Origin: Allohoeflea poritis
Lineage (GTDB): Bacteria > Pseudomonadota > Alphaproteobacteria > Rhizobiales > Rhizobiaceae
DNA length: 64,000 nt
Assembly: GCF_027889715.1 (NCBI RefSeq)
Contig: NZ_JAPJZH010000009.1
Coordinates: forward strand, 1-64,000
Direction of reading: 5' to 3'
Every line of letters starts with the position of its first letter. The first letter of the stretch is position 1. The notes beneath the pieces are model-generated. The model searched no databases, was not told the origin of the DNA, and saw only the letters and a list, made by a program, of their open reading frames with translations. This document shows, one piece after another, positions 1 through 64,000 of this stretch. Position numbers and translations under genes: made by a program.

Positions 1-70
1 GCAAGCCATTTCCTCAGCTTCATACATATCGCCGCCGCAATCCTATGGATGCGATGAATGTCGATTCAGC

Positions 71-472
71 CTAGAGCTTCGCGTTGTTTCGAAACCAGCC
101 CGCCAGCATCTCTTCGCCGACCGAACCGTCTGCGACGCCCATGATTGTCGTGAATATGTCGCGCTGCTGCGGTGCGCACGTAACACCATTTCTTTGCAGG
201 AAGGCTGCAGCGACAAGATAGGCGACACGTTTGTTGCCGTCGACAAATGGGTGCGTCGTTGCAATGCCGAAACAATAGGCTGCGGCAAGATCAAACAGAT
301 CCGGTGCCGGCTTGTCGTAGAACCACTTGTTCACCGGCCTGTAGAGCGCTGCCTTCAGCCTATTGTCATCCGCGATGTCCGGTTGCGCGCCGCCAAAGAG
401 CCGGTGAGATTCCAGGCTTATTGCAACCGCGACACTTGACGGAACCCATTTCGGTTCCTCGGCATCCGTCAT
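71..472 (-). CDS. Fic/Doc-family toxin (death-on-curing type)
   Basis: Predicted toxin of a type II toxin-antitoxin pair. The 133-residue protein carries the Fic signature HPFVDGNKR at residues 74-82, the loop that binds nucleotide phosphates and supplies the catalytic His. Length and the lack of any extra domain fit the Doc group, whose known member phosphorylates EF-Tu. Phage P1 Doc has Ala where this protein has Gly79, so phosphotransfer versus AMP transfer cannot be decided from sequence. The start codon directly abuts the TAG of the upstream AbrB-like gene, so the two are co-translated antitoxin first, the usual order for such modules. Confidence 0.85.
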   Translation of the reverse strand: MTDAEEPKWVPSSVAVAISLESHRLFGGAQPDIADDNRLKAALYRPVNKWFYDKPAPDLFDLAAAYCFGIATTHPFVDGNKRVAYLVAAAFLQRNGVTCAPQQRDIFTTIMGVADGSVGEEMLAGWFRNNAKL

Positions 473-697
473 CTATTTGGCCAATTCCCGCAACGCATCG
501 CGATCGCGGGCCATAATACCGCGCGCAATCTCCATATATTCGGCCATTTCAGGATCATAGGGCGTCAGGAGAACACCATCACGCGTCTGAATACCAAAAA
601 GCGTATCGCCTTCCTTGACGTTCAACTGACCGAGTATTTCCTTCGGTATAGTCGCAACGACGGAATTACCGGCCTTGCGTAGTTTGAATTCGAGCAT
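473..697 (-). CDS. AbrB/MazE-family antitoxin
   Basis: Small DNA-binding antitoxin partner of the adjacent Doc toxin. The 74-residue protein opens with a swapped-hairpin AbrB domain (MLEFKLRKAGNSVVATIPK, then a LGQLNVKEGDTL strand-turn-strand); the acidic-to-basic C-terminal tail is where such antitoxins usually bind their toxin. The ATG at 697 is chosen because AAGGTG lies just upstream and because family members begin at this strand; a longer in-frame ATG at 775 would add an unrelated stretch. Autoregulation of the pair by this protein is expected from the family but no operator was identified. Confidence 0.82.
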   Translation of the reverse strand: MLEFKLRKAGNSVVATIPKEILGQLNVKEGDTLFGIQTRDGVLLTPYDPEMAEYMEIARGIMARDRDALRELAK

Positions 698-798
698 ATG
701 ATCACCTTGTTTGTATATACAGATGGTAATACAAACGTATGCACATTGCAAGATTACGATGACAGGCGACGCCATACGAGGCAGTCACCGTTGAAAAT

Positions 799-1992
799 TC
801 AGCGAGTGAGCCGCGCCGGCAGCCGGCTGTAGCCGCGGAAGCGGATACGGCCGCTGCGTTCGGCGCCGTCGGCGATGGCGTAGTCGGGATAGCGTTCCAG
901 GAAACGGCCGATACCGATGCGGCCCTCCATTCTGGCAAGCGTGAGCCCGACACAGGTATGCGCGCCGCTGGCAAAGGCAAGATGGCGGTTGGGCCGGCGG
1001 TCGAGCATCATTTCATCGGGATTGTCGAACTGTGCCGGGTCGCGATTGGCCGCACCGATGCACAAATGCAGGTCGGTGCCGGCGGCGATCCGCTCGCCGC
1101 CGATCTCCACCGCTTCGGATGTCAGCCGGTTGCCGAACTGGTTGGGGCTTTCAAGGCGCAGGAACTCGTCCACCGCCGTCGGCATCAGGCCCGGATTTTC
1201 GAGCAACGCCGCCCGCGCATCCCGGTTCCGGTCGAGCAGCGCCAGCGCATTGCCGATGAGATTGGTGGTGGTCTCATGGCCGGCATTCAGGATGAAGATG
1301 CAGTTCTGGTAGAGTTCGACCTCGCTGAGGCCGCCATCGATGTCCGACTGGATCAGACGGGTCAGCACGTCGACCTCCGGATCGCCGGGGCGTGCCCGAC
1401 GATCGGCGACGATCTCCCGCAGCAATGCAACGAAATCCGTGACCGCCCTGTTTCCTGTTTCATGTTGCTCCGGCGTCAGGCTGGGCTCCAGCGCACCAAG
1501 GATCGCCAGCGACCATTCGCGCAATGGCTCGCGCGCCGGACGCGGCAGGTCGAGCAGGTTGCCGATCACCTCGATGGGTATCGCACCGGCGAAATCGGCG
1601 ATCAGTTCGACACTGTCCCTGCCCCCCATGCGATCGAGCAGATCGTCGACGAGCATAATAAGGCCGGGCTCCATGTGTTTGAGCGCCCGCGGGTTCATCG
1701 CTCCGACCATCACCTGCCGCACCCGCGTGTGGAGTGGCGGATCGTTGAAAACCAGCGACGTTGTATGGTGCTCGTAAAGCGGTGTCTCGGCGCCGTATTT
1801 CGGCGCGAACACCTTCTTCTTGTCGGAGATGAAGCGCCGTGTGTCCCGATAGATCATCTCCAGATCATCATAGCGCGACAGCACCACCGTACCGTCCGCC
1901 TGCCGGCAGACCGGCTCTTCCTCAAGCAGATGCCTGTAAGTGGGATAGGGATTGTCGACGAATTCGGAGGTCGGTTTTGTAATATCAAACAT
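799..1992 (-). CDS. cytochrome P450
   Basis: Soluble bacterial P450 monooxygenase of 397 residues, the normal size for the class. The I-helix oxygen-activation motif AGHETTTN, the K-helix ExxR (EFLR) and the heme-thiolate loop FASGAHTCVG are all present, so the enzyme should be active. Substrate is unknown. No ferredoxin, ferredoxin reductase or biosynthetic neighbour is nearby, so electrons must come from partners elsewhere. The ATG at 1992 (MFDITKPTSEF) is preferred over an upstream in-frame ATG at 2109 because the additional 39 residues look non-coding; the ribosome site at 1992 is weak, so the start is not certain. Confidence 0.88.
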   Translation of the reverse strand: MFDITKPTSEFVDNPYPTYRHLLEEEPVCRQADGTVVLSRYDDLEMIYRDTRRFISDKKKVFAPKYGAETPLYEHHTTSLVFNDPPLHTRVRQVMVGAMNPRALKHMEPGLIMLVDDLLDRMGGRDSVELIADFAGAIPIEVIGNLLDLPRPAREPLREWSLAILGALEPSLTPEQHETGNRAVTDFVALLREIVADRRARPGDPEVDVLTRLIQSDIDGGLSEVELYQNCIFILNAGHETTTNLIGNALALLDRNRDARAALLENPGLMPTAVDEFLRLESPNQFGNRLTSEAVEIGGERIAAGTDLHLCIGAANRDPAQFDNPDEMMLDRRPNRHLAFASGAHTCVGLTLARMEGRIGIGRFLERYPDYAIADGAERSGRIRFRGYSRLPARLTR

Positions 1993-2327
1993 GCTTTGCC
2001 AGTTGCTGTGCCGCGAACTTGATTTTGCTGGAGCCCGGCTAGCGAATACGACGCAAATGCAACCGTCAAGCAGCTGTTCTTCGGCGCAATGGCGCGGCAG
2101 CAACAACATAGCAAAGAACTCGGAAATACTTCAGGCAAGCCCTCTTCTACTGACAGAAAAACGCCTTTCATAGCCCAATTGGGTTATGCGCGCCAAAATA
2201 CTCGAAAATATGCTGCTCACGACCGGTTTCGTCAGCAGCAGACATCGTGACCGCATCTGCGAGCAGCGGTGCCGCGATCTGTGTGCCGACGGGACAATTT
2301 GACGGGCTAGATGGATGGGAGCGCCAA

Positions 2328-2618
2328 ATGACGGATCTGCTTACTCTTCTGGGGGCACTTTATGCATGCAATGTCGCCGCTGAACAGGGACCACTGACAC
2401 CGGATCAGACTTTGATTTGCGTCAGGAATCACGACGCCGTGAAAATGAAATTTCTGACCGCAGCGGAAATCGACAGCCTGAATGATCTGACATTCTCTGA
2501 AAAATACCAGCTCAGTCTGAAGGGGTATACGCGTTTCAAGACCTGGGAACGCGAAAATCCGGACGTCGTTGATCGCATCCGGAAACAGCAGGTAAACGAG
2601 ATTTTTCCCGGCAGCTGA
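2328..2618 (+). CDS. hypothetical small protein, hydrophobic N-terminus
   Basis: I do not recognise this 96-residue protein. It begins with a short hydrophobic stretch (MTDLLTLLGALYACNVA) that could be a weak signal or anchor, followed by a charged helical region ending in RIRKQQVNEIFPGS. GGGAG lies six bases before the ATG at 2328; a GTG at 2247 in the same frame is an alternative. It sits alone between the P450 gene and the LuxR-type gene in a stretch less GC-rich than the housekeeping regions. It may be a strain-specific gene. Confidence 0.45.
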   Translation: MTDLLTLLGALYACNVAAEQGPLTPDQTLICVRNHDAVKMKFLTAAEIDSLNDLTFSEKYQLSLKGYTRFKTWERENPDVVDRIRKQQVNEIFPGS

Positions 2619-2800
2619 GGCCATTGCGACCGGCATCGCCTGCCCCTTGCCGAATACGTATCCGGCCGAGCTCGGTCAGAACGCGCGCTTCGCTGCCTGC
2701 GTGCTCCCGGGTCTGACGCTAAGCCGGCGAAACAATTATGCCTCCGGCACGGATGCTGATATACAATGAGAAGAGTTTCACGGCTATTGCAACTTGCCCC

Positions 2801-3955
2801 ATGAACCAAGACATAAGAGATGCGATTCTGCGTATCTACGATACCGTCGCGGACCAAGCCATCTGGTCAGATGTGCTCGACAGACTGGCCGACCGTCTGA
2901 ACGCCAGAGGCTGCCTGATTTTCGAACTCGGTAACGACGGACTTTCGGCGCATCACACATCATCATGGTATGAGGAGACCGCACTCCAGGAATATCTGGA
3001 AACGCATCAGAAGAGCGAGTTGACGGATCACGAAGTTTTCCGCAGACACAGCTTTTCCCACGATTCCGTGGACATCGTTCCAGATAGCGTCCTTTATGAC
3101 GATATTGCCGAATTCACGTCGCGGAAGAATGTCCGGCACGTCATGCGATTCGGCATACTGCATCGCGCGGCCGCCCTGCTGAACAAGGACAATCCATTCG
3201 TCTCGCGATTCTCCGTACAGTTCAGATCCGACAGGAACGGGATTTCCGACAGCGAGCGCGCCTATCTCAACCAGCTTTTGCCGCACATAGCCAAGGCACT
3301 CGACCTCGGACGTCCGGCCTCCGATGTAGCGAGGCAGCACAGCGGCATATTGGCAGCGCTGAACAAACTGACAATTGGCGTGTGTCTGCTGGACCCTCAG
3401 GGAAGGCTCGTTGTCGCAAACGATGAATTCCTTCGCCAGCAGGAGACATATACAGTCTTCGACACTCTGGCGAATGGGCAGCTGGCACTTCGAAACGACC
3501 GGGATCAACAGAGATTCGTGGCTTTGAGGGAAGATGCGCTGAACCACGGAAAATTCGGCGCGCGCCCGCGCAAGGAAGCGATCATGACCGATAATGCCGG
3601 GTTTCTTTGCATCGAAATCGCACCGTTGAACAGGTCTGAGGAAATCGGCTCTCAGCCGTTTGAAGGCTGTATTCTCTACAGTCTGGATACCAGCCTGCCT
3701 CTGCACTTTCATACCCAGCCTCTCAAACAGGCCTACAATCTCACCGAAGCCGAGCTGTCACTGGTTGAAGCCATTGCGGAAGGCCTCACGAACGTGCAGA
3801 TAGCCGAACGCCGGGGACGCGCGGTCGCGACCGTCAATGCACAGGTCAAATCCATACTGTCCAAGACAAATTGTGCCACGCGCACCCAATTCGTTCGGCT
3901 GCTGTCCGGATTCGGTGCGGATTTCACGATCGGTGATTCAGAAAAGAGATATTGA
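2801..3955 (+). CDS. LuxR-family transcriptional regulator
   Basis: DNA-binding regulator of about 384 residues. The C-terminal 60 residues form a LuxR/FixJ-type four-helix HTH (LTEAELSLVEAIAEG, then TNVQIAERRGRAVATVNAQV and a SILSKTNCATRTQFV helix). The long N-terminal part contains a PAS-like central segment around LNKLTIGVCLLDPQGRLVVAND; no autoinducer-binding domain or phosphoacceptor receiver domain is evident, so it is an orphan sensor-regulator rather than a quorum-sensing LuxR. The ATG at 2801 (MNQDIRDAILRIYD) matches where such proteins usually start; ATGs at 2753 and 2738 are in frame. Ligand and targets are unknown. The gene ends five bases before the tRNA-Leu locus, which is on the other strand. 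Confidence 0.8.
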   Translation: MNQDIRDAILRIYDTVADQAIWSDVLDRLADRLNARGCLIFELGNDGLSAHHTSSWYEETALQEYLETHQKSELTDHEVFRRHSFSHDSVDIVPDSVLYDDIAEFTSRKNVRHVMRFGILHRAAALLNKDNPFVSRFSVQFRSDRNGISDSERAYLNQLLPHIAKALDLGRPASDVARQHSGILAALNKLTIGVCLLDPQGRLVVANDEFLRQQETYTVFDTLANGQLALRNDRDQQRFVALREDALNHGKFGARPRKEAIMTDNAGFLCIEIAPLNRSEEIGSQPFEGCILYSLDTSLPLHFHTQPLKQAYNLTEAELSLVEAIAEGLTNVQIAERRGRAVATVNAQVKSILSKTNCATRTQFVRLLSGFGADFTIGDSEKRY

Positions 3956-3960
3956 AGCAA

Positions 3961-4045
3961 TGGTGCGGGCGGAGGGACTTGAACCCCCACGCCTTGCGGC
4001 GCCAGAACCTAAATCTGGTGCGTCTGCCAATTCCGCCACGCCCGC
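3961..4045 (-). tRNA. tRNA-Leu (anticodon UAG)
   Basis: Reading the minus strand gives an 85-nt cloverleaf with a long variable arm. The acceptor stem GCGGGCG pairs with CGCCCGC, the anticodon stem-loop contains TTTAGGT (anticodon UAG), the T-arm has GGTTCAAGTCC, and CCA is encoded at 3963-3961. The variable arm and anticodon identify a leucine tRNA reading CUN codons. Confidence 0.97.
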
Positions 4046-4208
4046 ACGATCCCGGGAACAATCGACAACGGACCGGCCGGGAGCGCGTTTCTATATCACC
4101 GGCATTTCTTGCGTCAAAGCAAAAAACGGGCGGGCCGGTCGTTGGAACAAATCGGCGATTCGTGACGGTTCTTGCATGGCTAGCCATGCAAATTGGACAT
4201 GGCTCCTA

Positions 4209-4250
4209 TGCATATATTGCGCTGCACAATTTTTCTGGAACCCCTATATT
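4209..4250 (+). promoter_or_regulatory. promoter region of first DUF1127 gene with LysR-type box
   Basis: The 22-bp element at 4209-4230 is repeated with one mismatch at 4637-4658, in front of the second DUF1127 gene. Its right part, ATTGCGCTGCACAAT (4216-4230), is an interrupted inverted repeat fitting the LysR-regulator pattern T-N11-A. A TATATT at 4245-4250, 14 bases on, is a plausible -10. VtlR and LsrB, LysR proteins of this order, are known to control DUF1127 genes or alpha-r14 RNAs; that one of them binds here is inferred. Confidence 0.5.
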
Positions 4251-4303
4251 TTGACCAAGTGGAAAACACGAAGCGGCGTTAAGCAGATACGGGGATTGAA
4301 GAC

Positions 4304-4444
4304 ATGAACTTGATGCTTACATACAAGAAATGGCGGAACTACAACCGCACCCGCGAAGCGCTTGAGCGCCTGGGTGATCGCGAACTGGCGGATCTGGGCG
4401 TTACGCGCGACAACATAAACGACATCGCCCGCAAGGCGTTGTAA
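4304..4444 (+). CDS. DUF1127 small protein (first of three)
   Basis: A 46-residue, Arg-rich protein of the DUF1127 (YjiS-like) family: KKWRNYNRTREALERL, then the family core LGDRELADLGVTRDNI. Members are small, basic and usually stress- or phosphate-responsive; in Rhodobacter one (CcaF1) binds RNA and influences RNA turnover. The gene is followed, with no promoter visible between, by three CUCCUCCC-loop hairpins ending in a terminator (4465-4583), so the mRNA should carry a structured 3' region that can be processed to a small RNA. Confidence 0.85.
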   Translation: MNLMLTYKKWRNYNRTREALERLGDRELADLGVTRDNINDIARKAL

Positions 4445-4464
4445 CACGAATACCGAGTTTCGCC

Positions 4465-4583
4465 GGGACATACTCCTCCTCCCAATGTCCCTGCGGATCG
4501 ACTGGCAGCACTCCTCCTCCCAGCTGTCAGTCCACTAAAATGACGCCCGCTGGAACTCCTCCCCCGGCGGGCGTTATTTTTTG
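4465..4583 (+). ncRNA. triple-hairpin CUCCUCCC-loop small RNA (alpha-r14/cuckoo type), copy A
   Basis: Three consecutive hairpins each display an anti-Shine-Dalgarno sequence. Hairpin 1 (4465-4491) has stem GGGACAT/ATGTCCC and loop ACTCCTCCTCCCA. Hairpin 2 (4500-4532) has a 10-bp stem and the identical 13-nt loop. Hairpin 3 (4543-4574) has an 11-bp GC stem with loop AACTCCTCCC, followed by TTATTTTTT, so it doubles as the intrinsic terminator. This is the architecture of alpha-r14 RNAs (NfeR1 of Sinorhizobium) and of the CcsR RNAs that derive from the 3' end of the ccaF1 DUF1127 mRNA in Rhodobacter. Expected role: base pairing to ribosome binding sites of many mRNAs. Processing from the DUF1127 transcript is inferred. 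Confidence 0.75.
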
Positions 4584-4636
4584 TCGAACGGCCTTCCGGT
4601 CTTTCGGCATCCCCCCACAAAAACGCATAGCGCAAT

Positions 4637-4679
4637 TGCATATATTGCACTGCACAATCGGAATGGACGTTCCTATATT
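4637..4679 (+). promoter_or_regulatory. promoter region of second DUF1127 gene with LysR-type box
   Basis: Second copy of the element (4637-4658), differing at one base in 22 from that at 4209-4230. It contains ATTGCACTGCACAAT (T-N11-A type) and is followed, 15 bases later, by TATATT (4674-4679). Conservation of box, spacing and -10 between two otherwise divergent intergenic regions argues that both genes answer to the same activator. Confidence 0.5.
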
Positions 4680-4737
4680 GGGGTCAACGCAATATTGCGG
4701 TGACAACACCGCCCCCACACAGTGAAGGACAAAAAAG

Positions 4738-4881
4738 ATGGTATCTCTGAGACAGTCATTCAACAACTGGCGCCAGTACCGCAACACCTGCAACGAACTG
4801 TACCGCCTGTCTGATCGCGAGCTGAACGATCTCGGTATCGCACGCGGCGATATTCCCTTTGTCGCGCGCCGAGGCAACTGA
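4738..4881 (+). CDS. DUF1127 small protein (second)
   Basis: A 47-residue DUF1127 protein: RQSFNNWRQYRNTCNELYRL followed by the core LSDRELNDLGIARGDI and a short Arg-rich end. GAAGGA lies eleven bases before the ATG. It resembles the first DUF1127 protein in length and core but not in its N-terminus, so the pair is probably an older duplication. Like the first it is followed by a triple CUCCUCCC hairpin (4897-5017). Confidence 0.85.
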   Translation: MVSLRQSFNNWRQYRNTCNELYRLSDRELNDLGIARGDIPFVARRGN

Positions 4882-4896
4882 CGAACAAAACGGTTA

Positions 4897-5017
4897 CCGG
4901 GCCTTTTCTCCTCCCATGGCCCGGACATTAAGGCTGGTTTTCTCCTCCTCCCATATGACTTCCAGCCTTTGATGAAACGCCCGCCGGACCTCCTCCCCCG
5001 GTGGGCGTTTTCTTTTT
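4897..5017 (+). ncRNA. triple-hairpin CUCCUCCC-loop small RNA, copy B
   Basis: Same plan as copy A with different stems. Hairpin 1 (4897-4924): CCGGGCC/GGCCCGG, loop TTTTCTCCTCCCAT. Hairpin 2 (4930-4969): AAGGCTGG/CCAGCCTT, 24-nt loop containing CTCCTCCTCCC. Hairpin 3 (4975-5010): 13-bp stem with one G-U pair, loop ACCTCCTCCC, followed by TCTTTTT, a strong intrinsic terminator. Stem sequences have diverged from copy A while the loops stay nearly fixed, which indicates selection on the exposed anti-Shine-Dalgarno motif. Confidence 0.75.
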
Positions 5018-5050
5018 CCCGAAGGGCCGCCAAATGGTGCGAATCGGCAG

Positions 5051-5114
5051 TGCAAAAATTGCATAGCTGCCTTGCTGAAAATCACCTAACTCACCGGCGC
5101 GAAATCGCTAAATA
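5051..5114 (+). promoter_or_regulatory. putative promoter region of third DUF1127 gene
   Basis: Holds the palindrome TGCAAAAATTGCA (5051-5063) and a TAAATA (5109-5114) that could be a -10. The 22-bp element of the other two DUF1127 genes is not conserved here, although TTGCATAGCTGC partly resembles it. Control may therefore differ. Confidence 0.3.
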
Positions 5115-5149
5115 GGGCTTGTTGTCAACACCCGAGGAAGGAGAGAGAA

Positions 5150-5296
5150 ATGAGCATCCTCAAAGGTTACCAGAACTGGCGCAAGTACCGCCGCACCGCC
5201 GATCAGCTTCGCAGCCTGCCGGACAATGTGCTGAGCGATATCGGCGTCGACCGCTACTCCATCGACGAGTATGCACGCAAGGCCTCCAAATACTGA
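5150..5296 (+). CDS. DUF1127 small protein (third)
   Basis: A 48-residue DUF1127 protein (ILKGYQNWRKYRRTADQLRS, core LPDNVLSDIGVDRYSI, then DEYARKASKY). A strong ribosome site (GAGGAAGGAGAG) precedes the ATG. The core is more diverged than in the first two: the usual Asp-Arg-Glu-Leu is replaced by DNVL. It is followed by a long hairpin (5321-5379) instead of CUCCUCCC hairpins. Confidence 0.83.
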   Translation: MSILKGYQNWRKYRRTADQLRSLPDNVLSDIGVDRYSIDEYARKASKY

Positions 5297-5320
5297 TCAT
5301 GTCCGATATTGGTCCAGCCA

Positions 5321-5379
5321 GGGGCGCTGAACCGGTTCGATAAGTCACGGCAACGAACTTATGACCGGCTCAGCGCCCC
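5321..5379 (+). terminator. long hairpin after third DUF1127 gene
   Basis: A 59-nt near-perfect inverted repeat: 16 positions 5321-5336 pair with 5364-5379 (one A-C mismatch), and inside it ATAAGT (5340-5345) pairs with ACTTAT (5357-5362), leaving an 11-nt loop. No T-run follows on either strand, so it is not a textbook intrinsic terminator; it may stabilise the mRNA 3' end or be a structured RNA of its own. Confidence 0.45.
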
Positions 5380-5459
5380 AATTGTATCTGGCCGGCACGA
5401 GAATTATCTGCCTGCCCAATTGATTGGACGATATCGGGCAAAGTGCTAAAACCGCCGGC

Positions 5460-6875
5460 ATGAAAAAGACCGAAAAAACACTTCACGTCATCGGCGGCGG
5501 CCTTGCCGGCTCCGAAGCCGCCTGGCAAGCGGCCCGCATGGGGATCCCGGTGATCCTCCACGAGATGCGGCCGGTGCGCGGCACCGATGCCCACAAGACC
5601 GACGGCCTTGCCGAACTGGTCTGCTCCAACTCCTTCCGATCCGACGATTTCCAAGCCAACGCCGTCGGCGTCCTGCACCAGGAAATGCGCCTTGCGGATT
5701 CGCTCATCATGGCGAGCGCGGATCGTCACCAGGTGCCGGCCGGCAGCGCGCTTGCCGTCGATCGCGACGGATTTTCGAATGCCGTCACGCAAGTCCTTGA
5801 GGAACACCCGCTCATTACCATCGAACGTGGCGAGATCGCCGCATTGCCGCCGGCGGATTGGCAGCAATCCATCATCGCCACCGGCCCGTTGACAGCGCCC
5901 TCGCTGGCGGAAGCGATCAGAGAGGCGACCGGCGCGGAAGCCCTCGCCTTCTTCGACGCCATCGCACCGATCATCCACTTTGACACCATCGACATGGAAA
6001 CGTGCTGGTTCCAGTCGCGCTACGACAAGGTCGGCCCCGGCGGAAACGGCAAGGACTACATCAACTGCCCGATGGACGAGGCGCAGTACAAAGCCTTTAT
6101 CGATGCGCTGATTGACGGCGAGAAGACCGAGTTCAAGGAATGGGAGGGCACGCCCTATTTCGATGGCTGCCTGCCCATCGAGATCATGGCCGAACGCGGC
6201 CGCGAAACCTTGCGCCACGGGCCGATGAAACCCATGGGCCTGACCAACGCCCATGATCCAAAGGTCAAACCATACGCGGTCGTGCAACTGCGCCAGGACA
6301 ATGCGCTGGGCACACTCTACAACATGGTCGGGTTCCAGACGAAGCTGAAATACGGCGTCCAGAAGGACATCTTCCAGATGATTCCGGGGCTTCAGAATGC
6401 CGAATTCGCGCGCCTCGGCGGCCTGCACCGCAACACCTATATCAACTCGCCGCAGCTGCTCGACGCCTCGCTGCAGCTCAAGGGCCGACCGGGCCTGCGT
6501 TTCGCCGGCCAGATCACCGGCTGCGAGGGCTATGTCGAATCGGCAGCAATCGGCCTGCTGACCGGGCGCTTCGCCGCCAGCGAACTGCTTGGCCATGACA
6601 TAACACTGCCGCCGACGACAACGGCCTTCGGCGCGCTTATCGGTCACATCACAGGCGGTCATCTGTCCGCCGACGAGCCGGGCAAGCGCTCGTTCCAGCC
6701 CATGAATGTCAATTTCGGCCTGTTTCCGCCCGTGGAGATCGTCAAGCCGGAAGGCGTCAAGCGCTTTCGCGGCAAGGAAAAGGCGCGCGCCAAGAAACAT
6801 GCCATCGCTGCACGCGCGCTTGCCGATTGCAGCCGTTGGCTGGGTGTCGAAAATCATACGGCCGCAGCCGAATAG
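5460..6875 (+). CDS. trmFO: methylenetetrahydrofolate-tRNA-(uracil-5-)-methyltransferase TrmFO
   Basis: FAD- and folate-dependent enzyme that makes 5-methyluridine at position 54 of the tRNA T-loop, in the cytoplasm. The 471-residue protein starts with a dinucleotide-binding loop ([15 protein letters not shown]) and contains the Gid-family signatures [12 protein letters not shown] and [13 protein letters not shown], each with a Cys expected to act in methyl transfer, then GFQTKLKYG and the C-terminal FAD segment [18 protein letters not shown]. The ATG at 5460 is preferred because an upstream in-frame start at 5424 adds a non-conserved stretch; no clear ribosome site precedes it. A TTG-started crotonase gene follows after 10 bases, probably co-transcribed. 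Confidence 0.93.
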
Positions 6876-6885
6876 GAGACCGTCC

Positions 6886-7731
6886 TTGTCCGAACTCGAT
6901 TCGTCCTTCTTCCTCGTCCAACGCCACGGTCCGACGGTTCAGCTTTCGATGAACCGGCCGCAGAAGGCCAACGGCATGACGCCGGACTTCTGGACCGAGC
7001 TGCCGCGCCTCCTTGGCCTGCTCGACGCCGACGAGACGGTACGGGCCGTCGTCCTGACCGGCGAAGGCAAACACTTCACGGGCGGCATGGATCTGGCAGC
7101 CTTTGCATCCATTGCTGCGCTCTTCCAGCAGGAACCGGGTCGTGCGGCTTACGCCTTTCGCAAGAAAATCATGCAGTTGCAGGACGCGTTCACCGCCATC
7201 GAACGCGCACGCTTTCCGGTGATCGCGGCCATTCACGGCGCCTGTATCGGCGGCGGCATCGACATGATCTCGGCCTGCGATATGCGTCTTGCCAGCGGTG
7301 ACGCCTATTTCGCGATCGAGGAAATTAATATCGGCATGGCCGCCGATGTCGGCACTTTGCAGCGCCTCCCGAAACTCATCTCACCCGCCATTGCAGCGGA
7401 GCTTGCCTATACGGGCCGCCGCTTCGCCGCGGAAGAAGCTTTGCGCATAGGCCTTCTCAGCGCGGTCACGGACAGCCGGGATGAACTGGTGAAAGCCGCA
7501 CTGGCGCTCGCTGAGCGGATCAGCGCGAAATCGCCTCTGGCAATTGCCGGCATCAAGGCCAATCTGGCCTATAGCCGCGATCACGGCGTTGCCGACGGCC
7601 TTGATTACATGGCCACATGGAACGCCGGCATGTTGCGGCCGGAGGACCTGATGAACGCCGTGCAGGCGGCAATGGCCAAGAAAGAAGCCGAATTCGCCGA
7701 CCTTTTGTCCGAGGGTTCACTCGCCATCTGA
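6886..7731 (+). CDS. enoyl-CoA hydratase/isomerase family protein, dienoyl-CoA isomerase-like
   Basis: Crotonase-fold protein of 281 residues acting on acyl-CoA. The oxyanion-hole segments are GEGKHFTGGMDL and HGACIGGGIDMISACD. The region IEEINIGMAADVGTLQRLPK closely matches delta3,5-delta2,4-dienoyl-CoA isomerase (ECH1) rather than classical hydratases, including the Asp of AADVGT, so the likely job is oxidation of unsaturated fatty acids with odd-position double bonds. The start is TTG at 6886 because AGGAGA lies six bases upstream; no ATG is suitably placed. Its 3' end overlaps by 15 bases the convergent gene at 7717-8190. Confidence 0.85.
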   Translation: MSELDSSFFLVQRHGPTVQLSMNRPQKANGMTPDFWTELPRLLGLLDADETVRAVVLTGEGKHFTGGMDLAAFASIAALFQQEPGRAAYAFRKKIMQLQDAFTAIERARFPVIAAIHGACIGGGIDMISACDMRLASGDAYFAIEEINIGMAADVGTLQRLPKLISPAIAAELAYTGRRFAAEEALRIGLLSAVTDSRDELVKAALALAERISAKSPLAIAGIKANLAYSRDHGVADGLDYMATWNAGMLRPEDLMNAVQAAMAKKEAEFADLLSEGSLAI

Positions 7732-8190
7732 TTTTTCCGCGAGTGCGGGCGAATCGGCTCCGACAACCGCGAACTCACCGCATAGCCACAGGGAGACCTC
7801 GGCGGCTTCCTCGACGCTGGAAAACTCGAAAAGCCCGCCGCCTGCCGCTCCCGGAAACGCGATGTTGATTGTCTGCGAATCCGGCGGTGCGCCGACCGTC
7901 AGTGTTTGCGGCTCAAGCAGGCGCGCGGCCGAGTGCAGCGCCGCGTGTTCGACGAAACCGACCCGGCTGTCCGCGAGCCGCAAAAACGCACTGCTGCCAT
8001 CTCTTGTCATCACCACATTTCGTATCGGCAGGTCCGGAAACGCCCTGGAGAAGGATTCGATGGCCGATCCTGTATCCGCCATGCCGACTTCAGGCTCGAC
8101 CCCGCTGCGACGCCAGCGCAGATAAAACAGCAGTGCGCTGCCGACGATAACGATGGCTGTCAGCAGCCAGAATCCTTCCGGCAGGTTCAT
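7717..8190 (-). CDS. hypothetical membrane-anchored protein
   Basis: Unrecognised 157-residue protein. One N-terminal transmembrane helix (FWLLTAIVIVGSALLFYLRW) is followed by a soluble alpha/beta region with RNVVMTRDGSSAFLRL and LTVGAPPDSQTINIAFPG, likely on the cytoplasmic face given the RWRR after the helix. The ATG at 8190 (MNLPEGF) has GGAAACGG upstream and places the helix at the N-terminus. It lies downstream of the NDUFAF6-like gene on the same strand (gap 62 bases) and may be transcribed with it. Confidence 0.6.
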   Translation of the reverse strand: MNLPEGFWLLTAIVIVGSALLFYLRWRRSGVEPEVGMADTGSAIESFSRAFPDLPIRNVVMTRDGSSAFLRLADSRVGFVEHAALHSAARLLEPQTLTVGAPPDSQTINIAFPGAAGGGLFEFSSVEEAAEVSLWLCGEFAVVGADSPALAEKSDGE

Positions 8191-8252
8191 CGTTCCGTTT
8201 CCAATATCGGTTGCGCCGATTATGCGCCTCACCGGGATGTTTGACAAATGTC

Positions 8253-9110
8253 CTACAGGCGCCCGCGCCGCGCCGCCCTCCAGAGGCGCAGCTGTCGCCG
8301 CCACTGGGCGAATTGAAGCGGCTCAGATAATAGCGCAGCACCCAGCCTTTCCGCGCGGTCGAACACCGGTTCGGCAAGGGCAAGCGGCAGAAAAGCGGCA
8401 AAGCTCCCGGATGGCAGTTGACCGACCATCGTCCGGGCCTCGGACAGGTGTTCCCGGCCAAGCGCAACAAATGCGGCTATCGCCTGACCAATCGCATCCT
8501 CATTTCGCGCGGCGAGGAAGGCGTCACGGTCGAGCCCGGTCGCCCGCAACAGATCGCCGGGAATATAGACTTGCCCCTGCGACCGGTGCACCGGGAGCAG
8601 CAACAGCGTTCCGGCGACCAGTTGCGCCACGCCGGCATGGCCTGCCGCGTCGGCGGAACGGCGTGCCGCATCCGGGCCCAGAACATTGACGCAAAGCTGG
8701 ATGATCGCGGACGCGGTTTCGCCTGCGTAGCCTTCGAAGGCGTTCCGGTCGGGCATGGGATCGTCATACAGATCGAATTGGCGCGCGGCGATCATGTTGA
8801 GAAACGGTGCAGTGGAGAGCCCGTGCCTGTCAATCGTCGCCGCCAGCGCCGCGGCGACGGGATTCGCCTGCGCCGCACCGTGCGGGCTGCCCTCCAGGAA
8901 ATCGCGCCACCATTGCAGGCGGACCTCTCCCATGGTCGGCTCGGTGATATTCTCGCGTATGCGGGCAATCTCGAGATTGAAAGCGTAAAGCGCGCTGATG
9001 GCGCCACGCGCGTCATGTGGCGTCAGGAGCGCGCAGAGATAGCGATCCCGGTCGCCGGCACGAAGAGCCGCAAGACAATGATCCGCATTCGGGATGACGC
9101 TGTCGGACAA
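8253..9110 (-). CDS. squalene/phytoene synthase-fold protein, NDUFAF6-like
   Basis: A 285-residue all-alpha protein of the trans-isoprenyl synthase superfamily, closest in character to the mitochondrial complex I assembly factor NDUFAF6. The first Asp-rich motif of real phytoene synthases is replaced: where CrtB of this window has WCRHADDVID, this protein has YAFNLEIARIRE. The second Asp motif is also absent (LLLLPVHRSQGQVYIP). It is therefore most likely not an enzyme of carotenoid synthesis. The EVRLQWWRDFLEG segment is typical of the NDUFAF6 branch. It lies next to an NDUFAF3-like gene and secDF. Confidence 0.8.
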   Translation of the reverse strand: MSDSVIPNADHCLAALRAGDRDRYLCALLTPHDARGAISALYAFNLEIARIRENITEPTMGEVRLQWWRDFLEGSPHGAAQANPVAAALAATIDRHGLSTAPFLNMIAARQFDLYDDPMPDRNAFEGYAGETASAIIQLCVNVLGPDAARRSADAAGHAGVAQLVAGTLLLLPVHRSQGQVYIPGDLLRATGLDRDAFLAARNEDAIGQAIAAFVALGREHLSEARTMVGQLPSGSFAAFLPLALAEPVFDRAERLGAALLSEPLQFAQWRRQLRLWRAARRGRL

Positions 9111-9120
9111 CGGGACCGGC

Positions 9121-9507
9121 TCAAACCGCGATCAACGCCGCGGCAACGGCGCGCGATTCGGCAAGCATCACATTGTAGGTCCGCACCGCCGCGCCGGTAT
9201 TCATCGGGTCGGATATGATCCCGGCATCCCGCAACCTTATCTTGAGTTCCGGCGGCAGGCGGCGGATTTCTGTACCGGTGCCGACGAGCAGCACCTCTAT
9301 GTCCGCTGATTCCTCCAGAACGCGTGCAAACAGCGCCGGCTCCAGAACGCTCTCCTCGGTCACGTCCCAGCCGTAAATTCCCGTTGGGAGGCAAAGCAGC
9401 GACCCGCGATGCGACATGCCGGCGAACCGGAAGCCGCCATTGCCATAGGCATCGATCGGCGCCCGGTCCGGAAAATGCGCGTCGCGGATTTCAATGCCCT
9501 TGCGCAT
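9121..9507 (-). CDS. Mth938-like domain protein (DUF498), NDUFAF3-like
   Basis: A 128-residue protein of the Mth938/DUF498 family, homologous to the mitochondrial complex I assembly factor NDUFAF3. Recognisable parts are GGFRFAGMSHRGSLLCLP, GIYGWDV and VLLVGTGTEIRRLP. It is three bases from secDF upstream and ten from the NDUFAF6-like gene downstream, all on one strand, an arrangement that suggests work in membrane-protein insertion or assembly of respiratory complex I at the inner membrane. The biochemical activity of the family is not known. Confidence 0.85.
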   Translation of the reverse strand: MRKGIEIRDAHFPDRAPIDAYGNGGFRFAGMSHRGSLLCLPTGIYGWDVTEESVLEPALFARVLEESADIEVLLVGTGTEIRRLPPELKIRLRDAGIISDPMNTGAAVRTYNVMLAESRAVAAALIAV

Positions 9508-9510
9508 ACG

Positions 9511-12078
9511 TCACGCTGTCCCGGGCGCTGGCCCTTTTGCGTCCTTCTCGTCTTCTTCCGATCCCATGCCGGCCTGGAAGGTTTCCCCGCGCAGCTTGAA
9601 CAGGATCAGAACAGGCGCCGCGACGAAGATTGACGAATAGGTACCGATGACCACGCCGAATATCATCGCGAATGTGAAGGAGCGTATGACCTCGCCGCCG
9701 AATATGAACAGCGCCGAAAGCGCCAGCAACGTCGTCACCGAGGTCAGGACCGTACGCGACAGCATCTGGTTGACCGAAAGATCAAGCAGGTCCGGCAGCG
9801 GCATCTTCTTGTAGCGCCTCAGATTCTCCCTGACGCGGTCATAGACAACCACCGTATCGTTGAGCGAGTAACCGATGATTGTCAGCACCGCCGCGATACT
9901 GGAGAGGTTGAACTCGATCTGGGTGATCGCGAACATGCCGATCGTCAGCACAACGTCATTGACGGTCGCAATAATGGCCCCGAGCGCGAACTGCCACTCA
10001 AAACGGAACCAGATATAGATCAGGATCGCGAACAGCGCCGCCAGAAGCGCAATCGTACCGGCGCGCGCCAGTTCCCCGGACACGACCGGGCCGACCGATT
10101 CAACGCGCACGATGTTGTAATCGGATTCCAGATCCGACCGGACCTTGGCGACAACCGTCTGTTCGGCGTTCTCGCCCGCGCCCTGCGCCTGAACACGGAT
10201 CAGAACGTGTTCGGCGGAGCCGAATTCCTGAACCTGGATGTCACCGAGATTGAGATTCGACAGTCGCCCGCGTATGTCCCCGACATTGGCGGCCCCGGAC
10301 TTCGATTCCACCTCGATAACCGAACCGCCGGTGAAGTCGATGCCGTAATTCATGCCCACTGTTCCAAACAGCACCAGCGAGCCGAGCGCGGCGGCCGCGC
10401 TGAACATGAATGTGAATTTGCGCAGCCACATGAACCGGTAATGGGCGCCGCTGAACAGGTCCGTCAGAAGCCCCTTCGGCAATTGCTTGGGACGGCGCCG
10501 GCGCACCCACTCTGCAATCATCCAGCGGGTCACCGTGAAGGCGGTGAAAACCGTGGTCACGATACCGATGGCAAGCGTTACGGCAAATCCGCGCACCGGC
10601 CCCGAGCCGAGATAGAACAGGATCACGGCGGCGATGAGCGTGGTGATGTTGGCATCGAGGATGGTTCCGAAGGCACGCTGGAAACCGGCATCGATGGCCT
10701 GGACCAATGAGCGCCCGCCGCGGCGTTCCTCGCGTATGCGCTCATAGATGAGGACATTGGAGTCCACGGCCATACCGACCGTCAGAACAATGCCGGCAAT
10801 TCCGGGAAGCGTCAGCGTCGCGCCGATGAGCGTCAGAACGGCGATGATCATGATAACGTTGAAGATCAGCGCCAGGTTGGCGATCAGCCCGAGAAAACCA
10901 TAGGCAATGAAAATGAACGCCACGACCAGGATCGCGCCGATAATGCCGGCCGTTTCACCGGCGGCAATGGAGTCGGCGCCAAGGCCCGGCCCGACCGTCC
11001 GCTCCTCCATTACGGTCAGCGTCGCCGGCAAGGCGCCGGCGCGCAGCAGCACCGCGAGATCGTTGGCCGACTCGACTGTGAAATTGCCCGATATCTGGCC
11101 GCTGCCACCCAGGATGGGCTCATTGATAACGGGTGCGGTAATAACCGCTTCGTCCAGCACGATGGCAAACGGATAGCCGACATTCTGTTGCGTGACCTGT
11201 CCGAAACGCTGGGCGCCGGCGGTGTCGAAACGGAAGGTGACGATCGGCTCGTTGGTGCGCTGGTCGAAGCCGGCCTGCGCATCGACGAGATTGTCGCCCG
11301 ACAGCAGCGCCCGCTTCTGCAGCAGGAACGGGATCGGTGGATCGTCATTCGAATAGACAATCTCGGAGGTGACCGGCGGCCTGCCCCTCAACGCCTCTTC
11401 CGCCGACATTGAGCGGTCGACCAGGTGGAATGTCAGCTTGGCCGTCTGGCTGATGATGTCTTTCAGCCGCTGCGGATCGTCGAAACCCGGTACCTGGACA
11501 AGGATCCGGTCCTCTCCCTGGCGGGCGATGACCGGTTCCGTGGTGCCCAGCTCATCCACGCGTCGGCGCACGACTTCGATCGATTGCGAAACCGCTGAAG
11601 AGACCCGGTTGTCCAAACCCTCTTCGGTCAGCGTCATGCGCAGCAGACCGGGTTCGGGCTCCGACAGTTCGACCTCGCGCAGCGTACCGCCGCTCAACAG
11701 GCCGGCATTGACGAGTTGCGTCAATTCCGAAAGGGCTTCCTTTGCCCTTTCGACGTCATCGGCGTTGCGTATTCTCACCTGCCCGACCAGCCCGTTGCCG
11801 GACAGGCCGGTATAACCGATGCCGTCGTCACGCAGCAGCCGGCGCATGTCGTCGACAAGCGTATTCAGCCGCTCGGTTTCAATATCCTCCCGCTCGACCC
11901 GCACGAGCAGGTGCGAGCCGCCCTGCAAATCCAGTCCGAGGGTCAGTTGCTTTTTCGGAAACCAGTCCGGCATCGCCGCAAGCTGCTGCTGCGTGAACAG
12001 GTTTGGTGCCGCAAAGACCACGCCTGCCAGCACGGCAAGCCAGATAAGGGTTGTTTTCCAGCGGGAGAAATACAGCAT
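9511..12078 (-). CDS. secDF: protein translocase SecD-SecF fusion
   Basis: Inner-membrane partner of SecYEG that uses the proton motive force to pull exported proteins from the periplasmic side. At 855 residues it joins SecD (about 1-530) and SecF (about 555-855) in one chain, as in many alphaproteobacteria. Visible landmarks: first transmembrane helix at 7-25, the SecD motif GLDLQGGSHLLVRVE, the periplasmic P1 region, TVGPGLGADSI, then a second set of helices, the SecF motif GIDFTGGSVIEVE, and ending with the usual helices before a hydrophilic tail. yajC lies 75 bases upstream, so yajC-secDF-NDUFAF3-NDUFAF6 probably form one operon. Confidence 0.96.
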   Translation of the reverse strand: MLYFSRWKTTLIWLAVLAGVVFAAPNLFTQQQLAAMPDWFPKKQLTLGLDLQGGSHLLVRVEREDIETERLNTLVDDMRRLLRDDGIGYTGLSGNGLVGQVRIRNADDVERAKEALSELTQLVNAGLLSGGTLREVELSEPEPGLLRMTLTEEGLDNRVSSAVSQSIEVVRRRVDELGTTEPVIARQGEDRILVQVPGFDDPQRLKDIISQTAKLTFHLVDRSMSAEEALRGRPPVTSEIVYSNDDPPIPFLLQKRALLSGDNLVDAQAGFDQRTNEPIVTFRFDTAGAQRFGQVTQQNVGYPFAIVLDEAVITAPVINEPILGGSGQISGNFTVESANDLAVLLRAGALPATLTVMEERTVGPGLGADSIAAGETAGIIGAILVVAFIFIAYGFLGLIANLALIFNVIMIIAVLTLIGATLTLPGIAGIVLTVGMAVDSNVLIYERIREERRGGRSLVQAIDAGFQRAFGTILDANITTLIAAVILFYLGSGPVRGFAVTLAIGIVTTVFTAFTVTRWMIAEWVRRRRPKQLPKGLLTDLFSGAHYRFMWLRKFTFMFSAAAALGSLVLFGTVGMNYGIDFTGGSVIEVESKSGAANVGDIRGRLSNLNLGDIQVQEFGSAEHVLIRVQAQGAGENAEQTVVAKVRSDLESDYNIVRVESVGPVVSGELARAGTIALLAALFAILIYIWFRFEWQFALGAIIATVNDVVLTIGMFAITQIEFNLSSIAAVLTIIGYSLNDTVVVYDRVRENLRRYKKMPLPDLLDLSVNQMLSRTVLTSVTTLLALSALFIFGGEVIRSFTFAMIFGVVIGTYSSIFVAAPVLILFKLRGETFQAGMGSEEDEKDAKGPAPGTA

Positions 12079-12153
12079 CGCGTTCTCAGCTCATCGGATA
12101 ATCGTGCCGGTTAAACGGCTGTTGGCGCCAAAGGGTCGGCACCGTTTATCCAT

Positions 12154-12495
12154 CTACTTCTTTTGTGCCGTTTCTTGGACCGGTTCACCCTTCACTTTCA
12201 CGTCAGCCAGAAGGGAACGCATGACACGAACCTTGAGGCCTTCCGCGATCTCGACTTCGATTTCGGTATCGTCGACAACCTTGGTCACTTTCCCGGTAAT
12301 ACCACCACCGGTCACCACCTGATCGCCGCGCCGCACATTGTTCAGCATTTCCTGGCGTTTTTTCATCTGCTGGCGCTGCGGCCGGATGATCAGGAAATAC
12401 ATGATAACAAAAATCAGGATGAACGGCATGATCGACACGAGGATGTCGCCGCCGCCGCCCCCTGCAGCCTGCGCATATGCCGGTGTTACAAACAT
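12154..12495 (-). CDS. yajC: preprotein translocase subunit YajC
   Basis: Small single-span accessory subunit of the SecDF-YajC complex, 113 residues. The helix ILVSIMPFILIFVIMYFLI is followed by the family signature RPQRQQMKKRQEM and the conserved GDQVVTGGGITGKV. It is placed immediately upstream of secDF, as in most Proteobacteria. Confidence 0.95.
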   Translation of the reverse strand: MFVTPAYAQAAGGGGGDILVSIMPFILIFVIMYFLIIRPQRQQMKKRQEMLNNVRRGDQVVTGGGITGKVTKVVDDTEIEVEIAEGLKVRVMRSLLADVKVKGEPVQETAQKK

Positions 12496-12678
12496 CGAGT
12501 GGCTCCTTTTGGGAATTCTTTATTTATCTGACTTCAAGGCGGTAACGACCGGCCCTTTGCTTTGCCAGATATAGTGTCGCGGCCGCTATTGCAACTGCCG
12601 ACGCAAGCTCCGGACCCTTTTCGTCAGCGCGCCGTCGTGCTACCGCACCCCGCAACCGCAACATTGAAGGGAAATGTC

Positions 12679-13563
12679 TTGGCAAAGGCGACGCTGCAAA
12701 ATCTGCTTGAGGAAATCCAAAGGCTTACGGCTGCCGTCGAGTCGCTCAGCGGACCGCAGCAGGCACAAAACGACTTCGGTGCGGCCGATTGCTTCATCTG
12801 GGAACCAGCGATCGGTTACCTGCAGCCGGTCGCCAAGCCCAACCGGATCGATATCGCCCTGATACGCGGCGTCGACCGGGTGCGCGACATATTGCACGAC
12901 AACACCAAACGCTTTGCCGAAGGATTTCCCGCCAATAATGTACTTCTTTGGGGCGCGCGCGGCATGGGCAAGTCCTCATTGGTCAAGGCGACGCACGCCG
13001 CAATCTGCGGCCATGAGCCCGGTGACAAGCAACACCCGCTCAAACTCGTCGAGATCCATCGGGAGGACATCGACAGCCTGCCGCAGCTGATGGCCCTGCT
13101 GCGCGGCCGCCCGGAACGCTTCATCCTGTTTTGCGACGACCTGTCTTTCGATCACGACGATACCACCTATAAATCGCTCAAGGCTGCCCTTGAGGGCGGG
13201 CTGGAAGGCCGCGCCGCCAATGTCGTCTTTTACGCGACATCCAACCGCCGCCACCTGATGCCGCGCGATATGATGGAAAACGAGCGTTCGACGGCCATCA
13301 ATCCCTCGGAAGCTGTGGAGGAGAAGGTCTCGCTATCAGACCGGTTTGGCCTGTGGCTCGGCTTCCACAAATGCAGCCAGGACGAATATCTGGAAATGAT
13401 CGATGTTTATGCGCGGCACTACGGGCTCGAAATGAGCTATGACCAGATGCATGCCGAGGCGCTCGAATGGGCGACCACCCGCGGCGCACGCTCCGGCCGC
13501 GTCGCCTGGCAGTTTATCCAGGACCTCGCAGGCCGGCTCGGAAAACGCTTCGACGACGCGTGA
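12679..13563 (+). CDS. AAA+ ATPase of the DUF815 family
   Basis: Cytoplasmic ATP-binding protein of unknown role. The 294-residue reading has Walker A (LLWGARGMGKSSLVKA), Walker B (RFILFCDDLSF) and the DUF815 hallmark YKSLKAALEGGLEGR, then NVVFYATSNRRHLMP (sensor 1) and an Arg-containing C-terminal helix. TTG at 12679 is chosen since GAAGGGA lies six bases upstream; a TTG at 12562 is in frame but lacks a ribosome site. The gene is divergent from yajC and is a common neighbour of yajC-secDF in this group. Related proteins are only annotated by fold. Confidence 0.85.
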   Translation: MAKATLQNLLEEIQRLTAAVESLSGPQQAQNDFGAADCFIWEPAIGYLQPVAKPNRIDIALIRGVDRVRDILHDNTKRFAEGFPANNVLLWGARGMGKSSLVKATHAAICGHEPGDKQHPLKLVEIHREDIDSLPQLMALLRGRPERFILFCDDLSFDHDDTTYKSLKAALEGGLEGRAANVVFYATSNRRHLMPRDMMENERSTAINPSEAVEEKVSLSDRFGLWLGFHKCSQDEYLEMIDVYARHYGLEMSYDQMHAEALEWATTRGARSGRVAWQFIQDLAGRLGKRFDDA

Positions 13564-13578
13564 GCTGCGGCGATCGGG

Positions 13579-15402
13579 CTACTTTTCGTCCAGTTGCCAG
13601 ACGCCATTCCAGTCCTTGGGGGCGCCGTCCCGGCGTATGATCGCCAGACGTTCGAGATAGACTTCGCTGACCGGATCGTTGAACTGCCGGCAGCCATCGA
13701 AGCCGGTTTCAGCCTTCGCCCAGTCTCCGGAACTGAAAGCGTCCAGGGCCGCCTCGAACCGCTCTTTCAGCTCGATGACAGGCTCCCCCAGCGCCGTCAG
13801 CTGCCCCAACGGCTCGTAGATGGCAACCGGTTCGGTTTTGCCCTTGACGATCAGGTTGTCGATCCTGCGGAACTCGAATTCGCCCGACGCCATCGCACAG
13901 GTCCGGCCGCATACCAGAACGCTGGTTCCGTAGACCTTGTTCGCCGCTTCCAGACGCGCACCGAGATTTACCGTATCGCCCATGACGGTGTAGTTCTTGG
14001 TTTTCTCCGAGCCGATCGATCCGACAACGGCCTCGCCGGTGGCAATGCCGATACGCATGGCAACGTCCGGCAGATCCCGCCTGAGGCCTGTCAGTTCCGG
14101 CAGCTCTTCCCGCAGTTTTTCAATCAGTGCCGAATCCTTCAGCGCCGCCCCGACCGCAAGCCTGGCCTGCTCGCCGTCCTCACAGAATGGCGCCGTCCAG
14201 AAGGCCATGATCGCATCGCCGATATATTTGTCGATCAGCCCCTGCTGCTCGGTGATGGGCTCCGACATCATGGAAAGGTACCTGTTGATCAACGTCACCA
14301 GGCCGCCCGGCGTGAAACGCTCTGAAATGCTGGTGAAATTGGCAATGTCGGCGAACAGGACGGAGACAACCTTCTTCTCGCCATTGACGAGCTCCATATT
14401 CGTATCGCCGATCAGGCCGGAAACCACACGCGGATCGACATACTGGCCGAATGTGTCCTTGATTTCCTCAGTCTTGCGCAGGCCCTCGACCATGCCATTG
14501 AAACTGCGGGCAAGGTCACCGATCTCGTCCGACGAAGAGGTTTCGAGTTGCCCGGTCAGATTGCCCGCCTCGACCTCCTGCGTACCGGCAACCAGCTGGC
14601 GCAGCGGTTTGAGCATGTTTTTAATGACAATGCTGCACAGGACGAGGGCGAGAACGCCTGACAAGGCTGCAAGGATGATGTTGATCCAAAGGGCCTGACG
14701 TTCGTGCTCCTCGGCCTTCAGGGCCGCGCTTTCTGTAAAGCCGGCAATCGATTCCCAGGTTGTGCGCAAATTGAGCGCCAACTGGTCCTCTTCTTCTTCA
14801 ATGAGTTTTTCCAGTTCGAACCGCATCGGGCTGTCCTGGCGAAACGCTTCGATCAACAGCGTCAATTGCGAATGCAGATTGGAATGCTGCTGATCGATGG
14901 ATTGCAGCTGCGGCAAAAGCGATTTCAACGCGTCGCGCCCCTCCTCCGTCTGTGCGGTGGTTATCGCTCGCGCAATCAGGGCCTCCGCCCTTTCAACAGC
15001 CTCATCCACCCTGGCTTCCCGGACCTCGAAATCGCGCTCTTCCAGAGAAACCAGGTTCTGCAGTTCGGTCCGCTGGTCTTCAAGTCGCGCCGACTTTTCC
15101 TCAATGGTCTCAAAGCCGCTCAGCAGGTGCCGCGGCACAATACCGGAGGCCAGTTCCTGCAGTTCCTCGTCAATGAGTTTGATGCCGGTCAGGTGTTTCT
15201 CGAGCCGCTCGACATGAATCTCCTGTTGGGCAATCTCCAGGTCGATCTCCGCAATCCGGTCTGAAATCGGAATGAAGATCTCCGCCAGATCCGATACTTC
15301 CTTGCTGACGAGATAGAGCTTGTAGGTGGAATAGGTGATCGATGCGCCCATGATGACGAAAACCAGGGCTGCGATGCCAAATATCTTATGCGGGATCTTC
15401 AT
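13579..15402 (-). CDS. membrane-bound class III adenylate cyclase with HAMP domain
   Basis: A 607-residue receptor-type cyclase producing cAMP. It has a first transmembrane helix (about 8-28), a mostly coiled-coil periplasmic region (about 30-235), a second helix (238-261), HAMP (262-315) and a class III cyclase domain (345-520). Catalytic residues are present: metal-binding Asp352 (FADIANF) and Asp396 (KYIGDAIMAF), adenine-site Lys/Asp with Asp476 in YTVMGDTVN, and transition-state Asn479/Arg483. The C-terminal 80 residues resemble the tail common to rhizobial CyaA-like proteins. It sits between nlpD and the DUF815 gene, convergent with the latter (15-base gap). The sensed signal is unknown. 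Confidence 0.9.
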   Translation of the reverse strand: MKIPHKIFGIAALVFVIMGASITYSTYKLYLVSKEVSDLAEIFIPISDRIAEIDLEIAQQEIHVERLEKHLTGIKLIDEELQELASGIVPRHLLSGFETIEEKSARLEDQRTELQNLVSLEERDFEVREARVDEAVERAEALIARAITTAQTEEGRDALKSLLPQLQSIDQQHSNLHSQLTLLIEAFRQDSPMRFELEKLIEEEEDQLALNLRTTWESIAGFTESAALKAEEHERQALWINIILAALSGVLALVLCSIVIKNMLKPLRQLVAGTQEVEAGNLTGQLETSSSDEIGDLARSFNGMVEGLRKTEEIKDTFGQYVDPRVVSGLIGDTNMELVNGEKKVVSVLFADIANFTSISERFTPGGLVTLINRYLSMMSEPITEQQGLIDKYIGDAIMAFWTAPFCEDGEQARLAVGAALKDSALIEKLREELPELTGLRRDLPDVAMRIGIATGEAVVGSIGSEKTKNYTVMGDTVNLGARLEAANKVYGTSVLVCGRTCAMASGEFEFRRIDNLIVKGKTEPVAIYEPLGQLTALGEPVIELKERFEAALDAFSSGDWAKAETGFDGCRQFNDPVSEVYLERLAIIRRDGAPKDWNGVWQLDEK

Positions 15403-15605
15403 GAAATTTCAGTTCCGAAAGCAGTCATTTTCCCGATTCGGCCGGTAAAGTTGATGCGCAAGGATCGCCCATTTCCTTGTAAAGCAGAAACGCCAATTCG
15501 CTAAATGAATGAAATTTAATGCAATCCGGCACAATCCGCCCGCCATTTACGGGTGGGCCGTTTTGAACGCCTGTTGCCGATACCAAATGGTGAAGTCGGC
15601 AAAAC

Positions 15606-15646
15606 GCGTAAAACCGGGCCCGCAGGGAACAACGGACCCGGCTTTT
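15606..15646 (-). terminator. bidirectional intrinsic terminator after nlpD
   Basis: A 9-bp stem (15614-15622 with 15633-15641, one wobble) around a 10-nt loop, with TTTTA after it on the minus strand (from 15613 downward) and CTTTT on the plus strand (15642-15646). Minus-strand reading ends the nlpD transcript. Confidence 0.65.
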
Positions 15647-15668
15647 CCTGCTTGAGACTGGAAGGTCT

Positions 15669-17354
15669 CTACTCGAGATATGTCAGCGGATCGACAGGCT
15701 TTGCGTCTTTCCTGATCTCGAAGTGCAGCTTGGGGCGGGTCGCCTGCCCGCTCATTCCCGAAAGCGCGACCACCTGGCCGCGCGAGACCTGATCGCCGCG
15801 CTCGACGATGAGTTCGCTGGCGTGGCCGTAAACACTCACCAGACCGTTTCCATGCCGCACGAGAACGGTCTTTCCGAATTCCTTCAATCCGGTGCCGGCG
15901 TAGATCACAACGCCATTTTCGGCGGCTTTGACCGGCGTTCCCTTGGGGAGCGATATATCAATGCCGTCATTTCTCGCGCCGCCATCGACGGCGCCGAAGC
16001 CACTCATGATCTGGCCCCGCGCCGGCCAGCGCAATTTGTCGATGCCGGTCGTCTTCGGCGTCGGTGTCGCGACGGCAGCGGCCTGGGCCGGCGTCTCTTC
16101 AGCATAGCTTTTAACGGTCGCAGCAGTACCTTTATTGGCCGGCACGCTCGCCGTCTGCACGCCATCGACGCGGCTATTTGCGCGTGGCACGATCAGGGTC
16201 TGCCCGACACGGATCGTCGCCGTGCTCAGACCGTTGGCAGCTTTCAGGGCGTTGACGGTGATTCCATTCCGGGTCGCGATACCGCTTAGCGAATCGCCGG
16301 GCTGGACCGTGTATGTGGCGCTCGTGCCCGCCGTGCTGCTGCTGGCCGCTATCGTTTTGTTTTCCGCAGCTTCAGGTGTCGTCGGCTTAGGTGTTGGCGC
16401 CTTGGGCAACACGGCCACCTGACGGTCCGGCGCCCGTTTCGGCAGCGGCACTTTGTCCGGCTGCGCTTCGCCCTGATAGCCGGTGCTTGCGCGGGCGGCG
16501 CGTGTCTTCGGATCATTGTCCGGCGCCGATACCGGTGTCGTGCGTGAATAGACATAGGTCGGAATGATGACGACCTGGCCGGCTGCAACCCTGGACGGAT
16601 CGGCAATCTTGTTTGCCTTCATGATTTCCCGTGCAGGAACGCCGTAACGCCTGGAAAGATTGTAGATGGTCTCTCCGGGTGCAATCGCCACACGCGTTCC
16701 GCCCGTGGTCGTCCAGCCGCCGGCCACGTCGTTGCGCGCAGCCGCGCTTGACGGCGTCGTGCCGGTGATAATCGGATCGGGCGCAGTGCCGAGGCTGTTG
16801 CTTGAAGCCGGTGCTCGCGACGCAACCTGTTTTGGTGCCGGGACCGGTGTGGGAATGCGCGCGACCGGGACTTCGACTTTCTTCGTCACGGGCGCGCGCT
16901 GCAAGTCGGGCTCTTTCGCAGACACGACTGGAACCGGAGCAAGCCGGACGTCTTGCACCGGCGGCTCGATGGCCGGCGCCGAGCGAAGCGGCTTGCGTTC
17001 AACAGCCGGCTGCGCCACATAAACGGGCTGCTGCTGGCTTGTTGCCGGATAGGTCTGCGCAATGGATCCGGTATGGGTACGGTCATATGTGGAAGCGGTG
17101 TTTGCCGCAGATGCATCCCCCGGATAGGGTTGCGCAAGTGCTGGCTCGCCAGGCGCAGGCGCAGGCGCGGGTGCGCGCGCTGTCGCCGTCCCGGCATTGC
17201 GGCTGCCGACCGGCTCCGGCACAGTGCCGGTGAACAGTCCGTGATCGAAACGCGTCGCCTCCGAACTGCAACCTGCGGCAAGACTTGCCAAACAGACAGC
17301 GCCCGCCAGCCTTCTGGCGGTTTTCGACGAGATGGCTGATAGTCTGATACGCAT
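15669..17354 (-). CDS. nlpD: LysM-M23 lipoprotein, NlpD-like amidase activator
   Basis: Envelope lipoprotein of about 561 residues expected to activate cell-separation amidases. The N-terminus has a lipoprotein signal with lipobox LAAGC (Cys29), then a long Pro/Ala-rich linker, LysM 1 (GETIYNLSRRYGVPAREIMK), LysM 2 (TVQPGDSLSGIATRNGITVN) and a C-terminal LytM/M23 domain. Two zinc ligands are lost: NDGIDISLP has Asn where catalytic enzymes have His, and KLHFEIR has Lys where the first His of HxH belongs. It is thus probably a non-hydrolytic activator. Gene order surE-pcm-nlpD is as in many Proteobacteria. ATG at 17354 is preferred; 17357 is also possible. Confidence 0.85.
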   Translation of the reverse strand: MRIRLSAISSKTARRLAGAVCLASLAAGCSSEATRFDHGLFTGTVPEPVGSRNAGTATARAPAPAPAPGEPALAQPYPGDASAANTASTYDRTHTGSIAQTYPATSQQQPVYVAQPAVERKPLRSAPAIEPPVQDVRLAPVPVVSAKEPDLQRAPVTKKVEVPVARIPTPVPAPKQVASRAPASSNSLGTAPDPIITGTTPSSAAARNDVAGGWTTTGGTRVAIAPGETIYNLSRRYGVPAREIMKANKIADPSRVAAGQVVIIPTYVYSRTTPVSAPDNDPKTRAARASTGYQGEAQPDKVPLPKRAPDRQVAVLPKAPTPKPTTPEAAENKTIAASSSTAGTSATYTVQPGDSLSGIATRNGITVNALKAANGLSTATIRVGQTLIVPRANSRVDGVQTASVPANKGTAATVKSYAEETPAQAAAVATPTPKTTGIDKLRWPARGQIMSGFGAVDGGARNDGIDISLPKGTPVKAAENGVVIYAGTGLKEFGKTVLVRHGNGLVSVYGHASELIVERGDQVSRGQVVALSGMSGQATRPKLHFEIRKDAKPVDPLTYLE

Positions 17355-17501
17355 CATACGAGCCCATGTACGCAAAACAACACGGGTACTATGTAACGGA
17401 GTTAAGGTTACTGCCGGGTTAAGCCATCTGTGAAAAATTACCCGGCGCAAATTGCCGTCATTCAGGCCTATTTTGCGGGTTTTACAGCCAACTTCGTGCC
17501 T

Positions 17502-18155
17502 TTAAAGAACCGCGGCACGGCCTTTCAACAGTGGCTGGAAACGCACGGAAAACAGATCCTCCTTCTCGAAGCGGCTGCCGATCTTGGTCAGCCGGACAAC
17601 GGTCTGCGGCTGATCGGCTTCGCCGATCGCGGCGATCATCTTGCCGCCGGAAACAAGGCGCTCGGCAAACAGGCGCGGCATCTCCTGGAATGCTGCACCA
17701 ACCAGGATGCGGTCGAATGTGCCTTCCTGCGGCGATCGTTCCTGACCATCGCCGGTTTCGACAACGATGTTGGAAAATCCGAGGCGGGAAAACCGTTGCG
17801 CGGCGAGCTGGGAAAGCGTCCGATAGCGGTCGACGGTCACCACCCGCTCGACAATCCGGGAAAGCGCTGCGGCCGTAAATCCTGAGCCCGTTCCCACTTC
17901 GAGAACGCGCTGACCCGCTTCGATCTCCAGATTGTGAAGGAGACGCAGGCTGAGATCGGCGCCTTCCATATACTCCCCGCACTCGATCGGGATACTGCGC
18001 GGCGAATAGGCCAGATCCATATATTGCGGCGGTGTGAACATGCTGCGCGGTGTCTGCTCCACCGCGGCGACAAGGCGATTGTCCGATATGCCTTCCGCGC
18101 GCAGCCGCAACACCAGCGACGCAAGTCCCTCCTTCTCGCTCAGTGCGGCCTTCAA
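17502..18155 (-). CDS. pcm: protein-L-isoaspartate O-methyltransferase
   Basis: Cytoplasmic repair enzyme that methylates isoaspartyl residues in damaged proteins using SAM. The 217-residue protein has the PIMT substrate region [20 protein letters not shown] and the SAM-binding motif [13 protein letters not shown], then IVVETGDGQ and FDRILVGAA. The start ATG overlaps the surE stop by four bases (ATGA), indicating translational coupling. A second PIMT-like gene lies at 41311. Confidence 0.92.
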
Positions 18156-18907
18156 CCAAGCGCCTCCGCGATCCGCTGCTGGACGGAGTAGTCGGTGAAA
18201 TCCAGCTTGAGCGGCGTCACCGAAATCTTGTTGTCCCCCAGCGCTTCCAGGTCCGTTCCCGGCTTGAACTCCTTGGTCTGGTGGGAAAAACGCAGCCAGT
18301 AGTAGGGAACGCCGCGCGCGTCCTCGCGGCGGTCGAGATCAATCCCGTGAACCAGCTTGCCCTGCGACGTCACCGTGACGCCGTCGATGTCCTCGGCGCG
18401 GCTATAGGGGAAATTCACATTGAGAAACGTGCCGGGCGGCAGGTCGATGTCAATGAGCTTGCTCAGCAATTCCGGTGCGACGGCCTCGGTCGTCCCCCAG
18501 GGGACCATGCGTCCATCGTCCCATTTGTAGGCCTGGCTCAATGCGATGGAACGGATGCCGAGCAGCGTGCCTTCGATGGCGCCGGCCACCGTTCCGGAAT
18601 AGGTCACGCCATCGGCGACATTGACGCCCGCATTGACGCCCGAAAGCACCAGGTCGGGCGGCGAGTCCATCAGATCCCTCACAGCCATGATCACGCAATC
18701 CGTTGGCGTGCCGCGCAGTGCGTAATGCCGCTCCGAAACTTCACGCAGCCGCAGCGGCTCGGACAGGGTCAATGAGTGCGCCAGGCCGCTCTGGTCGGTT
18801 TCGGGCGCCACAATCCAGATATCGTCGGACAGGGTTCGCGCAATGCGTTCGAGCGCGGCAAGGCCTTCCGCATGAATTCCGTCATCATTGGTCAGCAATA
18901 TCCGCAT
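18152..18907 (-). CDS. surE: 5'/3'-nucleotidase SurE
   Basis: Metal-dependent nucleoside monophosphatase, 251 residues, thought to act in survival during stationary phase. It begins with the metal-binding [16 protein letters not shown], followed by [15 protein letters not shown] (with the SGxxHS loop), TPTDCV, the [19 protein letters not shown] active-site loop and the C-terminal tetramer arm. ATG at 18907 is the family start; AAGGAAAGAG lies upstream. It is 29 bases downstream of serS and overlaps pcm. Confidence 0.95.
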
Positions 18908-18936
18908 CCGAAGGTCTCTTTCCTTCCGCAATCCCG

Positions 18937-20220
18937 TCAGTCGGCGCGCTCGATACGCGTCAGGCCACCCATATAGGGCAGCAGCGCATCGGGCACCGTG
19001 ACGGAACCGTCCTCGTTGAGATAATTTTCCATGACAGCGATCAGCGCCCGGCCGACGGCGACACCGGAGCCGTTGAGCGTGTGCACGAACCGGACACCTT
19101 TTTCACCGGGTATCCGGTAACGCGCCTGCATGCGGCGCGCCTGGAAGTCGCCGCAGACGGAGCAGGACGAAATCTCGCGATACGTGCCCTGCCCCGGCAG
19201 CCAGGCCTCCAGGTCATAGGTCTTGCGCGCGGCAAATCCCATGTCGCCCGTGCACAGCGCCATGACCCGGTAATGCAGGCCGAGCCGCTTGAGCACTTCT
19301 TCCGCGCACGACGTCATGCGCTCCAATTCGTCGATGGACGTTTCCGCATCGGTGATCGAAACGAGTTCGACCTTGTTGAACTGGTGCTGGCGCAGCATGC
19401 CGCGCGTATCGCGCCCGGCGGCGCCGGCTTCAAGGCGGAAACACGGCGTCAGCGCTGTGAAACGAAGCGGCAGCTGATCGTGCTCGAGGATTTCCTCGCG
19501 CACCAGATTGGTCAGTGACACCTCGGCTGTGGGGATCAGCCAGCGGCCATCCGTCGTGTGGAACAGGTCATCAGCAAATTTCGGCAATTGCCCGGTACCA
19601 TACGCCACCTCATCGCGCACCAGGAGCGGTGGCTGCACTTCCGTATAGCCGTGCTCGCTCGTGTGCAGGTCGAGCATGAACTGTCCGAGGGCGCGCTCAA
19701 GGCGCGCGAGTTGGCTTCGCAGCACAACAAAGCGGCTGCCCGAAAGCCGCGAGGCAGTCTCGAAATCCATCTGGCCGAGCGCTTCGCCGATATCGAAATG
19801 CTCCATAGCCGCATGGTTCCAGCCGGGTTTCTCGCCGACAAGGCGCTCCTGAACATTGTCGGCCTCATCGGCGCCGACAGGCACTTCCTCGAGCGGGATG
19901 TTGGGAATTCCGGCGAGCGCATCCTCCAGACGGCTATCCAGAACCCGTGCATCCTCCTCCGCCGCCTGAAGCGCAGATTTCAGCTCGGCGACCTCGGCCT
20001 TGAGGCTCTCGGCCGTCTCCAGGTCCTTGCGTCCCATGGCCGCGCCGATTTCCTTGGAGGCCGCATTCCGGCGCGCCTGCATGTCCTGCAATTTCTGCAC
20101 ATGCTGACGGCGCTCTTCATCAAATCTGATCAGATCGGATGCCGACGGCTCCGCACCACGGCTGGCAAGAGCCGCATCGAGCGCATCGGCGTTTTCACGT
20201 ATCCATTTGATATCAAGCAT
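18937..20220 (-). CDS. serS: seryl-tRNA synthetase
   Basis: Class II aminoacyl-tRNA synthetase, 427 residues, charging tRNA-Ser. The N-terminal 110 residues are the antiparallel coiled-coil arm that grips the tRNA long arm ([19 protein letters not shown] onward). Motif 2 ([20 protein letters not shown]) and motif 3 ([18 protein letters not shown]) are intact, as is the serine-binding TAEVSLTN region. The gene lies between tatC and surE on the minus strand. Confidence 0.97.
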
Positions 20221-20295
20221 GTTCGTGGCCCAGTTTCAGGCTGGAGAATTACGGTTTGTCTTGCAGAGCCGGTGTCGAATACCGGAAACACGACG

Positions 20296-21141
20296 TTATG
20301 GTGTGGAGGCCTCGGAGGATGCATTCTCGTCATCGGACGGTGCATCGGATTCATCCTCGGCCCCGCTCTCGGCGCGCCGTTTTTCCACGATTCGGGCTGC
20401 ATAGATGGCAATCTCGTAGAGAAGGATGGTGGGAAGTGCAAGGCCGATCTGGCTTGCCGGATCGGGCGGGGTCAATATGGCGGCCGCGACAAAGGCGGCA
20501 ACAATCGCGTATTTGCGCTTCGAGGCCAGCCCGTCGGCTGTCACCAGCCCGACACGGGCCAGCAGCGTGGTGACCACCGGCAGCTGGAAGACCAGACCGA
20601 AGGCAAAGATCAGCGTCATGATCAGGTCGAGATATTCCGAGACCTTCGGAAGCAGCTCGATCGCCACCTTGCCGCCGTCTGCAGGCTGTTCCATCGACAG
20701 GAAGAACCACAGCACCATCGGCGTGAAAAACAGGTAGACCAGAGCGCCGCCAAGCAGGAACAGCAAGGGAGATGCGATCAGAAAGGGCAGGAACGCCGCC
20801 TTCTCGTTCTTGTAGAGCCCCGGTGCGACGAATTTGTAGACCTGCGCCGCGATCATCGGGAACGCGATCACGAGACCGCCGAACATGGCAATCTTGATCT
20901 GCGTGAAGAAGAATTCCTGCGGGGCCGTGTAGATGAGCTCGATCTGACGGCCTTCGAGGCCCGCCCATTCGACGGCCCAGGAAAACGGCACGACCAGCAG
21001 GTTGAATAATTGCTTGGCAAAGAAGAAGCAGACCAGAAAGGCAACGAAAAAACCGCCAACAGCCCACATCAGGCGCTGGCGCAGCTCAATGAGGTGCGAA
21101 AGCAACGGCTGAGCCGTATCGTCTAGTTCCTCGGTGGTCAC
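20296..21141 (-). CDS. tatC: Sec-independent translocase TatC
   Basis: Polytopic core receptor of the twin-arginine export system, 281 residues with six hydrophobic segments. The cytoplasmic N-terminus PLLSHLIELRQRL carries the conserved HLxELRxRL motif, and the first periplasmic loop has FFTQIKIAMFGG with FPMIAAQVYKFVAPGLYKNE. The C-terminal tail is acidic and serine-rich. The start overlaps the tatB stop by four bases, so the pair is translationally coupled. Confidence 0.96.
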   Translation of the reverse strand: MTTEELDDTAQPLLSHLIELRQRLMWAVGGFFVAFLVCFFFAKQLFNLLVVPFSWAVEWAGLEGRQIELIYTAPQEFFFTQIKIAMFGGLVIAFPMIAAQVYKFVAPGLYKNEKAAFLPFLIASPLLFLLGGALVYLFFTPMVLWFFLSMEQPADGGKVAIELLPKVSEYLDLIMTLIFAFGLVFQLPVVTTLLARVGLVTADGLASKRKYAIVAAFVAAAILTPPDPASQIGLALPTILLYEIAIYAARIVEKRRAESGAEDESDAPSDDENASSEASTP

Positions 21142-21764
21142 GCGGTCTCTCCGCTGGTTTTTGCGGATTTGGAAGCCTGCGCGGTCTTGCGCGTGGCTGC
21201 GCGCCGCGCCGGCTTCTTCGCTTCAGATGCTGGTTTGGAAGCCGAAACCGGTTTCTTCTCGGCAGGCTTTCGAGTCGTGCTGCGGCGCGGCGCTGCCTTC
21301 TTTTTCGCGCCATTGTTCGCCGCCTTGGCTTCCGTCTTGGCCGCGGGCGGCTTTTTCTTCGTTGCCGCGCTGCCGGTAGCCGATTTCACCGCTTTCTTCG
21401 GTTCGGGCTCCGACTTCGCCTCGGCCTTTGTCGCTGCCGGTTTGCTTTCCGCCGCCGGTTCCTTCATCGCTTTGTCGAGGTCGGCCTTGATCTCCTTGCC
21501 CGCATCGCGGATCGGATCAATCGCCTCCTTCAGGATGTTTGTCGGATTGAGCTGCTTGGCCTCGTCGAGGACATTCTTGACATCGTCGAGCTCCGCCTCC
21601 TTGAGAGCCTCGTCGAACTGGCTTCGGAACTCGCCCGCCATCGCGCGCAACTTGCGGGTCGTGCGCCCGAACGTGCGCAGCATTCCCGGCAGGTCTTTCG
21701 GCCCGACGACAAGGATCAGCACCAGCGCTACGACCAGAAGTTCCGGCCAGCCAAGATCCAACAT
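21138..21764 (-). CDS. tatB: Sec-independent translocase TatB
   Basis: Single-span Tat subunit forming the substrate receptor with TatC. The 208 residues comprise an N-terminal helix and hinge (MLDLGWPELLVVALVLILVV, then GPKDLP), an amphipathic helix (RTFGRTTRKLRAMAGEF) and a long Lys/Ala/Pro-rich low-complexity tail, the latter typical for alphaproteobacterial TatB. Distinguished from TatA by length and by the Glu after the Pro in the membrane helix. Confidence 0.94.
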   Translation of the reverse strand: MLDLGWPELLVVALVLILVVGPKDLPGMLRTFGRTTRKLRAMAGEFRSQFDEALKEAELDDVKNVLDEAKQLNPTNILKEAIDPIRDAGKEIKADLDKAMKEPAAESKPAATKAEAKSEPEPKKAVKSATGSAATKKKPPAAKTEAKAANNGAKKKAAPRRSTTRKPAEKKPVSASKPASEAKKPARRAATRKTAQASKSAKTSGETA

Positions 21765-21841
21765 AAATGCGCCTCCCCGCAGCGTCCGCCGCGGTCAACA
21801 TGCGTGTGAAGAAAGCGGATTATTCTGCGGCTGTGCCCCGG

Positions 21842-22042
21842 TCAGCTTTTTTCCGTTTTTTCATCGGCCTTGTGTTCAACCGTTTTGGCCGTGTCGGCAG
21901 ACTCGTCTTCACCCATTCCCTTGCGGAAGTTCTTGATGCCCTTTGCGACGTCGCCCATCAGTTCCGGAATCTTGCCCCGGCCAAACAGCAACAGCACCAC
22001 GACCAGCACGATCAGCCAGTGCCAAATGCTAAAACTACCCAT
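21842..22042 (-). CDS. tatA: Sec-independent translocase TatA
   Basis: Pore-forming subunit of the Tat system, 66 residues: membrane helix [18 protein letters not shown], the [20 protein letters not shown] hinge and amphipathic helix with its Phe-Gly pair, and a short acidic tail. It precedes tatB by 77 bases. An ABC ATPase gene (22087-23178) separates it from scpB, where these genes are usually adjacent. Confidence 0.95.
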
Positions 22043-22086
22043 ACTCTTATCTCCCTGAGGATCTCATCGGTTGATGTAGGTTCTTT

Positions 22087-23178
22087 CTACCCACTTTCAA
22101 ACATCATTATGTCATGGTCGTTAACGCAAAGCATCACCTCGCGCAATCCTGTCGGCAGCTGTCCGGCCTTCAATCTTGCCTGCACGACCTGTTCGGTTCC
22201 CGGCACCGCCAGACCCAGTTGCTCGACCACGCCCAGAAAGCGCCGGAAGACGATACGCGCCGGAATATCGCCGTCACGCTCCTTCACCTCGACGCTGGAA
22301 AGCCTGATGGCCACCGACAACCTGCCTCCATCGGCGGCATCTTTTGCCGAAAATGTTCCGAGCGGCGTCTCGACGCGGCCCTCCCGCACGTGCCCTTCAA
22401 ACACGTTCAATTCCGAGAAGAATGCCGCCGTAAACAAATCGACCGGACGGTAATAGAGATCCTCGGCGGAACCCACCTGGATCAGCCGCCCGTCCTTCAA
22501 GAGAGCGATACGGTCAGCCATGCGCATTGCCTCTTCCGCATCGTGGGTAACCATCAGCGCCGTCGCACGCGTCTCCCGCAATATGGCGAGCGTCTCGTCA
22601 CGGACTGTGTCCCGCAATCGCGAATCGAGGCCAGAGAACGGCTCGTCCATCAGCAGAACGGACGGGCGCGGAGACAGCGCGCGCGCCAGCGCCACCCGCT
22701 GCTGCTCTCCGCCCGACAGGGCGTGCGGGTACTGATCGGCATAGTTGGTCAACCCCACCCGCTCCAGCGCGACCATCGCTTCCTTCTTCGATTCACTCTC
22801 CGACAGCGCATTGAGGCCGAAACGGACATTCTCGAACACTGTCATATGCGGAAACAGCGCAAAATCCTGGAACATCAGCCCGACACCGCGGCGTTCGGGC
22901 GGAATGAACGCGCCGGGTCCGGAGACCTCCCGGCCGTTCAGCAGGATGCGTCCCTCGCGCGGCACTTCCAGCCCGGCCGCAAGGCGCAGCAAAGTCGTTT
23001 TTCCGGAACCTGACGGGCCCAGAAGACAAAGCACCTCGCCGGGCGCAGCCTGAAGCGAAACGCCGTCGAGCGTGAATTGGCCCTGATAGTCATGCCTGAT
23101 GTCTTCAAACGCCAACTCGGCGGCAAAGGTCACACCGGCGCTTGGCTGGACGCCATGCTGAGATGAGGCTGGGGTCAA
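22087..23178 (-). CDS. ABC transporter ATP-binding protein, FbpC/PotA-like
   Basis: ATPase subunit of an importer, 363 residues. Walker A (LLGPSGSGKTTLLRLAAGL), Q-loop (MFQDFALFPHMTVFENV), signature (ALSGGEQQRVALARAL), Walker B (VLLMDEPFSGLDSRL) and the switch His (LMVTHDAEEAM) are all intact. The 130-residue C-terminal extension looks like the TOBE regulatory domain of ferric iron, thiamine or polyamine importers. No permease or binding-protein gene adjoins it, so it must serve a transporter encoded elsewhere. It sits between scpB and tatA and is unrelated to both. Confidence 0.88.
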   Translation of the reverse strand: MTPASSQHGVQPSAGVTFAAELAFEDIRHDYQGQFTLDGVSLQAAPGEVLCLLGPSGSGKTTLLRLAAGLEVPREGRILLNGREVSGPGAFIPPERRGVGLMFQDFALFPHMTVFENVRFGLNALSESESKKEAMVALERVGLTNYADQYPHALSGGEQQRVALARALSPRPSVLLMDEPFSGLDSRLRDTVRDETLAILRETRATALMVTHDAEEAMRMADRIALLKDGRLIQVGSAEDLYYRPVDLFTAAFFSELNVFEGHVREGRVETPLGTFSAKDAADGGRLSVAIRLSSVEVKERDGDIPARIVFRRFLGVVEQLGLAVPGTEQVVQARLKAGQLPTGLREVMLCVNDHDIMMFESG

Positions 23179-23214
23179 TGGCTGCTTTCTTCGACTGACT
23201 TACGCTTCAGCCTA

Positions 23215-23958
23215 CTACTCGTCTCCTTCACCCAGCGGTGTCAAGAGGCCCAGCTCCTCCAGATCCATCTGCGTAATCGGATCTTCGTCCTCTGCAAGGT
23301 CGTCATTTGCCGGCGGAACCGGCACCTTGAAGTTGGACGGAATTCGTGACGACAACAAACCGGCACCCTTCAACTCGTCCAGTCCCGGCAGATCGCGCAG
23401 TTCCTCCATGCCGAAATGATCGAGGAAATCGAGCGTCGTGCCGTAGGTGACGGGTCTTCCGGGTGTGCGGCGGCGGCCGCGCATCTTGATCCACCCCGAC
23501 TCAAGCAGGACATCCAGCGTGCCGCGGGATGTCGCGACGCCTCTGATTTCCTCAATCTCCGCTCGCGTGACCGGCTGGTGATAAGCAATGATAGAAAGCA
23601 CTTCGAGCGCCGCGCGCGACAGCTTGCGCACATCGGTCTGATCGCGATGAATCAGGAAGGAAAGATGGTCGGCCGTGCGGAAAGCCCAATGATCGTCGAT
23701 GCGTCGCAGATTGACACCCCGCAGGCTGTAGAACCCGGCAAGGCGCTTCATGACGGCCGACACGTCGGTCCCTTCCGGAAGCTTTTCGGCAATCGCCTTT
23801 TCGGAGATGGGCTCCGCAGACGCAAACACCAGCGCCTCCGCGATGCGTTCCGCCTCGTGCATGGCGCGCTGTGCCGTGTCCGCGTCCTCGCCCGCCTCGA
23901 CGGCCGGAACAGCATCCTTGTCAAAGGGCACAATATTGGCCTGTGTTCCTTCCGACAT
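23215..23958 (-). CDS. scpB: segregation and condensation protein ScpB
   Basis: Winged-helix kleisin-interacting subunit of the SMC-ScpAB chromosome condensin, 247 residues. The family core runs from EAERIAEALVFASAEPISE through YHQPVTRAEIEEIRGV to GTTLDFLDHFGMEELRDLP. ATG at 23958 has a strong ribosome site (GAGGAGGAAG) embedded in the end of scpA; the scpA stop lies one base before this start, so the pair is coupled. A longer start at 24099 would run inside scpA and is rejected. Confidence 0.93.
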   Translation of the reverse strand: MSEGTQANIVPFDKDAVPAVEAGEDADTAQRAMHEAERIAEALVFASAEPISEKAIAEKLPEGTDVSAVMKRLAGFYSLRGVNLRRIDDHWAFRTADHLSFLIHRDQTDVRKLSRAALEVLSIIAYHQPVTRAEIEEIRGVATSRGTLDVLLESGWIKMRGRRRTPGRPVTYGTTLDFLDHFGMEELRDLPGLDELKGAGLLSSRIPSNFKVPVPPANDDLAEDEDPITQMDLEELGLLTPLGEGDE

Positions 23959-23959
23959 G

Positions 23960-24820
23960 CTAGGCTTCCTCCTCTGGTCCCGCGGGGTCGGAGACATTCT
24001 GTCCCCGCCGCAGGTAAAGCGGCGCGAATGGCACCTCCTGCCGCATCTCAAGGCGCCCTTCCCTGACCATTTCCAGCGAAGCGGCAAACGCGCTGGCAAT
24101 CGCCGTCGCCCGCTCTTCCGGATCGCTCAGATAGCGGACCAGGAAATGGTCAAGCGCCGTCCATTCGTGCAGATCGCCGATCATGCGCTGCAAAATGACG
24201 CGGGCATCGCCCAGCGACCACACCCTGCGCTTTGAAATGGTCACCTGGGTGACCGATTGCCGCTGCCGCAGCCCCGCATAGGCGTTCAGAAGATCATACA
24301 GCGTTGCCTCGAACTCCGACTTGCGCTCGATGATGACGGGTTCCGGATCACCGCGAACAAACACTTCGCGGCCGACACGGTTCCGGTTGACCAGTCGCGT
24401 TGCCGCGTCGCGCATTGCCTCGAGCCGTTTCAGGCGAAACGCCAGTTGCGCGGCCATTTCCTCGCCCGTCGGCTCATCGCCGTCGCTCTTTTGCGGAATC
24501 AGCAGTTTCGATTTCAGGAACGCCAGCCATGCGGCCATGACCAGATAGTCGGCGGCAAGTTCCAGGCGCAGGCGCCGTGCGCTGTCGACGAATGACAGAT
24601 ATTGTTCCGCCAGCGCCAGCACCGATATGCGTGCCAGATCGACTTTCTGGTTGCGCGCCAGGTGCAGCAGCAGGTCGAGCGGTCCTTCGAAACCGTCTAT
24701 ATCGACCACGAGCGACGGCTCGCCGATGCCCCGATCGGAGCTGTCCGCATTCTCCCACAACTGGTCCATCGGGGCTTTCGCCTCGTTTGGACTTTGCTGT
24801 TCGCGCAGCGCGTTCACCAT
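23960..24820 (-). CDS. scpA: segregation and condensation protein ScpA
   Basis: Kleisin subunit bridging the SMC heads, 286 residues. The N-terminal signature FEGPLDLLLHLARNQKVDLA and YLVMAAWLAFLKSKLLIP are diagnostic; the C-terminal winged helix includes VTQVTISKRRVWSLGDA and REGRLEMRQEVPFAPLYLR. The gene starts nine bases after nagZ and is followed at once by scpB. Confidence 0.94.
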   Translation of the reverse strand: MVNALREQQSPNEAKAPMDQLWENADSSDRGIGEPSLVVDIDGFEGPLDLLLHLARNQKVDLARISVLALAEQYLSFVDSARRLRLELAADYLVMAAWLAFLKSKLLIPQKSDGDEPTGEEMAAQLAFRLKRLEAMRDAATRLVNRNRVGREVFVRGDPEPVIIERKSEFEATLYDLLNAYAGLRQRQSVTQVTISKRRVWSLGDARVILQRMIGDLHEWTALDHFLVRYLSDPEERATAIASAFAASLEMVREGRLEMRQEVPFAPLYLRRGQNVSDPAGPEEEA

Positions 24821-24829
24821 GGCAGGACC

Positions 24830-25858
24830 TCAGACATGCGACATGCTCTCCGCAACAAGGCCGTCAAACTCCGTGCGCAGCGCGGCCATATCGGCCCACT
24901 CGCTGGCACCGAACAGGGACATCACGCGGGCTGCGCGTTCGGCTGCGGCATCGCGCAGCACCGGCGTATGGGCGCAAACCTGCGTCATCTCCTGCATCGA
25001 ACCGTTGCAGTGGAGCACTACATCGCATCCTGCCCTGAAGATTGCATCGGTCTTGGTACCGAAATCCCCAGAAAGTGCCTTCATGGAGAGGTCGTCCGAC
25101 ATCAGCAGGCCGTCAAATCCCAGTTTATCCCGGATGATTTCTTTCACCACGACCGCGGAAGAGGTCGCCGGGTTGTCTTTGTCGATGGCCGAAAACACAA
25201 TATGCGCCGTCATCCCCATCGGCAGGTCGCTGAACGCGGCAAAGGGTGCGAAGTCGCGTTTTTCCAATGCATCAACCGGGGTATCGACCACCGGAAGCTG
25301 AAGATGGCTGTCCACCAGGGCGCCACCATGACCGGGCATGTGTTTCATGACCGGTTGTACGCCGCCGGCGGTCAGGCCGTCCACCATTGCCCGGCCCAGC
25401 TGTATGACTGCATCCGGGTCCCGCGCGAAGGCACGGTTTCCGATAACGTCGTGACCATGCTCGACCGGAACATCGAGAACCGGAATGCAATTGACGTTAA
25501 TTCCGAACGACGACAGGTCCCCTGCGTGCAGACGCCCCATCAGCCACGCGGCGCGCAGCCCCTCATCGGCACTGGCCTCATACAGGGATCCGATAACCGA
25601 CGCCGGAGGGTATTTCGGTGCGAGCGGCGGCTTGATCCGCTGCACTCGTCCGCCCTCCTGGTCGATCAGGACAGGCGCATCGCTTCTGCCGACGCAGTCA
25701 CGCATGTCCGCGACAAGGTCGACGAGTTGATTGCGTTCATGGACATTGCGGGCAAACAGGATGAAGCCCCACGGGCGCTCTGCCCTGTACAAGGCTCTTT
25801 CCTCATCCGTTAGCGCTAATCCGCCGCATCCAAGGATCATCGCTTTTGATTCGGTCAT
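24830..25858 (-). CDS. nagZ: beta-N-acetylhexosaminidase NagZ
   Basis: Glycoside hydrolase family 3 enzyme, 342 residues, removing GlcNAc from recycled muropeptides in the cytoplasm. The catalytic domain contains WGFILFARN, VLIDQEGGRVQRIKPP, the NagZ-type KHMPGHGGALVDSHLQLP loop with its acid/base His, and GFDGLLMSDDLSMKALSG with the nucleophile Asp. ATG at 25858 is preferred to 25873, though neither has a strong ribosome site. The order SPOR gene-nagZ-scpA-scpB is standard for the group. Confidence 0.93.
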   Translation of the reverse strand: MTESKAMILGCGGLALTDEERALYRAERPWGFILFARNVHERNQLVDLVADMRDCVGRSDAPVLIDQEGGRVQRIKPPLAPKYPPASVIGSLYEASADEGLRAAWLMGRLHAGDLSSFGINVNCIPVLDVPVEHGHDVIGNRAFARDPDAVIQLGRAMVDGLTAGGVQPVMKHMPGHGGALVDSHLQLPVVDTPVDALEKRDFAPFAAFSDLPMGMTAHIVFSAIDKDNPATSSAVVVKEIIRDKLGFDGLLMSDDLSMKALSGDFGTKTDAIFRAGCDVVLHCNGSMQEMTQVCAHTPVLRDAAAERAARVMSLFGASEWADMAALRTEFDGLVAESMSHV

Positions 25859-25949
25859 ATACGAATCATACACCGCTGCTTCACAAAGGATAGCCCACTA
25901 AACGGTGTCGCCTGTCGCACGCGATCCGGGCATCAACCACGTGAAGAGC

Positions 25950-28358
25950 TTAACGGGCGACGAAACAACTGCCGCCGGCTGCCTTGTACCGCGCGCAAAG
26001 GCTGTTGGCTTCCGCCTTCGATCCGGCGGGAATGCGCACCCGGTAGAACACGCCACGATTGGGAATGTCCGCCCGCTGGAAATCCACGCCCTTGTCGCCG
26101 ATGATCGAGGCATAGCGCTGCGAAAGGTTCTGATATGACTGTCTGGCGGCTTCCTCGGACGGCTGCGAAGAAATCTGCATCATGTATCCGCCGGGATTGG
26201 CAGCTGGTGTGGTTCCGGCCAGGTTGCCGCGTTCGGTCACCGCCTCGACGATGTTGACCGGTTGCTCTGCAGGGCGCGTTTCCGGCACCGGCGCGGCCAC
26301 CGCGGCCCGAAGGTCCGCATTGTTCGGCGTCGCGGAACCGACCTGGGTCGGATCCGTGTTGGATGCGGAGGGGCGGCTTTCCGGCAATGGCAAGGCGCCT
26401 GAGTCGCGCAAATTCTCGTCAATCGGCGGCAGTGCCGCGCTCTGAGCCGAGTTAGAGCCATTGCTGGCAGACCCGGCAAGGCTGTCGGACGTGGATGCTG
26501 TGGCGGCCGGCAACGCAGAGGCGACAGCAACCGGCGCCTGCGCGGAGCCATTGACATCCGACGTCAGATTGCTCTGGGTCGAGGCGTCTGCCTGTTGCCC
26601 GGACGATGCCGCGGGAGCGACTTCCGAAGCAGCCGGAGCTTCCCTTGCGACGATTGTTCCATCGGGTTTGACCACAAGGGTGCGGACCTTGCGCGGCGCA
26701 ACGCCATTGGCGCCGGCTTCGGTAGCGGTCGGATCGGGATCGAGCTGATCGGAAGCTGCCAGCCTGTCCTCCGCCTTCGCCGTCTGTTCGACCGCGGTTC
26801 CGCGACCTTCGAGCGGCAATGTCTGCGGATCGAGGGTGCGCTGGACGACATCGACCGGTTCTTCCGTCGTGGTCACCAGATTCTGGTCGGGATTGGCCGA
26901 AGTGTCATTGCCGGCAACCCTCTCATAGACCGCAAGGTCCTGATTTGGAACAGTTTTCCCACCGGGGTCATCCGGTTTTACCTTGACCGGGTCATTGTCC
27001 GCGGCAATGACCGGCGGTCCGTCGGATGCGCTGTCGCCGCCAAGCGAACTGTTCCACAAGTAAAAACCGCCGCCGCCGACAACAGCTATGCCAAGCACCA
27101 CGGCCGCAGCGACAAGGCCACGGCGCCCGGTCCGCTCTTCCTGGCCGTCGGACATGTCGTCAAAGGGTGGCGCTGCCAGATCTTCGACAGTGAAATCATC
27201 GCCGGGAAACACATCGGACTCATAATCGTCCTGATATTCGTCCATTCCCGGTTCGTCGTCATAGCGAATCCGCGCCGTCGCCTCATCGCCGCCATAGATC
27301 GCCGCGGATTCCACGGCCGTCGGCTCAAGGCTCGAATCCGTGTAGTCGACCGACGCGCGGTCATGGTCATCCGGCGCGGCAAACTCCGACGGATCGGGTG
27401 CGGCAAGCGCATCCAGTTCATCTTCCAGCGGCAGGCCGAAATCATTATCCCCAGCGTCGCGTCGTGGCGTTTCTTCTTCCACTTGTTCCGGCACACTGAG
27501 ATTGGACATCGTCTCCGGAGACGAATCCGATTCGGTGATGCTTGAGGGATCGAACGGCATTGCCGCCACATCGGCTGAGGCTTCCTGCGCCTGAGACTCG
27601 ACTTCCGCCATCTCCGCAAGAAGCATTTCCGTCAGTTCACTGCCGTCGCTGACCGGCTCTTCCTCGGCAGGTTTGGCCGCGTCCAGATCCTTCTGCAGGC
27701 GGTCATAGGCTTCCTTAAGCTCGTCGCTTTCCGACAGGGTCTCGATCGGCGCCGCGGATGCGGCCGGCATACGAGCTTCCTGTGCCGGCTGTCGTGTTGA
27801 CTGCGGAACAACCTGCTCTGGTTCCGGTTCGGGTTCAGCTATGTATTCTGGTTCAACAATGGGCTCTGGTTCCGGAACGGGCTCCGGGTCCGGCCGCGCA
27901 TTCCTGCCTTCCAGCGCCGAAAACGCTGCCTGCAATTCCGCTTCCAGGCTCGTCATCTGGGCTGCTGCGCCCACAGTCGCATGCGGCCAGGCTTCCTTCG
28001 CGCCGCCGGCTGTGCCCGTTTCGAGGTCGGGCTGGATCGGCGTTACTTTCTCATTCAATTTCTTGGAGGCCGTGTCCTGAAGGTCCTGCCGGATCTGCTC
28101 GGTCGCCACCACCTGTTCCTGCGGCTGAGCAGCTTCGACCGCTTTGTCAGGCGCTGTAACATCGATCTCGAGCTCACGCATCAACTCCGCCTCGAGATCG
28201 AATCCCGAGCCGGGTCGCGCTGTCTCCTGAACATCGTCGGCAGAGGTCGTGCCGTCGTCCTCAAATCCCACAATTCGCGCCAGCTCGGAGAGCGGATCAT
28301 CGTTCTTTTGATCCTTGTCCGCGGGCTCGCGCGTCTCAGAAATTCGATTGTCGGCCAT
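25950..28358 (-). CDS. SPOR-domain protein, large and acidic
   Basis: Single-span inner-membrane protein of about 802 residues that should bind denuded septal peptidoglycan. The cytoplasmic N-terminal half (1-412) is acidic and rich in Glu-Pro repeats (for example EPVPEPEPIVEPE). A transmembrane helix lies at about 415-438 (GLVAAAVVLGIAVVGGGGFY). A long low-complexity periplasmic linker rich in Ala, Ser, Thr and Pro leads to the SPOR domain at about 725-800 (GGYMMQISSQPSEEAARQSY, YRVRIPAGSKAEAN). ATG 28358 (MADNRIS) follows an in-frame ATG at 28367. It probably acts in division or septal wall remodelling alongside nagZ and nlpD. Confidence 0.88.
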   Translation of the reverse strand: MADNRISETREPADKDQKNDDPLSELARIVGFEDDGTTSADDVQETARPGSGFDLEAELMRELEIDVTAPDKAVEAAQPQEQVVATEQIRQDLQDTASKKLNEKVTPIQPDLETGTAGGAKEAWPHATVGAAAQMTSLEAELQAAFSALEGRNARPDPEPVPEPEPIVEPEYIAEPEPEPEQVVPQSTRQPAQEARMPAASAAPIETLSESDELKEAYDRLQKDLDAAKPAEEEPVSDGSELTEMLLAEMAEVESQAQEASADVAAMPFDPSSITESDSSPETMSNLSVPEQVEEETPRRDAGDNDFGLPLEDELDALAAPDPSEFAAPDDHDRASVDYTDSSLEPTAVESAAIYGGDEATARIRYDDEPGMDEYQDDYESDVFPGDDFTVEDLAAPPFDDMSDGQEERTGRRGLVAAAVVLGIAVVGGGGFYLWNSSLGGDSASDGPPVIAADNDPVKVKPDDPGGKTVPNQDLAVYERVAGNDTSANPDQNLVTTTEEPVDVVQRTLDPQTLPLEGRGTAVEQTAKAEDRLAASDQLDPDPTATEAGANGVAPRKVRTLVVKPDGTIVAREAPAASEVAPAASSGQQADASTQSNLTSDVNGSAQAPVAVASALPAATASTSDSLAGSASNGSNSAQSAALPPIDENLRDSGALPLPESRPSASNTDPTQVGSATPNNADLRAAVAAPVPETRPAEQPVNIVEAVTERGNLAGTTPAANPGGYMMQISSQPSEEAARQSYQNLSQRYASIIGDKGVDFQRADIPNRGVFYRVRIPAGSKAEANSLCARYKAAGGSCFVAR

Positions 28359-28420
28359 TCCGTTCACTCGCTACATTGAGCATTTTGTCTTGCCAGCACA
28401 TTGTGGGCAAAAGGTGACGC

Positions 28421-30184
28421 TCAACGCATCTCAACCGGGGCGCTCGTCCCGGCTATTGACAGCCCAGACTTCAACACCGCCGCCACAGCTCTAACCAGTC
28501 CAAGCCTGGCCATGCTCAATTTTGGTTTCGTATTGTTAATAAACCGTAATTCCGCCGTTTCCTTGCCTCTGTTCCAGTGAGCATGAAACGCGCTCGCGAC
28601 ATCGTAAAGGTAAAATGCGATCTTGTGCGGCTCGTGCGCCGCAGCAGCACTTTCCACGATCCTGGGAAATTCCGCAAGTTTTGCAACCAGCTGAATTTCA
28701 CTTTCATCGGTGATCATGTCTTCCACGGCATCGGAATAGTCGACGCTTTCCAGATCAACATCCGCGAAAACCTCGGCTGCCTGGCGAAAAACCGAGTGGC
28801 AGCGCGCATGCGCATACTGGACATAAAAGACCGGATTGTCCTTCGACTGCTCGGTGACTTTTGCGAAATCGAAGTCCAGAGGTTCGGAGTTTTTGCGGTA
28901 AAGCATCATGAATCGCACCGAATCACTGCCGACTTCATTGACCACATCGCGCAGCGTAACAAAGTCCCCGGAACGCTTTGACATACGCACCGGCTCGCCG
29001 CCGCGAAACAGCTTGACCAACTGGCACAGCAGAACCGTCAATTTCGCCTCGCCCTCGGAGACGGCCTTGGCGACGGCCTCCATGCGTTTGACGTAACCGC
29101 CATGATCGGCGCCAAGGACGTAAATCATCTCCTTGTAGCCACGCTCGAATTTGTCGTGAAAATAAGCAACGTCAGCGGCAAAATAGGTGTAGGAACCATC
29201 CGACTTGATCAGCGGCCGGTCGATGTCGTCGCCTACATCTGTTGACTTGAAGAGTGTCTGTTCGCGATCTTCCCAGTCTTCCGGTTTCTGCCCCTTGGGC
29301 GGCGGCAGCTTGCCCTTGTAGACATGACCCTTGAATGTCAGGTCGTTGATTGCCTCGCGGATTGCCTTGGCATTGTCCGCATGCAGCTTGCGTTCCGAAT
29401 AGAAAATCTCATGCGTGACGTTGAGAGCGGCAAGGTCCTGACGGATGATGTCCATCATCGCATCGATCGCCCGATCCTTCACGATCGGCATCCATTCGCC
29501 TTCCGGCATGCCGCGCAGCCTCGTGCCGAATTCCTCGGCAAGCGCGCTGCCGACCGGCTTCAGATAGTCTCCGGGATAAAGGCCGGACGGAATCTCGTCG
29601 ATCGCCTCGCCGAGAGCTTCGCGGTAACGCAGGAATACCGAACGGGCCAGGACGTCGATCTGCGCCCCGGCATCGTTGATGTAATACTCCTTGGTGACGT
29701 CGAAACCGACAAAGGAAAGCAGGTTGGCGAGCGAATCGCCGACAACGGCGCCGCGGCAATGACCCACATGCATCGGTCCGGTCGGGTTCGCGGACACGTA
29801 TTCGACGTTGATCTTCTGTCCGCCACCGATCCCGCTGCGGCCGTAGGCCTCGCCTTCGGCAATGATCGCCGCCAGCGTTTTTTGCCAATAGGTCGAGGAA
29901 AGCTTCATATTGATGAAACCCGGGCCGGCAACCGAAATGCGTTCGATATCGGCGTCTTTTTCAAGAACGTTCGAAATCTCATCGGCCAGTGCGCGCGGGT
30001 TTGTTCCAAGCGGTTTGGCAAGCACCATTGCCGCATTGGTCGCGACATCCCCATGGCTCGGATCGCGCGGCGGCTCCACAGACACCCTCGACAGGTTGAT
30101 ACCGTCCTTTTTCTCCTGAATCTGCTCCAGCGCCTCAAGTGCACTCAGAACACGACCTTCAAAGTCTTTGAAAAGATTCATCAT
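28421..30184 (-). CDS. argS: arginyl-tRNA synthetase
   Basis: Class I synthetase of 587 residues. Landmarks are the N-terminal Add-1 domain with [14 protein letters not shown], the HIGH-type motif [24 protein letters not shown]-type [12 protein letters not shown] and the C-terminal DALR anticodon domain ending in [12 protein letters not shown]. Two consecutive ATG codons (30184 and 30181) can start it. It lies between dgt and the SPOR gene on the minus strand, with 62 bases to the latter. Confidence 0.96.
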
Positions 30185-30250
30185 ATTTCATCCGGGAAAC
30201 GCCGCATGCGGGACAAGCCGCATCTTCCAGCCGGCTAGAGTTGCCGCTGA

Positions 30251-31465
30251 CTATCGCAAATCGGGTGTATGGTCAAACAGCGCACGGTGCTGCTTGACGG
30301 CATAGTTGTCCGTCATGCCCGAAAGGTAATCGGCGACCCGGCGGCAGATCTGCCCCTGGCTGAACGCACGCATGCCCTCGGTCCAGTGACCGCCCATCAG
30401 CGCCGGTTGGTCCACATAGGCCTGGAACAGGTCCCGGACGATGGTAGCCGCCTGCTGCCGAACCCGCATGACATCGGAATGCCGGTACAGATTGGCATAG
30501 AGAAATGACTTTATGCTGCGGTCGATGGCCTTGAATTCCGGCGAGAATTGAATGAATGCCAGATCGGCCGAACGGATATCGTCCGCACTTTGCGGCTTCA
30601 TGCGAGCCAGATTTGCCTGCGCCACGGCGATCACATCCTCGACCATCAGCGTTATCTGACGCCGCATGATCTCGTGTATCATGCGCGTTTCCTCCAGGCC
30701 CGGATAGCGTTCCGACACGTCCCGGACCAGTTCACGGAGAAAGGGAACGTCGTCCAGCATCTCGAGCCTGAGCAGCCCGCTTCTGAGACCGTCATCGATA
30801 TCGTGGGTATTATAGGCGATGTCGTCGGCAATGGCCGCCGCCTGTGCCTCCAGGCTTGCAAATGTCGATATCTGCAGGTCCTGCAATGCGCAGTAGTCGA
30901 GGATCGGCTGAGGAACCGGGCCATTCGTGCCGGCGCCGGATTTGTCGACCAGCGGACCGTTGTGCTTGACCAGCCCTTCGAGGCTCTCCCAGGTCAGGTT
31001 GAGCCCGTCAAAGCGCGCGTAGCGGCGCTCGAGCTGCGTGACGATGCGCAAAGATTGTGCGTTGTGATCGAACCCGCCATGGTCCTCGAGCAGTTCGTCC
31101 AGCGCATCCTCGCCCGTATGGCCGAACGGTGTATGACCGAAATCGTGAACCAGGGCGATTCCTTCCGCCAGGTCTTCGTCGATCCGCAGCGCCCGGGCCA
31201 GCGCCCGTGCGATTTGCGCGACTTCGATCGTGTGCGTCAGACGGGTCCGGAAATGATCGCCCTCATGCGCGACGAAGACCTGGGTCTTGTGTTTGAGCCT
31301 GCGGAAGGCCGTGCTGTGCACGATACGGTCGCGGTCGCGCTGGAACTCCGAACGCGTGCGGCTTCTTTCCTCCGGATAAAGCCGTCCCCTGCTGTTGTTC
31401 GGATCGCTTGCCCACACCGCCCGCGCGCCGGAGCCGAAGCCGAGCGCGTTGTCGTCAATGGTCAT
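30251..31465 (-). CDS. dgt: dGTP triphosphohydrolase (HD domain)
   Basis: dNTP triphosphohydrolase of 404 residues that splits dGTP and related dNTPs to nucleoside and tripolyphosphate. HD-domain ligands are visible as [19 protein letters not shown] and [18 protein letters not shown], with [18 protein letters not shown] further on. The N-terminal [20 protein letters not shown] is typical of the alphaproteobacterial type 2 Dgt. It is divergent from erpA and lies 66 bases upstream of argS. Confidence 0.93.
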
Positions 31466-31568
31466 TGTTCCGCCTTCCCCGTTGACGCGGCCTGCCGTTG
31501 TTCATACCTATAGACCAACGATGACCAATCACAATCTCTCCGAGCCTTTAACTCGGTGAGGAGGTTGC

Positions 31569-31904
31569 ATGACACAGACAAATGAAGTGACGCTGTCGGA
31601 CGCTGCCGCTATCAGGATCGCCGACATTCTGGCCTCCGAGCAGGACAAGACCGCTTTGCGCGTATCCGTCGAAGGCGGTGGCTGCTCCGGATTTTCCTAC
31701 AAGTTCGACCTCGCCGACGAAGCCGGGGAAGACGATCTGGTGCTTGAAAAGGGCGATGCCCGGGTGCTGATCGATTCGCTTTCCCTTGTTTACATGGGCG
31801 GTTCGGAAATCGATTTCGTCGATAATCTGATGGGACAGTCGTTCCAGATCAACAATCCGAACGCGATTGCATCCTGCGGCTGCGGTACGAGTTTCACAAT
31901 CTGA
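31569..31904 (+). CDS. erpA: iron-sulfur cluster insertion protein ErpA
   Basis: A-type carrier of 111 residues delivering Fe-S clusters to apoproteins. The three conserved Cys are in EGGGCSGFSYKF and ASCGCGTSF. GAGGAGG precedes the ATG by five bases, and a small hairpin CCGAG/CTCGG sits just before it. The gene reads divergently from dgt and is followed by xthA after 10 bases. Confidence 0.94.
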   Translation: MTQTNEVTLSDAAAIRIADILASEQDKTALRVSVEGGGCSGFSYKFDLADEAGEDDLVLEKGDARVLIDSLSLVYMGGSEIDFVDNLMGQSFQINNPNAIASCGCGTSFTI

Positions 31905-31914
31905 AAGACCCCTC

Positions 31915-32718
31915 ATGAAAATTGCCAGCTGGAACATCAACGGCATCAAGGCACGCCTTGATAACCTTGTCAGCTGGCTTGAGGACAGTCGCCCGGATAT
32001 CGCCTGCCTGCAGGAGATAAAGTCCGTTGACGAAGGATTCCCGCGCGAAGCCATCGAAGCGGTCGGCTATCATGTGGAAACACATGGCCAGAAGGGATTC
32101 AACGGCGTCGCCATCGTTTCGAAACAGGTGCCGGACGAAGTCAATCGCGGCCTGCCCCTGCTGTCGCCGGGCGACGAGCCCGATGAACAGGCACGCTTCA
32201 TCGAGGGTGTGTTTTCAGTCAGGGGCGGTGTGCTGCGCGTCGTTTCCCTTTACCTTCCCAACGGCAATCCCGTGGATTCCGAAAAGTACCCCTACAAGCT
32301 GAGCTGGATGCAACGGCTGGAAAAATGGGCATCCGAGCGGCTGATGCTTGAAGAACCACTGGTGCTGGCCGGCGACTACAATGTCATTCCCGAACCGTTC
32401 GACTGCCACGATCCGGCTGCGTGGGAGGGCGATGCTCTGTTTCGCGAAGAAACGCGATCCGCGTTCCGAAGGCTCGAGAATCTCGGGTTCACAGAAACGA
32501 TCCGCAACACGACGGATGCGGAAAAGACATACACATTCTGGGACTATCAGGCCGGCGCATGGCCGAAGAACAACGGCATCCGGATCGATCATCTGCTCCT
32601 GTCGCCCGAGGCGGCAAACCGGCTTGAAGCGGCCGATATCGAAAAATACGTGCGCGGCTGGGAAAAACCCTCGGACCATGTGCCGGTTGTCGCTGAACTG
32701 GCGTTTCAGCCCGCATAA
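31915..32718 (+). CDS. xthA: exodeoxyribonuclease III
   Basis: Mg-dependent AP endonuclease and 3'-5' exonuclease of base excision repair, 267 residues. Catalytic segments are ASWNINGIKARL, IACLQEIKSVDEGFP (metal-binding Glu), HGQKGFNGVAIVSK, VLAGDYNVIPE and the C-terminal RIDHLLLSPEA with SDHVPVVAEL. ATG at 31915 is the family start (MKIASWNING). It lies in the erpA-xthA pair next to exoR, an arrangement seen in rhizobia. Confidence 0.95.
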   Translation: MKIASWNINGIKARLDNLVSWLEDSRPDIACLQEIKSVDEGFPREAIEAVGYHVETHGQKGFNGVAIVSKQVPDEVNRGLPLLSPGDEPDEQARFIEGVFSVRGGVLRVVSLYLPNGNPVDSEKYPYKLSWMQRLEKWASERLMLEEPLVLAGDYNVIPEPFDCHDPAAWEGDALFREETRSAFRRLENLGFTETIRNTTDAEKTYTFWDYQAGAWPKNNGIRIDHLLLSPEAANRLEAADIEKYVRGWEKPSDHVPVVAELAFQPA

Positions 32719-32824
32719 GCCCGAAAATTTGTGACACCGGTCCGTTTCCGGGTAACCGCTTGCGGTTCGTTGCCGATGGGTGCATCATATGCACATGTTT
32801 GAATACAGCATCCGGACCCGTTCT

Positions 32825-33121
32825 ATGGCCCACGCTGTGACAATTTCCCGGCGGTGTCGATCGCTTGTCGGCGGCGCGCTTCTGACTTTCGGACTGTTCT
32901 CCGCATCAACGGCCACGGCCGGAGATGACATCAATTGCAGTTGTGTGGCAAACGGTCAGCGCGTTGGGCTCGGAGAACTGTTCTGCATCAGGACGGCATC
33001 CGGGAAACATTTTCTGGCCCGGTGCGAGCGGGTGTTGAACAACACGTCCTGGAAACGCCTTCAGGAGGGATGTCCCAGCGCCTTCAACTGGAGCGAAATG
33101 CGCAGGAAAGCGTCGCTCTAA
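32825..33121 (+). CDS. small secreted cysteine-rich protein
   Basis: Unrecognised protein of 98 residues. A signal peptide (LVGGALLTFGLFSASTATAG) precedes a mature part of about 65 residues with five Cys (DINCSCVANG, LFCIRTAS, LARCERV, EGCPSAF), which suggests disulfide bonding in the periplasm. Basic residues cluster near the C-terminus. ATG at 32825 puts the signal peptide at the N-terminus; ATGs at 32780 and 32795 would add an unlikely leader. It is convergent with exoR. Confidence 0.6.
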   Translation: MAHAVTISRRCRSLVGGALLTFGLFSASTATAGDDINCSCVANGQRVGLGELFCIRTASGKHFLARCERVLNNTSWKRLQEGCPSAFNWSEMRRKASL

Positions 33122-33181
33122 GGCAGTTACGCCGGGCTGTGCATGGCACGCCTGCGCAGATTACCCGCCTGCTGTTCAGCC

Positions 33182-33979
33182 TTAATTGTTGCCGTTGGCC
33201 AGCATGTCCTCTGCAAGCGCGATCGCCGTGCGGCGGTCGGCCTCGTTGGCGACCGAAAAGGCCTGTTCCTGCCTCTGCTGAATCCAGTCGCGATCGTTCA
33301 ACGGCGCGCGTTCCAGCGCAACGGTCATATAGGCAAGTCCGCGAACGGTATGGCCTTCCTGGAAGATGGTGTCGCCAAACAGGGCAGCCGCCGCCGGATG
33401 TCCGGACTTGCGGGCCCGGTTGAGCCACTTCTTGGCCTGCCGCAGGTCGGCATGGCCGCCCTCACCCGCCAACATCATGCTGCCGAGCTGATACTGCGCT
33501 TCGGGAATGCCGAAGACCGACGCGGCCTGGAAATAGAGCTGCCTGGCCTGTGCGGGATCCGCGGTCACGGGACTGTCTGGAATGCCACGCCTGTAGTAGC
33601 TGGCGAGCCGCACAAGGGCGTTTACGAAATAGCCGGTCTCGCTTGATCCGGGCTCAACGCCCTCGCGGGCGATCCGGTCATAGATCTTGAACGCCTCATA
33701 GTCATTCTCGACGACACCGTCACCGGCCGCATACATATTGGCGAGCGCCCAGCGCGCGCCGGGGTGTCCCTGCTCGGCGGCGTGCCGGTACGCCTCAACA
33801 GCGTCATCCTTCTTGCCCTTCTTGTAGGCAGAGAACCCGAATTTGAAGAGCACAAGCGGTCCGGATTTCTCGTCCACACCGGCATCCGGATCGAACGACA
33901 GCGCCGACCCGGCAGAGCCGATCGTCAAAGCCAACATGCAGGCAAACAGGCGCCCGACCGTCAAACTAGATATCTGCAT
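33182..33979 (-). CDS. exoR: ExoR-like periplasmic Sel1-repeat regulator
   Basis: Periplasmic inhibitor of the ExoS-ChvI two-component system, which in Sinorhizobium and Agrobacterium governs succinoglycan, flagella and acid response. The 265-residue protein has a signal peptide (1-29) and Sel1 repeats, with family-typical stretches [38 protein letters not shown] and [11 protein letters not shown], then [15 protein letters not shown]. Assignment rests on these and on the normal length. The start codon overlaps the end of ilvD by 14 bases, so ilvD read-through may contribute to expression. exoS and chvI are not in the window. Confidence 0.88.
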
Positions 33980-35690
33980 AGCACTGTTTTTCTTTTACTC
34001 CGCCCGGATGCGTAACGGCGCCCTTCTGCGCGGTTCCGACTGTCTGGGCGTATTTCCATAGTACACCGGATGTGTAATCCGTTTCACGCGGCTGCCAGTC
34101 CCTACCCCTTTGGGCCAGCTCCTCGTCACTCAAACGCACATTGATCGTGCCCTCCACGGCATCGATCTCGATAATGTCTCCATCCTTCAACAGGCCGATC
34201 GGCCCGCCCACGGCGGCCTCCGGTCCGACATGACCGATGCAGAAGCCCCGGGTCGCGCCGGAGAACCGTCCATCGGTTATCAGCGCGACCTTGTCGCCGA
34301 CGCCCTGTCCGTAAAGCGCGGCGGTCGTCGCCAGCATCTCACGCATTCCAGGTCCGCCTTTCGGGCCTTCATAGCGAATGACAAGGACTTCACCTTCCTT
34401 GTATTCGCGCTTTGTCACGGCCTCGAAGCACTCTTCTTCTGAGTCGAAACAACGCGCCGGACCGGAGAAGACCTGATTGGCCATCCCCGCCACTTTCACA
34501 ATCGCGCCTTCGGGAGCAAGATTGCCTTTCAGCCCTACAACACCGCCGGTCGTTGTGATTGGATCATTGGCCGGACGAACGACATCTTGCTGGTCGTTCC
34601 ATTCGACATATTCCATGTTTTCGGCAATTGTGCGGCCGGTCACTGTCAGGCAATCGCCATGCAGATAGCCATGGTCCAGCAGCGTCTTCATCAGCAACGG
34701 AATGCCGCCGGCCTCGAACATGTCCTTGGCCACATATTTGCCGCCGGGCTTCAGATCGGCCACATAAGGCGTCTTGCGGAAAATCTCCGCGACATCGAAC
34801 AGATCGAATTCAATCCCGCATTCATGGGCGATCGCCGGCAGGTGGAGCGCGGCATTCGTCGAGCCGCCCGATGCGGCGACAACCGCCGCCGCATTTTCAA
34901 GCGCCTCGCGTGTAACGATATCGCGCGGCCGAATATTGCGCGCAATCAGCTCCATGACTTTTTCACCGGATGCATAGCAGAACCGGTCGCGTATTTCGTA
35001 TGGCGCGGGCGCGCCGCACGAGTAAGGCAGCGCCAAGCCGATGGCTTCAGCCACGGTCGCCATGGTGTTCGCGGTGAACTGGGCACCGCAGGATCCGGCA
35101 GACGGGCACGCCGCCTGCTCGATCTCGGAAAGGTCTTCGTCCGAAAGGTCGCCCACCGAATGCTGGCCGACAGCCTCGAAAACGTCCTGCACGGTAATCT
35201 GCCGGCCCCGGAAGGTGCCGGGCAAGATCGAACCGCCGTAGATGAAGACGGACGGCACGTTGAGACGCACCATCGACATCATCATGCCCGGCAGCGATTT
35301 GTCGCAGCCGGCAAGACCGACCAGCGCGTCATAGCAATGGCCGCGCATCGTCAGTTCCACCGAATCGGCGATCACGTCGCGCGACACCAGCGAAGACTTC
35401 ATGCCCTGGTGCCCCATGGCTATGCCGTCGGTCACTGTAATGGTGCAGAATTCACGCGGTGTTCCATTGGCCGCGGCAACGCCCTTCTTGACGACCTGCG
35501 CCTGACGCATCAGCGAGATGTTACACGGCGCGGCCTCGTTCCAGCAACTTGCGACGCCGACGAGCGGCTGCGCAATTTCCTTGGACGACAATCCCATCGC
35601 ATAAAGATAAGAACGGTGCGGCGCCCGTGCCGGGCCGACCGTTGTATGGCGGCTCGGGAGCCTGGATTTGTCGATGGTCTTGGCGTCCAT
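33966..35690 (-). CDS. ilvD: dihydroxy-acid dehydratase
   Basis: Fe-S enzyme of branched-chain amino acid synthesis converting 2,3-dihydroxy-isovalerate (or the methylvalerate) to the keto acid. The 574-residue chain has [39 protein letters not shown] with a cluster Cys, and C-terminal [19 protein letters not shown] and [16 protein letters not shown]. Length places it in the IlvD/Edd subgroup that also includes sugar-acid dehydratases, but those usually have neighbours in sugar metabolism. An upstream region of 244 bases without genes separates it from valS. Confidence 0.9.
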
Positions 35691-35934
35691 TTAGGTCCTC
35701 AAAATACAGAATGCGTATTCGTCTATACCGCACGCATTTACTTCGCAGACGGATGCGTTTGGTTTGTGGCCGCATGTTGGCGGCCGCGTCACACTGCGGT
35801 CATAGCAAACCTTTGACAAAAAAGTGTTGCCAATTCGTCACATCTTAGATTCACATGGGGTTTTTGGAGTAAAAATTAAAGACCGGTTTACAACCGGACT
35901 TCAACTTTATTGGTCGCTCACCGGTTGGTTGATA

Positions 35935-38709
35935 TCACTCCGCCTCTTCAACGCGGCTGAGCGCGATCGCCAGTTTTGTCCGCTGCTCCTCAAGCTCGAC
36001 AAGCCGATCCCGTTCGGCCTGCACGATTTCCGGGCGGGCGTTGGCCACGAATTTCTCGTTCTTGAGTTTTTTCTCGATCTTTTCGTGCTCTGCCGCGAGC
36101 TTGCCTAAGGCCTTCTCCAGGCGGGCTTTTTCGGCGTCGATATCAATCAGGTTGCCGAGCGGCAGGCAGTAAGTAGCCTCACCGACGACGATCTGAGCAG
36201 AGCCTTTCGGGGCCTCCTGCTCAAGCACGACATCCTCAACCCGCGCCAGGCGCTTGATGGCCGGATCGTGGCGCAGCAGCCTCACGCAGGTCTCTTCCGC
36301 CGCGCCGACAACGACAAGCGGTGCGACCGCAGAGGGAGGAACATTCATTTCCGCCCTGACGGAACGCAGCCCTGAGACGAGATCGACAAGCCAGTTTATT
36401 TCATCGGCGGCTTCCTCGTCCTGATAGCCCGGCTCCGGCCAGGACGCGTGACACAACAGCTCTTTGCGACCGGGCGTCTGGTCCCATAATTCCTCGGTCA
36501 TGAACGGCATGAACGGATGCAGCGTCTTGTATATCTCATCGAGAACATAGGCGGCGCAGCCCTGGGATTCCTTCTTCGCTGCCTCATCCTCGCCACCAAA
36601 GACCGGTTTCAGCAACTCCAGGTACCAGTCGCAGAATTGATTCCAGACAAAACGGTATGCGGCGGCGGATGCCTCGTTGAACTTGTAGCTCTCGACCCCG
36701 GCAGTGATCGCGTGAACGGTGCGTGCAAGCTCGGTCAGAATCCATCGGTTGATCGTGAGCTTGACCTTGAGCGGATCGAAATCCTTCTGCAGCGCGACCC
36801 CGTTCATTTCGGCAAAGCGGGCGGCATTCCACAGCTTGGTCCCGAAATTGCGGTAGCCGGCCACACGCTGCGGATCCAGCTTCACATCGCGTCCCTGCGC
36901 GGCCATGATCGCCAGTGTGAAGCGCAAGGCATCCGCGCCGTACTCGTCTATGAGTTCGAGCGGATCGATCACGTTGCCCTTCGACTTCGACATCTTGGCG
37001 CCGTGCTTGTCGCGAACGAGCGCATGCACATAGACCGTGTGGAAGGGCTCGATCGGCGTGCCGTTCTCGTCCTTCATGAAATGGAGGCCCATCATCATCA
37101 TGCGTGCGACCCAGAAGAAGATGATGTCGAATCCGGTAATCAGCACATCGGTCTGATAGTAGCGCGCAAGCTCCGGCGTCTTCTCAGGCCATCCGAGCGT
37201 CGAGAACGGCCACAGCGCCGAAGAGAACCAGGTGTCGAGGACATCTTCATCGCGCGTCAGTTCGCTCGGCTGCCCGTAATAGTCATCCGCGGCCGCCTGC
37301 GCTTCCTCCTGCGTGCGCTCGACGAAAACCGTGCCATCCGGCCCGTACCAGGCCGGAATCTGGTGTCCCCACCACAATTGCCGGGAGATGCACCATGGCT
37401 GGATGTTCTCCATCCACTCGAAATAGGTTTTCTCCCAGTTCTTGGGAACAAAGTCCGTCCGTCCCTCGCGAACGGAAGCGATTGCCGGTTCGGCAAGCAC
37501 CTTGGCGTCCACATACCACTGGTCCGTCAGGAAGGGCTCGATGGGCACACCGCCACGGTCGCCATGCGGAACCTTGTGCCGGTGGTCTTCGACCTTGTCC
37601 AGCAGACCGAGCTCTTCCATGCGTGCGACGATCTTCTTGCGCGCTTCGAACCGCGGAGCGCCGTCGCACAGATCGAGCGTGTGACCGAGTTCCTCGCTTT
37701 CCTCGAGACCCTCGAGGAAATCCTCATTGTCCTTCAGCGCAAGGTGGCCGTCACGGGTCATGATGTTGACGGCACGAAGACCGGCGCGCTTTCCAACCTC
37801 GAAGTCGTTGAAATCATGCGCCGGTGTCATCTTGACCGCACCGGTTCCCTCTTCCGGATCGGGATACTCATCGGAGACGATCGGAATGCGCCGGCCGACC
37901 AGCGGAAGAAGCACATGTTTGCCGACGATCGATGTGTAGCGCGCATCGTCTGGATGAACCGCAACGCCGGTATCGCCAAGCATCGTCTCCGGCCGCGTGG
38001 TCGCAACGACCAGGTAATCGCGGGTCTGCCATTCGGTCGGCTTTCCATCGTCGTCGAAGGCAACCGGGTGCTCATAGGTAACGCCATCCTCAAGCGGATA
38101 CCGGAAATGCCAAAGGTGGCCTTTGGTGTCGACCTGCTCGACTTCCAGATCCGAGATCGCAGTGAGCAGTTTCGGATCCCAGTTTACGAGACGTTTGTCC
38201 TTGTAGATCAGGCCTTCCTTGTAGAGCGTAACGAAGACCTCAAGGACGGCCTTTGAAAGCCCTTCATCCATGGTGAAGCGCTCACGCGACCAGTCACAGG
38301 AAGCCCCCAGCCGCCGCAACTGGTTGAAGATGGCGCCGCCGGATTCGTCGCGCCAGCGCCAGACCTCCTCGATGAATTTTTCACGGCCCAGGTCGCGCCG
38401 GTGCTGCTGCTTTTCCATCAACTGCCGCTCGACCACCATCTGCGTGGCGATGCCGGCATGGTCCATGCCCGGCTGCCAGAGCACATCCTTGCCGCGCATG
38501 CGCTCGAACCGGACAAGAATGTCCTGCAGCGTGTTGTTCAGGGCATGCCCCATATGCAGGGAGCCCGTGACATTCGGTGGCGGAATGACGATGCAAAAGC
38601 TGTCGGCGCCGGGCTTGGAGCCGGCCCCGGCCTTGAAGGCGCCGGCCTCTTCCCAACGTTTGGCTATCTTTGGCTCGCTCTTGGCGGCGTCGTAGTTTTT
38701 TTCAAGCAT
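35935..38709 (-). CDS. valS: valyl-tRNA synthetase
   Basis: Class I synthetase of 924 residues with editing domain. HIGH motif: PNVTGSLHMGHALNNTLQD; editing-domain TTRPETMLGDTGVAVHP; KMSKS: KMSKSKGNVIDPLEL; the C-terminal coiled coil (residues about 860-924) ends KLAIALSRVEEAE. ATG at 38709 is chosen because homologues begin with LEKNYDAAKSEPKIA; the ribosome site is weak. The upstream gene on the same strand is popZ, 135 bases away. Confidence 0.97.
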   Translation of the reverse strand: MLEKNYDAAKSEPKIAKRWEEAGAFKAGAGSKPGADSFCIVIPPPNVTGSLHMGHALNNTLQDILVRFERMRGKDVLWQPGMDHAGIATQMVVERQLMEKQQHRRDLGREKFIEEVWRWRDESGGAIFNQLRRLGASCDWSRERFTMDEGLSKAVLEVFVTLYKEGLIYKDKRLVNWDPKLLTAISDLEVEQVDTKGHLWHFRYPLEDGVTYEHPVAFDDDGKPTEWQTRDYLVVATTRPETMLGDTGVAVHPDDARYTSIVGKHVLLPLVGRRIPIVSDEYPDPEEGTGAVKMTPAHDFNDFEVGKRAGLRAVNIMTRDGHLALKDNEDFLEGLEESEELGHTLDLCDGAPRFEARKKIVARMEELGLLDKVEDHRHKVPHGDRGGVPIEPFLTDQWYVDAKVLAEPAIASVREGRTDFVPKNWEKTYFEWMENIQPWCISRQLWWGHQIPAWYGPDGTVFVERTQEEAQAAADDYYGQPSELTRDEDVLDTWFSSALWPFSTLGWPEKTPELARYYQTDVLITGFDIIFFWVARMMMMGLHFMKDENGTPIEPFHTVYVHALVRDKHGAKMSKSKGNVIDPLELIDEYGADALRFTLAIMAAQGRDVKLDPQRVAGYRNFGTKLWNAARFAEMNGVALQKDFDPLKVKLTINRWILTELARTVHAITAGVESYKFNEASAAAYRFVWNQFCDWYLELLKPVFGGEDEAAKKESQGCAAYVLDEIYKTLHPFMPFMTEELWDQTPGRKELLCHASWPEPGYQDEEAADEINWLVDLVSGLRSVRAEMNVPPSAVAPLVVVGAAEETCVRLLRHDPAIKRLARVEDVVLEQEAPKGSAQIVVGEATYCLPLGNLIDIDAEKARLEKALGKLAAEHEKIEKKLKNEKFVANARPEIVQAERDRLVELEEQRTKLAIALSRVEEAE

Positions 38710-38844
38710 TGAAACGGTCGTCTGTGAGGAAAGGTCGCTGTGCGGTGTACCCTCACTGTCCGCGCCGTTCAAGCCAAATTCCCGGACAGCCGGCAAGCTG
38801 TCCGGAATTCACGAGCCCGTTCAGGATTGATCTGCAGGCGCGAC

Positions 38845-39624
38845 CTAGCGCCCGCGCGCGACCCGTTCGATTTCTTCGCGGACCAGACGCTCAACAAGCG
38901 TCGGCAGATTATCGTCCAGCCATTGCTGCAGCATCGGGCGCAACATGTCTTCAGCGATCTCGTCGAATGAACGGCTTGGCCCGTTCACGACCGCATGGCT
39001 GAGATTGTCGAATGAGGCTGCCACCTTGTCGCCGGCTTCCTGCGAAATCAGGGCGCGAGAATCATGCGCGCCGAGAAGGCTGGCTTCCGATTGCGTTGTC
39101 ATGGATTGCTGGCCCTTTCCGGCCTCGCCGTTGTTTCCGGCTTCACCGACACTTCTCAGCGATGGCGGGTCATTGGCCGGCGCCGCGATGTGCGATGTGT
39201 CGTCCCGGTCGGTTTCGCTGTCCACCTGCGCTGCGAGCCGCGCAAGGGACACCGGCCTCTTGGTCGGCGCTGCCTCAGGCCTTGTGGATCGGCCCGGATC
39301 TCCCGGAAGGCCGCGAGGAGCGGATGCACTCTTCCGTTCCTTCGGCTGAGCAGCCGCGCTGGCCGCATCGCCGCGTTGGACGTCCCGCGAAACAACGGGC
39401 CCCGCTTTGGGTTGCTCCGGCCTGCGCGGTTCGTTTGCCGCCTTGATCGGCGCGACCGGTTCCTCTATCGCGCTGCTGCCTTCCACCGCAGCGGGCTTCT
39501 TCGCTACAGGCGCCGCTTGCGCGGCGGCTGCGGTTTCAGGGTCGTCGCCTTCCTCTATGATCTTACGAATGGAGGCCAGGATTTCCTCCATGCTCGGCTC
39601 ATGTGCCACATTTGCCTGTGCCAT
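38845..39624 (-). CDS. PopZ-like polar organising protein (DUF2497)
   Basis: Protein of 259 residues with the plan of Caulobacter PopZ: a short N-terminal helix (PSMEEILASIRKIIEEGDD), a long disordered region rich in Pro, Ala and charge, and a conserved C-terminal helical block (EDMLRPMLQQWLDDNLPTLV, then ERLVREEIERVARGR). PopZ forms a polar scaffold that anchors chromosome origins via ParB and recruits cell-cycle regulators. Location upstream of valS is characteristic of the family. Sequence supports membership; the polar role is inferred. Confidence 0.87.
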   Translation of the reverse strand: MAQANVAHEPSMEEILASIRKIIEEGDDPETAAAAQAAPVAKKPAAVEGSSAIEEPVAPIKAANEPRRPEQPKAGPVVSRDVQRGDAASAAAQPKERKSASAPRGLPGDPGRSTRPEAAPTKRPVSLARLAAQVDSETDRDDTSHIAAPANDPPSLRSVGEAGNNGEAGKGQQSMTTQSEASLLGAHDSRALISQEAGDKVAASFDNLSHAVVNGPSRSFDEIAEDMLRPMLQQWLDDNLPTLVERLVREEIERVARGR

Positions 39625-39790
39625 ACCGTTCCTCGTAAATCTGCCGCATCAGGATTCGGATGCCGGCAAGCCGCCGATCCCGAATCACCACCCAAGTTTA
39701 TGCTATTGAATTGCGGAAGAGAATCCCACGCCTAGAAATGCGGAATCCGGTGCACAGATTTGTAGCTGGAAATTTACCGGCGCGTGCCGG

Positions 39791-41134
39791 TCAGCGGCCG
39801 TCGACGGTACGCAGGCCGAACCATTTGTCCTTCACGGCCTCATAGTGTTTTTCAGGCCGGTATTTCGCCACCCTGAGGCCGAGCCGCGAAACCGTCAGCC
39901 GCCCCATGGAGCTTAAAAGACTGTAGCTGGCAACCACCGCATCGCGTTGGGATTGGGCAAGGCTTTCCTGAGCCGACAGCACGTTCGACTGGGTTTCGAG
40001 AACATCCAGCGTCGTGCTTTGACCGACCTTGCGCTCCTCGACCACACCCTGCAGCGCGAGCTGCGCGGCCTGGACCTGCGCCACATTGGCGGCGATCGAC
40101 GCCTTCGACGCCTCAAGCTGGGCCCAGTCCGTGACGATGTTCTGCTGCACTTCGCGGCGCGCCGAATCGACAAGAATGCGCGCCTGGCCCAACGTTTCCT
40201 TCGCCTGCCGGACCGTAGCCGAAGCAGAACCGCCCTGGTAGATCGGAACGCTGAGCGTCGTCGAAACCGTGCTTGTCGTCGTGCCGCCATCGGCATGGCT
40301 GACCGATCCGGAGAGCGATACGCTCGGCAGCAGCGCCCCTTCGGCGGCCTTTACGGTGAACGCTGCGGCATCCACCGAGTACTGGGCGCTCAAAATGTTC
40401 GGATGCTCGCGCAGCCCGGCCTGCACGGCCGCGGTCGAAGATCGCGGAATCGCCTTACGGGTCGGGCTCGGCGCCTTCAGATTCTTCGGCGCAATACCGA
40501 TAATCTGTACATAGACCGCAACGCTCGACTTGTACTGGGCCTGTGCGGACAAGAGGGACGCACGCGCGGACTCAAGCTGTGCCTGCGCCAGGGCGATATC
40601 GGTCCGAGTGCCCTCACCCACGTCGAAACGCGCCTGCGCGGCATTGCGTTGCTCACGCAGGAACTCGAGATTCTGCCGCCTGACACGGACGATCTGCGCA
40701 TCGCGCACGACATTGGCGTAGATCTGCGCTGCCGAAAGCAGGATGGTCATTTCCGTATTCAACAGGTTCTGCTGCCCGCCAAACACATTGGCCTCCGCGG
40801 CGCGGACATTGTTCTTTGTGCGAAATCCATCGAACAGCGACTGTGTGAAGGAAACGCCGACCGAGGCATCTTCGCTCTGCACCGAAACCGGCAACCCGCC
40901 GACATCGACATTGGTGGCCGATGCACTTGCGCTTGCGGAAATCTGTGGACGATATCCGGATTTGGCGATGGCAACGCCCTCATCCGTCGCACGAAGCCCC
41001 GCGCGCGCCGCGTTCAGATCCGGATTGTTCTCGTAGGCCCTTGCCATGGCGCCAAGGATGGTTTCTGCCGAAACGGTGGCAGGTGCCAGCGCCGTCGCGC
41101 CCAGAACAGCGGTTATCAGCAATTTTCGACGCAT
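39791..41134 (-). CDS. tolC: TolC-family outer-membrane channel
   Basis: Outer-membrane exit duct for type I secretion and multidrug efflux, 447 residues. A signal peptide (about 1-23, ending VSAET) is followed by two OEP repeats of long alpha helices (ARAYENNPDLNAARAGLRA, then VQAGLREHPNILSAQYSVDA) with FTQSLFDGFRTKNNV in the beta-barrel region. ATG at 41134 puts the signal peptide first; GAGGGG lies 17 bases upstream, somewhat far. No inner-membrane partner is adjacent, so it probably serves several pumps. Confidence 0.9.
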   Translation of the reverse strand: MRRKLLITAVLGATALAPATVSAETILGAMARAYENNPDLNAARAGLRATDEGVAIAKSGYRPQISASASASATNVDVGGLPVSVQSEDASVGVSFTQSLFDGFRTKNNVRAAEANVFGGQQNLLNTEMTILLSAAQIYANVVRDAQIVRVRRQNLEFLREQRNAAQARFDVGEGTRTDIALAQAQLESARASLLSAQAQYKSSVAVYVQIIGIAPKNLKAPSPTRKAIPRSSTAAVQAGLREHPNILSAQYSVDAAAFTVKAAEGALLPSVSLSGSVSHADGGTTTSTVSTTLSVPIYQGGSASATVRQAKETLGQARILVDSARREVQQNIVTDWAQLEASKASIAANVAQVQAAQLALQGVVEERKVGQSTTLDVLETQSNVLSAQESLAQSQRDAVVASYSLLSSMGRLTVSRLGLRVAKYRPEKHYEAVKDKWFGLRTVDGR

Positions 41135-41310
41135 ACTGGACAAAGCGATTTTCCCCTCAATCGGCTGCTTCGAAACATTACCACGGCAGCTGCGACCCAT
41201 CCAATGGTACCCGCAGATATTATATGTTCGACCTTCGGTTACAATGGCCCTGACATATTCGCATCCGATGGCCTTCGTCCTGTGACCAATAAAGCACAGT
41301 GACTGCGCAA

Positions 41311-41985
41311 TCAGAAAACGAACTCTGCCGCCTTCTCAAATCCAGGCAATGGTTTGACCGAGGTATTGAAGCCCCTGCGTGCCGAGGTATTGCCGCCTTC
41401 GCTCACATAGAGCTCGGCCTTTGAAGCATTGCCATGCCCCTCGACAACAACGAGCCGGCCACCGTCGCGCAATTGGTCAAACAGTGCATCTGGCAGTTGC
41501 TCAACCGCCCCGCCGATGAAAATCACGTCGTAAGGCGCCTCGGGTTTGTAGCCCTGCGCAAGCTCACCGGTGACGACGGCCACGTTGTCGTAGCCGAGAC
41601 TGGACAGTGATTCGGTTGCCGCCTCAGCCAGTGACGGATCCGATTCCAGCGCGACCACGGAATCCGCGAGCAGGGACAGCAGCGCGGACACATATCCCGT
41701 GCCGCACCCGATCTCCAACACGACGTCGTCCTTTTTGACGTCCGCCAGTTGCAAGAGCTTGGCAAGCGGAGACGGTTCCATCAGGAATCGATCCATCGCA
41801 CCATCCTGGCCGGATGAAATGCGGATATCGTCGTCGATATAGGCAAGCTCCCGCATGTTGGCGGGTACAAAGTCTTCGCGCGCGACAGACAGGAACGCCT
41901 GCAGCACCGGATGAGACGTCACGTCCGTGGTGCGGATCTGGTTGTCGACCATTCTGGTGCGCGCCAGCTCAAAATCGATGGTCAT
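41311..41985 (-). CDS. protein-L-isoaspartate O-methyltransferase-like protein (second copy)
   Basis: SAM-dependent methyltransferase of the PIMT family, 224 residues: DNQIRTTDVTSHPVLQAFL, REDFVPANMRELAYIDDDI, VLEIGCGTGYVSALLSLLA and YDVIFIGGAVEQLPDALF. It is clearly distinct from the pcm at 17502 (different N-terminus and active-region wording) and belongs to the type found upstream of tolC in rhizobia. The true substrate in this subfamily is uncertain. It is probably transcribed with tolC, 176 bases downstream. Confidence 0.85.
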   Translation of the reverse strand: MTIDFELARTRMVDNQIRTTDVTSHPVLQAFLSVAREDFVPANMRELAYIDDDIRISSGQDGAMDRFLMEPSPLAKLLQLADVKKDDVVLEIGCGTGYVSALLSLLADSVVALESDPSLAEAATESLSSLGYDNVAVVTGELAQGYKPEAPYDVIFIGGAVEQLPDALFDQLRDGGRLVVVEGHGNASKAELYVSEGGNTSARRGFNTSVKPLPGFEKAAEFVF

Positions 41986-42120
41986 TCAGCGTCTCCGAAT
42001 TATTTGTCCTGCTAATAATGCGCGTGGCGGAACGTTTCAAGCGACCTTTCGAAAACCGGGCAATTTGTCCCGCCGGGTGTCGGAGCCGCCACATCGAACG
42101 TCAGGTCGTCGCGTCAAATG

Positions 42121-43140
42121 CTACGCGTCCCGCACCGGAGCTATCCGCAGCGCTGCAAGATCCGCGGATCCCGTGCAGAAACATACGATCCGCAACTGAC
42201 GGATCGCATCTTCAAAGTGCCCGATCAGCGAATCCGGCGAATCGTTTGCCGCATGCAACAGACCGGCCGCCTGCCCCGCCATGTCCGCCCCGGCACGCAC
42301 CGCCTTTGCCACGTCAATGCCGGTTTTGATACCGCCTGAGGCAATGATCGTCGCCTTCGGACAGGCTGCACGAGCTTCGACTACGGCATCGACGGTCGGA
42401 ATGCCCCAGTCCGAAAAAGCGTTCGCGAGCGCCGCCTCACGCGCATCCGACATACGTGCGGCCTCGACGGCGGCCCAGTTTGTGCCGCCGGATCCCGCCA
42501 CATCGATGATCGCGATTCCCGCATCGACGAAGCGACGCGCCACCGCCGCTGAGATTCCGGACCCCACCTCCTTGATCGCCACGGGAACCGGCAGGGCCTC
42601 GGAAACAGAGACGATTTTGTCGAACAGGCCGGACCAGTCGCGGTCCCCCTCCGGTTGAACGGCCTCCTGGAGCGGATTGAGATGGATGTAAAGAGCGTCG
42701 GCCTCGATCATCTCGACGGCCCTGAGCGCTTCTTCAGGGCCAAATCCGCGATTGAACTGCGCGGCACCCAGATTGCCCAGGATGGGTACGGACGGGGCAA
42801 GGGACCGCAGGCCGCTGTCCAGACCGCCATCCATGCCCTCCTCGATCGCCACCCGCTGCGAGCCCACCGCGAAGGGAAGCTTCAGCGTTTCGCAGGCCCG
42901 GGCAATGTTCTCGTTGATTGTGGCGGCGCGCTCCGGGCCGCCTGTCATGGAGCTGACCAGAATCGGCGCACTGATCCGTTTGCCCAAAAAAGACGTACCA
43001 AGATCAATTTGGTCCAAATTCAATTCCGGCAAGGCGCAATGGACAAACTCGATTCTCTCAAATCCGCTGGTTCCGGTGGATTTTTTCTGGCGTTGTCCAA
43101 GGACAATCGAAAGGTGTTCGTCTTTCCTTTTGGTCGGCAT
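42121..43140 (-). CDS. fni: type 2 isopentenyl-diphosphate delta-isomerase
   Basis: FMN- and NADPH-dependent enzyme interconverting IPP and DMAPP, 339 residues. The N-terminal KRKDEHLSIVLGQ and the FMN barrel segments SSMTGG, SQRVAIEEGMDGG, HLNPLQEAVQPEGD, IKEVGSGISAAVARR, DVAGSGGTNWAAVE and ASGGIKTGIDVAKAV identify it. It faces crtE across 312 bases and supplies balanced C5 precursors for the adjacent carotenoid genes, as type 2 enzymes do in other marine alphaproteobacterial clusters. Confidence 0.93.
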   Translation of the reverse strand: MPTKRKDEHLSIVLGQRQKKSTGTSGFERIEFVHCALPELNLDQIDLGTSFLGKRISAPILVSSMTGGPERAATINENIARACETLKLPFAVGSQRVAIEEGMDGGLDSGLRSLAPSVPILGNLGAAQFNRGFGPEEALRAVEMIEADALYIHLNPLQEAVQPEGDRDWSGLFDKIVSVSEALPVPVAIKEVGSGISAAVARRFVDAGIAIIDVAGSGGTNWAAVEAARMSDAREAALANAFSDWGIPTVDAVVEARAACPKATIIASGGIKTGIDVAKAVRAGADMAGQAAGLLHAANDSPDSLIGHFEDAIRQLRIVCFCTGSADLAALRIAPVRDA

Positions 43141-43452
43141 TCGCCCTTCAATCCCGGTTATACTTCCTCAAAGGCAAGAACCATTCAGCCGCTTCTGACA
43201 GCCTGGCCTTTTGTGTTCCAGGGGATAGTAGGTGTAAAAAAAGGATTGGCGGTCAAGAGCGTTTGTGCATTGCTTCATTACTCGGCCATCGTTCGCCCTA
43301 TAATGAGATAAAAAGGGCGAGTGGGGTAAAACACTTGCCGAAGCTGCCATAAAGGTCGGCAACCGGAAGGGGACAGGATCATCAGCACATTCGCACAATC
43401 TCTCAAGCGGACAGGTCTTCGCTCCCCCGACAAACAGCTCGAAGCTCTCCGG
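43141..43452. promoter_or_regulatory. divergent fni/crtE intergenic region
   Basis: No protein-coding gene is supported here. It must hold promoters for fni (leftward) and crtE (rightward). The stretch 43220-43260 contains A-runs, and GGAAGGGG (43365-43372) is a ribosome-site-like sequence ahead of the crtE frame. No operator of a known carotenoid regulator was recognised. Confidence 0.4.
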
Positions 43453-44298
43453 TTGGAAGTCAATGAAAGTCTCGACCGGCTGCTTCCCGAAGCGGCGATG
43501 CACCCGTCATCCCTGCATCGCGCCATGCGCTACAGCATCTTGGCAGGCGGCAAGCGCATACGCCCCGTCATGTGCATCCTCGTCAGCGAAGCATCGGGTG
43601 GCGTGGGACGCGATTTTGCGGTCAGGGCCGGTTGTGCGATCGAATGCGTTCACACCGCATCGCTCATTCTGGACGATCTGCCGAGCATGGACGATGCCGA
43701 ACTGCGTCGTGGCCGCAAAACGACGCACAGGGAATTCAGCGAAGCAACGGCCATACTCGCCTCGATCGGATTGCTGAACCTTGGCTACGCGATCATCACC
43801 CAGTCGCAGGACACGGATCCGGAGGTCAAGGTCCAGGCGCTCGATGTCCTGTGCGAAGCGGTCGGATCGAAAGGAATGATCGCCGGTCAGGAAATCGATC
43901 TGCACGAACGCCACGGTTTCAGCGAGGTCTCGCCCATCGAGAACCTGAACTGGCTGAAGACCGGAGCCCTGTTCGTCGCCTCCGCGCAAATCGGCGCCCT
44001 GGCGGCCGGGTTGAATCCGTCGTCGGTCGACGCCGTCAAGGATTTCGCGAAACATGTCGGTCTGGCGTTCCAGACCGCCGATGATCTCATTGATCATTCC
44101 GGCGACATCGATGCGATCGGCAAAGATGTCGGGCAGGACGAAGGTGTGCCGACACTGGTATCACTTTCCGGAGATGACGCGGCGCGCCTGTCTTGCGAGG
44201 AGAATCTCGCCCTCGCACATGACACGCTTCGAAAAACCGATCTTGACAGCGCCGGTCTTCTGGCGCTTGTGGACAGCATCTTCGGTTCCAAAATATAA
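43453..44298 (+). CDS. crtE: geranylgeranyl diphosphate synthase
   Basis: Trans-prenyl transferase making the C20 precursor of carotenoids, 281 residues as given. Both Asp-rich motifs are intact: LDDLPSMDDAELRRGRKTTH and FQTADDLIDHSGD; GGKRIRPVM is the diphosphate-binding lead-in. The start is uncertain. TTG at 43453 is the first acceptable codon, yet the frame is open further up and DKQLEALRLEV before it looks coding, while no ATG or GTG exists there; GGAAGGGG at 43365 would fit a start at about 43378-43381, where the codons are ATC. The ABC ATPase gene follows after 12 bases. Confidence 0.9.
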   Translation: MEVNESLDRLLPEAAMHPSSLHRAMRYSILAGGKRIRPVMCILVSEASGGVGRDFAVRAGCAIECVHTASLILDDLPSMDDAELRRGRKTTHREFSEATAILASIGLLNLGYAIITQSQDTDPEVKVQALDVLCEAVGSKGMIAGQEIDLHERHGFSEVSPIENLNWLKTGALFVASAQIGALAAGLNPSSVDAVKDFAKHVGLAFQTADDLIDHSGDIDAIGKDVGQDEGVPTLVSLSGDDAARLSCEENLALAHDTLRKTDLDSAGLLALVDSIFGSKI

Positions 44299-44310
44299 TC
44301 TCGACCTGAC

Positions 44311-45300
44311 ATGTTCATGGCAAGACAACCGACCGAGGCGACCAGGACGGATCGCCCACCGGAAGCGGCGCCCACAGCGCTGGAAATCGCCGGTCTGTCT
44401 GTTCGGTACGGTTCGCGTGGCGTTATTGACGGGTTGGACCTTGCAATCGGCCGGTCTGAAATATTCGGTCTTTTGGGTCCGAATGGTTCCGGAAAGACGA
44501 CACTGGTTCGCGCAATCTGCAAGCGCGTCAAGCCGAGCGCCGGCCGCATTCGCATATCCGGTGAAAACAACACGAAACGCAGCGCGCTGCGCCGTGTCGG
44601 GCTCGTGCCCCAGGAAATCGCTCTTTATCCGCATCTGACGGTGCGTGAAAACCTTATGACCTTCGGCCGGCTGTCCGGGCTGTCGCACCGGCAAACGGCG
44701 AAGATTCTTGATTTCGTCGTCGAGGCAACGCGCCTCACGCGCCATCTCGACGATGCGGTGCACACGCTTTCGGGCGGCTGGAAACGCCGTGCCAACATCG
44801 CCGCCGCCCTGCTTCACGGACCATCGCTTTTGATCCTCGACGAACCGACCGTGGGTGTCGATATCGGCGCGCGCAACGCCCTGCATACGGTGATCCGAAA
44901 TCTCGGTCGTTCCGGACTGGCCGTGTTGCTGACGACCCACGATCTCGATCAGGCGCAGGCGCTGTGCAGCCGCGTCGGCTTTCTGCGCGACGGGAAGCTT
45001 TCACCGGTGGGGCGCCCGGCGGATTTGCTCAAGGACGCCTTTGATTCCAAATGCGAATTGCTGGTCGATCTTTACGAACCGGCCCGCTCCAAGACACGCG
45101 ATATGCTCAAGCGGCTGGGCTTTTCCAGCCGTCATCTCGGCCTCGAATGGAGCCGCATGATCGACACATCCGTCGATGCCCAGGCCGGGCTTACCGATGC
45201 CCTCCACCGCACGGATCTGCGTATCAAGGAAATCCGGTTCCGCGAGCCGGATCTCGACAGCCTGTTCGTGAAACTGACCGGCGAGGATGGCCGCTCATGA
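44311..45300 (+). CDS. ABC transporter ATP-binding protein (exporter type)
   Basis: ATPase of 329 residues of the CcmA/DrrA/NodI-like group. Walker A (LLGPNGSGKTTLVRAICK), Q-loop (LVPQEIALYPHLTVRENLM), signature (LSGGWKRRANIAAALL; Trp follows GG instead of the usual Gln), Walker B (LLILDEPTVGVD) and switch His (LLTTHDLDQAQ) are present. About 95 C-terminal residues follow the ATPase core, as in DrrA-type drug exporters. Its end overlaps the permease start by four bases (ATGA). Position between crtE and crtZ suggests co-expression with carotenoid synthesis; the substrate is unknown. An ATG at 44317 is also possible. Confidence 0.87.
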   Translation: MFMARQPTEATRTDRPPEAAPTALEIAGLSVRYGSRGVIDGLDLAIGRSEIFGLLGPNGSGKTTLVRAICKRVKPSAGRIRISGENNTKRSALRRVGLVPQEIALYPHLTVRENLMTFGRLSGLSHRQTAKILDFVVEATRLTRHLDDAVHTLSGGWKRRANIAAALLHGPSLLILDEPTVGVDIGARNALHTVIRNLGRSGLAVLLTTHDLDQAQALCSRVGFLRDGKLSPVGRPADLLKDAFDSKCELLVDLYEPARSKTRDMLKRLGFSSRHLGLEWSRMIDTSVDAQAGLTDALHRTDLRIKEIRFREPDLDSLFVKLTGEDGRS

Positions 45301-46514
45301 CCGGCGCGATCCTCAAGGTCATGATCCTCGGCCTCGTGCGCGACCGCGGCGCGCTTGCCATGGCGTTTGTCCTGCCGCCGATGATCTTCATCATTTTCGC
45401 CGCCATCTTCTCGGGCACAAGCGGCGATGAAATGCGGCTCAAGGTCGCCGTGCTCGACGAGATCGGCTCGGTGGAAACCGAATTGCTGATCGCGGCGATC
45501 GACGATGAGCCTGCCTTGCGGCTGCAGCAAACCGCGTTTGCCGACGAACAGGGCCTGCGCGATGCGGTGCTGGCCGGCAAGGCCGATGTCGGCCTCATTC
45601 TGCGCGGCCAGCTCTACGGCGAAGCAACGGAACCACCGGTTCTTGTCATTGCCGATGCCGGCCGGGCCATGACCGGGCCGATTCTGGCCGGTCACGTGCA
45701 ACGCCTGGTCGCTCGGGATCTGCCGGGTGTCTCGATGCGCCGTGTCGCGCCGACCATCGAGGCCATGGCTGGAGGCCTGTCGCCGCAGCAAAAGGCACAG
45801 CTCGATGCGGCGATCGATGCAATGGGCCAGGATGATTCCGGCGAGGCATCGGATGCAGACAGCGACGTCGCGCTGGTCGGCGTCGAAACGACGGCCGGGC
45901 GCGGTGGCAGCGTTACGATCAGCTACTACGCCGGCGCCGTCGCCGTGATGTTCCTGCTGTTCTCGGCCATGCAGGGGGCAGCAACGCTGATCGAGGAGCG
46001 CACCTCCGGCATCATAGATCGTGTGGCCATCGGCCGTGCCGGAACCGACGTGATCGTTTTCGCCAAATTCCTGTTTCTGACCCTGCAGGGCCTGTTGCAG
46101 GTTTCGCTCATTTTCCTCGTTGCCTGGCTGGCTTACGACGTCGACATTCCGGCGCATTTCCTCGCCTGGCTTGCAACAACCCTATTTGCCGCCGCAGCAG
46201 CAGCCGGGCTGGCGCTTGTCATGGCATCGGTCTGTGCCTCGCGGCAGCAGGCCAACACGATCTCCAGCTTCCTGGTTCTCGTCGCGTCGGCCGTCGGCGG
46301 ATCGATGGTACCGCGCTACATGATGCCGCCCTGGCTGCAGGACATCGGCTGGTACACGCCCAATGCCTGGGCGATCGAGGCCTATCAGGGCGCGCTGTGG
46401 CGCGGCGATTCGCTGCAGGCTCTCTTGCCGTCATTCTGGCCACTGGCTGCGTCGGCCATCGCCGGGCTGGCCGGGGCGCTGATACTGTCGCGGTTCCGCC
46501 TGCGCCTGGGCTGA
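45297..46514 (+). CDS. ABC-2 type transporter permease
   Basis: Membrane subunit for the preceding ATPase, 405 residues. One N-terminal helix (GALAMAFVLPPMIFIIFAAI) is followed by a periplasmic domain of about 190 residues, then five helices in the C-terminal half, including AVAVMFLLFSAMQGAATLIEE with the ABC-2 signature region EERTSGIIDRVAIG and FLVLVASAVGGSMVPRYMMP. This 1+5 arrangement is that of YhhJ/DrrB-like exporters. The ATG at 45297 overlaps the ATPase stop. Likely exports or flips a lipid-like compound or toxic product; no substrate can be read from the sequence. Confidence 0.87.
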   Translation: MTGAILKVMILGLVRDRGALAMAFVLPPMIFIIFAAIFSGTSGDEMRLKVAVLDEIGSVETELLIAAIDDEPALRLQQTAFADEQGLRDAVLAGKADVGLILRGQLYGEATEPPVLVIADAGRAMTGPILAGHVQRLVARDLPGVSMRRVAPTIEAMAGGLSPQQKAQLDAAIDAMGQDDSGEASDADSDVALVGVETTAGRGGSVTISYYAGAVAVMFLLFSAMQGAATLIEERTSGIIDRVAIGRAGTDVIVFAKFLFLTLQGLLQVSLIFLVAWLAYDVDIPAHFLAWLATTLFAAAAAAGLALVMASVCASRQQANTISSFLVLVASAVGGSMVPRYMMPPWLQDIGWYTPNAWAIEAYQGALWRGDSLQALLPSFWPLAASAIAGLAGALILSRFRLRLG

Positions 46515-46612
46515 CCGGTGCGACGATTGCCCGCCTGCCCGCCACGTCCTATTTGCGCTATATTAGCGCCGTCTCGTTGGGAAGACGGTCCAAGTAACGT
46601 CGAGCTTTGAAC

Positions 46613-47128
46613 ATGGTCTCGTTTCTGATTGCCACAGCGCTGGTCATTGCAACAATCGCCGCCATGGAGCTCTTCGCCTGGTGGGCGCACAAATATGTCA
46701 TGCATGGCTGGGGCTGGAACTGGCATCGCTCCCATCACGAACCGCATGACGACAGCCTGGAGAAAAATGACCTTTACGCGCTGGTGTTTGCCTGCGTGGC
46801 AGTGTTTCTTTTCTGGGTTGGAACATATGCCTGGGTCGTCTGGTGGATCGCCGTCGGCATCACCGCCTACGGAGCGCTCTATTTCATCGCCCATGACGGC
46901 CTTGTGCATCACCGCTGGCCGTTCCGCTACGTTCCCAAGAAGGGCTACCTGAAGCGCCTCTACCAGGCGCACCGGCTCCACCACGCCGTCAAGGGCAAGG
47001 ATGGGTGCGTCTCCTTCGGATTTCTCTGGGCCCCGGATCTGGACGATCTCAGGGCGCAACTGCGCAAGAACCGCGACACTAGGAACCTGGTCTTCTACGA
47101 GAGTGAGAAAGACGCGCTTGCGGACTGA
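46613..47128 (+). CDS. crtZ: beta-carotene 3-hydroxylase
   Basis: Non-heme di-iron membrane hydroxylase converting beta-carotene through cryptoxanthin to zeaxanthin, 171 residues. All four His clusters of CrtZ are present: HKYVMH, HRSHHEPHDDSLEKNDLY, HDGLVHHRWPF and HRLHHAVKGKDGCVSFGF. Four hydrophobic helices surround them. ATG at 46613 is preferred to a TTG six bases upstream. It ends the rightward unit that begins with crtE and is convergent with crtB (36-base gap). Confidence 0.95.
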   Translation: MVSFLIATALVIATIAAMELFAWWAHKYVMHGWGWNWHRSHHEPHDDSLEKNDLYALVFACVAVFLFWVGTYAWVVWWIAVGITAYGALYFIAHDGLVHHRWPFRYVPKKGYLKRLYQAHRLHHAVKGKDGCVSFGFLWAPDLDDLRAQLRKNRDTRNLVFYESEKDALAD

Positions 47129-47164
47129 CGGATTGCTGCTGTTTCCGGCCGCTGCGTTTCGGCA

Positions 47165-48127
47165 TCAGGGCCTTTGATAGAGACCGGTGCGCCGCTGGCC
47201 GATTTGCCGGCTCTTGAACCGGGTCGCCAGAACGTCCACGAGTGACAGCGCAAGCAGCCAGACCTTCCGCCCCTTCGAGGTTGAAACCCGTTTTTCCCAC
47301 GCCTCCGGACCTCTTGTCCGCAGCACTGACCCGATATCACGGTAAACGCGCCGTGCGGCGGCGACCGCCCACGCCGAGCGGAAAGGAAGCGCCGACAGAC
47401 CCGCATAGGCGGAATCGTAATAGGGTTCGGCCTGATCCAGCAGCCGCAACGCCAGCCCGTGCAAGGCCGGCCATTGGTCGCGCCGATCTGCGCTTATCTC
47501 CGTCAGGCCCGCTTCGTCGAGCCAATCCGCCGGAAGGTAGACACGCCCTGCCCGTGCGTCATCGATGATGTCACGGGCGATATTGGTAAGCTGGAACGCC
47601 AGTCCGAGATCGGACGCGCGATCGAGCACGGCCTCATCGCGAACGCCCATGATCATCGCCATCATCACACCGACAACACCCGCGACATGGTAGCAATAAT
47701 CCAAGGTATCGTCGGCGGTGCGGTATTCCCGCTGGCTTACATCCATCTCGAAACCGGCCAGCAGCTCCTGCGGATGTCGATGCGGGATCCGGTTGCGCGA
47801 CACGACCTTGCGCAGCGCTTCGAACACCGGGTCGTCCGTTGCCTTGCCGTCCAGCGCCGCCTCGGTCAGCCGCTTCAGCGTGGCAAGGCGCGCAAGCTGA
47901 CCGTCCGGCGTTGCGCCTTCCCCGGCGCGCGCATGGCCCAGCTCCTGACCGTCTATGACATCGTCGGCGTGCCGGCACCAGGCATAGAGCATGACGGCAT
48001 CCGCCCGGGTTTGCGGAGCAAACAGCTTTGCTGCGGCGGCAAAGCTCTTGGAACCCTTGGCGATCATTTCCTCGCTGAACTGCAGCACATCGCCCGGCGC
48101 TGCACCCTGTGCGGCCTCGACAGTCAT
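47165..48127 (-). CDS. crtB: 15-cis-phytoene synthase
   Basis: Head-to-head condensation of two GGPP to phytoene, 320 residues. The two Mg-binding Asp motifs are intact: YAWCRHADDVIDG and NIARDIIDDARAGRVYLP, with YCYHVAGVVGVMM between. The start ATG overlaps the crtI stop by four bases, so the two are translationally coupled. This protein is a useful contrast to the phytoene-synthase-fold protein at 8253-9110, which lacks both motifs. Confidence 0.96.
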   Translation of the reverse strand: MTVEAAQGAAPGDVLQFSEEMIAKGSKSFAAAAKLFAPQTRADAVMLYAWCRHADDVIDGQELGHARAGEGATPDGQLARLATLKRLTEAALDGKATDDPVFEALRKVVSRNRIPHRHPQELLAGFEMDVSQREYRTADDTLDYCYHVAGVVGVMMAMIMGVRDEAVLDRASDLGLAFQLTNIARDIIDDARAGRVYLPADWLDEAGLTEISADRRDQWPALHGLALRLLDQAEPYYDSAYAGLSALPFRSAWAVAAARRVYRDIGSVLRTRGPEAWEKRVSTSKGRKVWLLALSLVDVLATRFKSRQIGQRRTGLYQRP

Positions 48128-49629
48128 GGCGAAACCGCCCCCGCGGCTTCGAAGTCGGCAAGCATGAGACCGGCCGTCGCCTTCGCGGAGCCGATCACGC
48201 CCGGAATACCGGCGCCCGGATGTGTGCCGGCGCCCACAAGATAGAGATTTTCGATCACATCATCGCGGTTGTGCGGGCGGAACCAGGCGCTCTGCGTAAG
48301 CAGCGGTTCAACCGAAAACGCCGATCCCAGATGGGCGTTCAGCTCGCTTCGGAAATCGAACGGGGTGAATATGCGGCACGTCACCAGATCACGTCTCAGA
48401 TCCGGTATATATCGGGCTTCCAGATAATCGAGTATGCGGTCGCGGTATCGTGGCCCCTCGACATCCCAGTCAATGGCGGCGGTGCCCAGATGCGGCACGG
48501 GTGACAGAACATAATAAGCGCTGTGGCCGGGTGGCGCCACACTGTCATCGGTGACCGACGGACAGTGGAGATAGAGGGAGAAATCATCGGCAAGCCCGTC
48601 CGCCTTGAAGATATCGTCAATCAGCTCGCGGTAGCGCGGACCGAACAGCACCATGTGATGCTTGAGATCGGCCGGCTTGCCGCGCAAACCGAAATAGATA
48701 ACGAAAAGCGACATGGAAAAGCGCTTTTTCTTCAGCGCCTTGGCCTGCTTCACACCGCGCGGGTCGCGGCGCAACAGGTGATCGTAAAGGTGCACCACAT
48801 CGGCATTGACGGCAACCACGTCGGCATCCGTCCGCGCCCCCTCGGCGATGACGCCACGGGCCTTGCCCTCTTCCATCACGATCTCATCGACGGGTGCGTT
48901 GAGCCGCACGGTCCCGCCCAGATCCTCGAACAGCTTGACCATGCCTTGAATCAGCGCACCGGTGCCGCCCTTGGCAAACCATACACCGCCGCGGCGCTCC
49001 AGCGCATGGATCAGGGCGTATATGGAAGACGTGTCGAACGGATTGCCGCCGACCAGCAGCGAATGGAAGGAAAACGCCTGCCGAAGCTGTTCATCCGATA
49101 TGAAGCTGGCAACCTTGGAATAGACGCTGCGATAGCTTTCCAGACGGATCAGTTGCGGCGCAGCCCTGATCATGTCGCGGAAATTGAGGAACGGAACGGC
49201 ACCGAGTTTTTCATAACCCTCGCGATAGAGTTCGCCCGAATAATCGAGGAACCGTTTGTAGCCCTCCACGTCACCTGGCGATTTCAGCGCGATCTGGCGA
49301 TCGAGCGAGGCCTGGTCATCTGAATAGTCGAACCGGTAACCGTCTTCCCAGCAAAGCTGGTAGAACGGATCGACCGGCAGCAGCGTGACATAGTCTTCCA
49401 TCTTGCGGCCCGATTGGGTCCACAACTCGCGCAAAGCATCGGGATCTGTGATGACGGTCGGTCCGGCATCGAACACGAACCCGTCATCCTCGTAGACATA
49501 GGCACGCCCACCGGGACGGTCGCGCTTCTCGAAAACCGTCGTTTGGATACCGCTGCTCTGCAGCCGGATCGCCAGCGCCAGGCCGCCAAATCCCGATCCG
49601 ACAACAATCGCTTTTCTGACATTGCCCAT
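48124..49629 (-). CDS. crtI: phytoene desaturase (lycopene-forming)
   Basis: FAD-dependent CrtI, 501 residues, carrying out four desaturations and isomerisation from phytoene to lycopene. N-terminal FAD loop AIVVGSGFGGLALAIRLQSS, GRAYVYEDDGFVFDAGPTVI, and the C-terminal carotenoid oxidoreductase signature NLYLVGAGTHPGAGIPGVIG are present. ATG at 49629 (MGNVRKAIVV) fits the FAD loop spacing; a start at 49668 would add 13 residues. It lies 10 bases after crtY. Confidence 0.95.
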   Translation of the reverse strand: MGNVRKAIVVGSGFGGLALAIRLQSSGIQTTVFEKRDRPGGRAYVYEDDGFVFDAGPTVITDPDALRELWTQSGRKMEDYVTLLPVDPFYQLCWEDGYRFDYSDDQASLDRQIALKSPGDVEGYKRFLDYSGELYREGYEKLGAVPFLNFRDMIRAAPQLIRLESYRSVYSKVASFISDEQLRQAFSFHSLLVGGNPFDTSSIYALIHALERRGGVWFAKGGTGALIQGMVKLFEDLGGTVRLNAPVDEIVMEEGKARGVIAEGARTDADVVAVNADVVHLYDHLLRRDPRGVKQAKALKKKRFSMSLFVIYFGLRGKPADLKHHMVLFGPRYRELIDDIFKADGLADDFSLYLHCPSVTDDSVAPPGHSAYYVLSPVPHLGTAAIDWDVEGPRYRDRILDYLEARYIPDLRRDLVTCRIFTPFDFRSELNAHLGSAFSVEPLLTQSAWFRPHNRDDVIENLYLVGAGTHPGAGIPGVIGSAKATAGLMLADFEAAGAVSP

Positions 49630-49639
49630 GACCGGACCT

Positions 49640-50803
49640 CTAATTTCCCGCAAGCGCGCGTGTTTCACTTACGCAGCGAAGTGCCCGTTGGATCGGTACG
49701 GGCGGTTTACCGGTGATTATTCTCAACTTGTCGGCACGGTTGATTCGACCCGCATAGAAACGCTGGATCAGCGACTGCCGCAAACCATAGAAGCGTTGCA
49801 TCACCACATAGCGCTTGCGCGGTTGTGCCGCCTGGAAGAGCATCCGGTTCAGAAATCGGAAATAGGCCTGCTCCCGGCTGCGGCGCAATGCGAAATCCTG
49901 AACGGCCTTGCGAACGGCGGCGGTTGTCACGGCCTGCCCGAGACCGGCAATCAGATTGGCCGTTTCGACTGCCATCGGCAGGCTGTAGCCTGTTGTCGGA
50001 TGAAAGAGCGCCGCTCGCAAACCGACCGGCGCGACATGTTGCGGAATACGCTCCCAGTAGGTGCGGGCGTCATGCGCCAGCGTGATTGGCAAAATGCCCC
50101 TTTCCGTCCGGATCAGTTCCTTGACCACCCAACCCCGATTGGCGGCATAGGCAAGAACATCCGCGTGCACCGCCTCGAAGTCGAGCGTGCCCTCGTCGCT
50201 GTATCGCGTATCTTCGATCAGCACGCGCGTCGGCGAAAGCGGCAGCACGTAGAAGAAACGATAACCGTCCTTCTGGTCGACCGATGCATCCATGATGGTG
50301 GGGACCTCTTCGCCATGCGGCCTGCCCAGTTCCACTTCGACGCCGACAAATTTCTGGAAGCCGAGTCTCAATGCGTCGTCGGTTGCAAATCCGCGTGCAT
50401 CGATCACGCAGGGCGCCTCGACTTCGGCTTCGCTGTCCAGCAGGACGCCGTTTGCACGAAGCTCCTCAACCTTCGTGTTTTCAATTGTCTCGATATTGCC
50501 GGCCGCGTGAACGGCCTTGCGCAAGGCATCGGATGTTATCGATGCATAGGGTGTTGTCAGGCTGCGCGAGAAGCGCGGGAACAGCACCTTTTGTCCGGCC
50601 CATTCATGAACCACAACAGGGCGAAGGCGTTCATAGTCCTGCGGCGCCAGATCGGTCCTGTGAAACGACCAGGTGTGGTTGCCGCAAATCTGCTCGCCGG
50701 CCTCGACGATCGCAACCTTCAGGCCGTTTTCGCTCAAACGCAGTGCTATGATGCAGGCGGCGAGACCACCGCCGGCAATCACGACATCGGATTTCGTCTT
50801 CAA
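49640..50803 (-). CDS. crtY: lycopene beta-cyclase CrtY-type
   Basis: Cyclises both ends of lycopene to beta-carotene, about 387 residues. The dinucleotide-binding start SDVVIAGGGLAACIIALRL, FSRSLTTPYASITSDALRKA, VIDARGF and VGLRAALFHPTTGYSLPMAV are CrtY landmarks. The reading frame is open further upstream, but homologues begin a few residues before the FAD loop; TTG at 50803 is the nearest plausible start and lacks a convincing ribosome site, so the N-terminus is uncertain. Order crtY-crtI-crtB is the standard one. Confidence 0.92.
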   Translation of the reverse strand: MKTKSDVVIAGGGLAACIIALRLSENGLKVAIVEAGEQICGNHTWSFHRTDLAPQDYERLRPVVVHEWAGQKVLFPRFSRSLTTPYASITSDALRKAVHAAGNIETIENTKVEELRANGVLLDSEAEVEAPCVIDARGFATDDALRLGFQKFVGVEVELGRPHGEEVPTIMDASVDQKDGYRFFYVLPLSPTRVLIEDTRYSDEGTLDFEAVHADVLAYAANRGWVVKELIRTERGILPITLAHDARTYWERIPQHVAPVGLRAALFHPTTGYSLPMAVETANLIAGLGQAVTTAAVRKAVQDFALRRSREQAYFRFLNRMLFQAAQPRKRYVVMQRFYGLRQSLIQRFYAGRINRADKLRIITGKPPVPIQRALRCVSETRALAGN

Positions 50804-51221
50804 AGTGGATTTCGTCGCGCCCAGAACCGAAGTTCCCTCTTCTGCCCGGCCCCGTCGGTTCGGTTGTCCGGCCGTGTGTCCAAACGCCTGCTGCCGCAAG
50901 CTGCTCTCTCGCAATATGGCTGAACGCGCGACTTTCTCAACCCGGACAGCCGCAATCAATCTAACCATTTGTGAAAGCACCGGCCAAACGATTTGCGGCG
51001 GGCTGCAAAATTTGTTGCCCCGCCCGAGCGCCCGCGCACGCGGTGAGTGCGAAGGCGCTGCAAGGGGTCAGCATTGGTCCAGGGGTCGCTGGGGAGCGGT
51101 ATCCCTCCCGCCGCCCGAAGGGCGGGGCAACTGAAAAACATGTGGTATCTGCTGACCGTCTCCACAACGGCGCACCGACGGAAACGGTTCCACGGAAACT
51201 TCACGATTTCGGGAGGTTTTC
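50804..51221. other. non-coding gap between crtY and tRNA-Cys
   Basis: No supported gene. It contains the crtYIB promoter presumably, and a compact GC hairpin CCGCCC-GAA-GGGCGG at 51111-51125 with no T-run. The crtY frame stays open into this region up to 50980 but lacks protein-like character. Confidence 0.4.
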
Positions 51222-51295
51222 TGGAGGCCTCGCCCGGAATCGAACCGGGATAGAAGGATTTGCAGTCCTCTGCGTAACCATTCCGCCACGAGGCC
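51222..51295 (-). tRNA. tRNA-Cys (anticodon GCA)
   Basis: Minus-strand cloverleaf of 74 nt: acceptor GGCCTCG pairs with CGAGGCC, discriminator U, encoded CCA (51224-51222), anticodon loop ACTGCAAAT with GCA, T-arm GGTTCGATTCC. U73 and GCA identify tRNA-Cys. Confidence 0.97.
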
Positions 51296-51458
51296 CCAGC
51301 CGGCCGATCTGCCGGGCCGACGCACGCACTTAAAATGAAATCCCGAGTTGCGCAAGGGGGAGCATTTGGAATTTTCCGCCTTTTGCGGTGCCACAGTTAC
51401 CGAATGGCTATCTGAAGGCACAAGGCCCGTTGTAGCGGGTCTTCATTTGTCGGTCTCT

Positions 51459-51965
51459 TCAAAGAAGAGCGCGGTAGATTTCGTGGTTCTCGTCGTCAAA
51501 ACAGGCAAATATGACTGTGTCGATCTTCGCCGAGCTTGAAAACGCCCTGACCGCCGTCACGGCAATGTCCGCCGCTGGCTGTTTCGGATAGCCATATATG
51601 CCGGTGCTGATGTTCGGAAACGCGACCGAACGGATATCGTTGTCGACACAAAGCTGAAGGCTGCGCGCATAGCAGCTTGCCAGCAACGCCGGCTCTCCCT
51701 CCTTGCCGCCGCGCCACACCGGTCCGACCGTGTGAATGACGTGATCGGCCGGCAGATTTCCGCCCGACGTCATGACCGCCTCGCCCGGCGGGCAGCGGCC
51801 GATCCTTTTAACGATCGCCTTGCATTCCTCGAGGATACGCGGACCGCCGGCACGGTGGATCGCCCCGTCCACGCCGCCGCCGCCAAGCAGTGAGCTGTTG
51901 GCGGCGTTGACGACCGCACCGACCTCAAGCGTCGTGATGTCCGCTTTCAAAAGCCGCAATTCCAT
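51459..51965 (-). CDS. macrodomain protein, O-acetyl-ADP-ribose deacetylase-like
   Basis: A stand-alone macrodomain of 168 residues, YmdB/MacroD-type, that hydrolyses O-acetyl-ADP-ribose or removes ADP-ribose from proteins. The catalytic segments are VVNAANSSLLGGGGVDGAIH and the second loop IRSVAFPNISTGIYGYP. GAGGAG precedes the ATG at 51965. No ADP-ribosyltransferase or sirtuin is adjacent. Its stop is 164 bases from tRNA-Cys. Confidence 0.92.
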   Translation of the reverse strand: MELRLLKADITTLEVGAVVNAANSSLLGGGGVDGAIHRAGGPRILEECKAIVKRIGRCPPGEAVMTSGGNLPADHVIHTVGPVWRGGKEGEPALLASCYARSLQLCVDNDIRSVAFPNISTGIYGYPKQPAADIAVTAVRAFSSSAKIDTVIFACFDDENHEIYRALL

Positions 51966-52015
51966 GTCTGTCTCCTCATGCGTCAGTATCGGCGGACCGA
52001 TACAGTAACGCACGC

Positions 52016-52360
52016 TCACTTGCGGTTGCCGTTCCGATCTCCGTTGCGCCGGCCAAACCGGACAGCAAGCCTGCGCCGCCAGCGCCGTACGGTCGGAAGG
52101 TCATGAGACAGGATCAGCAGGCCCAGCGGGATCATCCAGAAACCCAGGATCGGCAGGAAGCCGAGTATGCCGCCGATGACAAGCAGGATGCCGAGCCCCA
52201 TTCGGAGCATACGGCTTTCCGGCAGGCGGATCCTGTGCGAGCCGATGCGCAGCGCCCGCCTCGGTGCCTCATCTGTCGTTTCCCGGTCCCTATGCAGCGA
52301 GCCCGTCAATCCGCAATCCCCTGCATCACTTGCGCAGCCAACGCATGCGCAATTGCTCAT
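52016..52360 (-). CDS. small two-helix membrane protein
   Basis: A 114-residue membrane protein of a type common in Hyphomicrobiales, with no assigned function. The core is RLPESRMLRMGLGILLVIGG, continuing ILGFLPILGFWMIPLGLLIL, then SHDLPTVRRWRRRLAVRFGR: two closely spaced helices and a strongly basic C-terminus. The N-terminal 45 residues contain a CACVGC cluster and are of low quality, so the start at 52360 is tentative; the real protein may begin closer to RIGSHRIRLP. Confidence 0.6.
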   Translation of the reverse strand: MSNCACVGCASDAGDCGLTGSLHRDRETTDEAPRRALRIGSHRIRLPESRMLRMGLGILLVIGGILGFLPILGFWMIPLGLLILSHDLPTVRRWRRRLAVRFGRRNGDRNGNRK

Positions 52361-52467
52361 TTGGACACCGGCGGCGCAAAGCGCAAGACAGAAAAATTTT
52401 TGACAAAGTGGCTTGGCAACTGCGCAATTCTTTTCTATACGCGCTCCCACGCCACAATGTGGATCGT

Positions 52468-52542
52468 TCCCCGGTAGCTCAGTGGTAGAGCAGTTGACTG
52501 TTAATCAATTGGTCGCTGGTTCGAATCCGGCCCGGGGAGCCA
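52468..52542 (+). tRNA. tRNA-Asn (anticodon GUU)
   Basis: Cloverleaf of 75 nt on the plus strand: acceptor TCCCCGG with CCGGGGA, D-arm GCTCAGTGGTAGAGC, anticodon loop CTGTTAA (GUU), T-arm GGTTCGAATCC, discriminator G and encoded CCA (52540-52542). Confidence 0.98.
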
Positions 52543-52618
52543 CTCTTCCAAAAATCCGAACCCTGGAAACCGGCGATCCGAAAGCGATCGATCGCAGGCA
52601 GCGCGCGAGCGCCGCGCG

Positions 52619-53056
52619 TCAGTCGTCTCTCTTCTTCTTCAACACATTGAAATCGCTGTCGAGATCGATCTCGAAACGCACCCCGCCGCAAATCGCATCG
52701 TCCACTTCGTAGCGATTGTCGTCATAGTCGAATTCCGCAACGCCGGCGGTGCAGCCCTCAGCGCTCAGCACCGCGTCGATGCGCGCCTGTTCCTGCGCCG
52801 TGACCGGGCGCTCGCCATCAACGAACTCGAACGCCGTGTTGAGCTCGAAGTCGAAACCCCTTTCACCGCCGCAGGTCGCATTGTCCACCTCGTAGCGGTT
52901 GTCGCCAGTGTCGAATTCCAGGTCGGTCGCGGTGCAGCCGATCGCCGTGAGCGCCGCATCGATCTTTGCCCGTTCCGCGTCTGTTACTGGCCGGTCTGCC
53001 AGGGCCGGAAAACTCATGAGGGCAAAAGCCGCCAGGGAAAGTAAGGGTGTTCTCAT
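52619..53056 (-). CDS. secreted protein with two tandem PepSY-like repeats
   Basis: An exported 145-residue protein. After a signal peptide (MRTPLLSLAAFALMSFPALA) come two about 60-residue copies of one unit: the first opens RPVTDAERAKIDAALTAIGC, the second RPVTAQEQARIDAVLSAEGC; both continue with a EFD..DNRYEVD(N/D)A.CGG block. Each unit has two Cys that could form a disulfide. The size and strand-rich second half recall PepSY-type domains; this is a resemblance, not a firm assignment. The acidic mature protein would be periplasmic. It may bind a protease, metal or cell-wall component. Confidence 0.65.
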   Translation of the reverse strand: MRTPLLSLAAFALMSFPALADRPVTDAERAKIDAALTAIGCTATDLEFDTGDNRYEVDNATCGGERGFDFELNTAFEFVDGERPVTAQEQARIDAVLSAEGCTAGVAEFDYDDNRYEVDDAICGGVRFEIDLDSDFNVLKKKRDD

Positions 53057-53395
53057 CAAACGAACTCCAAATGATATCGCAATTGCCCCGCCAAAGCTCA
53101 TATGGGTTTCCCTCCCACCCGTTCCCATACCGGGGCACACCGGAAAATCATTAAATTTCCGTCATTTATGGACGTAACCGAAATTACGACACCAACCTGC
53201 AAGGCGCCCGGCAACAACGCCTGAACTGGCAAGCGCCCCGTTGCCGCCCTAATTGTCCTGACAGTGCGAATGGCCGGCGCACCGCATGCCTTGCGCATCG
53301 CCGCCGGCACATCACAACGTCCGGTCACGGCTTGATATGCATCAATGCACCGCGAACCGGCCATGGCAGTATGACTCCAAGCGACGGAGGAGACG
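53057..53395. other. non-coding gap with nothing recognised
   Basis: No convincing gene on either strand. The left end must contain the promoter of the leftward repeat protein, the right end that of the small rightward gene at 53396, whose GGAGGAGA ribosome site is at its very end. Confidence 0.35.
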
Positions 53396-53578
53396 ATGAA
53401 AGCCACGATGATTGTCGAACACGCGCGCCAGTTGCTCGACGCCCATGGCGACCGGGCCGAAGCGGAGGCCGCGCAAAAGGCCAATGAGCTGGATGCAAAA
53501 GGCAAGGCCGAAGATGCAGCGAACTGGCGCCGCGTCCGCGCGGCGATCCATGAACTGCGCCCGCCCCATGTAAGCTGA
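53396..53578 (+). CDS. small conserved hypothetical protein
   Basis: A 60-residue, highly charged, Ala-rich helical protein (HARQLLDAHGDRAEAEAAQK, then DAKGKAEDAANWRRVRAAIH). A strong ribosome site (GGAGGAGAC) precedes the ATG and an intrinsic terminator follows immediately, so the gene forms its own transcription unit. Similar short proteins occur in rhizobia; their function is not known to me. Confidence 0.7.
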   Translation: MKATMIVEHARQLLDAHGDRAEAEAAQKANELDAKGKAEDAANWRRVRAAIHELRPPHVS

Positions 53579-53589
53579 AGCGTTCAGAC

Positions 53590-53618
53590 AAGGGCCGGCA
53601 GACAACCGGCCCTTTTCT
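53590..53618 (+). terminator. intrinsic terminator
   Basis: Stem AAGGGCCGG (53590-53598) with CCGGCCCTT (53606-53614), 7-nt loop, then TTTTC. It lies 12 bases after the stop of the 60-residue protein gene. Confidence 0.85.
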
Positions 53619-54048
53619 TCGGTGTCCCCAAAAAAGGCCTTCTTGAACAAACGCCTTAAGCAATAACGCATGGGTGTTTGCGACCGTCACCACATGTCTC
53701 AATGCGATTCGAAAAGTGCTGCGCGATGGCTGCCGCTATCGTTGACTTCCTCCGCCACTCTGTTTGTCTGGAGCGAGATGAAGCCTGCAAAAGATCGTGT
53801 CGGCGCCCTGCTCTGCGGCAGCCGGCATCGCCGGTCCGCCGATTGAGGGCTGGGGCGGACCGGCACAAACGGCCCTGACGGGCCGGCAAAAAAAGTGGAA
53901 AAACCAATATCTTCGCCCCGCCACTTGCATAAGCGCGCGCGTCCATGAAAGATGGCCGTTGGTAGCGCCCTGCCCGCACAAGCCGATCCTGACACGGCTG
54001 AGCAGACGGACGGCGGGGCTTGTATGCAAAGGCATCGGAGGCATGCAA

Positions 54049-55308
54049 ATGACCGGAACATTGACACATGCGGACAATGAAGGCGCCGTGGAAATCGTTT
54101 CGGCCGTCAATATCGGCGAGCACCTGGGCGGATTGCCCTTCAAGGCGCAGTTGGCGCTGCGCGCCATATCGCGGCTTCGGCACGGCACGCTCGATCTGAC
54201 ACTGCCCGATGGCCGGCGGTGGCGCGTCGAGGGCCCTGAAAGCGGTCCGCGTGCCGGCGTTGTCCTGCACAATTGGAACCTGCCCTATGCCGCCTTTCGC
54301 CGCGGCACGATCGGTGTGGCGGAGACCTATATGGACGGCGACTGGGAAAGCCCGGACATTCCGACCTTTCTGGAACTGTTCCTGGTCAATACCGATATCG
54401 GCAACCATATCGCCAGCGGCGCCCGGGGGCTTGCCAGCCTGATCGAGCGCCTGCGGCATCTGTTCCGGGCCAACACCAAGGCGCAGGCCAAGAAGAACAT
54501 CTCCGCCCATTACGATCTCGGCAACGAATTCTACGAAAAATGGCTCGATCCGAGCATGACCTACTCTTCCGCCCTGTTCCAGACCGGCGCAAACGACCTG
54601 CAGAGCGGCCAGAAGGCGAAATACAAGGCGCTGGCCGAGGCGATCGGCATCACGCCCGAAAGCCATGTCCTGGAGATCGGTTGCGGATGGGGCGGATTTG
54701 CTGAATATACGGCGAAGGAGATCGGCGCCCGCGTGACGGGTCTCACCATCAGCCGCGAGCAGCTTGCCTATGCGCAAAAACGCATCCATGACGCCGGGCT
54801 GTCGGACCGGGTCGAGCTGAAATTCCAGGACTATCGCGAGGAACGCGGCGTTTATGACCACATCGCCTCCATCGAGATGTTCGAGGCGGTCGGCGAAAAA
54901 TACTGGTCGGGCTATTTCTCCAAGCTGAGCGAATGCCTCAAACCCGGCGGGCGCGCCGGCCTGCAGATCATCACCATCCATGAGGATGCCTTCGAGAACT
55001 ACCGCCGCAACCCGGATTTCATCCAGCGTTATGTCTTTCCCGGCGGCATGCTGCCGACCTTCGAGATACTGGAAGATCTGGGCCGCAAGGCCAATCTGAA
55101 GCTGGCCGGCCACCGCGCCTTCGCGCAGGATTATGCCCGTACGCTCTCCGAATGGTGCACGCGGTTCTGGGACGCGTGGCCGAGCATCCGTCCGATGGGT
55201 TTCGACGAACGCTTCAAACGGCTGTGGGAGTTCTATCTGCACTATTGCGAGGCGGGCTTCCGCGCCGAGAACATCAATGTGCGCCAGGTCATCTATCAGC
55301 GCGGCTGA
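54049..55308 (+). CDS. cfa: cyclopropane-fatty-acyl-phospholipid synthase
   Basis: SAM-dependent enzyme adding a methylene bridge to unsaturated acyl chains of membrane lipids, 419 residues. The N-terminal domain includes GTIGVAETYMDGDWESPD; the methyltransferase domain has HYDLGNEFYEKWLDPSMTYS, VLEIGCGWGGFAEYTAKEIG, SIEMFEAVGEKYW and the late FIQRYVFPGGMLPT. GGAGG lies seven bases before ATG 54049; the frame is open further upstream, but that part has no family similarity that I can see. Confidence 0.93.
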   Translation: MTGTLTHADNEGAVEIVSAVNIGEHLGGLPFKAQLALRAISRLRHGTLDLTLPDGRRWRVEGPESGPRAGVVLHNWNLPYAAFRRGTIGVAETYMDGDWESPDIPTFLELFLVNTDIGNHIASGARGLASLIERLRHLFRANTKAQAKKNISAHYDLGNEFYEKWLDPSMTYSSALFQTGANDLQSGQKAKYKALAEAIGITPESHVLEIGCGWGGFAEYTAKEIGARVTGLTISREQLAYAQKRIHDAGLSDRVELKFQDYREERGVYDHIASIEMFEAVGEKYWSGYFSKLSECLKPGGRAGLQIITIHEDAFENYRRNPDFIQRYVFPGGMLPTFEILEDLGRKANLKLAGHRAFAQDYARTLSEWCTRFWDAWPSIRPMGFDERFKRLWEFYLHYCEAGFRAENINVRQVIYQRG

Positions 55309-55448
55309 CCGGCGGGCATTCCAGCGGCTGTTTTGAAATTCTATTTTGCTAAATGGCGGCGACGGCAAACGTCATTTCTTGCCGCCACCCTTGTTGATAA
55401 TCCACAACCGTCAAAATACTGTTGCAGCGACCCATGAGAGGCAATGGA

Positions 55449-56486
55449 ATGACCATTTTGCAAACTGTGCTTGACGGAATCGGCAACACGCCGCTGATCA
55501 AGTTGAAAAAGGCGTCGGAACTGACCGGCTGCACGATCCTCGGCAAGGCCGAGTTTCTCAATCCCGGCCAGTCCGTGAAGGACCGCGCCGCGCTGTTCAT
55601 CGTCCGCGACGCCATCGACAAGGGACTGCTGAGTCCGGGCGGCGTGATCGTCGAGGGCACCGCCGGCAATACCGGTATCGGGCTTTCCATGGTCGCCAAG
55701 GCGCTGGGTTACCGCACGGTGATTGTTATCCCCGAGACCCAGAGCGAGGAAAAGAAGGACGCCCTGCGTCTTCTCGGCGCCGAACTCTTGCAGGTGCCGG
55801 CCGTTCCTTACCGCAACCCGAACAACTATGTGCGCCTGTCCGGCCGCCTTGCCGAGCAGATCGCGCGCGAGGACCCGAACGGCGCCGTCTGGGCCAACCA
55901 GTTCGACAATGCGATCAACCGCCAGGCCCATATCGAGACGACCGCGCCGGAAATCTGGCGCGACACGGACGGCAAGGTGGACGGTTTCATTTGCGCCGTC
56001 GGCTCGGGCGGCACGCTTGCCGGCGTGGCCGCAGGCCTCCGCGAGAAGAACCCGGGCATCAAGATCGGCATCGCCGACCCGATGGGCGCCGCGCTCTACA
56101 ACCACTACAAGCACGGCGAGATGAAAGCCGAGGGAAGCTCGATCACCGAAGGCATCGGCCAGGGCCGCATCACGGCCAACCTCGAGGGTTTCACCCCCGA
56201 CTTCGCCTATCAGATCCCGGACGCCGAGGCCTTCCCTTATGTCTACGATCTCATCGAGAATGAAGGCATGTGCCTGGGCGGCTCGTCCGGCATCAACATC
56301 GCAGGCGCGGTGAAGATGGCGCGAGAGATGGGTCCCGGCCACACGATCGTCACCGTGCTTTGCGACTACGGCAACCGCTACCAGTCCAAGCTGTTCAATC
56401 CCGAGTTCCTGCGTTCCAAGGAGCTGCCGGTACCCGAATGGATGGAAAAAACGCCGGATATTTCCATACCTTACGAAGAGGTGTAG
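55449..56486 (+). CDS. cysK: cysteine synthase A
   Basis: PLP-dependent O-acetylserine sulfhydrylase, 345 residues, final step of cysteine synthesis. GNTPLIKL, the PLP Lys in NPGQSVKDRAAL, GTAGNTGIGLSM and GSGGTLAGVAAGL are intact, then GGSSGINIAGAV for the phosphate. The chain is longer than the classic CysK of around 310-320 residues, owing to the tail FNPEFLRSKELPVPEWM, a form common in alphaproteobacteria. The alaX gene follows three bases after the stop, and sseA after that. Confidence 0.92.
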   Translation: MTILQTVLDGIGNTPLIKLKKASELTGCTILGKAEFLNPGQSVKDRAALFIVRDAIDKGLLSPGGVIVEGTAGNTGIGLSMVAKALGYRTVIVIPETQSEEKKDALRLLGAELLQVPAVPYRNPNNYVRLSGRLAEQIAREDPNGAVWANQFDNAINRQAHIETTAPEIWRDTDGKVDGFICAVGSGGTLAGVAAGLREKNPGIKIGIADPMGAALYNHYKHGEMKAEGSSITEGIGQGRITANLEGFTPDFAYQIPDAEAFPYVYDLIENEGMCLGGSSGINIAGAVKMAREMGPGHTIVTVLCDYGNRYQSKLFNPEFLRSKELPVPEWMEKTPDISIPYEEV

Positions 56487-56489
56487 GCC

Positions 56490-57224
56490 TTGCAGGAAAC
56501 GCTGCCGCTCTTTCTCGAAGATCCTTACCTTTCGACCGCCGAGGGCCGCGTGGCCGCGATCAACGATCGGGGCGGCATCCTGCTCGACCAGACATGCTTT
56601 TATGCCACCTCCGGCGGTCAGCCCGGCGATATCGGCTTCCTCGAACGCGAGGACGGATCGAAGATCGAGATCGCCGCGACGGTCAACGGCCAATCGAAAG
56701 CCGAGATCATCCATGTGCCGTCCAACGATCAGGCGGTTCCGCAGGTGGGCGAAAACTTGGCGCTGCATATCGACTGGCCGCGCCGCTACCGGCTCATGCG
56801 CATGCATTCGGCCTGTCACCTTCTGACGGTCGTGTGCCCTTTTCCCATTACCGGCGCTTCCGTCGGCGAGAATGAGAGCCGCGTCGATTTCGACATGAGC
56901 GAAGCCATCGACAAGGCAACGGTCAGCGAAAGGCTGATGGAGCTGGTCGACGGCAACCACCCGATCTTCGCCAGATGGATCGACGAGGCGGAACTGGAGG
57001 CCAATCCGGGCCTTGTGAAGTCGAAGAATGTGCGCCCGCCGCGCGGCAGCGGCCGCATCCGGCTGGTCTGTATCGGCGACGAGGCTGCCGTGGACAGTCA
57101 GCCCTGCGGCGGAACGCATGTCTCGGAGACAAGTGAAATCGGCACCATCCATATCGGTAAAATAGAGAAAAAGGGACGCGAGAACCGCCGGTTCCGCATT
57201 CGCTTCGGCGAACTGCCCGGCTGA
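56490..57224 (+). CDS. alaX: alanyl-tRNA editing protein AlaX
   Basis: Free-standing homologue of the editing domain of alanyl-tRNA synthetase, 244 residues, removing Ser or Gly from mischarged tRNA-Ala. The zinc site is visible as HSACH (in MRMHSACHLL) and CGGTH (in SQPCGGTHVSE). Upstream part CFYATSGGQPGDIGFL matches the AlaRS second additional domain. The start is a TTG at 56490, three bases after cysK, so it relies on translational coupling. Confidence 0.92.
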   Translation: MQETLPLFLEDPYLSTAEGRVAAINDRGGILLDQTCFYATSGGQPGDIGFLEREDGSKIEIAATVNGQSKAEIIHVPSNDQAVPQVGENLALHIDWPRRYRLMRMHSACHLLTVVCPFPITGASVGENESRVDFDMSEAIDKATVSERLMELVDGNHPIFARWIDEAELEANPGLVKSKNVRPPRGSGRIRLVCIGDEAAVDSQPCGGTHVSETSEIGTIHIGKIEKKGRENRRFRIRFGELPG

Positions 57225-57241
57225 TCGTCGCGGGAAAACAC

Positions 57242-58093
57242 ATGTCGGAAAAAAGCGCCTTCGTCGTCTCTGCAGACTGGCTTGAGGAGCGGCTGGGCCA
57301 GGAGGGCCTGCGCATTGTCGATGCGTCCTGGTATCTGCCTGCGCAGGAGCGCGATGCCCGCACTGAATACGAGGCCGGCCACATCCCCGGCGCCGTGTTC
57401 TTCGACCAGGATGCGGTTGTCGAACCCGGCGCGGACCTGCCGCACACCCTGCCGAGCCCCGCCGTCTTCGCCGACCATGCAAGCGCGCTAGGCATTTCCG
57501 ACACAGACACCATCGTCATTTGCGACGGGCCCGGCATGTTCACTTCGCCGCGCGTGTGGTGGATGTTCCGCGTCATGGGCGCAGGCAACGTCTTCGTTCT
57601 CGATGGCGGCATCGACGGATGGAAGGCGGGCGGGCGGGCGGTCAGCACGGAGACACCATCCCATTCCAACGGCACATTCAATCCGACATTTGACGAAGGC
57701 GCCGTTATCCGCCTTGCGGAGATGCGCGACGTGGTGGATTCAGGCGCGAGCCAGATTGCCGACGCGCGCGGCGGCGGCCGTTTCACCGGCGAAGAGGCGG
57801 AACCGCGCCCGGGCATGCGCTCGGGACATATGCCGGGCGCCCGCAGCGTGCCCGTCTTCTCGCTTTCAGAGAACGGCCACCTCAAATCGCTGGACGACCT
57901 GCGCGCAACGCTCGAAGGGGCCGGCATCGATCCGCAGGGCCCCGTCATCACCACCTGCGGCTCCGGTGTCACCGCAGCCGTGATCACACTGGCGCTCAAT
58001 TCGCTCGGCAATGACAGGACGCGCCTCTATGACGGCTCGTGGTCCGAGTGGGGGGCGCGCGACGACACACCCGTTGAAACCGGGGACCCGTGA
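57242..58093 (+). CDS. sseA: 3-mercaptopyruvate sulfurtransferase
   Basis: Two-domain rhodanese, 283 residues, transferring sulfur from mercaptopyruvate to thiol acceptors or cyanide. Inactive N-terminal domain (RIVDASWYLPAQ, IPGAVFFDQDAVVEP) and C-terminal domain (GHMPGARSVPVF) with the active-site loop CGSGVTAAV: Cys followed by Gly-Ser-Gly-Val, the mercaptopyruvate-type loop. It lies 17 bases after alaX and overlaps the next gene by one base. Confidence 0.92.
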   Translation: MSEKSAFVVSADWLEERLGQEGLRIVDASWYLPAQERDARTEYEAGHIPGAVFFDQDAVVEPGADLPHTLPSPAVFADHASALGISDTDTIVICDGPGMFTSPRVWWMFRVMGAGNVFVLDGGIDGWKAGGRAVSTETPSHSNGTFNPTFDEGAVIRLAEMRDVVDSGASQIADARGGGRFTGEEAEPRPGMRSGHMPGARSVPVFSLSENGHLKSLDDLRATLEGAGIDPQGPVITTCGSGVTAAVITLALNSLGNDRTRLYDGSWSEWGARDDTPVETGDP

Positions 58094-58653
58094 TGGCCAG
58101 GGGACGCGCTCCGCTCAAGGCGACGGTGACCTATCTGGAACAGACCCAACGGACGACACAGCTCTGCCCGATGCCGGTGAACCTGCATGTCGCGCTGATG
58201 AAGCAGGCCGAGATGCCGCTGCATTTCTACCGCTACCTGCAGCTTCGCACCGGCCGCGAATGGCACTGGGTGGCGCGGCTGCGCCTCAGCGACGACGCGC
58301 TCTCCAAGATCATCCACGCGCCGGAAGTCTCGATCCACGTGCTTTATCTCAACGGCGCGCCTTCCGGCTTCTTCGAACTGCGGCAGGTCAATGCCGAGAC
58401 CGTCAATCTGGAATATTTCGGTCTTATGCCGCACGCCCACGGCCACGGGCTCGGCCGCTGGCTCCTGGCGCAGGCGCTGGAAACGGCGTGGGAATCAAGC
58501 CCACTTAAAGTGACGGTCAACACCTGCACGCTGGACCACCCCGCCGCCCTGCCGCTTTACCAGAAGCTCGGCTTTGCCCCCGTCGGCCAGAGCGAGACAT
58601 TCATCCACCCGCTCACCGACGCGGATCTCCTGCGCATCGCGAAATCCGCCTGA
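58093..58653 (+). CDS. GNAT-family N-acetyltransferase
   Basis: Acetyl-CoA-dependent acetyltransferase of 186 residues. The GNAT core shows VNLEYFGLMPHAHGHGLGRW (acetyl-CoA loop, motif A) and TCTLDHPAALPLYQKLGFAP (motif B). Substrate unknown. The ATG at 58093 shares its A with the sseA TGA, so the cysK-alaX-sseA-GNAT run is one operon. The last 15 codons plus stop lie in the 99-bp repeat that recurs at 59448. Confidence 0.87.
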   Translation: MARGRAPLKATVTYLEQTQRTTQLCPMPVNLHVALMKQAEMPLHFYRYLQLRTGREWHWVARLRLSDDALSKIIHAPEVSIHVLYLNGAPSGFFELRQVNAETVNLEYFGLMPHAHGHGLGRWLLAQALETAWESSPLKVTVNTCTLDHPAALPLYQKLGFAPVGQSETFIHPLTDADLLRIAKSA

Positions 58654-58706
58654 CACCTGCGTTTTCCTGAACGCCTCGTTCATCCCAGCTTCAGGCGCAC
58701 TCCTCT
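58608..58706. repeat. 99-bp direct repeat, copy 1
   Basis: 95 of 99 bases match 59448-59546, at a constant offset of 840. It includes the final 15 codons of the GNAT gene and 53 non-coding bases with nested inverted repeats (CCTGAA/TTCAGG enclosing TGAACG-CCT-CGTTCA). Together with copy 2 it brackets the lipoprotein gene 58783-59295. Confidence 0.9.
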
Positions 58707-58782
58707 GGAGCAATACGAATGGGGTTGAAAAGGCACCATCCTGTTTTCGCTCGAAAACCGGGCGGTGCCGATCGGAATCACG

Positions 58783-59295
58783 TCACCGGATTCCGGGATC
58801 CCTATCGAGAAACATTTTGGGCGCAAGGTAGGTATAGTCGTCACCGGGTTTGTTGCCGCGGGAGGCGGCAATGCCTGAGGCTATCAGCGAGCCGATCAAT
58901 CCGCCGCTGGCGCCGGCATTGGAAATCCGTTCAGCGGTCAGGTTGCGGACCTTGATGGACTTGAATCTCTTCGTGCCTTTATAGGTGCATGACATCGAAA
59001 GATCAGATGTCTTGACACCAAAAACCGGCAGCTCGAGATTGGCGGGGGTCTTGTAGTTCAAGGAAAATCCGTTGCCATCCACGGTGCACGGTACGCCATC
59101 GATTTCCACCCGTTTTTTCTTATCGTTCAAGGCGGTCGTTCTGCTTTGCAAGATAACGTATTTTTCCACATCCGCGCGCGTGGCTTGCGAACTGAATTTA
59201 GCCGTGACCGGCGGTGTCGTCAGTGTCCGGGTCGATTCACAGGCGGTCAGGAACATGGCTAGAGAGACCGTGCAAACGGTCATTGGCAATCTCAT
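58783..59295 (-). CDS. hypothetical lipoprotein
   Basis: A 170-residue predicted lipoprotein with signal and lipobox (TVCTVSLAMFLTACES; Cys19 to be acylated). The mature part contains VEIDGVPCTVDGNGFSL and DLSMSCTYKGTKRF, a Cys pair probably disulfide-bonded, then a Gly/Ala-rich hydrophobic segment (GASGGLIGSLIASGIAASRG) that might insert in a membrane. I do not recognise a family. The gene is antisense to both neighbours and lies between the two copies of a 99-bp repeat, so it was probably inserted there or left after a duplication. Confidence 0.7.
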   Translation of the reverse strand: MRLPMTVCTVSLAMFLTACESTRTLTTPPVTAKFSSQATRADVEKYVILQSRTTALNDKKKRVEIDGVPCTVDGNGFSLNYKTPANLELPVFGVKTSDLSMSCTYKGTKRFKSIKVRNLTAERISNAGASGGLIGSLIASGIAASRGNKPGDDYTYLAPKMFLDRDPGIR

Positions 59296-59447
59296 TTCAA
59301 ACATACCTCTAGTGAAGAAAATAATCGCAGGAATTGCATCTGCATATATCCACAACTTTTCATCGCTGACAATGGTAAGCGGCCCGCCAGGTGCCAATAC
59401 CCATGCGGCGCATCACCGGGTGGTTGCCGGAGCAAGACCCTGATCCG

Positions 59448-59546
59448 CCCGCTCACCGACGCGGATCTCCTGCGCATTGCGAAATCCGCCTGACACCTGC
59501 GTTTTCCTGAACGGCCCGTTCATCCCAGCTTCAGGCGCGCTCCTCT
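59448..59546. repeat. 99-bp direct repeat, copy 2, with GNAT 3'-end remnant
   Basis: Second copy of 58608-58706. The first 45 bases still encode RPLTDADLLRIAKSA and a stop, the exact C-terminus of the GNAT protein, though no complete gene precedes them; the 21 bases before (59427-59447) also resemble the corresponding GNAT codons at about three in four positions. In the non-coding part, changes within the palindrome (TGAACGG-C-CCGTTCA) keep it self-complementary. The OmpA gene begins 62 bases further on. Confidence 0.88.
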
Positions 59547-59608
59547 AGCCTTTCTCCATCAGATCAGCGGCCGGATGGTCCGGCCAACGATGAGAGAGGA
59601 AGACAATT

Positions 59609-60232
59609 ATGAAACGCCGCACGTTTTTGACCGCATTCGCCGCCGCGGTCGCCGCGCCCGCCGCGGCGTCCGCCGCAACACTCAAACTGACCGCCGACAA
59701 CGCCAAGACACCCGAGAAGGTCTTTTATGCAAAGAAGATCAACAAGAAGGTGCCGGATGCGCTGACCATCGAAAAGAGCCTCAGCGCGCCGCCGGCGATG
59801 AAGATCAAGCCGTCGATGAAAGGCTCGGTCAAGGACGTCAAGCGCCGCCGCGCGCTGCGCCACATCGCGCCGTCGATCGAGATCCAGGCGATCAACTTCG
59901 CCTTCGGCTCGCCCCGGATCCCGTCGAACCAGCACTGGAAGGTGGAACAGATCGCGCAGGCCATGCACAACATGCTCGGCCACAATCCGCACGAACTGTT
60001 CCTGATCGAGGGACACACCGACGCCGTCGGCTCCTTTGAGGCCAACCAGGCGCTCTCCGAACGCCGCGCCACCTCCCTGCAGCGCGTGCTGACCGACTTT
60101 TTCGGCGTGCCCTACCACGCCCTGGAGACCGTCGGCTACGGCGAGGACGACCTGCTGGTCAACACGCCCTACGCCGACTGGCGCAACCGCCGCGTCACGC
60201 TGCGCCGGATCACGGATATTGTTTATCAGTGA
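59609..60232 (+). CDS. OmpA-family outer-membrane/peptidoglycan-binding protein
   Basis: A 207-residue exported protein. Signal peptide RRTFLTAFAAAVAAPAAASA (about 3-22) is followed by a basic linker and an OmpA C-terminal peptidoglycan-binding domain: INFAFGSPRIPSNQHWKVEQ, FLIEGHTDAVGSFEANQALS, ERRATSLQRVL and GYGEDDLLVNTPYADWRNRR. The Asp in GHTDAVGS and Arg in NRRV that bind diaminopimelate are present. No beta-barrel is encoded. AGAGAGGAAG forms the ribosome site. Confidence 0.88.
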   Translation: MKRRTFLTAFAAAVAAPAAASAATLKLTADNAKTPEKVFYAKKINKKVPDALTIEKSLSAPPAMKIKPSMKGSVKDVKRRRALRHIAPSIEIQAINFAFGSPRIPSNQHWKVEQIAQAMHNMLGHNPHELFLIEGHTDAVGSFEANQALSERRATSLQRVLTDFFGVPYHALETVGYGEDDLLVNTPYADWRNRRVTLRRITDIVYQ

Positions 60233-60286
60233 GAATGAACAAGAACTGCCCCGCCTGGTTGGCGGGGTGGCCAATCCGGCAGACAA

Positions 60287-60637
60287 CTATTCCCCCGCAA
60301 GCTTGTCGTCGTCCTTAATGTAGATCCGTAAAAACTTCAGAAGCTGATAATTGCGAAGAGCCGCTTCACCGTGGCCGCCAGGCTTCAACCATCCTTTCTC
60401 TTGCTCGATTTCCAGTGGCTTGAAAATGATATTCGCTGCATGTGGAACAACGCCCCAGCCCCAAAAAACAAACGCGCCGATACAGCCAATAATCCAGAGG
60501 ACATAGACCAGGTAAAATTCGGTTTCCCGCTCCGAGCTTCCTTCAAAGATCTCTGGAAACGCAAAGGCAATGCCGACAAATACTGCCATCGGCAACAGGG
60601 CAAATCTCAATATCAGCCGGTTTGTTTTCCTCTCCAC
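60287..60637 (-). CDS. hypothetical membrane protein
   Basis: Unrecognised 116-residue protein with two hydrophobic helices (ILRFALLPMAVFVGIAFAFP and YLVYVLWIIGCIGAFVFWGW) and a soluble C-terminal part rich in Lys and Glu. The first base-composition shift toward AT begins around this gene. It is convergent with the OmpA gene. Confidence 0.6.
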   Translation of the reverse strand: MERKTNRLILRFALLPMAVFVGIAFAFPEIFEGSSERETEFYLVYVLWIIGCIGAFVFWGWGVVPHAANIIFKPLEIEQEKGWLKPGGHGEAALRNYQLLKFLRIYIKDDDKLAGE

Positions 60638-60723
60638 TAAGTGAATTCCTTATTCTGCTTTCAGCCAGAGGTACCGTCCGTTTCGGGAGACCATGACTAT
60701 CAAAACAATCATATCATCGAGTA

Positions 60724-61203
60724 TCAGAAGCGCGATATCATATCCCTCGCTTCGGACACGATGTTCTCGGCATGGACCTCGGAGGCAGGCAGGGATTGTG
60801 TGCTTGTGTTGGAGATGAACCCGCTCGAATTGCCTTTCAGTTCGATGGTCGCGTCTGCTTCAAACGGCTCGACAAAAAACAGATAATCGACACCGGCAAC
60901 GACCGGGACACCGCAACCGCCAAAATACGCGTTATGTGTCGAAATCGGACCGATTTCGGTCGGCTGACCTTTCAGCACTTCCTTGAGCTCATAGTATACG
61001 TCCACCAACTGCCATTGCTTTTGCACATCCGAAAGACCCGCGTTGGGCCTTACCTGTACCTTTGTCACAAAGGCTCTGAATATCTCCTTCGCCGACCGAT
61101 AAGCCTTTTCCTCAGACCAATCTGCTGACGATGAGCAGGCGTCGGCATGCGGGGAGAAAATGAAAATGCCTGCCGCAAGAAATAGAAAGGATATCGATTT
61201 CAT
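60724..61203 (-). CDS. secreted protein, NTR/TIMP-like
   Basis: A 159-residue exported protein. The signal peptide SISFLFLAAGIFIFSPHADA ends directly at a Cys (ACSSSADWSEE), and the mature chain reads AFVTKVQVRPNAG ... YYELKEVLKGQP ... NAYFGGCGVPVVAGVDYLFF. An N-terminal Cys after signal cleavage, a VYYELKEVLKG strand and a central GCGxPV loop are the pattern of small bacterial netrin-like (TIMP-fold) proteins. Function is unknown; fold assignment is moderate. Confidence 0.6.
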   Translation of the reverse strand: MKSISFLFLAAGIFIFSPHADACSSSADWSEEKAYRSAKEIFRAFVTKVQVRPNAGLSDVQKQWQLVDVYYELKEVLKGQPTEIGPISTHNAYFGGCGVPVVAGVDYLFFVEPFEADATIELKGNSSGFISNTSTQSLPASEVHAENIVSEARDMISRF

Positions 61204-61645
61204 TCATTGGTCCCTTCTTTGGCAAAATAAGAGCATACACTGCACGGTTGAGTTACATAATTCGCTTTCCTGTCGTATGGACGCCAGAAAAGCCGACTGA
61301 GCGCCATCTTTGAACATATGAATTGTTGGGCGGCGCAATAAACACTCTGTGGAGCGCCCAGCGAAACGTCGAGGAAGAAGAGTTCGCCGGTGGGAGGAGA
61401 TGGTACACGGGAATTCCATATTACTTATTTAAATCATATTATTAGAATACTGAACACGTCACAAGATCCGGAAAAACTCGGCACCGATATGATTTTCATG
61501 CACACACTAGATGACGGGACATTCAAGGAGGGGTTGTCGAACAGTGATTAGTGTTGTTCATATCAATCCAGCAATCTCAGCCGCTTTTTCAACATGCATA
61601 GGTAGCAATAGCAACTATCACAACAGAATATGAGGACCACAGACA
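61204..61645. other. AT-rich intergenic region
   Basis: No credible gene in about 440 bases. The segment 61425-61480 is strikingly AT-rich against its surroundings. The region must contain promoters for the leftward NTR-like gene and the rightward YecR-like gene; no repeat or mobile-element end was seen. Confidence 0.4.
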
Positions 61646-61972
61646 ATGCGATTCCTAAATTACCTGGCGTTTGCCTGCATTGCGTCAGCATTAAGCGGAT
61701 GCGCAGCAACGCCGATCGTTACCGGCGGCGGCAAGAGTCAGGGCCTGGTTGAGATGTCAGTGATGCATTCCACAATAGCTCCGCCTATCTTCGATTGGGC
61801 AGCAGCGCGAAAGAAGGCGTCTGCAACATGTAAGAATTGGGGATATCAAGACGCCATTCCTGCGAATGGCCCGGAGGATTACCGAGAAGGTGACACTCAG
61901 GAATGTGTATCTGGAACGGAAGCTTTATGCGCAAAACGGAAAGTATCCCGTCTTTATCAGTGCACCGGCTAA
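61646..61972 (+). CDS. YecR-like lipoprotein
   Basis: A 108-residue lipoprotein with signal and lipobox ALSGC (Cys19). The mature chain fits the YecR family: ATPIVTGGGKSQGLVEMSV near the N-terminus, then DWAAARKKASATCKNWGYQD, ECVSGTEALCAKRKVSRLY and a closing QCTG. In Escherichia YecR is under flagellar control, but no flagellar gene is near here. Six conserved Cys suggest disulfides after export. Confidence 0.75.
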   Translation: MRFLNYLAFACIASALSGCAATPIVTGGGKSQGLVEMSVMHSTIAPPIFDWAAARKKASATCKNWGYQDAIPANGPEDYREGDTQECVSGTEALCAKRKVSRLYQCTG

Positions 61973-62072
61973 ATCCTCATGGATCATCTACTGAACTGTA
62001 AATGCTGGCGTAGCTCTGATCGACTGAAGGATGAGCTCAATCGAGCTCTTGAGTAGTAGTGCTTCGGCCCCA

Positions 62073-62444
62073 CTACCCAGCCAGCCTGACCGCCGCGCCA
62101 AATCCCCGCGCCCGGCCGTAGAACTCCAGCGTGACGGCGTTGAAATAAACCCGGTATTCCAGGCTCTTGCCGCCGCAATTGGCGAAATAGACCGGCAGGC
62201 CGCGGTGGGTGCGCGATTTCGTCCAGCCGCCGCTTTCGCGCAGGTCGTTCTCGCTGCAGATGCGGGCTTCGATCAGCCAGCGCGCCGCGCCGATGAAGGT
62301 CTCGCCATATCTGTCATGGTCGTCCGAATACGCCACCAGCCGTTCATATCCCTCGTCGGTGAGGGTCGGTGACGGCAAATCGGTCGCGGCCACCACACAG
62401 ATGGCGCCGAACAGGCCTATTGCAATGAACGATCCGAAATTCAC
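62073..62444 (-). CDS. hypothetical exported or membrane protein
   Basis: Unrecognised 123-residue protein. An N-terminal hydrophobic stretch (GSFIAIGLFGAICVVAATDL) may be a signal or anchor. The rest contains YGETFIGAARWLIEARICSE and GLPVYFANCGGKSLEYRVYF, with two Cys that could pair in the periplasm. It resembles many short proteins of the order that have no assigned role. It is separated from ald by a 200-base gap. Confidence 0.6.
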   Translation of the reverse strand: MNFGSFIAIGLFGAICVVAATDLPSPTLTDEGYERLVAYSDDHDRYGETFIGAARWLIEARICSENDLRESGGWTKSRTHRGLPVYFANCGGKSLEYRVYFNAVTLEFYGRARGFGAAVRLAG

Positions 62445-62575
62445 TAGACGCGCCCCCCGATATCTAGCTACGGCAAGGAGTGTAGCAAGGCGCGATTAAG
62501 GTCCGATTTTGGAAAACGCTAAAATTCGACGGAATTGATTCAGGGACTTACAAGGCAATCAGCGCCCTTCCCCAC

Positions 62576-62606
62576 CCGGGCGGACAAAGTCAATCGAGCC
62601 GCCCGG
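62576..62606 (-). terminator. possible terminator hairpin after ald
   Basis: Perfect 8-bp inverted repeat CCGGGCGG (62576-62583)/CCGCCCGG (62599-62606) with a 15-nt loop, located 41 bases after the ald stop. No T-run follows on the minus strand, so intrinsic termination is only possible, not shown. Confidence 0.35.
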
Positions 62607-62647
62607 CTTGTCCGGCCGGACAGCTTTGGATTGGTCTCTCTGGCCAC

Positions 62648-63766
62648 TCAGGCGACCTTGAGCACCGTGTCGGCTTCGGCAAGCTCGTAACCGAGCGCCT
62701 CGGCAACGGGTTTGTTGGTAATGCGGCCGCGATGAACATTGAGGCCGGCGCGAAGATGCCGGTCTTCGGCGATCGCCTTGAGGCCCTTGTCGGCAAGCTG
62801 CAGGCCGTAATGCAGCGTGGCGTTGTTCAGCGCATGGGTGGAAGTCACCGGAACGGCGCCGGGCATGTTGGCGACGCAATAATGGATGACACCGTCAACC
62901 TCGAAGGTCGGCTCCGAATGGGTGGTCGCATGCGACGTCTCGAAACAACCGCCCTGGTCGATGGCCACATCGACAATGACCGAACCCTTCTTCATGCCCG
63001 ACAGCATCTCGCGTGTCACCAGTTTCGGCGCGGCAGCGCCCGCGACGAGCACGGCGCCGATGGTCAGGTCCGCGGAGAAGACCTCGTGTTCAAGCGCCTC
63101 GATGGTCGAATAACGCGTGCGCACGCGCCCGTTGAAGATGTCGTCCAACTGGCGCAGACGGGGGATCGACCGGTCGAGCATCGTTACCTCGGCACCAAGG
63201 CCGGCGGCCATCTTGGCCGCGTTCAGACCGACGACACCGCCGCCGATGATGGTGACCTTGCCGGGCAGCACGCCCGGAACGCCGCCGAGCATGACGCCCC
63301 GGCCGCCATTGACCTTCTCCAGCGCCGTCGCGCCGGCCTGGATGGACAAACGTCCGGCGACTTCCGACATCGGCGCCAGCAGTGGCAGGCCGCCATGATC
63401 GTCCGTGACCGTCTCATAGGCGACGGCGGTGCAGCCGCTTTCGACCAGCCCCTTGGTCTGCTCGGGATCCGGCGCCAGGTGAAGATAGGTGTAGAGGATC
63501 TGGTCCTCGCGCAGCATCGCCCATTCCGACGGCTGCGGCTCCTTGACCTTCACGATCATGTCCGACTGGTCGAAGACGTCCCTGGCACTCGCCACGATCT
63601 TGGCGCCGGCGGCCTGGTAGACGCCGTCATCGGCGTCAATGCCGAGGCCGGCATTGGTCTCGACAATCACCTCGTGGCCATGAGCCACATATTCGCGGAC
63701 CGAGCCGGGCGTCAGGCCGACGCGGAATTCGTTGTTCTTGATTTCTTTCGGGCAACCGACACGCAT
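62648..63766 (-). CDS. ald: alanine dehydrogenase
   Basis: NAD-dependent enzyme interconverting L-alanine with pyruvate and ammonia, 372 residues. N-terminal signature [20 protein letters not shown], catalytic HLAPDPEQT, the NAD loop [20 protein letters not shown] and the C-terminal [19 protein letters not shown] are complete. It is transcribed divergently from a truncated Lrp-type regulator gene (start 63922), the usual control arrangement for ald. Confidence 0.96.
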
Positions 63767-63921
63767 TGAGCGTCCTCCACATCTTCATGCGCGATTCGCG
63801 CGGCTTATCGTGGTCGCATTGCACCACACGAACCATGAAATGTCCTTGCGAAGTGTGGGCTTCGTGGCGGAAAAATGCGAATATTGTTGCGAGAATCTAA
63901 ATTTTGTAGAAGAATCGTCGA

Positions 63922-64000
63922 ATGGATAAGCTCGATACAATCGATGTTGCCATTCTGCGAACCCTTCAGGAGGACGGCAGAATCTCCAATGCCAACCTTG
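63922..64000 (+). CDS. Lrp/AsnC-family regulator, cut by window end
   Basis: First 26 codons only: MDKLDTIDVAILRTLQEDGR, then ISNANL. This is the start of the Lrp/AsnC winged HTH (LDxxDxxIL..L..DGR.S...L). It stands 155 bases from the divergent ald start, so it probably activates ald in response to alanine, as known for AldR-type regulators. The remainder lies beyond the window. Confidence 0.85.
   Translation, partial: MDKLDTIDVAILRTLQEDGRISNANL

Follow-up and report, generated by a model that had tools for sequence, protein, structure and literature searches.

Short DUF1127 genes accompanied by CcsR-like sRNAs are described as common in alphaproteobacteria, where the arrangement is termed the CIN1 locus (PMC10253847, a 2023 paper citing a 2015 paper on cuckoo RNAs), and the same 2015 paper is also cited for the alpha-r14 (ar14) RNA family (PMC7143759). 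NfeR1 is reported to be an Hfq-independent RNA of 123 nt with three redundant anti-Shine-Dalgarno (anti-SD) loops, which silences ntrB and two transporter mRNAs, its loops pairing with translation initiation regions, and which is activated by LsrB, with an LsrB site TGCA-N6-GCAT at −72 to −57 (PMC10746234). The ccaF1-CcsR RNA is reported to be cut by RNase E (PMC8625941, PMC10253847). Among the roles given for DUF1127 proteins are RNA binding by CcaF1 of Rhodobacter and PhoR binding in Agrobacterium, with RNA binding being disputed, and for atu1667 the available passages of PMC7486931 leave undecided whether a protein or an sRNA is at work.

The window (the whole stretch of 64,000 nt that was analysed) carries three DUF1127 genes in tandem on the + strand, between a tRNA-Leu gene (3961–4045, minus strand) and a gene (5460–6875, + strand) that we take to be trmFO-like, a name assumed by us rather than drawn from a family search, and that served as the anchor for locating the same locus in 80 named genomes. 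ORF A (46 aa, 4304–4444) and ORF B (47 aa, 4738–4881) match Pfam PF06568 at 46.4 and 58.2 bits, against a cut-off of 23.3 bits, and are followed on the same strand by ar14 RNA A (4455–4579; 117 bits, E = 5.2e-21) and ar14 RNA B (4887–5013; 78.5 bits, E = 1.8e-12), which begin 11 and 6 nt past the last base of the respective stop codon. Both RNAs cover positions 1–123 of the 123-position Rfam model RF02344 (gathering cut-off 58.8 bits), and no others were found, either above the cut-off in the window or at E ≤ 0.01 in the whole genome, which has nine DUF1127 matches. ORF C (48 aa, 5150–5296, + strand) also matches PF06568, and the Rfam search of the window found no ar14 behind it. A short DUF1127 ORF thus lies immediately 5′ of each ar14, as in a CIN1 locus. 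The sequence-only reading had proposed an ar14-type triple hairpin attached to a DUF1127 ORF, twice in a row, and a covariance-model search of both segments bears this out; its tandem of two genes has, in fact, a third member without ar14, and its hairpin spans (4465–4583 and 4897–5017) picked the right elements but lie 4–10 nt off the Rfam boundaries. Further upstream, a LuxR-type regulator with a Pfam GerE domain (2738–3955) stands just 5′ of the tRNA-Leu gene. At 71–775 on the minus strand, the ORF list has an ORF that we presume to be Fic/Doc-like from its HPFVDGNKR motif, beside an AbrB-like ORF, and the two are perhaps a toxin-antitoxin pair.

Each RNA folds into three CU-loop hairpins, with the anti-SD motif unpaired in every loop of both the MFE and centroid folds, and the folds are far more stable than expected (z-scores of −8.32 for A and −6.48 for B, with none of 200 shuffles equally stable). 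The third hairpin of either RNA leads into a T-rich stretch; the earlier claims of exactly three hairpins per copy, the last doubling as an intrinsic terminator, hold. The string CTCCTCCC has six copies on the + strand of the window, all inside ar14 A and B, and one on the − strand, while the 13 nt said to be common to two loops of RNA A are indeed identical (ACTCCTCCTCCCA).

The wider family has the same character. In a set of 101 ar14 sequences (two from the window, 76 matches in named loci and 23 from other genomes), 93 have exactly three hairpin loops of at least 5 nt, all with the CU motif, and TCCTCC is fully unpaired in the MFE fold in 291 of 299 occurrences, compared with 424 of 1495 in a control in which the flanks were shuffled and the motif kept. 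The loops are near-invariant across 30 aligned sequences and the stems covary: 29 of the 36 stem pairs show changes on both sides, cells so changed number 201 against 68.2 in shuffles, and covariation reaches 0.510, compared with 0.239 after shuffling and no more than 0.181 if the structure is slid, although this structure derives from the same 30 sequences and hence has an advantage over the slid controls. RNAalifold by itself found the second and third hairpins and missed the first, which was therefore taken from the fold of A and then counted; its cells are paired in 68.1% and 66.7%, as against 89.2% and 98.8% for hairpins 2 and 3, partly because its arms vary in length. Selection on loop exposure and loop conservation in relatives, both anticipated from the letters of the locus, are thereby upheld. 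The ORFs are likewise under purifying selection, with dN/dS values of 0.12 (A), 0.05 (B) and 0.15 (C) against Nitratireductor sp. XY-223, whose TrmFO is the closest (93%) in the set of 80 named loci, and on this codon evidence all three look like genuine genes. Selection acts on the loops, stems and ORFs of both units.

A consensus scan placed sigma-70-like promoters on the + strand before unit A (TGCACA-N16-TATATT, 4223–4250) and unit B (TGCACA-N17-TATATT, 4651–4679). These promoter-like sites lie solely before ORFs A and B, two against a shuffle mean of 0.9, which is weak evidence alone, and the scan found no further site, either in the gaps separating ORF from RNA or on the − strand; its terminator rule covers loops of 3–8 nt, which puts both ar14 terminators beyond its reach. 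The two sites overlap a core, TTGCRCTGCACAA, exact at 4216–4229 (ATTGCGCTGCACAA, overlapping the −35 of unit A and one of three matches in the genome) and at 4644–4657 (ATTGCACTGCACAA, unit B), both on the + strand. With up to two mismatches, the core has 83 matches on the + strand of the DNA 5′ of trmFO (237,302 nt, 54 of 81 loci), of which 74 sit 66–176 nt before a DUF1127 or an ar14, compared with 12 on the opposite strand of that DNA and 8 in a control of 700,802 nt; exact matches number 24 against none in the control, which is mostly coding and has a G+C content of 63.1% versus 60.1% upstream, so composition may explain part of the excess. In relatives the core precedes free ar14 genes as well as DUF1127 genes. 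As a mark of DUF1127 units only, ATTGCRCTGCACAA (three exact copies in the genome and six with one mismatch) was rejected, since the third exact copy (L121, G000:C13:43200–43213) lies about 105 nt before a large ORF of 354 aa. This ORF looks like a deoxyribose-phosphate aldolase gene.

Control of units A and B by LsrB is plausible, on the grounds of a site before A at an NfeR1-like distance, an exact box at gene C and an LsrB-like gene near AbcR. The first is TGCA-N6-ACAT (4187–4200, + strand), at about −70 to −57 from a start site (4257) deduced from the −10 box only; strings of the form TGCA-N7-CAT number eight on the + strand of the window. The second is an exact VtlR/LsrB box, GCAT-N3-TG-N3-T (5061–5073, + strand; box from PMC7486931), one of five in the window on that strand. 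The LsrB-like gene (302 residues aligned at 76% identity) and an AbcR (ar15) match of the same genome are about 5 kb apart, the naming of the former resting on the place of the query beside AbcR in a relative and on the published neighbourhood. A search for a strict VtlR box at A and at B gave nothing above chance: near them the box appears only with two mismatches, and 816 strings with up to two mismatches on the + strand of the window make such boxes uninformative there. A string with one mismatch lies at 4689, 3′ of the −10 box of unit B.

The anatomy of the units, their membership of both families and the conserved promoter core that they have in common with free ar14 genes are seen directly. 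Most probably the locus holds a CIN1-type unit in two tandem copies, each with a dual-product transcript whose 3′ UTR is an anti-SD-mimic RNA. For transcription, LsrB control, processing, target silencing and duplication we infer the following: a single sigma-70 promoter per unit, possibly activated by the LysR regulator LsrB/VtlR, would give one short transcript, to be translated into the DUF1127 mini-protein, with ar14 forming both its 3′ UTR and its terminator; this RNA part would act in place or be cut free, probably by RNase E if ccaF1-CcsR is a guide; its three redundant CUCCUCCC anti-SD-mimic loops would cover the ribosome-binding sites of other mRNAs; and the two units may have arisen by duplication. 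The term “anti-SD sponge”, used in the sequence-only reading, reverses the roles, since the loops are mimics of the anti-SD and NfeR1 pairs with mRNA initiation regions (PMC10746234).

Ar14 was found at E ≤ 0.001 in 32 of 41 genomes from the genus, family and order of the window, a set that includes its own genome. Among the matches listed, at least 29 of 82 ar14 lie within 120 nt behind a DUF1127, 11 lie further behind one (165–921 nt), for 13 the sole DUF1127 is downstream (within 1 kb) and at most 29 have none nearby. A class-wide survey of 289 genomes gave ar14 at E ≤ 0.01 in 26, above the cut-off in the window's own genome alone; of 30 matches outside that genome, the 28 with loci were examined, five having a DUF1127 within 150 nt upstream and two being unplaceable, and many of the weak matches are probably due to chance.

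Gene order could be followed 5′ of trmFO in the 80 named loci, 48 of which have ar14 above the Rfam cut-off (76 matches). Of these 48, 27 have at least one ar14 that is preceded by a DUF1127 match at no more than 70 nt, 20 have only ar14 that lack a preceding DUF1127 but are followed by DUF1127 genes, and in one (L116, Pleomorphomonas) a DUF1127 is followed by other CU-loop hairpins and then ar14. The window and Nitratireductor XY-223 share the order DUF-ar14-DUF-ar14-DUF. Rhizobium albus and Pararhizobium haloflavum have ar14-DUF-ar14-DUF, with or without one more DUF, and ar14(-ar14)-DUF-DUF is found in Sinorhizobium (2/2), Ensifer (2/2), Shinella (one locus) and eight of the 13 loci titled Rhizobium, the remainder being R. 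albus and four without ar14 above the cut-off. The order DUF(-DUF)-ar14 characterises Roseibium/Labrenzia, Aureimonas, one of two Aurantimonas, Brucella, Phyllobacterium and seven of eight Mesorhizobium loci, the second Aurantimonas locus having sub-threshold loops only and the eighth Mesorhizobium locus being incomplete. In most Rhizobiaceae loci the upstream RNA has no ORF and the RNA of the next DUF1127 gene is decayed or missing: in the 23 Rhizobiaceae loci examined, the RNA behind DUF1127-B is complete in R. albus, lacks the third loop motif in P. haloflavum and is reduced to one TCCTCCC hairpin plus terminator in two loci (L066, L070), while Sinorhizobium, Ensifer and Shinella have a plain terminator hairpin in its place. 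Some loci have unusual arrays. In L135 (G005:C26:228067–229061) five ar14 stand in a row with starts some 205–223 nt apart, the first alone being directly behind a DUF1127 ORF, and a sixth lies behind DUF-B. In L084 (Aurantimonas sp. 22II-16-19i, 2093–2862) 18 TCCTCC motifs follow a DUF1127 gene in a rhythm of about 36/40/61 nt, resembling six tandem three-hairpin RNAs, yet without an Rfam match above the cut-off. Two Stappia loci (L095, 1899–2087; L117, 1874–2064) have an Rfam ar9 sRNA 5′ of trmFO, where others have DUF1127/ar14.

The seven same-genus sequences (the window, XY-223, G001 and G003–G006) have the same promoter before unit A, behind which ORF A takes three forms. It is intact in the window, XY-223, G001 and G005. 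In G006 a remnant can still be aligned along almost the whole ORF, and its frame stays open as far as the stop codon. It has no ATG, GTG or TTG start, however, and an in-frame TGA precedes it; the first half, with the conserved WR-YR stretch, has diverged and the second still resembles ORF A, so that either the decay is recent or an unusual start codon may still allow translation. In G003 and G004 the ORF is absent, leaving 74 and 71 nt between the −10 box and ar14, compared with 204 in the window. Since intact, startless and absent ORFs stand under one promoter, a free NfeR1-type RNA can arise by ORF loss, and this within-genus series offers the clearest evidence for such loss, though decay is shown by G006 only and the absence in G003 and G004 could be primitive, the branching within the genus being weakly settled.

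Several other accounts of these RNAs were weighed. One is that ar14 acts in cis alone, its loops pairing with the Shine-Dalgarno sequences of its own transcript, as the physical linkage of ORF and RNA might suggest; but the loops pair poorly with the start regions of A and B (40% and 79%, respectively, of random 35-mers do as well or better), and a comparison of 85 DUF1127 genes from ar14 loci points the same way, making this account very improbable. The median duplex energy was −3.9 kcal/mol for the 30 linked genes, weaker than the −7.4 for 23 genes standing last before trmFO and the −7.0 for 32 others (p = 1.5e-5 and 6.1e-4, kinship being ignored). Linked here means a DUF1127 match within 60 nt of ar14, so that Brucella rhizosphaerae, with its gap of 62 nt, is unlinked in this comparison and linked in the named-loci count, which uses 70 nt; five DUF1127 genes were excluded because no start codon coincides with the profile start, and the “others” include the first genes of Mesorhizobium pairs, which are weak like the linked ones and may share the transcript of ar14. 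Stronger pairing is found in three linked genes, those of XY-223 (A, −10.2), R. albus (−8.9) and Oricola (−8.6). For gene C the start region pairs with the ar14 loops at −18.5 kcal/mol, as strongly as only 1.25% of random 35-mers. The hairpins could alternatively do no more than terminate and stabilise DUF1127 mRNAs, the loop motif having no trans function here, which would agree with the terminator-like sequence of the third hairpin and with the many Rhizobiaceae DUF1127-B genes that keep just a plain terminator. Termination, however, requires neither three hairpins nor a constant loop, whereas the loops are near-invariant in the 30 aligned sequences over covarying stems, and copies with the same loop are retained with no ORF in front, so this explanation also appears improbable, if less so than action in cis alone.

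As to origin, the free form may instead be ancestral, ORF A having entered a free sRNA gene within the Nitratireductor lineage. R. albus and P. haloflavum, which share a 41-row set of a quick TrmFO tree with this genus, also have an ORF-less first ar14, and the change counts on this tree are blind to gain versus loss. The tree has 91 rows, 30 of them unlabelled (no ar14, or none clear), with G001 left out for want of a TrmFO in its stretch. Labels were assigned by hand, L082, L084, L116 and G002 being called linked: the first two have loops behind DUF1127 without an Rfam match above the cut-off, L116 has its Rfam match further on, and G002 has two more ar14 at a contig end without DUF1127 in front. 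Two states (linked or first ar14 ORF-less) need at least four changes and a three-state label five, with none of 200 shuffles as low, and 23 of 24 free-only rows fall inside one 32-row set; the tree is nevertheless weak in places, with 31 of 88 inner branches open, a root support of 15, an outgroup that is not one side of a branch and a tool warning of long branches that meet. Against ORF gain, Roseibium, Aureimonas, Aurantimonas, Oricola, Brucella, Phyllobacterium and Mesorhizobium, all outside the 41-row set, have DUF1127 directly before ar14, G006 holds a remnant of ORF A, and G020, which groups with Oricola, reads DUF-ar14-DUF-DUF; insertion into a free gene is accordingly judged unlikely. 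Loss of the ORF from such a unit is the preferred reading of the free NfeR1-type RNA, and an ORF-less first RNA with a decayed second RNA is what one would expect if a two-function unit had been duplicated and its copies had then undergone complementary loss. The fuller proposal, that free NfeR1-type sRNAs are mRNAs minus their protein, through a duplicated unit split in Rhizobiaceae (one copy keeping the RNA, the other the ORF) and a separate ORF loss in the genus of the window, with poor Shine-Dalgarno sequences sparing RNA carriers from their own loops, stands at about even chances.

A literature search of titles, abstract openings and passages, with the 2015 and 2021 founding papers outside its scope, met no account of ORF loss as the origin of free ar14, and within the same scope no earlier report was found of the genus ORF series, of the split in most Rhizobiaceae or of the weaker pairing of RNA-linked DUF1127 genes. 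If the loss reading is true, an mRNA 3′ UTR has become a stand-alone regulatory RNA, its intermediates survive today at a single conserved locus, and the question of where the symbiosis sRNA NfeR1 came from becomes testable. The weak Shine-Dalgarno sequences of RNA-bearing units provide a simple prediction on how such transcripts could avoid self-silencing.

The DUF1127-ar14 pairing itself is already published as a kind: the union of a rhizobial triple hairpin with a DUF1127 ORF, which the sequence-only reading had presented as new, is described as common under the CIN1 locus (PMC10253847). The suspected common origin of ar14 and CcsR RNAs fared better. In a family (f36) from four genomes (G058, G171, G252 and G321), DUF1127 genes of 70–76 aa are followed by rows of CCTCC loops, unpaired in 8/8, 4/4, 4/6 and 4/5 cases, respectively; ar14 scores are 30–57 bits, all under the cut-off, including 52.9 and 56.9 behind the 72-aa DUF1127 of G058. 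These arrays, which at a guess are Rhodobacter-like, fit a shared family of ar14 and CcsR-like RNAs, as the cuckoo paper reportedly holds. The window also resembles small VtlR-activated DUF1127 genes (Brucella; atu1667 of Agrobacterium), gene C having the exact VtlR box, but in the passages available of PMC7486931 and PMC12595884 these genes are described with no mention of ar14. With ccaF1-CcsR1–4 of Rhodobacter sphaeroides, as with CIN1 and cuckoo loci in general, it shares a small DUF1127 gene followed by same-strand CU-loop RNAs; there, however, four sRNAs follow one 71-aa gene under an RpoHI/RpoHII promoter (PMC10253847), whereas the window has one three-hairpin RNA per 46–47-aa gene, in two units with sigma-70-like sites, and so falls outside the CcsR type of several RNAs behind one DUF1127. 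NfeR1/alpha-r14 of Sinorhizobium meliloti is alike in its three hairpins, its anti-SD loops and the full-length RF02344 match, as well as in the similar distance of an LsrB-like site from the (deduced) start of unit A. It differs in that NfeR1 is reported to have its own promoter (PMC10746234), while the RNAs of the window lie directly behind a DUF1127 ORF.
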